Source of the DNA: Phycisphaeraceae bacterium
GTDB taxonomy: Bacteria > Planctomycetota > Phycisphaerae > Phycisphaerales > Phycisphaeraceae
Assembly (NCBI GenBank): GCA_028280965.1
Contig: JANQKT010000193.1
Location: forward strand, 1 to 41,438
Length of the DNA: 41,438 bases
Reading direction: 5' to 3'
The notes beneath the pieces were generated by a model. That model had not been told where the DNA came from, searched no databases, and saw only the letters and a program-made list of their open reading frames with translations. Shown one piece after another: positions 1-41,438 of the stretch. Both the position numbers and the translations under genes were made by a program. The first letter of the stretch is position 1, and every line of letters starts with the position of its first letter.

Positions 1-951
1 GGCCCGACCAACCGGCAGGACACCCGCCCGGACCCGAGCGCGACCGACGCGTCCGAGTCCGACCTCGCCCCACGCCCGCAGCAGGCCGGCACGCGCCCGC
101 CCGAGCGCATCGACGGCTTGCCCGGCCATGAGGGTGACCTCAACCCGCTCCGCCCCGGCGTTGACCGCCCCGGCCCGACCGAGCCCAGGCCGATCGACCC
201 GACGCCCGGCGACGACCGCACCCCCAGCCCCGAGCCCGGCGAGCGCCCGGTCGAATCCCCCCCGGACCCGACCGCGCCCAACACCGACCGCACGACCGAC
301 TCGCAGGCCCCCGCCGACCGAGAGACGGATACCGACTCGAAGAACCCCGAAGACACCGACAGCAAGCTGCCCACCGAGCAGCCCGAGCAGCCCGAGCCGA
401 CCGAGTCGGACGAGCGCACCGACAACCCCGACACCAACAAGCCCAGTGAAGAAACCGGCGAGGGCGACGCGGACGACAAACAAGCCGACGAATCAACCAC
501 GGAGATGCCCGCCGAGGACCAGGAGCCGAAGCCCGACGGCCAGGAGTCCGACCCCGCCGAGCCGAGCAAGGAGCAGAACCCGACGCGCGTCGCGCGCGAC
601 CCGAGCGAGGCCCCGCCGGTGAGCGTCGAGAAGATCGAGGTCGAACTGCAGGAGGGCAAGGTCCTGGTCGGCAAGGGCATCAAGGTGACAACAAAGCTGC
701 CGACCCCGCCGGGCACGGGCGCGCGCCGTTTGTCGCTGCCGCGGAACGCGCGCGTGCGCGTGACGTTCACCGCGGACGGCAGGGTGTACGATGCGGAGGT
801 GATCAAGTCCACGACCTACGCGGAGTGGGACGCCGCGATCGAGGCGTCGCTGTACCGCTGGACCGCCGAGGGCGAAGCGGTGGAGAACGCCGAGCCCTAT
901 ATCGCGATCGAGTGGAACTATCTGCTCAATGACTTGTTTGAGGATGAGTAA
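1..951 (+). CDS. TonB-like C-terminal domain protein (5' end missing)
   Basis: The reading frame is open from the first base, so the gene starts upstream of the window. The visible part is a long Pro/Asp/Glu/Thr-rich low-complexity region followed by about 110 ordered residues. That C-terminal part, with VRVTFTADGRVYDAEVIKST, a Trp/Ala helix and a final IAIEWNYLL strand, resembles the TonB C-terminal fold, which contacts outer-membrane receptors. The acidic proline-rich stretch would suit a periplasm-spanning linker. A TonB-type energy transducer or a planctomycete protein with a TonB-like tail is likely. The N-terminal membrane anchor expected for TonB cannot be seen here. It ends 34 bp before the first palindrome of the DUF559 unit. 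Confidence 0.65.
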   Translation, partial: GPTNRQDTRPDPSATDASESDLAPRPQQAGTRPPERIDGLPGHEGDLNPLRPGVDRPGPTEPRPIDPTPGDDRTPSPEPGERPVESPPDPTAPNTDRTTDSQAPADRETDTDSKNPEDTDSKLPTEQPEQPEPTESDERTDNPDTNKPSEETGEGDADDKQADESTTEMPAEDQEPKPDGQESDPAEPSKEQNPTRVARDPSEAPPVSVEKIEVELQEGKVLVGKGIKVTTKLPTPPGTGARRLSLPRNARVRVTFTADGRVYDAEVIKSTTYAEWDAAIEASLYRWTAEGEAVENAEPYIAIEWNYLLNDLFEDE

Positions 952-985
952 GTCAGGCCATGATGTCTTTCAAAGTGCTGCCTTG

Positions 986-1024
986 AACTCCCCTCCCTCG
1001 AGGGAGGGGCTGGGGGGAGGGTGT
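986..1024 (+). repeat. Palindromic repeat D1, left flank of the DUF559 gene
   Basis: A perfect palindrome CCCCTCCCTCGAGGGAGGGG is followed by a G-rich tail ending GGGAGGGTGTC. The reverse complement of the segment at 1409-1445 is almost the same sequence, and a third copy lies at 27368-27406. D1 ends 6 bp before the DUF559 start codon. Confidence 0.85.
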
Positions 1025-1030
1025 CAAAGC

Positions 1031-1447
1031 ATGGCTCACGACCGCCAAAAGCCAAGGCCAACGAATCGCTTGATTCAGAACGCCAAAACATTGCGCCAAC
1101 AAGCAACCTTCCCCGAACGCCTGCTCTGGAGCAGACTCCGGCGGGGCCAGATCCACGGCCACCGCTTCCGCAGACAACACCCGATCGCTAACTATGTTGT
1201 AGATTTCTACTGCGTCGATGCCAATTTGATTATTGAGGTTGATGGCAACAGCCACATCGGGCAGAAGCAGCACGACCGAGATCGACAGAATCACTTGGAA
1301 TCGCTCGGCTACCGCGTGCTGCGTGTCACCAATGACGATATCCTGAAAGAGATCGATTCGGTTGTGGAAGGGGTCGCCCATGCTGTAAAGCACGCGGCAG
1401 ATGACCGGCACCCTCCCACGGCCCCTCCCTCGAGGGAGGGGAGTTAA
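1031..1447 (+). CDS. DUF559-family endonuclease (Vsr-like fold)
   Basis: A 138-residue protein matching the DUF559 family, related to the very-short-patch-repair nuclease fold. Visible landmarks are FPERLLWSRLR with the early Glu, HRFRRQHPIANYVVDFYC with a catalytic-type Asp, and LIIEVDG with the Glu-x-Asp pair, then a YRVLRVTNDDI strand. These residues are those expected for a PD-(D/E)XK-like active site. I chose ATG 1031 because the conserved domain follows it and the upstream codons are only repeat D1. The last residues, HPPTAPPSREGS, are encoded by repeat D2, so the stop codon lies in the repeat. The substrate is unknown. The gene and its inverted flanks look like one unit. Confidence 0.85.
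   Translation: MAHDRQKPRPTNRLIQNAKTLRQQATFPERLLWSRLRRGQIHGHRFRRQHPIANYVVDFYCVDANLIIEVDGNSHIGQKQHDRDRQNHLESLGYRVLRVTNDDILKEIDSVVEGVAHAVKHAADDRHPPTAPPSREGS
1409..1445 (-). repeat. Palindromic repeat D2, right flank of the DUF559 gene
   Basis: This is an inverted copy of D1: its reverse complement reads AACTCCCCTCCCTCGAGG and continues to the same GGGAGGGTG tail. It forms the 3' end of the DUF559 reading frame and supplies its last codons. Confidence 0.85.
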
Positions 1448-1468
1448 GGCCGCACCAGTTCAATACCC

Positions 1469-1843
1469 ATGCAGCGCACCACCCCCGACGGCATCGTGAT
1501 CTCCTGCGACTTCTGCGGCGTGGACTGGGACGCGTATGACGAGGCGCAGGCCAACCCCATGACCGAGGGCCACCACGGCTCGGTGATCTGCCTGTCCTGC
1601 GCCAAACGCGCGCTCGAAGAAGCCAAGCCGTCCGACACCGGCTTCAAGTGCACGCTCGGGCTGACCGACCACGACGCCGGCGAGGTCTGCTGGCGACACC
1701 CGGACCCGGTTGAGTCCGACGGCCTGAACAAGCACGCCGTCGCGCACTGGGACAACATCCGCCAGGCCGGCCGGGCGTTTGGGAAGGACCCTGAGATCGA
1801 TTACCAGTGGGTGGCGGGGAAGTATCCACGTGTCATGAGATAG
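1469..1843 (+). CDS. Small zinc-ribbon-like hypothetical protein
   Basis: A 124-residue protein with two Cys pairs, CDFC near residue 13 and CLSC near residue 42, spaced as in a zinc ribbon, and a later CWRHPDP segment. There is no signal peptide or membrane segment. No Shine-Dalgarno sequence precedes the ATG. It lies just right of the DUF559 unit with normal high-GC codon use. I do not recognise a function; metal binding by the Cys pairs is inferred from spacing only. Confidence 0.6.
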   Translation: MQRTTPDGIVISCDFCGVDWDAYDEAQANPMTEGHHGSVICLSCAKRALEEAKPSDTGFKCTLGLTDHDAGEVCWRHPDPVESDGLNKHAVAHWDNIRQAGRAFGKDPEIDYQWVAGKYPRVMR

Positions 1844-1885
1844 GTTTTTCTGATTATGCTCCGGACTAAATTGGGAGTCTTGCCT

Positions 1886-2434
1886 ATGTTTCTGACTAAA
1901 CGATTGAGTGTTGTTTTGTGTGCCTTGTGCGCGGCATTCATCAATGGTTGCGCCACTTTCCCGCCGCCGGATCATATCGAACCATTCGAGAAGAGCTTCG
2001 GGTTCGGGAATCCCGATGAGGTAGCACATTTCTGGAACTGGGCTCAGCGGTGGGAGTTTACGGAAGAACAGGCCGCCAACAAAGAAAAGCCGGGCGGCGC
2101 GATCCTGGAGTCCAACTACAAACTGTCGGGTGATTTCCAGATCAAACTCAACGGCAAATTGTCTCAGAGCTGGACCAATTCAAGGAAGTCCCACCTTGCA
2201 GTTTGTGGGCACTCCATCGGCTTGGCGTCATGGAGACCCACTGGGATCAATCTGACGGTCAGGCGTGAAGGCAATCAGCTGACTTACCGGTTCATCGGTC
2301 AAGAACCGGTTGTGGTCGAGCTCTCCGACGATCAGGCCGGGCCAACCCGGGTCAAGCTGGCTGTCTACGGCCGACACGCGACTGTTTATCAGTTCGACTT
2401 AGCTGCCGACTCGGCCGATCGCATCATGGAATGA
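1886..2434 (+). CDS. Putative lipoprotein with a concanavalin-like region
   Basis: I chose ATG 1886 because GGGAG lies 8 bp upstream and a typical signal sequence follows (MFLTKRLSVVLCALCAAF). It leads to a lipobox-like INGC, so the mature protein would start at that Cys and be lipid-anchored. The mature 160 residues include strands resembling the jelly-roll of DUF1080-like or LamG-like proteins (YKLSGDFQIKLNG, INLTVRREGNQLTYRF). It is less GC-rich than its neighbours. No catalytic motif was identified and the function is unknown. Confidence 0.6.
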   Translation: MFLTKRLSVVLCALCAAFINGCATFPPPDHIEPFEKSFGFGNPDEVAHFWNWAQRWEFTEEQAANKEKPGGAILESNYKLSGDFQIKLNGKLSQSWTNSRKSHLAVCGHSIGLASWRPTGINLTVRREGNQLTYRFIGQEPVVVELSDDQAGPTRVKLAVYGRHATVYQFDLAADSADRIME

Positions 2435-2447
2435 TGTTGCTGTTCGG

Positions 2448-3581
2448 TTATGCCCCCAGCACCACCAGGTTATCCCGGTGGATCACCGCCGCGTAGCCTT
2501 CTCTGCCCAGCAGCTTGGCGAACTGGTCCGAGCGTTTGCCCTTGATCAGCGTCAGCTCATCGGCGGAGTAGTTGGTCAGCCCACGGGCGAGCTCCTTGCC
2601 CTGGCTGTCGCGGACGAGCAGGACGTCGCCGCGGTCGAATCGGCCGGTGACCTCGGTGATGCCCGAGGCCAGCAGCGACTTGCCGCGTTTGCGCACCGCG
2701 CGGGCGGCGCCGTCGTCGAGGCTGACCGCGCCGGCCGGCCGGGCCGTCAGGCCGATCCACCGCTGCCGGCTGTCGAGCTTGCGGTCGGCGGGGGCGAAGA
2801 CGGTGCCGATCTTCTTGCCTGCGACCAGGTCAAGCAAGACGTTTTTGCCGCTCCCGGGTGCGATCACCGCGACCTCGCCGGCTTCGGTGACCAGGCGGGC
2901 CGCGTCCAGCTTGGTCTTCATCCCGCCGCTGCCCCACCTGGTCTTCATGTCGATGCGCGCGTGCTGCTGGGCGTCGAGCACCGAGTCTACGCGGTCGATC
3001 ACGCCGCCGTTCTCATCGAGCAGGCCACTGACCGAGGTCAGCAGGACCAGCGCGTCGGCGCGGACCGCGTTGGCCATCAGCGCGGCGAGCAGGTCGTTGT
3101 CGCCGAAGCGCAGCTCCTCGACGGCGACGGTGTCGTTCTCGTTGAGCACGGGGACGGCGCCCAGCTCGTGCAGCTTCGCGGCGCAGTTGCGGATGTTCAG
3201 GAACCGGGCGCGGTCGTCGAAGTCGCCGCGCGTCAGCAGCATCTGCCCGGCGGAGAGGCCGCGCCGCTTCGCCGCGGTGTGCAACAGCGCCATGAGCCTG
3301 CGCTGCCCGATCGCCGCGACGGCCTGGAGTTCCGCGACATCGGTCGGCCGCTGGTGCAGGCCGAGTTCGGCGCAGCCCGCCGCGATCGCGCCCGAGCAGA
3401 CCAGCACGACCTCGCGCCCCTGCTTTCGCAGCTGCGCGACCTGCCCGATCAGCCGGCCGATCATCGCGGTGTCAACGCCCGGGCCCGCGTCGGTCTCTCT
3501 GGTCAGCAGCGCGCTGCCGACCTTGACGACCAGACGCCTGGCGGGGACGAGCACGGATTGGCGGATCTCGGTGGATGGCAT
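2448..3581 (-). CDS. proB: Glutamate 5-kinase with PUA domain
   Basis: The first enzyme of proline synthesis, which phosphorylates L-glutamate to glutamyl-5-phosphate. The N-terminal amino-acid-kinase domain starts RLVVKVGSALLT (near residue 16), followed by VVLVCSGAIAAG, VPVLNENDTVAVEE and FGDNDLLAALMA. The RWGSGGMKTKLDAA segment closes the kinase core. The last ~90 residues form a PUA domain (GAVSLDDGAARAVRKRGKSLLASGITEVTG). The length, 377 residues, is normal for the two-domain form. It lies 45 bp downstream of waaA on the same strand, so the two may be co-transcribed. proA is not in the window. No clear ribosome-binding site precedes the start. Confidence 0.95.
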   Translation of the reverse strand: MPSTEIRQSVLVPARRLVVKVGSALLTRETDAGPGVDTAMIGRLIGQVAQLRKQGREVVLVCSGAIAAGCAELGLHQRPTDVAELQAVAAIGQRRLMALLHTAAKRRGLSAGQMLLTRGDFDDRARFLNIRNCAAKLHELGAVPVLNENDTVAVEELRFGDNDLLAALMANAVRADALVLLTSVSGLLDENGGVIDRVDSVLDAQQHARIDMKTRWGSGGMKTKLDAARLVTEAGEVAVIAPGSGKNVLLDLVAGKKIGTVFAPADRKLDSRQRWIGLTARPAGAVSLDDGAARAVRKRGKSLLASGITEVTGRFDRGDVLLVRDSQGKELARGLTNYSADELTLIKGKRSDQFAKLLGREGYAAVIHRDNLVVLGA

Positions 3582-3626
3582 TCGTAGGGTCTGGGGCCAA
3601 GGGTCTAGGTCGGGTTGAAACAGGCC

Positions 3627-4922
3627 TCAAGCCCGCTGCTCCGCGAGCAGGGCCAAGATCATATCCGCATGGCGCGCGGTCGAGCCCTGGCGCTGCCGGA
3701 TCACGCGGCGGCCGGCCTCGGCGACCGCCGCCGCAAGCGGATTATCGCCTAGCAATTCGTTGATCACCCGCCCCGGGTCGTCCGTTACGACCAGGCCGTT
3801 TGCCTCGCGCATCGCGTCAACCGTGTCTTGAAAATCCTTGTGGTGCGGCCCGATGATGACGGGCTTGCCCAGCGCCGCCGGTTCCATCACGTCCGAGCCG
3901 TAGAGCCCGAGGAAGCTGCGCCCGACGACGACGACGCCCGCCAATGCGTACGCCTTGCGCAGGTCCCCGATCGTGTCGAGCAGGAACACACGCTTGTCAC
4001 CGTCTTCTTCCAAAGCCCGCTGCATCGGCGCAGCCGGAGCGGCGGGATCGCGTTTCCTCAGCTCCGTCAGCCGCACCGCCCCCGGGCACACCTTCACCAC
4101 CGCATCAAACCACTCGGGCTTGCGCGGCGCGATGATCAGCTGCGTCCCCCCGGGCAGGCCCGGCAGCAGGCCGATCAGCAGCCTGTCCTCGCCAGGGCCG
4201 GTCGAGCCGGCGACCACGACCGGCCTGTTCAGGTCTACGCCGAGCTCCGCCGCGAGTTCATCCGCCCCCGGGACCTCATCCGCGATCACCGCGGTGTCCC
4301 ACTTCATCGTGTCCGCGATGCGCACATCCTCCACGCCCATCGCTCTGAACCGCTCGGCGTAGGCCTCGGTCTGCACCGCCGCGAAGGCCAGCTTCGTGAA
4401 GCTCGGCCCGATCAGCCGCTTGATTTTGCTGTAGCCGCGGAACGACCGCTCGCTCAGCCGGCCGTTGATCACGCAGACCGGGACGCCGCGTCTGTCGCAT
4501 GCATCGACGAAGTTCGGCCAGACCTCGAGCTCGACGCAGCAGACGATGTCCGGCCGGACCCGATCGAGGAACCGCGACACGACCCACGAGAAATCCAGCG
4601 GGTAACGCACGACCGTGTGCCGCTGGGCGTACAACTCGGTTGCGCGCTTGAACCCGGTGTTCGTCGTCGCCGCGATGACGATCCGCAGGCTCGGATCACG
4701 GCGGGACAGCTCATCAACTAGCCCGCGCAGCAACGACACCTCGCCAACACTGACCGCGTTGAAGAGGATGGTCCCCCCGGTATGTTGTGTCAGCGGCTTG
4801 GCATGCCCGTACCGCCCGGGCCAGTCGGTCCGCCACTTGCCGGTGCGCAGCAGCGACAGCCCCCAGACGGGCGTGGTCAGCGTGACGCCGACGGCGTAGG
4901 CAAGGTCGCGGAGGTTGGGCAT
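3627..4922 (-). CDS. waaA: 3-deoxy-D-manno-octulosonic acid (Kdo) transferase
   Basis: A GT30 glycosyltransferase that adds Kdo to lipid A at the inner membrane. Recognisable segments are an N-terminal hydrophobic stretch, NAVSVGEVSLLRG, the ELEVWPNF motif, INGRLSERSFRGY, VVAGSTGPGED, and GSDVMEPAALGKPVIIGPHHKDF in the C-terminal donor-binding half. I prefer ATG 4922 (MPNLRDL, 431 residues) over upstream ATGs at 4928 and 4931, because a TAGAAT box ends 7 bp before it and would overlap the upstream choices. It is divergent from the DinB-like gene and precedes proB. Together with the LptC/OstA-like gene it indicates a Gram-negative outer membrane with LPS. Confidence 0.93.
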   Translation of the reverse strand: MPNLRDLAYAVGVTLTTPVWGLSLLRTGKWRTDWPGRYGHAKPLTQHTGGTILFNAVSVGEVSLLRGLVDELSRRDPSLRIVIAATTNTGFKRATELYAQRHTVVRYPLDFSWVVSRFLDRVRPDIVCCVELEVWPNFVDACDRRGVPVCVINGRLSERSFRGYSKIKRLIGPSFTKLAFAAVQTEAYAERFRAMGVEDVRIADTMKWDTAVIADEVPGADELAAELGVDLNRPVVVAGSTGPGEDRLLIGLLPGLPGGTQLIIAPRKPEWFDAVVKVCPGAVRLTELRKRDPAAPAAPMQRALEEDGDKRVFLLDTIGDLRKAYALAGVVVVGRSFLGLYGSDVMEPAALGKPVIIGPHHKDFQDTVDAMREANGLVVTDDPGRVINELLGDNPLAAAVAEAGRRVIRQRQGSTARHADMILALLAEQRA

Positions 4923-4929
4923 CGGCATC

Positions 4930-4948
4930 ATTCTAAAGTTGTTCGGAT
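4930..4948 (-). promoter_or_regulatory. Putative waaA promoter with shared 12-nt element
   Basis: On the minus strand the 12-mer ATCCGAACAACT is followed closely by TAGAAT, a -10-like box ending 7 nt before ATG 4922. The same 12-mer precedes the -10-like box of the LptC-like gene at 10532-10548. No Shine-Dalgarno sequence is present, so a leaderless transcript is inferred. Confidence 0.4.
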
Positions 4949-4953
4949 ATGAT
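4948..4953 (+). promoter_or_regulatory. -10-like box of the DinB-like gene
   Basis: TATGAT lies 9 nt before ATG 4963. There is no Shine-Dalgarno sequence and no room for a leader, which fits a leaderless start. No convincing -35 box is seen. Confidence 0.35.
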
Positions 4954-4962
4954 GGGACGACG

Positions 4963-5547
4963 ATGTCCGACGGCAACACCGAGATCGCTCAGCTGTTTCT
5001 CCGCCACGCAACGGGTCGAAGCCGATACGACCGCGACCTTGCCGAGCGAGCGATCCGTCAACTGCCCGATGACAAGTATCATGCCTCGACCGACCCATCA
5101 TCCAACAGCGTGGGTGTATTGATGAAGCATGTCGGCGGGAACCTCACGTCGCGGTTCACGGACTTCCTGACGATCGATGGTGAGAAGCCCTGGCGTGACC
5201 GTGACGGCGAGTTTGCCCTCGCCCAGGCAACGCCCGCGGACCTCTGGTCTGCCTGGGATGAAGGCTGGTCTGCTTACTTCAATACGCTCGACTCGCTCAC
5301 GGCCGAAGACCTGGCCAAGACCGTCTTGATCCGCGGGATGCCTCACACCGTGATCGAATCGATCCTGCGCTCGATGACACACGTCGCCTATCACATCGGG
5401 CAGATCGTGTTGACTTGTCGTCAATTGGTCGGTGAAGACCGGTGGCAGACCCTGACGGTCGCCCGCGGGGAGAGCCGGGCGTACAACCAGCGTGTCTGGG
5501 GCGACGACTCGCTGAAACCGACTGGTGATGCCGAGACCGATCGCTGA
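4963..5547 (+). CDS. DinB-like / DUF1572 family protein
   Basis: A 194-residue protein of the DinB/YfiT-like superfamily, four-helix-bundle proteins that often bind a metal and act as thiol-dependent transferases. The expected three metal-ligand histidines can be placed at H56 (VLMKHVGGN), H140 and H144 (MTHVAYHIGQIV). ATG 4963 is favoured over the upstream in-frame start because the domain begins after it and a TATGAT box sits just upstream. The specific reaction is unknown. It is divergent from waaA and 30 bp upstream of metG. Confidence 0.8.
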   Translation: MSDGNTEIAQLFLRHATGRSRYDRDLAERAIRQLPDDKYHASTDPSSNSVGVLMKHVGGNLTSRFTDFLTIDGEKPWRDRDGEFALAQATPADLWSAWDEGWSAYFNTLDSLTAEDLAKTVLIRGMPHTVIESILRSMTHVAYHIGQIVLTCRQLVGEDRWQTLTVARGESRAYNQRVWGDDSLKPTGDAETDR

Positions 5548-5562
5548 TCTGCGCGGACGGTG

Positions 5563-5568
5563 TATCAT
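5563..5568 (+). promoter_or_regulatory. -10-like box of metG
   Basis: TATCAT, preceded by TG, lies 9 nt before ATG 5578 in a short intergenic gap. No Shine-Dalgarno sequence is present, so a leaderless transcript is likely. Confidence 0.35.
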
Positions 5569-5577
5569 GCTCGCCCC

Positions 5578-7197
5578 ATGAGCACGCCCACCCCGGAAAA
5601 CACCTTCTACGTCACGACCCCGATCTACTACGTCAACGACAAGCCCCACCTCGGGCACGTCTACACGACGATGGTCGCGGACGTCGTCGCGCGGTACCAC
5701 CGCCTGCGCGGGGACGACACGTTTTTCCTGACCGGCGTCGATGAGCACGCCGCGAAGGTCAGCGACAAGGCCGCCGAGCACGGGCTGAGCCCGCAGGCGT
5801 GGGCCGACCAGAACGCGGCCGCGTTCCGCGGGACGTTCGGGAAGCTGGAGATGACGAACGATGATTTCGTCCGGACTTCAAGCGACCGGCACAAGCGGAA
5901 GGTGACCGAGTACGTCTCGGCGCTGCTCAAGTCCGGCGACGTCTACGAGGGCGAGTACGTCGGCTGGTACGACGCGGGCCAGGAGGAGTACGTCCCGGAG
6001 AACAAGGCCAAGGAGACCGACTACAAGAGCCCGGTCAACGGCAAGCCGCTGGTCAAGAAGGCGGAGAAGAACTACTTTTTTCGCCTGTCGGCGTACGTGG
6101 ATGACCTGCTGGCGTTCTACGAGCACCGCGACCAGGCTGGCAAAGGCTACGTCCAGCCCGAAGCACGCAAGAACGAGATCGTCAACCGGATCAAAGAGGC
6201 CAAGGACGTGCCGATCAGCCGGACGGGCTCCGGCGGTTGGGGTATCCCCGTGCCCGGCGACGAAGAACAGACGATCTATGTCTGGATCGATGCGCTGTTC
6301 AACTACCTGACCTACGTCGATGACGATGACCGCCGACACTATTGGGAGAGCGGCGCGACGCACTTTATTGCCAAGGACATCCTCTGGTTCCACGCCGCGA
6401 TCTGGCCGGCGTTGCAGATGGCGTTGGCCAAGTGCGAGGGATACGAATGGGTCTGGGGAGAGGGTGTCCAGCAGAGCCAGCTTGTGTACTCGCACAGCTA
6501 CTGGGTGAGCGATTCGGGCGAGAAGATGTCGAAGACACTGGGCAACTTCCTCGACCCCGCCGCGATCGATAACTACGTCGATGAGTTCGGGTTGGATGCC
6601 TTGCGTTATTTCCTCGCGACGCGTGGGCCGTTGGGGACGACCGACTCGGCGTTTTCGCCGGACCTGTTTGTCGAGGTCTACAACAATGATCTGGCGAACA
6701 CATTCGGGAACTCGGCATCTCGTGTTTCAAATATGATCGGTCGATACTTTGATGGTTCGTGTCCTGCGAGTTCTTCTGGAGAAACGCGGGAGTTTCCTGG
6801 TGTGATCAACGCTTACCAAACAAGCATGCAAGCTATTTCACTCTGGGCTGCTGTCATTGGGCATGCAATGGAAGCTGTTGGCAGTGTTGATTCGTACATC
6901 GAACAAACACAACCATTCAAGCTCGCCAAAGATCCCGCCAATCTCCCCGAAGTCGGCACGATCCTCTACAACTGTGCCGAAGCCTTGCGCATCGCGTCCG
7001 TCCTGCTCTGGCCGTTCATCCCGGACAAGTGCGAGGCGTTCTGGTCGCGGATCGGGTTCGGTCACTACGCCGAGCAGCTCAAGGGCAACGGCCGGGGCGA
7101 TCTCGAGGCGTGGGTGAAGTGGGGGCAGCTGAAACCGGGCACGCCGATCGAGAAGGGCGAGGCGCTGTTCCCGCGGTATCAGGTGGAGAAGAAATAG
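5578..7197 (+). CDS. metG: Methionyl-tRNA synthetase
   Basis: A class I aminoacyl-tRNA synthetase that charges tRNA-Met. The HIGH-type signature is KPHLGHVYT (residues 22-30) and the KMSKS-type loop is EKMSKTLGNF (near residue 315). The connective insert (GWYDAGQEEYVPENKAKE) lacks the Cys ligands of zinc-binding forms, so this is the zinc-less type. At 539 residues it ends after the anticodon-binding helical domain and lacks the C-terminal tRNA-binding (Trbp111-like) extension found in some bacteria. About 6.68-6.93 kb has more AT-rich codon use than the rest. The stop is 7 bp from the convergent LptC/OstA-like gene. Confidence 0.95.
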   Translation: MSTPTPENTFYVTTPIYYVNDKPHLGHVYTTMVADVVARYHRLRGDDTFFLTGVDEHAAKVSDKAAEHGLSPQAWADQNAAAFRGTFGKLEMTNDDFVRTSSDRHKRKVTEYVSALLKSGDVYEGEYVGWYDAGQEEYVPENKAKETDYKSPVNGKPLVKKAEKNYFFRLSAYVDDLLAFYEHRDQAGKGYVQPEARKNEIVNRIKEAKDVPISRTGSGGWGIPVPGDEEQTIYVWIDALFNYLTYVDDDDRRHYWESGATHFIAKDILWFHAAIWPALQMALAKCEGYEWVWGEGVQQSQLVYSHSYWVSDSGEKMSKTLGNFLDPAAIDNYVDEFGLDALRYFLATRGPLGTTDSAFSPDLFVEVYNNDLANTFGNSASRVSNMIGRYFDGSCPASSSGETREFPGVINAYQTSMQAISLWAAVIGHAMEAVGSVDSYIEQTQPFKLAKDPANLPEVGTILYNCAEALRIASVLLWPFIPDKCEAFWSRIGFGHYAEQLKGNGRGDLEAWVKWGQLKPGTPIEKGEALFPRYQVEKK

Positions 7198-7204
7198 ATG
7201 CCAC

Positions 7205-10200
7205 TCAATCCAGCGGCTTGGTCCCGCCGCGGAGGTCTTTGACCTCGGTCGTGTCGGTGATGAGGTCCCAGCGGAGGGTCAGGAACTGTGAGGTGTCGCC
7301 TGCCTTGATGTCTTCGATGGTGATGAGCTGGTTGTTGTCCGACCAGAGGTCGACGAGTTGGGTTGGTTCGCCGGTCTGTTCATCGACGCCAGCGGTGTAG
7401 GTGAGGTGGTCGCTGTAGACCTTGCGGAGGCCCTTCTGTTCGAGCACGACGCTGCCGTCCGCGGCGATCCGCTGGACCTGCGCGTCGGGCGCGTCATCGC
7501 TGAGCCAGACACTGAGCCCGCCGGTGTTGGCCATGTCGGCGACGAGCTTGTCGCAGTCGAGCAGGACGGTCTGGCCGGCCCTGCCGTCCTCGTCCTTGGG
7601 GATGTGGGTCATCTCGATGCGGTCCAGCAGCGTCGCGTTATTCTCCAGCGCATCAAGGACCATCCTGTCCTTCCAGGTAAACTCCGAGATGCCCCGCCCG
7701 GTCATCGCGGCTCGGACGCCGTCGTTTTCCGTGTCGTCTCTCTCCTCTGGTGGCGGGCGGTAGTCTTCCAGCACCATCCGGCCTTCGCCCTCCACGACGA
7801 CCGTCTCGACAGGCGCCTCGCCGATCTGCATCGCGGGGCGGTTGGTGAAGACGACCCTGGGCCCATAGAGCTGCAGGCGGTTGGAGAGTTTGCTTGGGTC
7901 GTCGGCCCAGGTGTAGGCCAGGAAGGAGACGTTGCCGGACGCGGTGGCCGACCGGATCTGGCGGTCGTGCGCGTCTTCGCCGTCGTCCTCGATCAGGCGC
8001 GCGGGGTCGTGCTTGTAATCGGGCGAGAAGAGCATGGCCAGCTTGTCGCAGGTCATCTCGCTGGCGTCGGCGGACCGGCGGGACTCGCTGCGGACCTCGC
8101 CGACGAACTCGGCCTCGCCGGTGACGTTGTTGAACCGCATCGACTCGGTCCAGCTGACGCTGAGGAAGCTGTCTTCGAGGGTCGCGTCGGGGTTGTCCGG
8201 GTCGTCGACGCGTGTCGTGAGCGAGCCGGCCCGCTGGATATCCAGGACCTCGGCGCGGTTGTCCATGGCGATCAGCTGGCCGGTGATCCTGCCGGAGATC
8301 GATTCGCGAGTCTGGCCGGGTTCTTCTTCCAGGTCGATGTTGATGACCTCGGCGGGATGCCTCTTGCTCTTGGCGGCGAGGGTCAGGCGGTCGCGCTCGA
8401 CGTCGGCGACCAGCGTGTCGGCGACGAACTGGATCCGGCGGGGGCGTTTGTCATCGTCGAGGTAGCCCTCGACATCGCCGTTCGCGGTGATCATGCGGAC
8501 CTGGGCGTAGAGGTCTTGTTGAGCGGTACCAGGTGCTTCGCTGCGCTCAGTATCGGCTTTGGGTTCATTGAGCTCGATGCTGACGTGCTGGCAGGTCATG
8601 TCCAGGCGGGGCTGTTTGATTTCGACATTGCCCGCGGCGCGGATCACTGAGGCGTAGGGGTCGTCGCCCGACACCGGCTCGAGCTCGACGGTCAGCCGGT
8701 CGGCGGTGATGTCGAAGACCTCGTCCGGGTCGTCGCCGCGGGCCTTGACATAGACACGGCCCGACGCGTTGATGCTGGCGGGCCGGCTCTCCCGCTTGCC
8801 GTCCTCGTCCGGCTCGGCCAGGTCGAAGGCGAGCGTGAGTCTGCCGTCGATCGGGTCTGCACCAACAACGATCGCGGGCGTGTCGCTGGCGGTGAGGTTG
8901 AAGTCCGGGTGTGTCGTGGTGACGCCGCCGGAGAAGGTGGCGGTTTTGATGCCGAGGACCTCGGTTTGAGAGCGTGCGGGTCCAGACGTCTCGCTGTCGC
9001 TTAGCGTCGGCGTGGGGGCGTTGTTTTTGTCTTCGATGAAGAGTTCGAGGTAGAGCTGGTTGGTCCAGGTCACGGTCAGGGGTTTCTTGTCTTTCCTGCT
9101 GACGGCGGTGAGCTCGCCGGGGCCGAAGAGCGTCGCGTTGCCGGCCTTCTGGTTGACGGTGAGTCTCTGTGCGGTGATCTCCCCGCCGAGCGCCGCGGAG
9201 GTGATGCGGATCAGCCGATCGTCGTGCGGCCAGGCGGTTGTACGTTCTTCGGACAGCAGGTACTCGAGCCGGGCCATCTCGATGCGGCTGGTCTCGCCGC
9301 CGTCGTCGGTGGTCTGGGCGTAGGCGTCCTCGCCGGCGAGTGTGATGTGCGCGTCCTCGTCGTCGGCGAGCTGCTCGGGCTTCTCCGCGAGGGGCGTGAC
9401 GCGCAGCTCGTCGGTCCAGGTGACGGCCAGGTCGCGCTCGGGGTCGTGAGAAAACAGCGAGCGTGCGCGGTTGATGGGCGGGATCACGACGGCGGGTGGC
9501 AGGGGCGCATCGCTACCGATGGTTGTTGGGTCGGCGGTTGTGTTATCTGCCTGCGCGAGCCGCGCGCCGGGCGTCAGCAGCAGGCTCGGCAGGCCCGCGG
9601 CGTTGTCGGGCGTGATCGGCGGGGGGCTGATCGCCTCGGTCCCGAGGGAAAACGCGATGGTCAGTTTGTCCCCGCCGAGCTCGGAGGCGAGGCCGTCGCG
9701 GACGAGAACCTGGCCGACGAACTGCGCGGTGTAGTACTGGCTGGGGCCGGGTTCGACGGGTTGCTCATCGTCGGTGCCAGGCGCTTCGTCGCTGCGTTGC
9801 TCATCGTCGCCGCTGCGGGGCCCGTTGAAAGAAGATGATTCGGCGTCCGGGTTGTAGAGGAGGTACCGGCCCTCGTTGACGACGAGCTGCTCGATGCGTT
9901 CGCGCTGGGTGTTGTAGGTCAGGCGCAGGCCGATGCCGTAGAAATCGACCTGCGGCGAGGTGACATGGACCGGCCCGCGGGTGTTGATCAGGCTTTCCTC
10001 GACGCTGAACGTGGTTGCTTCATCAATGTAGATCCGCTGCCGGATGAAACGCTCGTGGTCGGCGTTGTTCGGGTCGATGATGAGTTCAACGCCCTCGGGC
10101 GCTTCGAAGAGCGTGACGACGACATTGCCGGTGAACTCGCCGGCACGGACGCGCTTGTCTTCGCCTTCCATGTCGGCCTTGTCGGCGGTAATCGTGATGG

Positions 10201-10525
10201 CCTGGCGGGGGTTGAGGTAGATGTCGGCGATCGGCTCGATGAGTTCGGTAATGCCAAGCGGCTTGAAGTTGGCGACGCGGGCACGCAGGCGTCCGCGACG
10301 CACTTCGCCCTTGTCGTTTGAATCAAAAAACTCGTAATTGAAGCCCCGGACGTTAGCCCCGACCTGCCCTTGTTCGCCTGGGGCTTTGATGCCGGGTGCA
10401 TCGACGTTGCCCTGGACACCGTTGCCCCCGCCGGTGACCGCGGGTGGGCCGAAGACGATCGACGCGCCGAGCACAAGCCCGGCGACGGCCGTTGCGCCAC
10501 CCACAACTACCAGCCGCTTACTCAT
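7205..10525 (-). CDS. Giant LptC/OstA-like LPS-transport protein
   Basis: A 1106-residue protein with one N-terminal membrane helix (VVVGGATAVAGLVLGASIVFG). A region near residues 60-130 resembles LptC (RARVANFKPLGITELIEPIADIYLNPRQAITITADKADM). Many later segments have LptA/OstA-like beta character, with repeated phrases such as ITADRLTVEL and FVADTLVADVERDRLTL. LptC and LptA form the periplasmic bridge carrying LPS from inner to outer membrane and are usually ~190 and ~180 residues. This protein is several times larger, so it may carry multiple jelly-roll modules and span the periplasm alone. The start at 10525 is supported by a TACAAT box 6 nt upstream. The frame extends upstream only as overlap with the divergent mutase gene. 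Confidence 0.65.
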   Translation of the reverse strand: MSKRLVVVGGATAVAGLVLGASIVFGPPAVTGGGNGVQGNVDAPGIKAPGEQGQVGANVRGFNYEFFDSNDKGEVRRGRLRARVANFKPLGITELIEPIADIYLNPRQAITITADKADMEGEDKRVRAGEFTGNVVVTLFEAPEGVELIIDPNNADHERFIRQRIYIDEATTFSVEESLINTRGPVHVTSPQVDFYGIGLRLTYNTQRERIEQLVVNEGRYLLYNPDAESSSFNGPRSGDDEQRSDEAPGTDDEQPVEPGPSQYYTAQFVGQVLVRDGLASELGGDKLTIAFSLGTEAISPPPITPDNAAGLPSLLLTPGARLAQADNTTADPTTIGSDAPLPPAVVIPPINRARSLFSHDPERDLAVTWTDELRVTPLAEKPEQLADDEDAHITLAGEDAYAQTTDDGGETSRIEMARLEYLLSEERTTAWPHDDRLIRITSAALGGEITAQRLTVNQKAGNATLFGPGELTAVSRKDKKPLTVTWTNQLYLELFIEDKNNAPTPTLSDSETSGPARSQTEVLGIKTATFSGGVTTTHPDFNLTASDTPAIVVGADPIDGRLTLAFDLAEPDEDGKRESRPASINASGRVYVKARGDDPDEVFDITADRLTVELEPVSGDDPYASVIRAAGNVEIKQPRLDMTCQHVSIELNEPKADTERSEAPGTAQQDLYAQVRMITANGDVEGYLDDDKRPRRIQFVADTLVADVERDRLTLAAKSKRHPAEVINIDLEEEPGQTRESISGRITGQLIAMDNRAEVLDIQRAGSLTTRVDDPDNPDATLEDSFLSVSWTESMRFNNVTGEAEFVGEVRSESRRSADASEMTCDKLAMLFSPDYKHDPARLIEDDGEDAHDRQIRSATASGNVSFLAYTWADDPSKLSNRLQLYGPRVVFTNRPAMQIGEAPVETVVVEGEGRMVLEDYRPPPEERDDTENDGVRAAMTGRGISEFTWKDRMVLDALENNATLLDRIEMTHIPKDEDGRAGQTVLLDCDKLVADMANTGGLSVWLSDDAPDAQVQRIAADGSVVLEQKGLRKVYSDHLTYTAGVDEQTGEPTQLVDLWSDNNQLITIEDIKAGDTSQFLTLRWDLITDTTEVKDLRGGTKPLD

Positions 10526-10531
10526 CGCCGC

Positions 10532-10548
10532 ATTGTAGTTGTTCGGAT
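10532..10548 (-). promoter_or_regulatory. Putative promoter of the LptC-like gene with shared 12-nt element
   Basis: On the minus strand ATCCGAACAACT overlaps by one base the -10-like TACAAT, which ends 6 nt before ATG 10525. The identical 12-mer lies in the waaA promoter. The absence of a Shine-Dalgarno sequence suggests a leaderless mRNA. Confidence 0.4.
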
Positions 10549-10624
10549 GCGGTTTCGCCGCTCGCGGCAGCTTGGCTGGGCGACTATCATCTGCGGTTTC
10601 AACGCGAAATCCCCGAGGAAAACC

Positions 10625-12031
10625 ATGATCTCGAAAGTGTTCAAGGCCTACGACGTCCGCGCGATCTACCCCGACCCGCTGGGCGAGGACGAGGCCTGGA
10701 AGGTCGGCCACGCCACCGCCGAGTTCCTGAAAAAAGAGCACGGCGGGCCGGGCAAGATCGTCGTCTCGCGCGACCACCGCCCGGCGGCGCCCTCGATGGC
10801 CGGGTCGCTCATCGCCGGCATCCGCGCCGCGGGCTGCGATGTCGTGGATCTCGGCCGGTGCGACACGTCCGTCCAATACTTCGCGATCCCGCACCTCGAT
10901 GCCATCGGCGGGGTCCAGTGCACCGCCAGCCACAACCCCATCGCGTACATCGGCTTCAAGATCAGCCGCGCCGGCGCCAGGCCCGTCGGCAAGGGCAGCG
11001 GCCTCGACGAGATCGAGGACATCGCGCAGAAACTCGAAGACGACGGCGCAAGCTGCGGCGAGCCGGTCGGCGGCCTCGAAGAGCACGACATCTGGGACGC
11101 CTACGCGGCGCACATCCGCGCGTTCCTCAAGCCCGCGCTCGCTAAACCGATCAAGCTGTTCGTTGACTGCTCCAACGGGATGGGCACGACGCTCCTGGAA
11201 AAGGTCTTTAGCGGGATCGACAACCTCGAGATCAAAGCGGTCAATGACACGTACACCGACGACTGGGCGCATGAGCCCAACCCGCTGGTCGAGGAGAACA
11301 TGGTGCCAACCGTCGAGGGCGTAAAGGCGACGGGCGCAGCGCTCGGCGCGTGCTTCGATGGCGACGCGGACCGCTGCATGCTCGTCGACGAGCAGGGCAA
11401 CGCCTGTGGCTGCGACCACTTGACCGCCTGGCTCGCCGGGGAGTTTGTCAGGCAGCACCCCGGCGGGGCGGTCGTCTACGACCTGCGCTCGTCCAAGGTC
11501 GTTGAAGAAACCATCCGTGATCTCGGCGTCGAGCCGGTCCGCGCCATGGTCGGCCACGTCAACATCAAGAAGTCGCTGCGCGACAGTGACGGCAGCTTCG
11601 GCGGCGAGCTGTCCGGGCACTTCTACTTCAAGGACAACAGCTTCGCCGACTCGGGCGCGATCCTGCTCGCCGTCGCGCTCGGCGTGCTCGGCTCGAGCGA
11701 TAAGCCGCTGAGCGAACTCATCGCCCCGTACCGCAAGTACCCGCAGTCCGGCGAGCGCAACTTCGCCTGCGAAGACAAGGCCGGCGCAATGGCCGAGTGC
11801 AAAGAGGTCTTCGGCGACGGCGCCGACCTTGTTGACGACCTCGACGGTGTCACCGTCGATTGCTGGTCGGGCAACGGCACCGCGGTTTCAGGCGGCTGGT
11901 GGTTCAACGTGCGTGCGAGCAACACCGAACCCCTGCTGCGCCTCAACGCCGAGGCGAAGGACCAGGCGACGCTCGATGCGCTGCTCGCCAAGCTGACCCC
12001 GATGCTCGGCACGCCGGCGACGGGGCACTAG
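10625..12031 (+). CDS. Phosphomannomutase/phosphoglucomutase
   Basis: An alpha-D-phosphohexomutase of 468 residues that interconverts hexose 6- and 1-phosphates, feeding sugar-nucleotide and LPS or polysaccharide synthesis. It begins SKVFKAYDVRAIYP. The active-site phosphoserine loop is CTASHNP (near residue 102), the Mg-binding loop FDGDADRCM (near residue 244), the sugar loop GGELSGHFYFKD, and the phosphate-binding loop RASNTEPLLRLNAEA near the C-terminus. Mannose or glucose preference cannot be told from sequence alone. ATG 10625 has GAGGA 6 bp upstream. It is divergent from the LptC-like gene. Confidence 0.92.
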   Translation: MISKVFKAYDVRAIYPDPLGEDEAWKVGHATAEFLKKEHGGPGKIVVSRDHRPAAPSMAGSLIAGIRAAGCDVVDLGRCDTSVQYFAIPHLDAIGGVQCTASHNPIAYIGFKISRAGARPVGKGSGLDEIEDIAQKLEDDGASCGEPVGGLEEHDIWDAYAAHIRAFLKPALAKPIKLFVDCSNGMGTTLLEKVFSGIDNLEIKAVNDTYTDDWAHEPNPLVEENMVPTVEGVKATGAALGACFDGDADRCMLVDEQGNACGCDHLTAWLAGEFVRQHPGGAVVYDLRSSKVVEETIRDLGVEPVRAMVGHVNIKKSLRDSDGSFGGELSGHFYFKDNSFADSGAILLAVALGVLGSSDKPLSELIAPYRKYPQSGERNFACEDKAGAMAECKEVFGDGADLVDDLDGVTVDCWSGNGTAVSGGWWFNVRASNTEPLLRLNAEAKDQATLDALLAKLTPMLGTPATGH

Positions 12032-12107
12032 GCCCCGGTCGATCTTGAGGTATGCTTGGCGTGCCCGACGGGAGGGTTGTTTAGCAATTGCACATCGGAT
12101 CGACGCC

Positions 12108-13520
12108 ATGACCCCACAAGACGTCCTCCAACTCGTCCGCGAACAGAACATCGCTTACATCGACTGCTGCTTCCAGGAGTTCTGTGGGCCCTGGCAGCAC
12201 TGCACCTACGCCGCGTCCGAACTCACCGAAAACAGCTTCACGCAGGGCTTCGGCTTCGACGGCTCGGTCATCCGCGGCTGGCAGCAGCTCAACGAGTCGG
12301 ACCTGCTGCTCGTGCCCGTTGCGGAGACGGCGGTGGTGGACCCGTTCCGCGATTCCCCGACGCTGCAGCTGATCTGCGACATCAAGGACCCCTTGACGAA
12401 GAAGACGTTCTCGCGCGACCCGCGGTCGATCGCGCGCAAGGCCGAGGCTTACCTGAAAGACACCGGCGTCGCGGACAGCGCGCTCTTCTCGCCCGAGGTC
12501 GAGTTCTTTGTGTTCGACAACGTCCGCTACGACCAGCGGAAAGAAGCGGGCTACTACCACGTCGACTCGGTCGAGGGCAAGTGGCAGCGCGGCGGCGACA
12601 GCCCGGCGAACCTCGGCCGGCAGATCCGCGGCTACGAGGGCTACTTCCCTGTCGGGCCCGCGGACTCGCTCGCGGACCTGCGCTCGCACATGGCCGACCT
12701 CCTGACGGGCATGGGCGTCCCGATCGAGTGCCACCACCACGAGGTCGCGACCGGCGGGCAGTGCGAGATCGACCCGCGGGCACAGGGCCTGGTCGCCGCC
12801 GCCGACGCGCTCATGCGCGTCAAGTACGTGGTCAAGAACGCGGCCCAGCGCCACGGCAAGACCGCGACCTTCATGCCCAAGCCGATCCACGAGGACAACG
12901 GCAGCGGGATGCACCTGCATTTCTCGCTGCGCCGCGGCGACGACTCGGTCTTCGCCGGCAGGAAGTACGCCGGCCTGTCGCAGGAGGGCCTCTGGGCCAT
13001 CGGCGGGGTCCTCAAGCACGCGCCGTCCCTGCTCGCCTTCACCAACCCGACGACCAACTCGTACAAGCGGCTTGTCCCCGGCTACGAGGCGCCGATCAAC
13101 CTGATCTACTCGTCGCGCAACCGATCAGCCGCGATCCGCGTGCCGGTCTATTCGAACGATGCGCAGACCAAGCGGCTCGAGGTCCGCTTCCCCGACCCGA
13201 GCGCGAACCCCTACCTCGCCTTCGCCGCGGTCGTTATGGCGGCGCTCGATGGCATCCAGAACCAGATCGACCCGGCCGAGCCGATCGATCACGATGTCGA
13301 ACTCATGGCCCCGGAAGACCAGGCCGGCCTCGCGCGGACCCCCAACCGCCTGGACGGCGCGCTCGCGGCGCTCGAGGCCGACCACGACTACCTGCTCGCG
13401 GGCGGTGTCTTCAGCGAACAGGTGATCCGCTACTGGATCGACTACAAGACCCAGAGCGAGGTCGTCCCGCTCGCGTCGCGTCCGCACCCGTACGAGTTCT
13501 GCATGTATTACGACGCGTGA
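12108..13520 (+). CDS. glnA: Glutamine synthetase type I
   Basis: Makes glutamine from glutamate, ammonia and ATP. The 470 residues show the beta-grasp start, SPEVEFFVFD (metal site), HHHEVATGGQCEIDPRA, PKPIHEDNGSGMHLHFS with the metal-binding His, NRSAAIRVPVYS, and LEVRFPDPSANPYLAFAAVVMAALDGI. The C-terminus (HPYEFCMYYDA) is standard. In the adenylylation loop the residue aligned with E. coli Tyr397 appears to be Glu398 (IDHDVELM), so classical adenylylation control should be absent. ATG 12108 begins the conserved MTPQDVLQLVREQ. Its stop is adjacent to the stop of the convergent PEP-CTERM gene. Confidence 0.95.
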   Translation: MTPQDVLQLVREQNIAYIDCCFQEFCGPWQHCTYAASELTENSFTQGFGFDGSVIRGWQQLNESDLLLVPVAETAVVDPFRDSPTLQLICDIKDPLTKKTFSRDPRSIARKAEAYLKDTGVADSALFSPEVEFFVFDNVRYDQRKEAGYYHVDSVEGKWQRGGDSPANLGRQIRGYEGYFPVGPADSLADLRSHMADLLTGMGVPIECHHHEVATGGQCEIDPRAQGLVAAADALMRVKYVVKNAAQRHGKTATFMPKPIHEDNGSGMHLHFSLRRGDDSVFAGRKYAGLSQEGLWAIGGVLKHAPSLLAFTNPTTNSYKRLVPGYEAPINLIYSSRNRSAAIRVPVYSNDAQTKRLEVRFPDPSANPYLAFAAVVMAALDGIQNQIDPAEPIDHDVELMAPEDQAGLARTPNRLDGALAALEADHDYLLAGGVFSEQVIRYWIDYKTQSEVVPLASRPHPYEFCMYYDA

Positions 13521-14381
13521 TCAGCGCCGTCGCCGGGCCAGCGCCAGCCCGCCCACGCCCAGCAGCAGCGCAGCGGACGGCTCGGGCACGTTCGCCGGGG
13601 CGCTCGGACCGGTGAACGCGGCGAAGGCCAGGCCGAAGTCCGCGTCGTCGGTGTCGCCGTCGTTGTCGAGGTCGCTGTCGGGGTCCGAGGTCGCGACGCC
13701 CGGGCCGGTGAACGCCGCGAAGAACAGGCCGAAGTCCGCGTCATCGACGTCGCCGTCCAGATCAAGGTCGGCGGGCGACAGCTCGTCCAGGATGCGGAAC
13801 TGCAGCGTGTAGTCCTGGCTGCGGACCAGGCCGCCGTTGGCATCGGTGAGGTAGAAGGTCGCGGTCAGCACGTCGCCGACTTCTTTGCCGGCGGACTGGT
13901 CCACGTAATAGATCAGGTGGTGGTTGGCCGTGTCGGTGCCGATGACGTGTGGCGAGACCATCTCCTGGACCGTGCCGGGGTCGATGATCGTGAGTGCCGG
14001 GTCCTTGCTGACCAGGTGCAGCCGCAGGTCGGGTGTGGCGACCGAATGGGCGGGGTTCTGCCAGGAGAAGTAGCCGTGGCCCGAGCCCTCCTCGTCCGCC
14101 GTCGGCAGGCTCCGGTAGCCGGGGAACTCACTCGACCAGCCGTTGAAGGGCACCTGGTCGGTTGGGGTGAGTGGGTAGAACACGGTGTCGAGCTCCCAGG
14201 GGTGGGTATCGACCAGCAGCGTGGCGGGCTCGGCCGGGTCGGCGGGGGCCTCGAACGTGCCGTCGTGGCCAAAGTAGAAACCGACGTTGAGGTGTTCGTC
14301 GCCGCTGCCGCCCTCGTGCGCGAGCGCGGGGCCGGTGGCCAGGACAGAACAAAGCATCAGCGGGGTACGGATCGAACGCAT
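13521..14381 (-). CDS. Secreted PEP-CTERM protein with dockerin-like repeats
   Basis: A 286-residue exported protein: signal peptide (MRSIRTPLMLCSVLATGPALA), a His/Asp-rich ectodomain, two calcium-binding-type loops (DLDLDGDVDDADFG and DLDNDGDTDDADFG) as in dockerin or EF-hand-like repeats, then the PEP-CTERM sorting tail: VPEPSAALLLGVGGLALARRR. That tail (PEP motif, helix, basic end) is the known exosortase target, so the mature protein is probably processed and surface-anchored or released. The ectodomain function is unknown; its histidines could bind metal. AAGGA lies 7 bp before the start. It follows the prepilin-like gene on the same strand with a 58-bp gap, suggesting one operon. Confidence 0.85.
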   Translation of the reverse strand: MRSIRTPLMLCSVLATGPALAHEGGSGDEHLNVGFYFGHDGTFEAPADPAEPATLLVDTHPWELDTVFYPLTPTDQVPFNGWSSEFPGYRSLPTADEEGSGHGYFSWQNPAHSVATPDLRLHLVSKDPALTIIDPGTVQEMVSPHVIGTDTANHHLIYYVDQSAGKEVGDVLTATFYLTDANGGLVRSQDYTLQFRILDELSPADLDLDGDVDDADFGLFFAAFTGPGVATSDPDSDLDNDGDTDDADFGLAFAAFTGPSAPANVPEPSAALLLGVGGLALARRRR

Positions 14382-14439
14382 GGTGGTTCCTTGTTGTGGG
14401 TGGTGGTTACGGATGTTGCCCTGAGTCGTGCCGCCGGGC

Positions 14440-15207
14440 CTAACGGGCGACCTTGGGGTTGAAGCGGTTGGCGATCCAATCGATGTTGCCGAACGTGCTG
14501 TCGGGCCCGATCCGATAGACCTCGTCGAGCGGCGCGGGGGCCGCGTGGCCGTCGAGGTAGGACCAGTGGCTGATCCCGTTGTGCTGGTCCAGCTCGACCT
14601 GCTCGGCGGCACGCTGCGGCGGGTTGGTCAGCCACAGCTCGGCGTGGATGTGGTCCGAGGTCGCGTACGAGCCGGATTCGGCCAGCTCACTCATAAAATT
14701 GGTCTTGCTGGGGTTACGCAATAGTCGGAGCGAGCGGTAGTTCTCAAAGCCCGTCAGAACGCCGGCGAGGTAGAAGTTGCTGGCGTAGCTGACCACGCGT
14801 TTGAGGCCGTTGGCGTGGTCCTGCGTCTCCCAACGCTCGCTCTGGTCCTCGGGGCAGCGTGCGATGTCGCTGATGTCGGTATCGACGTAGTCTTCGAGGC
14901 TGAAGAACCAGCTCGCCTGGCTATTGGGGCCGCTCGGCGGGCCTGAGGAGAGGTTGCCCGCGCCGGGCAGCGCGTCCTGGTGCTCGACCGCGTAGGCCAG
15001 CACGGCGGTCGTTGTCTGCCGCTGGTTGCTCAGGCAGACCGCCGCCTCGCCCGAATCCCGCGCCTTGCCCAATGCAGGCAGCAGGATGGCGATCAGCACA
15101 GCGATGATGCTGATCGCAACGAGCAGTTCGATCAGTGTGAAGCCCGCACGCCTGAAACGCAGGCCAGCACAGACGCTTGCGAATCTGTAGCGATCCGTGA
15201 TGGTCAT
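14440..15207 (-). CDS. Prepilin-type (type II pseudopilin-like) secreted protein
   Basis: A 255-residue protein with a type IV prepilin N-terminus: [20 protein letters not shown], cleaved after the Gly by prepilin peptidase, with the conserved Glu at +5. It is followed by [23 protein letters not shown]. The C-terminal half has a DGHAAP segment, as in the large planctomycete family with an H-X9-DG signature. Such proteins are numerous in planctomycetes and their roles are mostly unknown. AAGGGA lies 8 bp before the ATG. It is probably co-transcribed with the PEP-CTERM gene downstream. Confidence 0.88.
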
Positions 15208-15383
15208 GCCCGCGGTCCCTTGCCCCCAAACACCTGACAGCCAGCATGACGACGACTATATCCGCGCATGGTTACGCGTCAATTCCGGCGGATTGCCGTG
15301 GCATGGCGCAGCCGGTCCGCGGAAATACGTTGGCCTGGCAACTATGAGAAAACTGTTACGGCAATCCCCGGCCCCTTTATGCC

Positions 15384-15484
15384 GGGTGCCACACAGCGAC
15401 CTGTAGGGCGCTGTATGCGAAGACTCTCATACTGTAATTAAGATGACTCACACACAGCGCCCTACGGGTTGCTGTGTGGCACCC
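15384..15484. repeat. REPIN-like inverted-repeat element, copy A
   Basis: A 101-nt element with ~34-nt imperfect inverted arms: it begins GGGTGCCACACAGC and ends GCTGTGTGGCACCC, and each arm contains an AGGGCGCTGT-type core. Relatives lie at 25795-25894 and 27897-27996. It fills most of the 15208-15494 gap between the prepilin gene start and the sulfatase stop. The central spacer differs from that of the other copies, so this copy is older or a different subtype. Confidence 0.85.
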
Positions 15485-15494
15485 TTTCTGGAAA

Positions 15495-17048
15495 CTACTT
15501 GTTGTCCTGATACTGCTCGCGCAGCGATCCGAGCCGCCGTTTGAGCCGCGTGACGGTCTGGGCATACGCCGGGTCGTCGTACACGCTCTTGAGCTGCTGC
15601 GGGTCCTTGTTCAGGTCGTAGAGCTCCCAGTAGCCGAGCTCGTGGAAGTGCATCAGGGAGAAGCGGTCGGTGCGGACGCCGTAGTGGGCCGCGACCCGGT
15701 GCTCGGTGTTGGTCTCGAAGTAGCGGTAGTAGACGGCGTCGCGCCAGGGCTCGGCGTCTGGGCGAAGGAGGTCGAGCAGCGACCGGCCGTGCATCGGGGC
15801 GGCGGGCTCGACGCCGGCGATGTCGGCGAAGGTCGGCGCGTAGTCGATGTTCTGAACCAGCTCCTCGATCCGTGTGCCCGGCTCGATCACGCCCGGCCAG
15901 CGCGCGAGCAGCGGCATCGCGAGCGACTCCTCGTACATCCACCGCTTGTCGTACCAGCCGTGCTCGCCGAGGTAGAAGCCCTGGTCGGAGCTGTAGACGA
16001 CGATCGTGTTGTTCTTGATCTCGGGGTTGTCGTCGAGGTACTTCAGCAGCCGCCCGACGTTGCGGTCCACGCCCGCGATGCAGCGCAGGTAGTTCTTGAT
16101 GTACCGCTGATACTTCCATCGGACGATGTCTTCGGGTGACATGTCGCCCGCCGCGAGCTTCTTGCGGAACGCCTCGTTCTCCGGCTCAAAGTACCTGTCC
16201 CATTCGGCACGCTGCTCGGGCGTGAGCCGGCCGATGTTGCGTTCGTACGCGCCGTACAGCCGCTCGTCCTTGTCGATCGGGCAGTACAGGTCGTAGGCGA
16301 AGTACAGGTGCCGGTCGATCTCCATCGCCTGCTGCGCGGCGGCGGGCCCGCGGCCTTCGTAGTCATCAAACAGCGTGTCCGGCTCGGGGATGTCCTTATC
16401 ACGGAACAGGCCCAGCTCCTGCGGCCCGGGCATCCAGGTGCGGTGCGGTGCGTTGTGGTGACACATCAGCAGGAAGGGCCTGTCTTTGTCTCGCCCGTCT
16501 TTGAGCCAGTCCAGCGCAAGGTCGGTGATGATGTCGGTGCAGTACCCCTCGATGCGTTTGTCTTCGCCGTCGGGCATGATGAAGTTGGAGTTGTAGTAGG
16601 CCTGGCCGGGCATGACGGCGTAGTGGTCGAAGCCCTGCGGGTCGGACTTGAGGTGCCACTTGCCGACCATCGCGGTCGTGTAGCCGGCGGTCTGGAGGAG
16701 CTTGGGGAAGGTCTGCTGGTCGGGGTCGAAGCGGTCGCCGTTGCGTGTAAAGCCGTTGGCGTGGCTGTGCAGGCCGGTGAGGACGGTCGCGCGCGACGGG
16801 CCGCAGATCGAGTTGCCGCAGAAGCTGTTGAGGAAGATGGCGCCCTCGGTTGCCAGGCGGTCGATGTTGGGGGTTTGCATGATCGTGCCGCCGTAGGCGC
16901 TGATGGCCTGCGTGGCGTGGTCGTCGGTGAAGATGAAGATGATGTTGGGACGCTTCTTGGGCTCGGCGACCTGCGCGAGCGAACCGTGGGCGAACGTCGC
17001 GCATACCAAGAGGGCGAGCAGTTTCAGCAGTGCGGGTCGGCAGAGCAT
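15495..17048 (-). CDS. Exported type I sulfatase
   Basis: A 517-residue sulfatase with a signal peptide (MLCRPALLKLLALLVCATFAHGSLA). The metal-binding start is PNIIFIFTDDHATQA (Asp42, Asp43), and the maturation signature SICGPSR has Cys82 in the CxPSR context that a formylglycine-generating enzyme converts. Further features are VGKWHLKSDPQGFDHY and the late SDQGFYLGEHGWYDKRW motif. It should remove sulfate from a sulfated glycan outside the cytoplasm, but the substrate is not evident. The tyrosine-rich C-terminus (YWELYDLNKDPQQLKSVYDD) is typical of the family. GGAG lies 7 bp before the ATG. No FGE gene is in the window. Confidence 0.93.
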   Translation of the reverse strand: MLCRPALLKLLALLVCATFAHGSLAQVAEPKKRPNIIFIFTDDHATQAISAYGGTIMQTPNIDRLATEGAIFLNSFCGNSICGPSRATVLTGLHSHANGFTRNGDRFDPDQQTFPKLLQTAGYTTAMVGKWHLKSDPQGFDHYAVMPGQAYYNSNFIMPDGEDKRIEGYCTDIITDLALDWLKDGRDKDRPFLLMCHHNAPHRTWMPGPQELGLFRDKDIPEPDTLFDDYEGRGPAAAQQAMEIDRHLYFAYDLYCPIDKDERLYGAYERNIGRLTPEQRAEWDRYFEPENEAFRKKLAAGDMSPEDIVRWKYQRYIKNYLRCIAGVDRNVGRLLKYLDDNPEIKNNTIVVYSSDQGFYLGEHGWYDKRWMYEESLAMPLLARWPGVIEPGTRIEELVQNIDYAPTFADIAGVEPAAPMHGRSLLDLLRPDAEPWRDAVYYRYFETNTEHRVAAHYGVRTDRFSLMHFHELGYWELYDLNKDPQQLKSVYDDPAYAQTVTRLKRRLGSLREQYQDNK

Positions 17049-17178
17049 GATGGACTCCGATGGGTTCGATCAGGGAACCGGAGGCCCCGCGTGCATGGGC
17101 TGTCCGATAAGCCCGGCGGGAACGGGATTGTAACGACCGCTCGGGTCGGGCCCCGAGTCAGACGATAAGACCACCATC

Positions 17179-18207
17179 ATGCATCAACGTTACCCCTCCG
17201 CGGTTTTTGCACTCTGCCTCGCCCTGGCCGGCGTGACCGGCTGCGGGCCCCGGCCGACCGGCTCGGCGGGTTCTGGCACGGACGCCGGGCGTCCTGGCGC
17301 TGCGCCCGCTCAGCCGCAGACGGTCGCCGAGCAGTGGTCCAGCGAGGGCGAACGGCTCAAGCGCGAGGGGTACACCGCCCAGGCGTTTGCGGCGTTCAGC
17401 CGGGCGATCGAGGACAACCCGCGGCTGACCGAGGCGCACCTGGGCATCGGCGACATCTACCGCGAGCGCGCGGTCTACGACAAGGCCGACCAGGCCTACC
17501 GCAAGGCCGTGGTTTCCGACCCCAACAACTTCGATGCGCGGTACTACCTCGGGCTGACCAACCACCTGCAGGGCAAGCTCGCGCAGGCGATCGCGTCGTA
17601 CACCCGCGCCCTGCGGATCGATCCGGACAGCTACCTGGCCAACCGGGACATGGGCGCCGCGGTCTTGCAGTCCGGCGACCCGGCCAAGTCGATCGCGTTT
17701 GCGAAACGGGCCGTCGACGTCAACCCCGAGTCGCAGCCGGGCTGGGCGAATCTCGCGGCGGCGTACTCGCTGACCGGGGACTACGAGAAGGCCGTCGAGG
17801 CCTACCGCCAGACGCTGGAGCTGGGCGAGGCCGCGACGCCGGTGCTTCTGGGCCTGGCCGACGCGCATATCAAGCTGGGCAACTACCAGCGGGCGGAGAA
17901 CGTGCTGCGCGCGGTCGAGCGCGAGGGCGGGGACCCGATCGCCCGTGAGCGCATGGGGCTGGTCCTTTTCAAGCAGCGCAAATTCGACAGCGCCGCCCAG
18001 GCCTACCGCGCGGCGCTGGAGGACACGCCCAACGACACCGCGGCGCTCAACGGGCTGGGTGTGTCGCTCATGGCGGTGTACCTGCGCGACGGCGAAGAAG
18101 ACGACGACGTCCGGCTCGAAGCGCTGTCGCTCTGGCGTCGCTCGTTGGAACTCCGCCCCGACCAGGGCGCGCTAATCGACCTGATCTCCCGCTACACCAA
18201 GGAGTAG
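17179..18207 (+). CDS. TPR-repeat lipoprotein
   Basis: A 342-residue protein with a lipoprotein signal (MHQRYPSAVFALCLALAGVTGC, lipobox VTGC). It contains about six tetratricopeptide repeats, for example AFAAFSRAIEDNPRLTEAHL, ADQAYRKAVVSDPNNFDARY, AIASYTRALRIDPDSYLANR and AVEAYRQTLELGEAATPVLL. TPR arrays mediate protein-protein contacts. Here they would sit in the periplasm or on an inner-leaflet anchor. The partner is unknown. It is divergent from the sulfatase. No clear Shine-Dalgarno sequence is seen. Confidence 0.85.
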   Translation: MHQRYPSAVFALCLALAGVTGCGPRPTGSAGSGTDAGRPGAAPAQPQTVAEQWSSEGERLKREGYTAQAFAAFSRAIEDNPRLTEAHLGIGDIYRERAVYDKADQAYRKAVVSDPNNFDARYYLGLTNHLQGKLAQAIASYTRALRIDPDSYLANRDMGAAVLQSGDPAKSIAFAKRAVDVNPESQPGWANLAAAYSLTGDYEKAVEAYRQTLELGEAATPVLLGLADAHIKLGNYQRAENVLRAVEREGGDPIARERMGLVLFKQRKFDSAAQAYRAALEDTPNDTAALNGLGVSLMAVYLRDGEEDDDVRLEALSLWRRSLELRPDQGALIDLISRYTKE

Positions 18208-18340
18208 TGGGGGATCGCTCTCAAGTGATGTGATTCTCGGACCCGGCGCGGGGGCGCGTGCGGGTGTTCAAGCATTTGGTCCGGGCCCGCCGAATGCTGG
18301 TCGGGGCCGGGATTGCCGCCGCGCCTGATGGAGACAGTCG

Positions 18341-18985
18341 ATGTCCGACGCCGTTGATACCGCTCAGACGACCAGCACGACCCAGACCCTGGGCCAGCGC
18401 ATCGACGCGGTGCTCACGCCGCTGTACCAGGAAGCGGATCAGCACCGCGCGGCCCTCGAGCAGGCCCAAGCGCAGATGCAGCAGCTCCAGCAGCAGATCG
18501 ATAGCGCGAACCAGGGCCTGGCGCAGGTCGAAAGCCAGATGGCCGAGGTCGTCCGTGGGCTTGCGCAGCAGGACCCGGTGCTTGCCGCTCTGGTCGGCAC
18601 GCAGGGCGGGCAGGGCGGGCAGGGCGGCACAGCGTCCGCGCCCGCCGCTGATGCGTCGGCAACGACCCAGCCCGACACGCCGCCTGCCGCACCGCCGCCG
18701 GCCGCGCCGCCCGCCGCTGAAGTGCCTCAGCCCGCTGTCGCAGACGCGATCGAGGGCGCTGAGCCGGAGACGGTCCCGCTGGACCTGGACCCCGAGACGG
18801 ACCGTGCGATGGTGGACGAGGCGGCGGGCCTCTTGGCCGGCCCGCCCGAGTCTCCGGCCGAGCCCGCAGCCCCGGAAGCAAATCAGGCTCCGCCTTCGGA
18901 ACCGCCCCCGGACATCACCGCCGCCGCCCAGCGTGCCGCCACCGCGGCGAAGGAACTGCGCGAGCAGGCTGCGCCCGCGGAGTAG
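18341..18985 (+). CDS. Hypothetical protein, coiled coil plus Pro/Ala-rich tail
   Basis: A 214-residue acidic protein. Residues ~30-75 form a Gln/Ala-rich coiled coil (HRAALEQAQAQMQQLQQQID). A Gly-Gln repeat (GGQGGQGG) follows, then a long Pro/Ala/Glu-rich region. There is no signal peptide or membrane helix. GGAG precedes the ATG with suitable spacing. Other frames are also open here because the DNA is very GC-rich, but only this frame has a coherent start, ribosome site and acidic composition. Function unknown. Confidence 0.6.
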   Translation: MSDAVDTAQTTSTTQTLGQRIDAVLTPLYQEADQHRAALEQAQAQMQQLQQQIDSANQGLAQVESQMAEVVRGLAQQDPVLAALVGTQGGQGGQGGTASAPAADASATTQPDTPPAAPPPAAPPAAEVPQPAVADAIEGAEPETVPLDLDPETDRAMVDEAAGLLAGPPESPAEPAAPEANQAPPSEPPPDITAAAQRAATAAKELREQAAPAE

Positions 18986-19109
18986 GCGCGGGATGCACGC
19001 GCGTCCCTTGTTATATCCATTATTCGCCACACCAAGCGTTTGAGCGCTCAAGCCGCCGCGGCCTGTGCGCCGATGATGTCTTGTCCAAGCCCGATCCCTG
19101 GACCAGGCC

Positions 19110-19583
19110 ATGAGTGCGACTCACCGATCACGCCCATCACCGAAACCGGACGAACGCGCCATCCGGCTCGGCCGGCAGCGTGCCGCGCTGATCGTCTACC
19201 GCCTGGTCAACGATGAGCCGCACTTCCTGCTCGTCTCCGCCGCCAGCTGCCCGGACAAGCTCACGCTGCCCGGCGGCAAGGTCGGCCGGGGCGAGGCGGC
19301 GACCCAGACCGCGATGCGCGAGACCGCGGAAGAAGCGGGCGTCCTTACCGACGCGCCCCGGCCGCTCGGCAGGTACCTGCACCGCAAGCGCAAACGCTGG
19401 GTCTTCCCGACCAAGACCTTCGTCGCTCGCTACAGCGGCAGGCTCAAAGCGTACGAAGACCGCACGCGCCGGTGGCTGACCGTCGAGGAACTGGCTGACC
19501 CATCGCTGAACGTCAGCAAACAGATCCGCAAGCAGCTCAAGCGCGCCGCCGCACAACTCTCCGAAGATCGCGCGGCGGCGTGA
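19110..19583 (+). CDS. Nudix hydrolase
   Basis: A 157-residue protein with a complete Nudix box, GKVGRGEAATQTAMRETAEE plus AGV, fitting G-x5-E-x7-REUxEExGU; the Glu cluster binds Mg. An upstream strand (AALIVYRLVNDEPHFLLVSA) and LTLPGGKV complete the fold start. The family hydrolyses nucleoside-diphosphate-linked compounds. The basic loop HRKRKRWVFPTKTF resembles diphosphoinositol/diadenosine polyphosphate hydrolases, but the substrate is inference. It lies 55 bp upstream of the radical SAM gene on the same strand. Confidence 0.9.
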   Translation: MSATHRSRPSPKPDERAIRLGRQRAALIVYRLVNDEPHFLLVSAASCPDKLTLPGGKVGRGEAATQTAMRETAEEAGVLTDAPRPLGRYLHRKRKRWVFPTKTFVARYSGRLKAYEDRTRRWLTVEELADPSLNVSKQIRKQLKRAAAQLSEDRAAA

Positions 19584-19638
19584 ACCCGTCTGTCGGCACC
19601 GTCGTATCAAGCGCTCCTTTCTTCCCGGGAGCGATGCG

Positions 19639-21123
19639 ATGCGTGTACTGATGGTGCTGCCCGCACTGACCGAGGCGAAGAGCCCGTTCTTTCGGCCGAT
19701 CAAGTATTCCCTGTTCCCGCCGCTGGGTCTGGCGTCGCTGGCCAGCCACCTGGACGCGGGCGTTGACGACATCACGATCGTCGATGAGCACGTGATGCCC
19801 GAGCTGCCGTTGGCCGGACCGCCGACGCCTCGGCCGGACCTGGTCGTCATACAGACGTACATCACTAACGCGAAACGCGGCTACCGTATCGCCGACCACT
19901 ACCGGGCGCAGGGCGTGCGCGTCGCGATCGGCGGGCTGCACGCGACCAGCCTGCCCGGTGAGGCCGCGCCCCACTGCGACCACCTGTTCCTCGGGCCCGG
20001 CGACGCGACGTTCCCGCTGTTCCTGCAAGACCTGCGCAAGGGCCAGGCGCAAGCCGTCTACGACTCGCGCGATCATCGGCGGACGCTGATCGGCCTCCCG
20101 CCGGTGCGGCGCGATCTGATCGACCGCAGGCGGTACCTCGTGCCTAACTCGATCGTCGTGACCCGCGGCTGCCCGCACCACTGCTCGTTCTGCTACAAGG
20201 ACGCGTTCTTCCAGGGCGGCAGGTCGTCTTACACCCAACCGATCGACGGCGCGCTCGCGGAGATCGACCGGCTGCCCGGACGGCACCTGTACTTCCTCGA
20301 CGACCATCTGCTGGGCCACGCGCGCTTCGCCCGCGGGCTGTTTGACGGGATGCGCGGGATGGGCCGGGTCTTCCAGGGCGCCGCGACGGTGGACTCGATC
20401 CTGCAGGGCGATCTGATCGAGCACGCGGTTGAAGCGGGCTTACGCTCGATCTTCATCGGCTTCGAGACGCTGAGCGACGAAGGCCTGGCCGGGTCGAACA
20501 AGCGGCAGAACCTCGGCCGGGACTATGGCGCTGCGATCCGCCGGCTGGACGCGCTGGGTGTGATGATCAACGGCAGCTTCGTGTTCGGGCTGGACGGTGA
20601 TGGGCCGGACGTGTTCGACCGCACGCTGGACTGGGCGATCGGGCAGGGCATCGCGACGGCGACGTTCCATATCGCGACGCCGTACCCCGGCACGGCGTTC
20701 TACGACCAGATCGCGCGGGCCGGCCGGCTGCGGCATACGGATTGGGACCTGTACGACACGCGCCACGCGGTGTTCGATCACCCGACGCTGTCAGTGGATC
20801 AACTCGAGACGGGCTATCGCCGGGCGTACCGTGACTTTTATCGATTCAAAAACATCGCGCGGGGCAGCCGCCACCACGCGACGTCCGCTCAATCGCTCAA
20901 GCACTTCGCGTACGCGACGGGCTGGAAGAAGTGCGAGCCGGTGTGGAACCTCTTGATCCGCACGCGCCAGGTTGCCGCCGGCCGGCCGGTGCTGGAGCAC
21001 GGCCTGGACCTGGCCCGCGGCCGGTCCCGCAGGCCCGCGGATCGTTATGCCGGGAAGCGGGGGGCGGGACCGCTCGTTGACCCGGTCGTGTTGACGGTCG
21101 GGCAGTCGGATCGATCTCTTTAG
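19639..21123 (+). CDS. B12-binding-type radical SAM protein
   Basis: A 494-residue protein. The N-terminal ~140 residues form a Rossmann-like, cobalamin-binding-type domain (MRVLMVLPALTEAK, FPPLGLASLASHL, VAIGGLHATSLP). The radical SAM core has the cluster motif CPHHCSFC (Cys178, Cys182, Cys185), then YFLDDHLLGH, IFIGFETLSDEGL and NGSFVFGLDGDG. The canonical cobalamin-binding DxHxxG motif is not obvious, so B12 use is uncertain. The layout matches radical SAM enzymes of lipid or secondary metabolism such as the HpnJ/BchE group. The last ~70 residues are basic and low-complexity. GGGAG lies 7-8 bp before ATG 19639. Confidence 0.85.
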   Translation: MRVLMVLPALTEAKSPFFRPIKYSLFPPLGLASLASHLDAGVDDITIVDEHVMPELPLAGPPTPRPDLVVIQTYITNAKRGYRIADHYRAQGVRVAIGGLHATSLPGEAAPHCDHLFLGPGDATFPLFLQDLRKGQAQAVYDSRDHRRTLIGLPPVRRDLIDRRRYLVPNSIVVTRGCPHHCSFCYKDAFFQGGRSSYTQPIDGALAEIDRLPGRHLYFLDDHLLGHARFARGLFDGMRGMGRVFQGAATVDSILQGDLIEHAVEAGLRSIFIGFETLSDEGLAGSNKRQNLGRDYGAAIRRLDALGVMINGSFVFGLDGDGPDVFDRTLDWAIGQGIATATFHIATPYPGTAFYDQIARAGRLRHTDWDLYDTRHAVFDHPTLSVDQLETGYRRAYRDFYRFKNIARGSRHHATSAQSLKHFAYATGWKKCEPVWNLLIRTRQVAAGRPVLEHGLDLARGRSRRPADRYAGKRGAGPLVDPVVLTVGQSDRSL

Positions 21124-21221
21124 AGCAATCCTCGTCCATACGTAGCGATCGAGGGAGGGGGACAGCTCCCCTTTCTAGAGGGCCGTCCTCTTTAACACAC
21201 GACACCTGAACAGAGTCTGTT

Positions 21222-21641
21222 CTAGTCCGTCAGCAGGTTCCCGTCCAGCAGGTCCGCCGAGGTCACCCCGTCTTCAACCGACAGCACCGCGCCCGACGCG
21301 TCGAATGTTACGTCGATCGCCTCCCCCGCCGAGAACACGTACTCAAAGATAAACCCGCCCGGCGGGACATCGGTGCCTTTCTGCATCATCGCCCTAAAGT
21401 CCTCCTCCTTGAACTTCCTCGGCGACGAGCGTGCCGATGCGCTGTACTCGTTGTCGTAGTCGATGATTGCCCAGGTCTTGGGCGCCTTCAGCGCCAGCAC
21501 ATCCTCCCACGTCTTCGCCGACTCGACCTCCGCGCGGAACTCCTCCGCCTGCTTCGCCGGGTCGTAGTCCCCGAACCCGAACTTGATCAGGAGCACGATC
21601 CCGATCACCCCGACGGCCAACAAACCCAGGACAACCTTCAT
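21222..21641 (-). CDS. Small membrane-anchored hypothetical protein
   Basis: A 139-residue protein: an N-terminal membrane helix (VVLGLLAVGVIGIVLLIKFG) followed by ~115 soluble residues with no recognised motif (a WEDVLALKAPKTWAIIDYDNEY segment). AAGGGG lies 10 bp before the ATG. Codon use matches the genome. Function unknown. Confidence 0.6.
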   Translation of the reverse strand: MKVVLGLLAVGVIGIVLLIKFGFGDYDPAKQAEEFRAEVESAKTWEDVLALKAPKTWAIIDYDNEYSASARSSPRKFKEEDFRAMMQKGTDVPPGGFIFEYVFSAGEAIDVTFDASGAVLSVEDGVTSADLLDGNLLTD

Positions 21642-21752
21642 TGTGTAAGACCCCTTGTGTAGAAGTGGAACCCGTCAGACAGGACGAAGTTTAGTGTACA
21701 GCGCAAACAGGTTAGTGTGACGCATGATGGTTTATGGGCCGCAGCGTGCGGA

Positions 21753-21758
21753 TACCAT
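21753..21758 (+). promoter_or_regulatory. -10-like box of the DUF2200 gene
   Basis: TACCAT ends 6 nt before ATG 21765, with no Shine-Dalgarno sequence, matching the leaderless pattern seen at other genes in the window. Confidence 0.3.
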
Positions 21759-21764
21759 GATTGT

Positions 21765-22118
21765 ATGGACCGAAGCAAGATCTATGCGATGCCGTTCGCC
21801 GAGGTCTACCCGTACTACCTCGCCAAGCTCGAGAAGAAGGGCCACACGAAGGCCGACCTCGACAAGATCATCCGCTGGCTGACCGGGTATACCCAGCGGC
21901 GGCTTGCCGCCATCCTGAAGAAAACCGACACCGATCTCAAGGCCTTCTTTACCCAGGCGCCCAAGCCCAACCCGGACCGCAGGCTCATCAAGGGCGTCAT
22001 CTGTGGCGAGCGCGTCGAAGACATCGAAGACCCGACCTGGCAGGAGGTCCGCTACCTGGACAAGCTGGTCGACGAGCTGGCCCGGGGCAAGAAGATGGAG
22101 AAGGTGCTGCGGGGTTAG
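21765..22118 (+). CDS. DUF2200 family protein
   Basis: A 117-residue cytoplasmic protein with the family start MDRSKIYAMPFAEVYPYYLA, followed by KLEKKGHTKADLDKIIRWLTGY and ICGERVEDIEDPTWQEVRYLDKLVDELARGK. DUF2200 proteins are short, widespread and of unknown function. ATG 21765 is chosen over an upstream in-frame start because the family begins at this Met and a -10-like box lies just upstream. It is convergent with the DUF6807 gene. Confidence 0.88.
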   Translation: MDRSKIYAMPFAEVYPYYLAKLEKKGHTKADLDKIIRWLTGYTQRRLAAILKKTDTDLKAFFTQAPKPNPDRRLIKGVICGERVEDIEDPTWQEVRYLDKLVDELARGKKMEKVLRG

Positions 22119-22139
22119 GGAGGCTCTTGGCCCACACCG

Positions 22140-23075
22140 CTAGTCCGCGAACGCCTTGTACGCTTCGGCGAGCTCCGCGCGTTGCGGCGCTTCGCCCTTC
22201 GTCACGCGGAAGCGGTAACGCAGCGTGACCTTCTCGCCGTCGGCGAGCTTGATCACCGGGAACTCGCCAAAGCGCCCATAGTCTCGGTAGGCCGACCAGC
22301 GGGCGTTGTCGTCCGGGTTGCCCGGGTGCGACATGTGCTGCACCGTCCACTCCTGCCCATCGACTACAAATGTCTGCGCAACCCAGGGCAGGCCGACGTA
22401 CTTCTTCTGCTTCGCATCATCAATGGGGAAGACATACTCCGCGGATTTGTTCTCGGCGACCTGCTGGCTTGGGCGGAACTGGATACCCGCGTGCTCGGGG
22501 TCGCCGCCCAGCTCGACCGCCCCGTGCGCCGCGGTCAGCTCGCTCACGAAGTCGATCAGCGCGTACGCGCCGGCCGTCTCGTGGTGCACGGCCACGGACC
22601 GGGTCTCCTTGAGCACGGGTTCGCCGCTGTTGCCGACCCAGTCGATCCGGCTTGCGATCGTCGTGCCCGCCCCGTTCGTTTCCTGCTTCGTGAAAGACAC
22701 GTGCTTCTGCGTCGTGTTCCTGACTTGCCAGAGGTCGTGGTCCTTCCCGTTGTGCTTGAGCCGGTTCCAACCGATGAAGATCCCGCGGTGGTGGGGGTAC
22801 GTCCCGCCCGGCCCTTTGGTCAGCGTCGTCTTGCCGTCAGGCGCGACGACGTGGTAGAACACCTTCGCCGTATCGAACGTGACCTTGCCATCCTCGCCCA
22901 GCACGTAGGCGTACTCATACGTCAGCACCGGCCGGCCATCGGCGCCCAGCACTGTCAGCCGCTTGCCCGCTTCGTCATTGAGGTGCGTCTTATCAGCAAA
23001 GGCCATCGGGCCGGTCAGCAGTGCAAACACGCCGATCCACAGCGCAGTCAGGCGATAACGAGCGGGGTGGAACAT
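22140..23075 (-). CDS. Exported DUF6807 (PmoA-like) protein
   Basis: A 311-residue protein with a signal peptide ending near MAFA-DK. The family hallmark is PGGTYPHHRGIFIGWNR, with later GAVELGGDPEHAGIQFRPSQ and WTVQHMSHPGNPDDN. This family is annotated as methane oxygenase PmoA or DUF6807 but is not methane monooxygenase. It is common in planctomycetes near sugar-degradation genes and probably has a beta-sandwich fold binding carbohydrate. The function is inference. A ribosome site (AAGGTG) precedes the ATG. Confidence 0.85.
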   Translation of the reverse strand: MFHPARYRLTALWIGVFALLTGPMAFADKTHLNDEAGKRLTVLGADGRPVLTYEYAYVLGEDGKVTFDTAKVFYHVVAPDGKTTLTKGPGGTYPHHRGIFIGWNRLKHNGKDHDLWQVRNTTQKHVSFTKQETNGAGTTIASRIDWVGNSGEPVLKETRSVAVHHETAGAYALIDFVSELTAAHGAVELGGDPEHAGIQFRPSQQVAENKSAEYVFPIDDAKQKKYVGLPWVAQTFVVDGQEWTVQHMSHPGNPDDNARWSAYRDYGRFGEFPVIKLADGEKVTLRYRFRVTKGEAPQRAELAEAYKAFAD

Positions 23076-23203
23076 ACAAAGACACCTTGTTTACATAGAG
23101 AATCTCAATAGGCAAGCATGAATGATACGTCATCATACCCTGCGGCCGCCCAGGGATTCATTGACATCAAAGCAGGGGGCAGCCTTTTTCTATGGCCAAA
23201 CGT

Positions 23204-23237
23204 AAAAACGGGGCGGCACTCGCGGGCGCCGCCCCGT
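23204..23237 (-). terminator. Rho-independent terminator of the HbpS-like gene
   Basis: Read on the minus strand, a perfect 10-bp GC-rich stem (ACGGGGCGGC with GCCGCCCCGT, 23208-23217 and 23228-23237) with a 10-nt loop is followed directly by a run of T (plus-strand A run at 23204-23208). It lies 22 bp after the stop at 23260. It is the clearest intrinsic terminator in the window. Confidence 0.85.
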
Positions 23238-23259
23238 CTGGTATTGCTGTTGATCCGGC

Positions 23260-23883
23260 TTACTGCGTGTAAGGCACGCCGCCGTCGGTGACGGTATCGA
23301 TGCGGATGGCCTGGGGCGGCTCATAGCCCTTGGCGCCGGCGTCGGCGACGTTCTCGTCCTGCTCCACGCCGTCGCCCGACACGCCGATCGCGCCCACGAG
23401 CACGCCGTCCTTGTAAAGCGGCACGCCGCCGGGGAACTCGATCAGGCCGGGGTTGCCGCCCTTCGTGTTGGAGTTGCCGATGTTCCAGAGCGGGCCGCCG
23501 GGCTGGGTCAACGGGCCGAGGCTGCGCGTCGTCAGCGCGTTCTCGTCGCTGGAGAAGGCGACCGCGGTGTAGGCCTTGGACTTGGCGATCGCGACGCTGC
23601 CGCCCCACGCGTCGTCCATCGACCGCCGGCCGACCACCGCGCCGCTGCGGTCCACCACCACGATGTGCATGCGCGTCGGTTGCTGCTCGCCTTCGCCGTT
23701 GACACGCAGCAGCGACGGCTCCTTCGCCGCGGCGGCCTCGGCGCTATCCAGGATCGCGGCGATCTCCGCGCCGGTCAGCGGCGGCCCCGCGTCGTAGCCC
23801 AGGTCCACGCCTTGCGACTGGCAGCCGGCCAGGGCGATCGTTGCAACACCACACAGCGCGGTCAGGAAAGAGGTCGTTTTCAT
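23260..23883 (-). CDS. HbpS/GlcG-like (DUF336-type) lipoprotein
   Basis: A 207-residue protein with a lipoprotein signal (ATIALAGC lipobox). The domain follows the heme-binding HbpS/GlcG pattern: MHIVVVDRSGAVVGRRSMDDA, then SVAIAKSKAYTAVAF, and GGVPLYKDGVLVGAIGVSGD near the C-terminus. HbpS-type proteins bind heme or act as accessory oxidative-stress sensors; GlcG-type roles vary. The ligand here is not known. The start at 23883 directly precedes MKTTSFLTALC. A strong terminator follows the gene. Confidence 0.82.
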   Translation of the reverse strand: MKTTSFLTALCGVATIALAGCQSQGVDLGYDAGPPLTGAEIAAILDSAEAAAAKEPSLLRVNGEGEQQPTRMHIVVVDRSGAVVGRRSMDDAWGGSVAIAKSKAYTAVAFSSDENALTTRSLGPLTQPGGPLWNIGNSNTKGGNPGLIEFPGGVPLYKDGVLVGAIGVSGDGVEQDENVADAGAKGYEPPQAIRIDTVTDGGVPYTQ

Positions 23884-24039
23884 CGTGTGTACCTTTTCGT
23901 CAAGAGATAAGAAGAGATGGGCCCCCGCACGCAAGTGTGCGATAGCAGAGCATACCGGCCCGGGCAACGCCTGCAAGCCGAACGCCGGCCACCCGCCGGC
24001 ACTCAAGCCGCATAGCAGCGATGCATAGGCCGCCCAGCG

Positions 24040-24798
24040 TTATGCCCCGCTAATATTGAAGACCTCGCGCAAGACGTAGCCCAGCACGAAGGCGAGGCCC
24101 GCCGCGGCCCCGCCGGTCAACAGCGTCTTCAGCCCCGAGCGCACGATGGGCTTGGCGTAGATCATGCTCTTGGTCGCGCCGATCAGGAAGAACATCACCC
24201 CCGCCAGGCAGGCGCTGATCGTGAACTGCGTCTCCATGCCCAGCGCGGGGAATATGAACGGGGCCAGCGGCACCGCGCCCACGGACACAAACGCCGCGAA
24301 AGTTGTCACCGCCGAGTGGTAGGGGTTGAGGTTGTCCTCCAGCACGCCGTGCTCTTCCACCAGCATCGTCTCGACCCACAGCCGGCGGTTACAGGTGATC
24401 GTATCGACGATCTGCTCCAGGACCTCGCCGGCAAACCCCTTCCTTTCAAAGATCTGGCGGACCTCCTCGATCTCGCCCTCGGGGATTTTGTCGATCTGCT
24501 CCTCTTCGCTTTGCCGGAGGCTCTCGGTCTGCTCCTGCTGAGACCTGATCGCTTCGTAGTTGCTGACGGCCATGCTGAACCCGTCGGCGATCAGGTTGGC
24601 CAGCCCCAGCACCAGCGCGACCGTGGCGGAGAATCCCGCGCCGACGGTCCCGGACACAATCGCAAATGTCGTGACGCAGCCATCAATCCCGCCGAGCACC
24701 GCGTCGGAAATCAGGCTGGGCTTGTTGGATCGGCTCAGCCGCTCCCGGATGGCCTCGGGGTGATGCTCCCGCGCGAGCTGGTCGTTTTGGCTGGTCAT
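24040..24798 (-). CDS. VIT1/CCC1-family iron or manganese transporter
   Basis: A 252-residue membrane protein of the VIT1/CCC1 family, which exports Fe2+ or Mn2+ from the cytosol. It begins with a His-containing soluble lead (REHHPEAIRERLSRSNKPSL). Then come ISDAVLGGIDGCVTTFAIVSG (helix 1), ALVLGLANLIADGFSMAVSNY (helix 2), an acidic cytoplasmic loop with Glu pairs (EEEQIDKIPEGEIEEVRQI), VTTFAAFVSVGAVPLAPFI, and two or more C-terminal helices. The loop acts in metal binding in characterised relatives. The reading frame extends far upstream but is not coding there. An AAAAGGG lies near the start at 24798. Confidence 0.9.
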   Translation of the reverse strand: MTSQNDQLAREHHPEAIRERLSRSNKPSLISDAVLGGIDGCVTTFAIVSGTVGAGFSATVALVLGLANLIADGFSMAVSNYEAIRSQQEQTESLRQSEEEQIDKIPEGEIEEVRQIFERKGFAGEVLEQIVDTITCNRRLWVETMLVEEHGVLEDNLNPYHSAVTTFAAFVSVGAVPLAPFIFPALGMETQFTISACLAGVMFFLIGATKSMIYAKPIVRSGLKTLLTGGAAAGLAFVLGYVLREVFNISGA

Positions 24799-24854
24799 AG
24801 GGGCGGCCCTTTTCAGAAGGCTGGAGGCGGATAAGGGGACAGCCCTCGGACGCC

Positions 24855-24923
24855 TTAACGCCTGACGATCTTGCGGAGCAGGGTTTGGGGGATGCCGCCG
24901 TTTAGGTACTACCCGACGTCCAC
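24855..24923 (-). pseudogene. Relic resembling an aconitase C-terminal tail
   Basis: Minus-strand translation gives VDVG*YLNGGIPQTLLRKIV then RR and a stop. This matches the last residues of the acnA gene in this window ([20 protein letters not shown]), with similarity around NGGI and LRK. An in-frame TAG replaces the expected Tyr or Glu region. Nucleotide identity to the acnA tail is about 75% over the best 33 nt, by eye. It has the same orientation as acnA and lies 5.5 kb downstream of it. It sits in the 24799-25065 gap, where no intact gene is seen. Confidence 0.5.
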
Positions 24924-24964
24924 CCGCCGATGAACATCGCCAGGCCGATGATGGATCAACACAT
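24902..24964 (-). other. Possible decayed small ORF with in-frame TGA
   Basis: On the minus strand AAGGGG is followed 6 bp later by ATG and MC*SIIGLAMFIGGWTSGST then TAA. The asterisk is a TGA where TGG (Trp) would fit. The peptide would be a tiny hydrophobic protein. The good ribosome site suggests a real but broken microprotein. It overlaps the aconitase-tail relic in a different frame, so at most one reading is meaningful. Confidence 0.2.
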
Positions 24965-25065
24965 GGCAAACCCCTTGAGAGAAGTGAAGACAGGATAGAA
25001 TCCAGTGTTATCACGTTAACAGGCATCCCGGCCAACCGCTGCCGCCAAAACAGAAAGGTCCATCC

Positions 25066-25503
25066 ATGCCCATCCCGTCGAAGACCGAACCGGCAAGGAT
25101 CCCCGCCGACCAGTGGCAGAACCCCGGCCAGGCGCTGCGCGGCCTCATGGAGGGTAAGACGATCGGCACCGGCGTCACGCTCATCCGCTTCGTCACCGAG
25201 ATCGTCGGCGACGGCCCGAAGCTGCACGTGCACCCCTACGACGAGCTCTTCACCATCCAGGAGGGCAACGCCCGGTTCACCGTCGGCGACAAGGTCATCG
25301 ACGCCAAGGCCGGCGACATCATCCTCGGCCCCGCCAACGTCCCCCACGGCTACCAGAACCTCGGCCCCGGCCGCCTCGACTCGCTGGACATCCACCTCAG
25401 CCCGCAGTGGATCCAGTACAACCTCGCCGACGCCTGGGGCCCCGACGCCGTGCTGATCTCGTCCGAGTCCAGGGTCAGGCCCGACACGGACAACGCTCCC
25501 TGA
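25066..25503 (+). CDS. Cupin-domain protein
   Basis: A 145-residue single-domain cupin. Motif 1 is KLHVHPYDELFTIQEGNARF (the G-x5-HxH-x3-4-E-type metal site) and motif 2 is GDIILGPANVPHGYQNLGPG with the final His ligand. Cupins of this size are dioxygenases, isomerases or storage/regulatory proteins, and the substrate cannot be told. It has high-GC codon use like the core genome. The 67-residue gene follows 44 bp downstream. Confidence 0.88.
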   Translation: MPIPSKTEPARIPADQWQNPGQALRGLMEGKTIGTGVTLIRFVTEIVGDGPKLHVHPYDELFTIQEGNARFTVGDKVIDAKAGDIILGPANVPHGYQNLGPGRLDSLDIHLSPQWIQYNLADAWGPDAVLISSESRVRPDTDNAP

Positions 25504-25547
25504 CACGGGCAACAGGCTGCCCCCTGTTCTTTTCAAGCAGGCAAAGC

Positions 25548-25751
25548 ATGACCTACCAGACGTTCAGAGACACCGTCCGCTCGGCGTTGACCGAGCACCC
25601 CGGCGGGCTGACCTGGGCCCAGCTGCGGGACCACTACGGCCTGCCCTACGACCGCGCCTGCCCGACCTGGACCCGCCAGCTCGAAGAAGAGATCGGCCTG
25701 CGACGCGAAAAAGGCGAGGGACGCGCCCTGGTCTGGCGGCTGCGTGGATGA
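25548..25751 (+). CDS. Small winged-helix-like hypothetical protein
   Basis: A 67-residue protein starting at ATG 25548 with an AGG 7 bp upstream. The sequence (TEHPGGLTWAQLRDHYGLPY ... WTRQLEEEIGLRREKGEGRA) looks like one helix-turn-helix or winged helix as in small domains that bind DNA or act as protein adaptors. It lies 43 bp upstream of a REPIN-like repeat. I do not recognise a named family. Confidence 0.6.
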   Translation: MTYQTFRDTVRSALTEHPGGLTWAQLRDHYGLPYDRACPTWTRQLEEEIGLRREKGEGRALVWRLRG

Positions 25752-25794
25752 GGCCGGCAAGCGGCTGTCTGTTTCTTTGATCAAACTCAAGAAT

Positions 25795-25894
25795 GGGTGC
25801 CACACCGCGCCCCGCAGGGCGCTGTGTGCGTGTTGTCTGAGATGGATCAAGAAGAGCTCGCACACAGCGCCCTGCGAGCCGCTGTGTGGAACCC
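25795..25894. repeat. REPIN-like inverted-repeat element, copy B
   Basis: A 100-nt element starting GGGTGCCACACCGCG and ending CCGCTGTGTGGAACCC, with arms containing GCAGGGCGCTGTGTGCG and its inverse. The central spacer TGTTGTCTGAGATGGATCAA is identical in copy C (27897-27996), so B and C are recent relatives. Part of the 310-bp gene-free stretch 25752-26061. Confidence 0.88.
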
Positions 25895-25898
25895 GGCT

Positions 25899-26028
25899 CC
25901 TTCTCTCTTCCAGGGAGAAGGCGGGGGATGAGGGTTGGGCGTCAAACAGACCGCGGCTTTATCCTCTATTTCTTGGTGAATATCGCGCTGGACCCTCACC
26001 CCAACCCTCTCCCTGAGCGGGAGAGGGG
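25899..26028. repeat. Inverted pair of D-type palindromes without a nuclease gene
   Basis: The left palindrome (25899-25939) is CTTCTCTCTTCCAGGGAGAA followed by a GGGGGATGAGGGTTGG tail. The right one (25991-26028) is the inverse arrangement, CCCTCACCCCAACCC then CTCTCCCTGAGCGGGAGAGG. About 50 nt of non-repeat sequence separates them. They share the design of D1/D2 around the DUF559 gene but hold no gene, as a non-autonomous form would. Nothing else is seen in 25752-26061 apart from copy B. Confidence 0.7.
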
Positions 26029-26061
26029 CCAGGCGGGCCCGCCAGAAAAATGCAAGCCGCT

Positions 26062-26715
26062 CTAAGAACGCGGTAGGTCGATCTTCAGCCGGATGACGAC
26101 CTCGTCCCGGATCGCCGCGTCCGCCAGGCCGTAGTCCATGCCGAACTGGCCCCGGTTGATGTCGAACTCGGCGCTGAACGCATACGCCGTTTCGCCCGCC
26201 TCGATCGTCGCGGGGAACGCGATCGACTTGGTGACGCCCCGGAGCGTGAAGTTGCCGGTCACCCAGTGCGTCGCGTCCGCCGCCGGGCCGGTCTTCTCGT
26301 CGGCGGTCGCCTCGCGCACCTCCGTTGAAACGAACCTGCTCTCGGGATAGACCTCCGAGTCGAAGAAGTCGTTGTTCAAGAGGTGCTCGGTCAGCTTGTC
26401 GTTGTCCGACCACATGCTCGCGATCTCGATCGTCGCCTCCATCGCGATCACCTTCTCGTCGGCGACCGTCGCGCTGCCGGCCAGGGCCTTGAACCCGCCA
26501 TCATGCGAGGACCCGGTCGGCTTGCTGCCGGTCCACTCGATCGTGGTGTTCTCGCCGTTGAGCTCGACCGTCACCGCATCCGCCGGCGGCTCCACGGGCT
26601 TCACCTCCTTGGCGTCCTCCGCGTCAGCGCTGAAGGTCGAGTCCGCGGGGTTGTCGCAGGCGGCCAGCAACACAGCGGACAGGGTCAGGGCGGCGATCGT
26701 CGGCAGCTTCATCAT
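26062..26715 (-). CDS. YceI-family lipoprotein
   Basis: A 217-residue protein with a lipoprotein signal (TLSAVLLAAC lipobox) and a YceI lipocalin-like domain: TTIEWTGSKPTGSSHDGGFK, IEIASMWSDNDKLTEHLLNN, DFFDSEVYPESRFVS, NFTLRGVTKSIAFPATI. YceI proteins bind isoprenoid-type or amphiphilic ligands in the periplasm. AAGGA lies 7 bp before ATG 26715. No partner cytochrome b561 gene is next to it. Confidence 0.92.
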   Translation of the reverse strand: MMKLPTIAALTLSAVLLAACDNPADSTFSADAEDAKEVKPVEPPADAVTVELNGENTTIEWTGSKPTGSSHDGGFKALAGSATVADEKVIAMEATIEIASMWSDNDKLTEHLLNNDFFDSEVYPESRFVSTEVREATADEKTGPAADATHWVTGNFTLRGVTKSIAFPATIEAGETAYAFSAEFDINRGQFGMDYGLADAAIRDEVVIRLKIDLPRS

Positions 26716-26798
26716 CGGTCGTTCCTTTCGGTAGGCCCCCTCAACGGTTCAAGACAAGTATTCGCGGGGCGGCTCAACATGTCAACCGCCGGCCACCA

Positions 26799-27842
26799 TC
26801 AACCTCGCACACGCTTCGCCCGCTTGCGCCGCAGGACCTCCGGCGACTGGCCGTAGCGCAGGCGCAGGCACCGCCGGCAACGCAGCAGCCGGTCGTCGCC
26901 CATGACCGGCCCGTACCGGTCGATCAGCGCGCTGACCGCCGCCGAATGCTGCGCCAGCTGTGCGCTCGTGAGCCCCTCGATCCACCGCTCGGCGAGCAGC
27001 GCGTCCCGCACCTCGCCCGGCCGGGCCAGCACCCAGAACAGCTTGTACACCCGCTGCCCGCAGACCCAGCCTTTGCCGTGCGCCCCGCGCGACCCGTCGC
27101 CGCAGTTTGAGGTCGTCCCCGTCATGCCCTTGAGCCCCTTCGCATCGCACGCCGACGCCGGGCGCCTCCCGGGGTCCGACGCGCCCGGCCCCGGGCAGAC
27201 CAAAAAGTACTGCACGCCCGACACGCTGTTGTGTTCCCACTTCTCCAGCCCCAGCCGCTGGGTCCACTGGTCGCTCAAGCCGAAGCGCTTCTCCCGTGTC
27301 GCCCCGCGGTTGGGGTTGCCGCCCAGCCCCGCGTCCAGGCCGTCTGCATGGTGCAGCGCTGCCTGCAAACTCCCCTCCCTTGAGGGAGGGGCCGGGGGAG
27401 GGTGCCGAGCGGTGTTTAACTCATAACCCCGCTGCCCCGGCCCGTACCCGCCTTGCTCCGGCCCCATCGCCTCGCCCGCCCGGTTGCGCATGGCCGGTGC
27501 CCGCCCCGTCCGCCAGTCCCCGCCCAGCCCGCGGGGCGGCCGCCCGTCCAGCACGTACTGCATCTGCCACGCGTCGATATCCCACCACCCCGCGCTCAGC
27601 CGGCCCTTGCCGTTGCCCATCGCCTGCCCGTTGGGCAGGTCCGGCTCGGGGTACTTGTCCCGCCCCTTGGCCCGGTAGACCTTCCCGGTCGGCCCGGTCT
27701 TCATCGGGACGCACCCCGCCAATCGGCGGACCTCCGAGACCTTCAGCTCAAAGCACGCCGAGCGGTCCAGGTGCCCCCGCGCGTTGAGCCAGCTCGGCCA
27801 GTGATCCAACGTCTCCAGATTCGGTCGGGGCGGTGCCTTCAT
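26799..27842 (-). CDS. Zinc-ribbon-type hypothetical protein with in-frame repeat insertion
   Basis: A 347-residue protein. The N-terminus (LETLDHWPSWLNARGHLDRS) and the C-terminal end (LLRCRRCLRLRYGQSPEVLR, with CxxC) resemble a family of cysteine-containing hypothetical proteins seen across planctomycetes and other phyla. Further Cys pairs (YFLVCPGPG, GWVCGQRVYKLFW) could complete a zinc ribbon. Residues ~146-158 (HPPPAPPSREGSL) are encoded by palindromic repeat D3, which keeps the frame open. The reading frame extends upstream, but ATG 27842 (MKAPPRPN) is the sensible start. Function unknown; whether the interrupted protein still works is open. Confidence 0.6.
   Translation of the reverse strand: MKAPPRPNLETLDHWPSWLNARGHLDRSACFELKVSEVRRLAGCVPMKTGPTGKVYRAKGRDKYPEPDLPNGQAMGNGKGRLSAGWWDIDAWQMQYVLDGRPPRGLGGDWRTGRAPAMRNRAGEAMGPEQGGYGPGQRGYELNTARHPPPAPPSREGSLQAALHHADGLDAGLGGNPNRGATREKRFGLSDQWTQRLGLEKWEHNSVSGVQYFLVCPGPGASDPGRRPASACDAKGLKGMTGTTSNCGDGSRGAHGKGWVCGQRVYKLFWVLARPGEVRDALLAERWIEGLTSAQLAQHSAAVSALIDRYGPVMGDDRLLRCRRCLRLRYGQSPEVLRRKRAKRVRG
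27368..27406 (+). repeat. Palindromic repeat D3 inside a coding region
   Basis: AACTCCCCTCCCTTGAGGGA continuing GGGGCCGGGGGAGGGTGCC is nearly identical to D1 (986-1024) and to the reverse complement of D2. It lies inside the hypothetical gene at 26799-27842, in frame. Confidence 0.85.
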
Positions 27843-27896
27843 ACAGAAGGCCCGAGCCCCGCGTGGGTGCGCACAGCGGGCGCAGAAAAATGTAAG

Positions 27897-27996
27897 GGGT
27901 GCCACACCGCGTCCCGCAGGGCGCTGTGTGCGTGTTGTCTGAGATGGATCAAGAGCCGTTCGCACACAGCGCTCTTCGAGCCACTGTGTGGCACCC
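27897..27996. repeat. REPIN-like inverted-repeat element, copy C
   Basis: A 100-nt element starting GGGTGCCACACCGCG and ending CACTGTGTGGCACCC. It is nearly identical to copy B, including the central spacer. It ends 24 nt before the RT stop codon, so it marks the left edge of the AT-rich island. Confidence 0.88.
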
Positions 27997-28019
27997 GGCT
28001 CCAAGTGCAGGGAGAATAC

Positions 28020-28970
28020 CTAAATCTGTTGGTCTACCCAATTAGTAAACGCCAGAATTCCAATTAACTGAGATTTGTTGGTTAACTCAATGTCTTGTTT
28101 TTCAAGTAGAAATTTAGCTTGCCTTGCTCGCCTCCGGATTGCTTTGGGTACGCGTACGTTGCCATCACTAATTCGTAAGCCCAAAAAATGTAAGCAGCTT
28201 GGCTTTGAATATGTTCGTACTTTCTCGCCAGCAATATGCCACATATCTTCTTGAATTATTGCAGATATTCTTTTAGTTAGATCAGCGGGTCTCTGAGTCT
28301 TGCCTGATACGGATATGTCATCTGCGTAACGAGTCAGTCGAAATTTATTTGCCTTGCAATAGTCAGCTAACTTATCATCGGTATCAATAAAAGCAAGATT
28401 TGCAAGAATTGGGCTGGTAGGTGCACCCTGTGGTAATGCACCATTAAGAGTAGTCAAGTCGACCAATAAATGGGATGCCATTCTTGAGTAGCCCAGCCAC
28501 GTAAACACATCAAACACATGCTGATCAGTCACACTGCCAAAAAAGTTCTGAATATCGAGCGATACTATCCAGTTTGAGTTCTGATGGATTTTAGCTGCAG
28601 AGAGGATGGAACGTCCTGGTACAAATCCATGAACGTGTTTCTGAAACTGAATGTGTTTACATAAATTAACTGCGAGCCATTTTTGTATTAATTTCAAAGC
28701 GATGCGAGGTGTAGCAATCGGGCGTTTTTTGTTACCACGCTGTATTGTAAACGTGCGATAGTAATTGCTTGGCTTGCGAGCCATTGCGACGATTAGACTT
28801 GGCGAGACACCCAACAATAGTGCAAGCGATGCAGGAGAAGTTATTGGGGGAAATCCTTGCTGTACTAAAGTAGCAATTTCTTCGTGTTCATGAGCAGGTA
28901 ATTCAGCGTAGGCTACACTTAAGAAAGTTTCTGGATCAGAGAAAGAAATGAGGGGTGGTGGTGTCTTCAT
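28020..28970 (-). CDS. Retron-type reverse transcriptase
   Basis: A 316-residue RT. Motifs in order: YRTFTIQRGNKKRPIATP (70-88), HVHGFVPGRSILSAAKIH (112-129), WIVSLDIQNFFGSV with catalytic Asp139 (motif A), LPQGAPTSPILANLAF (179-194), RYADDISVSG with catalytic Asp217-Asp218, and CLHFLGLRIS in the place of the retron VTG region. The size and the PQGAPTSP and RYADD wording are those of retron RTs rather than group II intron RTs; no maturase or endonuclease domain follows. I chose ATG 28970 (MKTPPPL); the longer reading would run through the structured RNA. It would reverse-transcribe the adjacent ncRNA into msDNA. It is the last gene of the operon. Confidence 0.92.
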   Translation of the reverse strand: MKTPPPLISFSDPETFLSVAYAELPAHEHEEIATLVQQGFPPITSPASLALLLGVSPSLIVAMARKPSNYYRTFTIQRGNKKRPIATPRIALKLIQKWLAVNLCKHIQFQKHVHGFVPGRSILSAAKIHQNSNWIVSLDIQNFFGSVTDQHVFDVFTWLGYSRMASHLLVDLTTLNGALPQGAPTSPILANLAFIDTDDKLADYCKANKFRLTRYADDISVSGKTQRPADLTKRISAIIQEDMWHIAGEKVRTYSKPSCLHFLGLRISDGNVRVPKAIRRRARQAKFLLEKQDIELTNKSQLIGILAFTNWVDQQI

Positions 28971-29131
28971 ACCGAACGCTGTCCAAGGAAGTCCTTGCGG
29001 AAGTGCGGCGGCTAGCGGCAAGCGGCCGTGTCGTCAGGCACGGCCGCTTGCCGCTAGCCGCGCCTTCTGATGGTGACCTTCGCTCACGCAGGAGCGACTC
29101 GCTCCCGAATGCGAATTACCACCACCCCTCA
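28949..29131 (-). ncRNA. Putative retron msr-msd RNA
   Basis: A ~183-nt minus-strand RNA between the winged-helix gene and the RT gene. The ends are a perfect 14-bp inverted repeat: TGAGGGGTGGTGGT read on the minus strand at 29131-29118, and its complement at 28962-28949. They match the a1/a2 stem of retrons. After a1, TTCGC...GCGAA encloses a hairpin GGAGC-GAGTC-GCTCC, a plausible msr. A perfect 23-bp hairpin with an 8-nt loop (29008-29061) is the candidate msd. A small AAGGA/TCCTT hairpin lies near 28988. The a2 arm falls in RT codons 3-8. The branching G and exact ends are not assigned. Confidence 0.8.
29008..29061 (-). other. Perfect 23-bp hairpin, candidate msd stem
   Basis: The arms 29008-29030 and 29039-29061 are exact reverse complements (GCGGCTAGCGGC ... 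GCCGCTAGCCGC) and the loop is TCGTCAGG. It is far more GC-rich than the island around it. In the retron model it is the msd template; alternatively it is a host repeat that landed in the RNA gene. Confidence 0.85.
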
Positions 29132-29138
29132 ATATACT

Positions 29139-29906
29139 CTACCAATTGCGTCTTGCTAAGTCTAGTAACCTTTCAACATCAATACTACGAGGATCTTTTG
29201 ACGAGCCAGGAAGATAACGAATACCTTTAAGAGTTATGATGTGCATACCATCATAGTTGTATTGAAGTAAACCCTCTTTGCGTAATGAGTCAGTTACGCG
29301 TTGCACGTCCTTTTTATTGACGGGACGACCAAGTCTAATAGAAAGGTAATCGCGAATTGATTCTATGCTTGCAGGGCTTTTGACGCGATATGCCCGTAAT
29401 ACAGCCATATTGCCTGGTCGGTCATTTGTGTTAGTCGTAATCAATACAGTTCGCAGAGTTAGATCTGCACGCTTCGCTATTGGCTCAATTGTGTCACTGA
29501 CCTGTTTGGCAATCAGTTCATCGTCGACCGTATATGGCGTCTCAATAGTTAGGCTTATGTCAAAATGACCACTCGTCGTCACGCGAACACTGGTGTTAAC
29601 TACATCATGCGCAATTGTGTGATCAAGGAGTGCTACTATCAATTTCTCGAAATCAGCCAGTGAATCTTGATAAGTGACTTGGAGTTTTATGTTTTCATTT
29701 TTTCTTGAAAGAATGCTCTGTAAGATATTTTCAACACGCCTTCTTTGCCTTGAAGCTTGCTTAATGCTCTTTCCTTTAGAGTTGTATTTGGCTTTATATA
29801 GTATATATGGTGTCAGCTGGGCGGTCTTTAGATCAGACAGGCCTGGGCCCAGCTTGTCTTCGATCAACTTGAGAGTATTTTTTGAGAGGCTACTGTCCGA
29901 GTTCAT
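29139..29906 (-). CDS. Retron accessory protein with C-terminal winged helix
   Basis: A 255-residue protein. The first ~75 residues are basic and helical (NSKGKSIKQASRQRRRVENI). Residues ~80-165 are an alpha/beta region of unknown family (SGHFDISLTIETPYTVDDEL). Residues 177-233 form a winged helix (SIRDYLSIRLGRPVNKKDVQ ... LRKEGLLQYNYDGMHIITLKG). The helix-turn-helix suggests DNA or msDNA binding, the role such proteins have in several retron types. The gene overlaps the upstream HEPN gene by 17 bp and ends 8 bp before the a1 repeat, so all are one transcription unit. What it regulates or senses is inference. Confidence 0.7.
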   Translation of the reverse strand: MNSDSSLSKNTLKLIEDKLGPGLSDLKTAQLTPYILYKAKYNSKGKSIKQASRQRRRVENILQSILSRKNENIKLQVTYQDSLADFEKLIVALLDHTIAHDVVNTSVRVTTSGHFDISLTIETPYTVDDELIAKQVSDTIEPIAKRADLTLRTVLITTNTNDRPGNMAVLRAYRVKSPASIESIRDYLSIRLGRPVNKKDVQRVTDSLRKEGLLQYNYDGMHIITLKGIRYLPGSSKDPRSIDVERLLDLARRNW

Positions 29907-30402
29907 CAGTCCACACTTTCAACAGTTTATTAGCTTGTAGTTCTGCCGTCTTGTACCACCAGCGTGATTCTTTTGCCGTTGTTGCACTTAAGGAATAAGT
30001 GTCATCGAAACATAGAATTTGAATGTCTGCACGATAGTCTGCGTCACATCTAACGTGATATGCTTGCTCAAGTAAGTTAGCCAATTCCTTAATGCTCCCT
30101 CGAATATCGGCAATGTACTTGCCTTGATTGTTGCGAATCATTGGATTGGCTCTTGAGAGTTGGCGGACTCGGAATTCAATGTTGTTTTTGAAACGCCCAC
30201 GGAGATGGTCTGGCATTGCGGAATGCCCGATATTAACTTGGCGCCTTGATACTGTCTCGACTAATTCGCGTACAACATGATATGCTGCGTAGTAATTGCG
30301 ATTGAAAGTAGTTCTATAAAACATGTCTTGGTGAGATTTCGTCTCACACTTAACTTGCTCAAGGTGCTTGGATACTATTGATATTGCTTCGGCGAATTCC
30401 AA
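29890..30402 (-). CDS. HEPN-domain protein, putative retron effector
   Basis: A 170-residue all-helical protein. FNRNYYAAYHVVRELVE (residues 33-49) is typical of HEPN domains and contains R35-X6-H42, matching the catalytic R-X4-6-H of HEPN ribonucleases. A second hallmark, YHVRCDADYRAD (115-126), fits the HxxRxxADY signature of MNT-associated HEPN proteins. No nucleotidyltransferase partner is present. The start is TTG 30402 with GGGGA 5 nt upstream; no in-frame ATG is better placed. It is the first gene of the operon, 53 bp after acnA. An RNase toxin released on phage infection is the likely role, by analogy with other retron effectors. Confidence 0.72.
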   Translation of the reverse strand: MEFAEAISIVSKHLEQVKCETKSHQDMFYRTTFNRNYYAAYHVVRELVETVSRRQVNIGHSAMPDHLRGRFKNNIEFRVRQLSRANPMIRNNQGKYIADIRGSIKELANLLEQAYHVRCDADYRADIQILCFDDTYSLSATTAKESRWWYKTAELQANKLLKVWTDELGQ

Positions 30403-30455
30403 AGTCGTCCCCGCTGAAGATAAGTTGAGTCAAGTGCGGTTATTCATGTAGTCGC

Positions 30456-33197
<2,742 letters not shown>

Positions 33198-33293
33198 GGG
33201 TTTTCTCGTCGGTTGCCAGATATATCGCCCCGGAAGGTCGCTCGGTGTCGGCGTGGGGAAATCACTTGAAACATTGGATTCTAGCAGACCCCG

Positions 33294-33299
33294 TACAAT
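33294..33299 (+). promoter_or_regulatory. -10-like box of miaA
   Basis: TACAAT ends 6 nt before the GTG start at 33306. No Shine-Dalgarno sequence is present, so the mRNA may be leaderless, with TSS at or near the GTG. Confidence 0.4.
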
Positions 33300-33305
33300 C
33301 GCGGC

Positions 33306-34355
33306 GTGACGCAGCTCAAGCCCATCGTGATCCTTGGCCCGACCGCGGGCGGCAAGAGCGACCTCGCGGTGGCGCTGGCCGAGCGTTTGCAGGGTGAAGT
33401 GATCGGCGCGGACGCGTTCCAGGTCTACCGCCACCTGGATGCGGGCACGGCCAAGCCGGACAAGACGCTTCGCGGCCGCGCCCCGCACCACCTGATCGAT
33501 ATTGTCGAGCCGACCCAGCGGTTCACGGTGCACGACTGGCTCGGCCGGGCGCGCTCGGCGATCGACGGCATCCAGTCGCGCGGCGGCAAGCCGATCATCG
33601 TTGGCGGGACCAATTTATATATGAAGGCGCTGCTCGACGGGATGTTCGACGGCCCGGGGCAGGACGTGTTGTTCCGCGCTTCGCTGGACGGGACCGAGAC
33701 CGCAGCGCTGCACGAGCGGCTCAGGGAGGTGGACCCCGAGACGGGCGACCGCCTGAAGCCCGCCGACCGTCAGCGGATCGTTCGTGCGTTGGAGGTGTAC
33801 CGGCTGACGGGCACGCCGATCAGCGCGTTGCAGACACAGTGGGAGGCGGAAGGATCGCGGGGCACCGAGGCGACACTGATTGGCTTGCAGTGGAGCCCCG
33901 AGGCGATCAACCCGCGGATCAACCTGCGTGTGAAGGCGATGTTCTATCCGGAGAAGGTTGAGCCCGGCTTGGCCGCAGCGGTTTGCATCAATGGCGAGTC
34001 GCTGGTTGATGAGGTGAAACGCCTCAGATCGCAAGGCTGTTTCGAACCGATTCGTGCAGACGCCGACGCTATGCCGCGAAACGGCGAAGCGTCTGGTATC
34101 GAATCGGTCGCCCCCAATCAGGCCCGCGAGGCCCTGGGCTATAAACAGCTCCTTGCCTGGATCGAAGGCACGGACGGCAAGGTCACGACGCCCGACGAGG
34201 CTTTTGAGAAGACCAAGGTGTTGACTCGGCGTTTCGCGAAGCAGCAACGGACCTGGCTGAAACGCTTCTCGGCTGCAAAGTGGATCGATTGTGATCGGGT
34301 GGGTCCGGAATACCGCTTGGATCAAGCTCTCTCGATGATATCTGTAAGTAGTTGA
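33306..34355 (+). CDS. miaA: tRNA dimethylallyltransferase
   Basis: Adds a dimethylallyl group to A37 of tRNAs reading U-starting codons. The 349 residues start from GTG with the P-loop [18 protein letters not shown], followed by [52 protein letters not shown], and the tRNA-binding [15 protein letters not shown]. The C-terminal [13 protein letters not shown] is also standard. The region around residues 230-280 has more AT-rich codon use than the N-terminal part. It is divergent from acnA and upstream of topA. Confidence 0.95.
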
Positions 34356-34500
34356 AATATAAATATTTAACATATGGACTTGACAGGGGCTGGCGAACCG
34401 GTTCAAGTGTCCGCCTTCCTCGGGGCGATAGACGCCAATGATGTGACCGATCCCCGTCCGGGAATGAACCCCAGGCTCAGCCGGTTCGTAGACCAGCCCC

Positions 34501-37365
34501 ATGGCCAAGAAGTCCACCAAGAAAAAGACGACGACGAAGAAAAAGACCACGGCCCGTTCCGGCGGCGGGGGCCGGCGCGGTATCGATCCTAAACAGGCAG
34601 AAGGCAAGCACTTAGTGATCGTCGAGTCGCCGACCAAGGCCAAAACGATCAACAAGTACCTCGGCAAGGACTACTGCGTGATGGCCAGCGTCGGCCACAT
34701 CCGCGACCTGCCGCCCCGCAACCCTAAAGGGGTCAAGGCACCGGTTCCAGGGGTGGACTTGGAGAACGATTTCGAGCCCACCTACCAGGTGATGGACGAC
34801 TCGAAGAAGACGGTCACCGACCTCAAGAAGGCGGCGAAACTGGCGGAAGACGTCTGGTTCGCGACCGACCTGGACCGCGAGGGGGAAGCGATCGCCTGGC
34901 ACGTCGCCCACGCGCTGGACTACCCCGTCGAGAACGCCAAGCGCGTCGTGTTCAACGCGATCACCAAGGCGGAGATCGAGAACGCCTTCTCACACCCCCG
35001 CCCGATCGAGACCAACCGCGTCGACGCCCAGCAGGCCCGGCGGATCCTCGACCGCATCGTCGGCTACCAGGTCAGCCCGCTGCTCTGGAAGAAAGTCGCC
35101 GGCGGGCTCAGCGCCGGCCGGGTCCAGTCCGTCGCGACGCGCCTGGTCGTCGAACGCGAGCGCGAGATCGAGGCCTTTATCCCCGACGAATACTGGCGCC
35201 TCGGCGCGGTGTTTGCCACGGACGCCTCGCAGGCCGATGCGCTCGGCAAGCAGTGGCGTGACTTCTTCTACGTCGGCGAGGACGAAAACCCGCGCACGGT
35301 CAAGGAGCAGAACGCCTGGCTGAGCGAGCGGCAGTGCCTTAAGGCCGAGCTGGTCGAGGTCGGCGGCAAGCCGTTCAAGCCCGACAATCGCGTCGCTGCG
35401 CTGAAGGCGTCTCAGGCATTGGGCTTCGACCTGACAGATACGCAAGAGACGCTCGATGAAGACGCGAAGGGCCCGCAGCAGAACCAGGTCAAGTACCTGG
35501 GCGGAGTTGCGGACGCGCCGGACTACACGATCAAGTCGATCGAAACCAAGCGGACGACCTCTCGGCCGAGCCCGCCGTTTATTACCTCGACGATGCAGCA
35601 GCAGGCCTCGACCCGCCTGGGTTTCCAGCTCAAGCGGACGATGCGCGTCGCCCAGCAGCTCTACGAGGGCATCGACCTCAAGGGCGCCCGCGGGCAGACC
35701 GGCCTGATCACGTACATGCGGACCGACTCGACGCACCTGTCGAATGAAGCGCTATCGTCTGTCCGCTCGCACATCGAGTCCAGCTGCGGCAAGGGCTACC
35801 TGCCCGAGAAGCCGAACTTCTATAAGTCTTCGAACAAGGATGCGCAGGAAGCCCACGAAGCGATCCGCCCGACGGACGTGTCGATCACGCCCGGCTCGAT
35901 CCGCGACAAGCTCAACGACGAGCAGTACAAGCTCTATGACCTGATCTGGCGGCGGTTCGTCGCCTGCCAGATGGTGCCGGCGCAGTGGGACTCGACCGCG
36001 ATCACGATTGAAGCCCGCGCAACAGATGGGAGCGATGCCAAGTTCCGCGCGACCGGCCGCACGCTTGTGTTTGACGGCTTCTTGAAGGTGATGGGCATCC
36101 CGACCAGTGACGATGTCATCCTCCCGCCACTTGAAGAGAACCAGCCGGTCGGGCCGCTGGACCTGACGCCGACGCAGCACTTCACCAGCCCGCCGGCGCG
36201 GTTTAACGAGGCGTCGCTGCAGAAGAAGCTGGAAGAAGAGGGCATCGGCCGACCTTCGACCTATGCCGCGATCATCGGGACGATCCAGGACCGCAAGTAC
36301 GTCGAGACGGTGACGCCGCGTGATCGCCGGCTGCGCGCGACGGACATGGGCAAGGTCGTGACGGACATGCTCGTGAACGCGTTCCCGAAGATCCTCGATG
36401 TCGGCTACACGCGCGAGATGGAGGCGCACCTCGACGAGATCGAGTCGGAGAACAAGGACTGGCGGGCGACGCTGCACGAGTTTTATGACCCGTTCAGGGA
36501 GGCGCTCGATCACGCGCACGAGAACCTCAGGCATGCCAAGGCCGAGACCCAGCCCGCGCCCGATGATCTGAAGTGCCCGACCTGCGGCGCGCCGACCGAG
36601 TACAAGTTCGGGCGCAACGGCCGGTTCCTGTCGTGCACCGCGTTCAACGTCCCGCCGATCAAGGTCGATGTCGAAGGGCATCCGGGCACTTGGTTCTTGC
36701 ACAAGGCCAAGGGCAAGGCCCGTCCGAAGGTCATGAACGAGGACCAGTCGGACAAGGTCAACTGGACGAAGCTGACCAAGGACGACCAGAAGACGTTCCA
36801 GGCGCTCAGCGACGAGATGCCCGAGCCGTGCAAGTACGCGGCGCCGATCGATAAGAACGGCCGGCCGATGGAGCCGGAGCAGACGGACATCCTCTGTCCT
36901 GACCCGCCGGTGGGCGACGGCCGGCCGATGATCAAGCGCACCGGGCGTTTCGGCCCGTTCCTCGCGGCGGCGAGCTACCCGGACGTGCAGTACATCGTGA
37001 AGCTGAACGCGAAGACCGGCGCGGTCGAGCTGCCCAAGCCCCCGCCGATGGAGTGCGACATCCTGTGCGAGAAGTGCGGCGAAGAGACGGGCGCGAACTA
37101 CTACGTCCGGGACTCGAAGCGTGGGCTCTGGCTGAGCTGCTCGCGTTTCCCCAAGTGCCGCGGCCGTGCGGCGTTCAACAAGCTCGACGAGGCGAAGCAG
37201 AAAGAGCTCGAGGAGGCCTGGGCGGCTCATCTCAAAGAGAACCCGTTGCCCGATATCCGCACGACGTCAGGCCGGGTGTTGCAGGAAGGCGACGACTACG
37301 TGCCCGTGATCGCCGGTGAGGAAGATGCGTCCGCCGAGGCCGAGTCGATGAGCGACGCGGCGTGA
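34501..37365 (+). CDS. topA: DNA topoisomerase I
   Basis: A type IA topoisomerase of 954 residues that relaxes negative supercoils. A Lys-rich N-terminal extension (first ~35 residues, MAKKSTKKKTTTKKKTTARS) precedes the Toprim domain (HLVIVESPTKAKTINKYLG, with DLDREGEAIAWHVA). The active-site Tyr405 lies in GLITYMRTDSTHLS. GIGRPSTYAAIIGTIQDRKY follows. The C-terminus has a partly degenerate zinc ribbon (CPTCGAPTEYKFGRNGRFLS) and a full one (CEKCGEETGANY ... CSRFPKC). An insert of ~85 residues relative to E. coli lies before Tyr405. The acidic last residues (VPVIAGEEDASAEAESMSDA) recur in a relic at 38092-38153. Confidence 0.95.
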   Translation: MAKKSTKKKTTTKKKTTARSGGGGRRGIDPKQAEGKHLVIVESPTKAKTINKYLGKDYCVMASVGHIRDLPPRNPKGVKAPVPGVDLENDFEPTYQVMDDSKKTVTDLKKAAKLAEDVWFATDLDREGEAIAWHVAHALDYPVENAKRVVFNAITKAEIENAFSHPRPIETNRVDAQQARRILDRIVGYQVSPLLWKKVAGGLSAGRVQSVATRLVVEREREIEAFIPDEYWRLGAVFATDASQADALGKQWRDFFYVGEDENPRTVKEQNAWLSERQCLKAELVEVGGKPFKPDNRVAALKASQALGFDLTDTQETLDEDAKGPQQNQVKYLGGVADAPDYTIKSIETKRTTSRPSPPFITSTMQQQASTRLGFQLKRTMRVAQQLYEGIDLKGARGQTGLITYMRTDSTHLSNEALSSVRSHIESSCGKGYLPEKPNFYKSSNKDAQEAHEAIRPTDVSITPGSIRDKLNDEQYKLYDLIWRRFVACQMVPAQWDSTAITIEARATDGSDAKFRATGRTLVFDGFLKVMGIPTSDDVILPPLEENQPVGPLDLTPTQHFTSPPARFNEASLQKKLEEEGIGRPSTYAAIIGTIQDRKYVETVTPRDRRLRATDMGKVVTDMLVNAFPKILDVGYTREMEAHLDEIESENKDWRATLHEFYDPFREALDHAHENLRHAKAETQPAPDDLKCPTCGAPTEYKFGRNGRFLSCTAFNVPPIKVDVEGHPGTWFLHKAKGKARPKVMNEDQSDKVNWTKLTKDDQKTFQALSDEMPEPCKYAAPIDKNGRPMEPEQTDILCPDPPVGDGRPMIKRTGRFGPFLAAASYPDVQYIVKLNAKTGAVELPKPPPMECDILCEKCGEETGANYYVRDSKRGLWLSCSRFPKCRGRAAFNKLDEAKQKELEEAWAAHLKENPLPDIRTTSGRVLQEGDDYVPVIAGEEDASAEAESMSDAA

Positions 37366-37418
37366 TGACTTCGCGCATTGCATCAGCGTTCGAATTCGTA
37401 TCGACCATGCATTGAACA

Positions 37419-37444
37419 GCGATAACCACCGCACCTGTTATCGC
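37419..37444 (+). terminator. Possible weak hairpin after topA
   Basis: GCGATAAC and GTTATCGC form an 8-bp stem with a 10-nt loop, 54 bp after the topA stop. No clear T run follows, so termination is uncertain. Confidence 0.25.
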
Positions 37445-37566
37445 GGCTTGTATTGATCTCTGTTGGCATGTCGCGCCGATACCTTTCAATACCGGCGGCC
37501 GATCCGGCGGTTGTCGGGGTTCATTCATGTATTCCGGATTGAGTCTCAAATAGGAAAGGGCGGCAG

Positions 37567-38070
37567 ATGAAGAAGCAGGCTATTTCTCTCGCGGCGATCG
37601 TGGGCGGGTGCGGCGCGGCCGAGCAGGCGGCGGGGCAGACGCCTGGCGTGACATTCGATTTCGATGGTTTGAATCTGGAAGTCTCCGAAGACCTGACAAG
37701 CGACCGATTCTCGGTTGTGCTCGATTCTGAGCCGACCGATCCCGTGCAGCTCAATTTCTCGGTATCGGACCCGACCGAGGCCGTGCTGCTGTCCGGTGCC
37801 ATGCTTACGTTCTTCCCGGGCAACTGGGACCGGGAGCAGTTTGTGTCCGTCGTGGGCCTGGATGACCAGCTTCAGGATGGCGACATCGCGTTCTTGGTCA
37901 CCACAGACCCGCTCGTTTCTGACGACCTGAGCTACGGCGGGCTTGATGTCCCGGACATCCCGATTATTAACTTCGATAACGAACCCATCCCGGAACCGGC
38001 CACAGCGCTGCTCGTCGGTCTTGGCGGGTTCGTGCTGACCCGTCGGCGGTCTTCGGTGGGCAGGCGTTAA
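37567..38070 (+). CDS. Secreted PEP-CTERM protein with a Calx-beta-like domain
   Basis: A 167-residue protein. A short signal-like start (MKKQAISLAAIVGGCGAAEQ) leads to one Calx-beta or cadherin-like domain (FSVVLDSEPTDPVQLNFSVS, LTFFPGNWDREQFVSVVGLD, DIPIINFDNEP). It ends with the PEP-CTERM tail: IPEPATALLVGLGGFVLTRRR. Exosortase processing and surface or matrix location are inferred from that tail. GGAAAGGG precedes the ATG. The gene lies between topA and a diverged copy of the topA tail, so it may have been inserted there. Confidence 0.8.
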   Translation: MKKQAISLAAIVGGCGAAEQAAGQTPGVTFDFDGLNLEVSEDLTSDRFSVVLDSEPTDPVQLNFSVSDPTEAVLLSGAMLTFFPGNWDREQFVSVVGLDDQLQDGDIAFLVTTDPLVSDDLSYGGLDVPDIPIINFDNEPIPEPATALLVGLGGFVLTRRRSSVGRR

Positions 38071-38091
38071 TTCAGCAGGTCCACGTCTGAA

Positions 38092-38153
38092 TGCCCGTGA
38101 TCGCCGGTGAGGATGAGCCCGCCGAGGCCAAGCCGATGAGCGAAGCGGCGTGA
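38092..38153 (+). pseudogene. Diverged copy of the topA 3' tail
   Basis: Translation gives MPVIAGEDEPAEAKPMSEAA then stop, against VPVIAGEEDASAEAESMSDA at the end of topA. At the DNA level, about 60 nt align with one 3-nt gap and mostly substitutions, and the stop codon is kept. It lies 22 bp after the PEP-CTERM gene, in the same orientation as topA. It is in the 319-bp gap 38071-38389, where I see nothing else convincing. Confidence 0.75.
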
Positions 38154-38389
38154 CCCATCTCGCGTGTTCGGGTACTAACCATTTCTGAACTAATAAACAC
38201 CGATGTGCCGCCGTAGTCACAGGCAGAAGGGCGTCTGTTGCGCCTTTTGTGTGCAGCGATCAGCCGGGTGGCCGGCTTGGCGGTCCCATTCGTGTTGTAT
38301 GAAGCCGCGGCACACGTTTTGCAATTGCCGTGCTTACTCAGGCGTTGACCGATCTGAGCCCTTCAACCACCAAGTGATTGGAACGAGGC

Positions 38390-38665
38390 ATGCCGCAGTG
38401 CCCGATGCAACTCGACGAACGTGTACCCCGCGTGGTCGCGTTGCCGATCCACAAGCAGCAGACGCTGGAGCAGTGGGTCGCCGCAGCGCACTTTGTTTTG
38501 ACCGATGGTGGCCTGTCGCCGGACGAGGAGATCGGCCTGCTCGAATCGATCCACCGCGACCCCGCCGCCATCGAGTTGTATGAGCAGGTCTGCCGGGACG
38601 AGCAATTAGTGATGAGCCTTTTCTCCTGCCTGGCCGATCCCGCATCGCCCTCGCGTGTCGCCTGA
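38390..38665 (+). CDS. Small hypothetical protein
   Basis: A 91-residue soluble protein (MPQCPMQLDERVPRVVALPI, IHKQQTLEQWVAAAHFVLTD, YEQVCRDEQLVMSLFSCLAD). It is predicted helical, with high-GC codon use and no recognised domain. The start is uncertain: ATG 38390 has GAGG too close upstream, ATG 38405 and TTG 38378 are alternatives. Function unknown. Confidence 0.45.
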   Translation: MPQCPMQLDERVPRVVALPIHKQQTLEQWVAAAHFVLTDGGLSPDEEIGLLESIHRDPAAIELYEQVCRDEQLVMSLFSCLADPASPSRVA

Positions 38666-38730
38666 ACGCTTAGCGGATTGGTACGACGGGGCGGCAGCAT
38701 GACGGTGGGGCTTGGTCTACACTCATGGGC

Positions 38731-39207
38731 ATGAACGCCCGCGAGATCCGCAAGCTCATCTCGGCCGATGACATCCTCGAGTGGTCCCGCCCCACGCGTG
38801 GAGGGTGCTGGCAGTGGGAGGGCTCGCTGCACAACGACGGCTACGCGGCGTGGAACACCGGCGGTCGCCAGGTCAAGGTCCATCGCGCGGCGTATCTGCT
38901 CTTTGTCGGGCCGATCCCCAAGAAGCGGTTCGTCTGCCACACGTGTCGCAACAAGGCCTGTGTCAACCCCGACTGCCTCAAGCTGGTCGATCACAAGGGC
39001 CTGTACGAGCACAACCTCGAGCAGGGCAACGTCGCCCGTGGTGAACGCAACGGGTTCAGCACGCTGAACGCGAAGAAGGTCCGGCGCATCCGCCGATTGG
39101 CGGCGTCGGGTAAGTACTCGCATCGGCAGATCGGCGACATCGTCGGTTGTCATCAAACCAACGTGACACGGATCGTCAACCGCATGTATTGGGGGCATAT
39201 CGATTAG
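38731..39207 (+). CDS. HNH endonuclease with C-terminal helix-turn-helix
   Basis: A 158-residue protein of the phage/homing HNH type. The nuclease region is GCWQWEGSLHNDGYAAWNTG, VKVHRAAYLLFVGPIPKKRF, then VCHTCRNKACVNPDCLKLVD, with Cys pairs and the conserved His. Residues ~110-150 resemble a helix-turn-helix (KVRRIRRLAASGKYSHRQIG ... IVGCHQTNVTRIV) as in resolvase-like or NUMOD DNA-binding regions. I prefer ATG 38731 because TACACT ends 7 nt upstream; ATG 38725 is also possible. It could be a free-standing homing endonuclease or a phage relic. A hairpin repeat follows the gene. Confidence 0.85.
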   Translation: MNAREIRKLISADDILEWSRPTRGGCWQWEGSLHNDGYAAWNTGGRQVKVHRAAYLLFVGPIPKKRFVCHTCRNKACVNPDCLKLVDHKGLYEHNLEQGNVARGERNGFSTLNAKKVRRIRRLAASGKYSHRQIGDIVGCHQTNVTRIVNRMYWGHID

Positions 39208-39219
39208 GTTTTGCAGAGA

Positions 39220-39239
39220 GGCAGACAGGAATGTCTGCC
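39220..39239. repeat. Short palindrome (GGCAGACA-GGAA-TGTCTGCC)
   Basis: An 8-bp stem with a GGAA loop, followed by CCACTTTGG, 12 nt after the HNH stop. From memory, related sequence (translating as GQTFLSA) is frequent in planctomycete genomes. It could act as a bidirectional terminator or be a REP-type repeat. Confidence 0.6.
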
Positions 39240-39260
39240 CCACTTTGGAGCGTTTGATTC

Positions 39261-39668
39261 ATGGCAGAACAGAACCAGGACACCGCCCGGCGACGCGAGT
39301 TGCTCGACGCGATCGGCAAGGCCGCGGAGCTGCACCACCACATCTTGCTGGTGCTGGCCGTGCTGATCGGTGCGCAGGGCATCGCCGCGGCGATCAAGCT
39401 CCGGGATAACGGCATCAACGTGCTGCTCTTTGTGTCGCTGGTCGTGTCGGTGCTGACCCTGGGCGCACGGCTGTGGGTGTATCACGACCTGCTGGTGTCG
39501 ATGCGGATGCGGCTGAGGCCTTTGTTGGAAGGCGACGAGCCGACGCCGGACGCGAAGACCAAGCAGCAGCTCGATTGGCTGACGCACCAGGACCCGCTGC
39601 TAGACCGCGCGAGCGTGTGGGGGCTGTGGCTTAGCGCGGCGCTGTTCGCGTGCGGGTGCATGGTTTAG
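39261..39668 (+). CDS. Small membrane protein of unknown function
   Basis: A 135-residue protein with two central helices (HHHILLVLAVLIGAQGIAAA and NVLLFVSLVVSVLTLGARLW) and a shorter C-terminal helix (VWGLWLSAALFACGC). The N-terminus is charged and a cytosolic acidic loop lies near residues 88-110. No family recognised. It is convergent with the coiled-coil gene. Confidence 0.65.
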   Translation: MAEQNQDTARRRELLDAIGKAAELHHHILLVLAVLIGAQGIAAAIKLRDNGINVLLFVSLVVSVLTLGARLWVYHDLLVSMRMRLRPLLEGDEPTPDAKTKQQLDWLTHQDPLLDRASVWGLWLSAALFACGCMV

Positions 39669-39692
39669 ATCGAAGTCTGCTCTAGCGCGTCT

Positions 39693-41438
39693 TTACGGCT
39701 GCGATGAGCCGAGGCCTGGGAACAGCTCGGGATCGCTCGGCGAACTCGGCGAGAGAAGCGGGTCCATCAGCCGCGCTGCGGACGCGCGGTTCTCCAGCGG
39801 CTTGATGAGCACCGCGAAGGCCTCGCGTGTCTGCTCGGGCGGCTTGCCCAGCGATGCCCGGCGGTTGGCGGCGCGTACCTGCTCGACGGCCGGGCGCAGC
39901 CGGACGATGTCCCAGCCCCCGGCGGCGGCCCTGTCTTGCAAGACGCTCAGCGTTTGATGGATCCGCTGCTGCTGGTCCTTGGTGAGCGCCTCGGTGGCCA
40001 GGCTCTGCTCGATGATGCGGACCTGGAACCCGGCGTGGTAGCAGGCCTGCGCCGCCTCGCCGTGCCTGGCTGTGATGGCGGTGCGGGCGGCGTTGACCAG
40101 CGCGTCGGCGGCCGCGGCGTAGTCCGGCTCGGGGCCGCGCGGCACCTTCGAGGCGGGGTTGTCCGCTAACCGGAGGCGGCTGAACAACTCGCTGAGCGCC
40201 GCGGTGTCCGTGTCGTCGCCCGCGGCGATCGCAAGCAGGACGCCCGCCGCCTCGTAGCCTGCTTGGTAGGCGTAGAACTTGCGGTACCGGGCTAGCTCCA
40301 GCAGCGCTTCGGCCTGCCGCAGCGCGGCGAGCGCATCGTCGAACGCTTGTTTCGATTCGGCGTAGTCCCGGCCGTTGAATTTGTCTGCACCAGCCCGGCG
40401 CATCGCATCGAGCCGATCGATCTCTTCAGCGGCGTGCTGCCTCAGCGTCTCTTCCGATGCGCCGCGGCCCATCGCCTGGATGAGGGCGTCCTTGGCGGCG
40501 AGCGCCCCGGCGGCTTCTTGAGCCGTCTCGATCGCCTGCTCGAACGAGCCCCGCGCTTCTTCGGCTTTCGACAACGCGTTCGCGTATTCGCCCTTGTCGA
40601 GGGACGCGATTGCTTGTGTCAGGTCCAGCTTGCCCTGGCTGAACACCGCGGCGTACTGCTCGGCGTTGGCCTGTTCGGCCTGGGTTTGCAGCCGCTTGAC
40701 CTCGTCGAGCGTCGCGGTGGCCTCGGCACGCGCTTCCTGGTTGGCCTGCCATTGTGCGATCTCGCCGGGCAGCGGCTTGAGCAACTCGTGCGCCTCGGCG
40801 TACGCGTTGTAGGCCTCGGTTAACCGCCCGTTCTCTTGCTCACGCTCGGCACGCTCGATCAGCCGGCCGGCTTCGGCGAAGGTGTCGGCGAACTTCGGCG
40901 GCACGTCCTGTTCTTCGAGCTGCTTAAACGTAACGCGTGCGGGCGAACTGATCCGCTCGACTTGCTCGGAGGTCCGCCCGACCGGCTGGTTGTCTGTGAC
41001 AGAGGGGCTGCCCGGGTCTTCGTTCTCGTCGCCACCGGCGACCATGATGAACAGCCCGATACCGATCACGCACAGCAGCATCACGCCCAGACCGACGACC
41101 AGCGGGTCCGCCCCGGACTTTCGCCGGCGGCGCCGGCGTGTCGCGACGGGCGCGTCGGAATGCCAGAGGTCCTCGGCGTAGGGGTTGATCTCGGGCTCGG
41201 GCGGTGCGGTCGGCGGCTCGGGTGCTTGCAGCTGAGGTTCGTGCGCCGGCGTGACCGGTTCCAGCAGGTCCGCGCTGACGACCGTCGCTGCCTGCTTGGG
41301 TGCGGGCTTGGGCTTGGGCGTTGGCGCGGTGCGCTGGGCATCCACCTCGGCTTGAGCCTGCTGCCGGTCGGCGGGCTCGACGTACGCCAGGCCCAGCCGG
41401 TCCAGATCGGTTGGCATCGAGAGGTCGGCATAGAAGCT
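39693..41438 (-). CDS. Membrane-anchored coiled-coil protein (5' end may lie outside the window)
   Basis: At least 574 residues from ATG 41417, but the frame is open to the window edge (SFYADLS precedes), so the true start may be outside. A Pro-rich cytosolic region and a basic patch (TRRRRRRKSGADP) precede one membrane helix (LVVGLGVMLLCVIGIGLFIM, near residues 107-127). The remaining ~440 residues are long Ala/Glu/Gln-rich helices with coiled-coil or TPR-like character (AERLIERAEREQ-type repeats, LARYRKFYAYQAGYEAAGVL). This architecture would place helical repeats in the periplasm. A C-terminal region of a larger protein, such as a membrane kinase, cannot be excluded. Function unknown. Confidence 0.6.
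   Translation of the reverse strand, partial: SFYADLSMPTDLDRLGLAYVEPADRQQAQAEVDAQRTAPTPKPKPAPKQAATVVSADLLEPVTPAHEPQLQAPEPPTAPPEPEINPYAEDLWHSDAPVATRRRRRRKSGADPLVVGLGVMLLCVIGIGLFIMVAGGDENEDPGSPSVTDNQPVGRTSEQVERISSPARVTFKQLEEQDVPPKFADTFAEAGRLIERAEREQENGRLTEAYNAYAEAHELLKPLPGEIAQWQANQEARAEATATLDEVKRLQTQAEQANAEQYAAVFSQGKLDLTQAIASLDKGEYANALSKAEEARGSFEQAIETAQEAAGALAAKDALIQAMGRGASEETLRQHAAEEIDRLDAMRRAGADKFNGRDYAESKQAFDDALAALRQAEALLELARYRKFYAYQAGYEAAGVLLAIAAGDDTDTAALSELFSRLRLADNPASKVPRGPEPDYAAAADALVNAARTAITARHGEAAQACYHAGFQVRIIEQSLATEALTKDQQQRIHQTLSVLQDRAAAGGWDIVRLRPAVEQVRAANRRASLGKPPEQTREAFAVLIKPLENRASAARLMDPLLSPSSPSDPELFPGLGSSQP

Follow-up and report, generated by a model that had tools for sequence, protein, structure and literature searches.

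Predicted overlap of the a2 arm of the retron RNA with the first codons of the reverse transcriptase gene in type IX retrons

Retron-Kva2 of Klebsiella variicola (PDB entry 36ht; PMC13405049) is the sole type IX retron that we found among PDB structures. In this system the reverse transcriptase (RT) makes msDNA from msd, and RT, msDNA and a winged-helix (WH) protein hold a HEPN dimer inactive (PMC13405049). A phage protein acts as the trigger: by mimicking WH on the msDNA loop it releases HEPN, leading to tRNA cleavage; HEPN residues H64 and R122 are required for defence, and WH residues D197, R200 and K201 touch the msDNA loop (PMC13405049). The Kva2 paper makes no mention of an a2 arm overlapping the RT frame (PMC13405049).

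Retron-Eco1 (Ec86), of type II-A, has the order effector–ncRNA–RT, with an a1/a2 stem around msr–msd, and shares both features with the locus described here. The a2 arm of Ec86 (locus L133, 2659–2670) ends 6 nt before the ATG at 2677, which we take to be the usual RT start, and hence lies outside the RT frame; the RefSeq RT start is 75 nt downstream of this ATG. At the other end of the RNA, a1 (2501–2514) shares bases with the final codons of the effector ORF, a mirror image of the a2/RT overlap of type IX. In P2-like prophages of Escherichia coli, the Ec86 retron (L133, 1591–3639) and a type IX retron (L131, 2414–4817) occupy the same slot, which runs from the replication endonuclease/DinI-like genes to the portal gene.

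The window analysed here comprises positions 1–41,438 of contig JANQKT010000193.1 of a Phycisphaeraceae bacterium. Homologues of the three Kva2 proteins are encoded in one operon, as in Kva2:

29890–30402, minus strand: HEPN effector, predicted RNase toxin, 170 amino acids, TTG start (PADLOC HEPN_IX, 8.4e-33; Kva2 HEPN, 36ht_I, 1.5e-15)
29139–29906, minus strand: winged-helix (WH/HTH) gene, 255 amino acids (PADLOC HTH_IX, 1.8e-28; Kva2 WH, 36ht_B, 1.3e-4)
28020–28970, minus strand: retron reverse transcriptase, 316 amino acids, YADD motif, ATG at 28970 (PADLOC RT_IX, 9.7e-97; Kva2 RT, 36ht_A, 1.3e-50)

The second-best RT family in PADLOC scored 2.1e-69, against 9.7e-97 for RT_IX, and RYADD is present in the RT sequence. 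Kva2 chains were the top PDB matches for all three proteins, although identity is low (about 35% for RT and 24% for HEPN). By alignment, H60 and R118 of the window HEPN correspond to the catalytic H64 and R122 of Kva2, the WH stretch DSLRKE corresponds to D197..R200 K201, which contact the msDNA loop, and both RTs start with MKTP-x-PL. Assignment to type II-A was rejected: the best RT_II-A model scored 106 bits below RT_IX, and the neighbouring genes are HEPN and WH. By homology, the locus is a type IX retron with the gene order HEPN–WH–ncRNA–RT on a single strand, and adds one member to a class that is already known.

The retron region (28000–30450) is an island of about 42% GC with sharp edges in flanks of about 69% GC, which suggests horizontal acquisition. 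An imperfect palindromic repeat of ~100 bp lies directly downstream of RT (27897–27996); with its other two window copies (25795–25894 and 15384–15484) and matches at about a dozen further genome sites, it appears to represent a small family of non-coding repeats. Searches with HEPN_IX and HTH_IX found no second clear member in several hundred sampled genomes of the window's phylum; type IX therefore appears to be rare there, and the comparison below rests on other phyla. A genome-wide search with the window RT alone returned a single locus (L001), which was discarded as a false match in an unrelated frame. A plasmid search with WH gave no match, scanning viral contigs with a DNA pattern brought up none beyond those already known, and an Rfam search gave sub-threshold chance matches only.

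A repeat search of the window identified a 14-nt inverted repeat, 100% complementary, with TGAGGGGTGGTGGT at 28949–28962 and ACCACCACCCCTCA at 29118–29131 (spacing 155 nt), exactly as given in the initial annotation, where it had been read as the a1/a2 stem of a retron RNA with a2 over RT codons 3–8. Our results agree on both points. Counted from the ATG at 28970 (protein start MKTPPPLISF), a2 (28962–28949) begins at the last base of codon 3 and ends with the first base of codon 8; the type IX genes, a covariance model match and covarying arms support the stem. The predicted parts of the RNA are as follows:

29118–29131, minus strand: a1 arm of the retron RNA, TGAGGGGTGGTGGT (14 bp, fully complementary to a2; pairing kept in relatives)
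29065–29117, minus strand: msr region (alignment with ten type IX RNAs; covarying pairs in the consensus hairpin; covariance model matches)
29008–29061, minus strand: msd template hairpin, 23-bp perfect stem, 8-nt loop (inverted repeat; stem covariation across loci)
28971–29007, minus strand: linker from the msd hairpin to the RT start (read from the sequence)
28949–28962, minus strand: a2 arm of the retron RNA, ACCACCACCCCTCA, within RT codons 3–8 (repeat, class-wide location and RNA-level constraint)

The minus-strand order is HEPN, WH, a1, msr, msd hairpin, RT ATG (28970), a2 and the remaining RT to 28020, and the gap between WH and RT is wholly occupied by the ncRNA, with a1 starting 7 nt past the WH stop and a2 inside RT.

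Ten further type IX RNAs were used as comparators, from a Leisingera plasmid (L035), a Photobacterium plasmid (L036), an E. coli P2-like prophage (L131; near copy, L132) and viral contigs (L037, L039 and L040–L044). RT loci from related genomes were left out of this set, as they had been read in the wrong frame or orientation. A covariance model built from these ten RNAs, the window excluded, gave a single window match at 28947–29129 (minus strand, E 2.5e-13); with the RT coding part omitted and the window again excluded, the single match was at 28984–29129 (minus strand, E 4.6e-13). In the consensus structure, both partners have changed in 21 of the 31 pairs predicted for the msr and msd hairpins. 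The msr contains the hairpin GGGAGCGAGTCGCTCC (29106–29091), GCGAAGGTC and an AGAA motif at 29068–29065, which is the expected end site of reverse transcription. CG is invariant after a1 in all aligned loci (29107–29106 in the window), a candidate position for the conserved priming guanosine at which branching occurs. The linker CTTCCGCAAGG resembles CTTACGAAAGG of L035. The motif TTTGCTAA or TTTGCTTAA stands just before the RT ATG in L035, L037, L039 and L040–L044, and is absent in the window and L036.

The msd loop contains CCT in ten of the 11 loci (the window and nine relatives), the exception being L036 with GCT. By the numbering of Kva2 relatives, CCT is shared with Kva2 and is the predicted complement of the msDNA bases contacted by WH in that system. 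The window loop is CCTGACGA, compared with the CCTTCGAA type in the enterobacterial relatives, and the window stem is more GC-rich and perfectly paired. A highly stable stem between two genes could also be a transcription terminator or attenuator separating WH from RT rather than msd, but the sequence has no T-run after the 23-bp hairpin, the stem covaries, CCT in its loop corresponds to the msDNA loop that Kva2 WH reads, and the RNA is matched by the covariance model; we consider a terminator extremely improbable.

The window a1/a2 helix scored 37, compared with a maximum of 25 among 1000 dinucleotide-preserving shuffles of the upstream region. RNA folding, a check proposed in the initial annotation, gave −117 kcal/mol for the entire 191-nt RNA (z = −11.5), most of it from the msd hairpin. 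Since the repeat is rich in GGT/ACC, comparison gives the better proof: in ten other loci the stem is conserved and covaries, so that the covariation on which the initial annotation had made the stem depend is present across homologues. The low complexity of this proline-coding stretch might otherwise allow the repeat to be a chance product with the real a2 elsewhere, and the conserved start peptide might by itself keep a2 similar. None of the 1000 shuffles reaches the window score, however, different loci pair with different sequences, compensated changes are synonymous, and in most loci no helix of similar strength precedes the ATG (in L044 one is a close second). A chance origin is accordingly rated as barely credible.

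In all 11 type IX loci with both arms readable, the window included, the best long-range helix places a2 within RT codons 1–8: at +1 to +13 in the subgroup starting MRLP or MRFP (L035, L037, L039 and L044), and at +5 to +21 in the MKTP/MNAA subgroup (the window, L036, L040–L043 and L131). Distant loci have arms of different sequence that nevertheless pair. When arms were paired all against all, 0 of 100,000 permutations reached the cognate pairing sum, a figure uncorrected for shared ancestry. The L036 stem by itself is weak, being matched by 14 of 1000 shuffles. In the MRLP/MRFP subgroup all 12 pairs form in all four sequences and four of the 12 have changed on both sides; sliding the partner by 1–3 columns as a control gave no double-sided changes. 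Three of the four affect the third base of a codon: AGG/AGA (Arg), CTT/CTC (Leu) and CCG/CCA (Pro).

A similar constraint is seen in the enterobacterial-type group with the start MKTPLPL, where codons 3–5 (ACG CCA CTA) are identical in six of six RTs. All three degenerate codons lying entirely within a2 are identical here, compared with one of 68 elsewhere (Fisher p 7e-5, indicative for a small group with two near-identical members); the 68 are four- or six-fold degenerate invariant residues beyond RT codon 10. Codon 6 is paired only as far as its second base, and its third position varies freely (A, C or T). As judged from these substitution patterns, selection acts on the RNA, beyond the RT protein alone. 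The comparison confirms, at the level of predicted pairing, that the a2/RT overlap is class-wide in type IX and not an oddity of the window locus. For the window itself, we put the probability of a type IX retron with a2 in RT codons 3–8 at roughly 0.85.

The overlap would vanish if the native RT start lay downstream of a2, with a2 then part of a leader RNA, a possibility raised in the initial annotation. In its favour, the window sequence has no strong Shine–Dalgarno before the ATG. However, no further in-frame ATG, GTG or TTG occurs until codon 52, all 11 aligned loci keep the ATG, and homology extends from residue 1: the PADLOC RT_IX alignment begins there, that to 36ht_A covers residues 1–306 to 1–314, and the Kva2 RT chain in 36ht itself starts MKTPLPL. 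The invariant ATG, the distant next start and the homology make a downstream start very unlikely. From the shared MKTPLPL start and the close relatives of Kva2, we infer that a2 lies in the RT frame of Kva2 too.

The type IX retron of the E. coli P2-like prophage (L131; NZ_CP106924.1, 1145785–1148188) shares the order HEPN–WH–ncRNA–RT. Its a1, GGTAGTGGCGTT, pairs with AACGCCACTACC in RT codons 2–6, so that arm sequence and register differ from those of the window, and a1 begins 15 nt after the WH stop rather than 7. Among the other viral retron loci that have a strong helix, the majority place a2 roughly 3 to 70 nt before the first ATG. In type XII-like RT-TIR loci, which belong to another RT clade and have a single-gene effector, a strong a1/a2 stem is also present and a2, GAGGGTTGAGCCTT or similar (L058, 3267–3281; L064, 1614–1627; L066, 2239–2252), lies across an apparent TTG RT start, the start codon being uncertain. 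In the XI-like locus L078, a2 lies across an ATG, again with the start uncertain. The idea that the overlap is unique to type IX was therefore rejected, as the XII-like loci seem to share it; it is characteristic of type IX and probably not exclusive to it. The initial annotation had presented a2 inside the RT frame as unusual, which holds against most other viral retron loci, where a2 is upstream, but not within type IX, where it is a class trait, nor seemingly in some type XII-like loci. The literature searched contains no statement of the overlap, and the class-wide overlap is apparently previously undescribed; most subscription papers were beyond the reach of the search, so earlier notice is possible.

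By analogy with Kva2, the window RT would prime on msr and copy the msd hairpin into msDNA; RT, msDNA and WH would assemble around the HEPN dimer and keep it inactive; and a phage protein on the msDNA loop would free HEPN, so that tRNA is cut and growth stops. The anatomy of the overlap suggests further steps. Since a2 lies in the ribosome-binding region of RT, one transcript should not be able to close a1/a2 and start RT translation simultaneously. RT bound to the a1/a2 stem could damp its own synthesis, and a ribosome ending WH could cover a1 and open the RT start, so that RT is matched to the ncRNA; in every type IX locus a1 starts 7–15 nt past the WH stop, a distance at which a terminating ribosome could cover it.

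The calculated opening cost of the region around the RT start (−18 to +19) in the window was 25.9 kcal/mol in the native sequence, 15.1 kcal/mol with a1 scrambled and 10.2 kcal/mol without a1, in a computation that leaves out cellular ribosomes and co-transcriptional folding. In most relatives the removal of a1 acted in the same sense. In L042 and L131 the opening cost was hardly altered and in L037 the mean accessibility was unchanged without a1, so strong repression need not be general. On the strength of these computed energies, the competition between the stem and RT translation proposed in the initial annotation is plausible in silico. That the stem limits RT translation, and that WH translation favours RT, is put forward tentatively.

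The overlap may instead be mere genome compaction, in which the 10–14 bases that a2 needs beside the template happen to come from the start of RT, the stem is melted by ribosomes and expression is not regulated by it. The ncRNA fits the gap tightly at either end, tight packing is common, as the Ec86 arms at the effector end and 6 nt before the usual RT ATG illustrate, and the opening energies of L042 and L131 drop little without a1; set against this are the large opening cost in the window and most other loci and the retention of a2 within RT codons 1–8 in two subgroups with different start peptides. We give compaction a little under an even chance. The fuller proposal, that the type IX ncRNA is a translational switch in which a closed or RT-bound stem shuts the RT start and the ribosome finishing WH opens it, keeping the toxin partner, the ncRNA and RT proportionate through a single element that is RNA arm and coding sequence at once, is rather unlikely. 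The opening energies and the a1 spacing fit this switch and simple compaction equally.

The overlap has consequences for the family. In type IX, neither the RNA arm nor the RT N-terminus can be changed by evolution or engineering without regard to the other, as recoding of the first RT codons, or placing RT on another promoter, would break or remove a2. The conserved RT start peptide (MKTP/MRLP) may be explained by bases held through pairing as well as by the protein. For a complex that holds a toxin, the overlap would offer a direct and testable route to balance RT and RNA.
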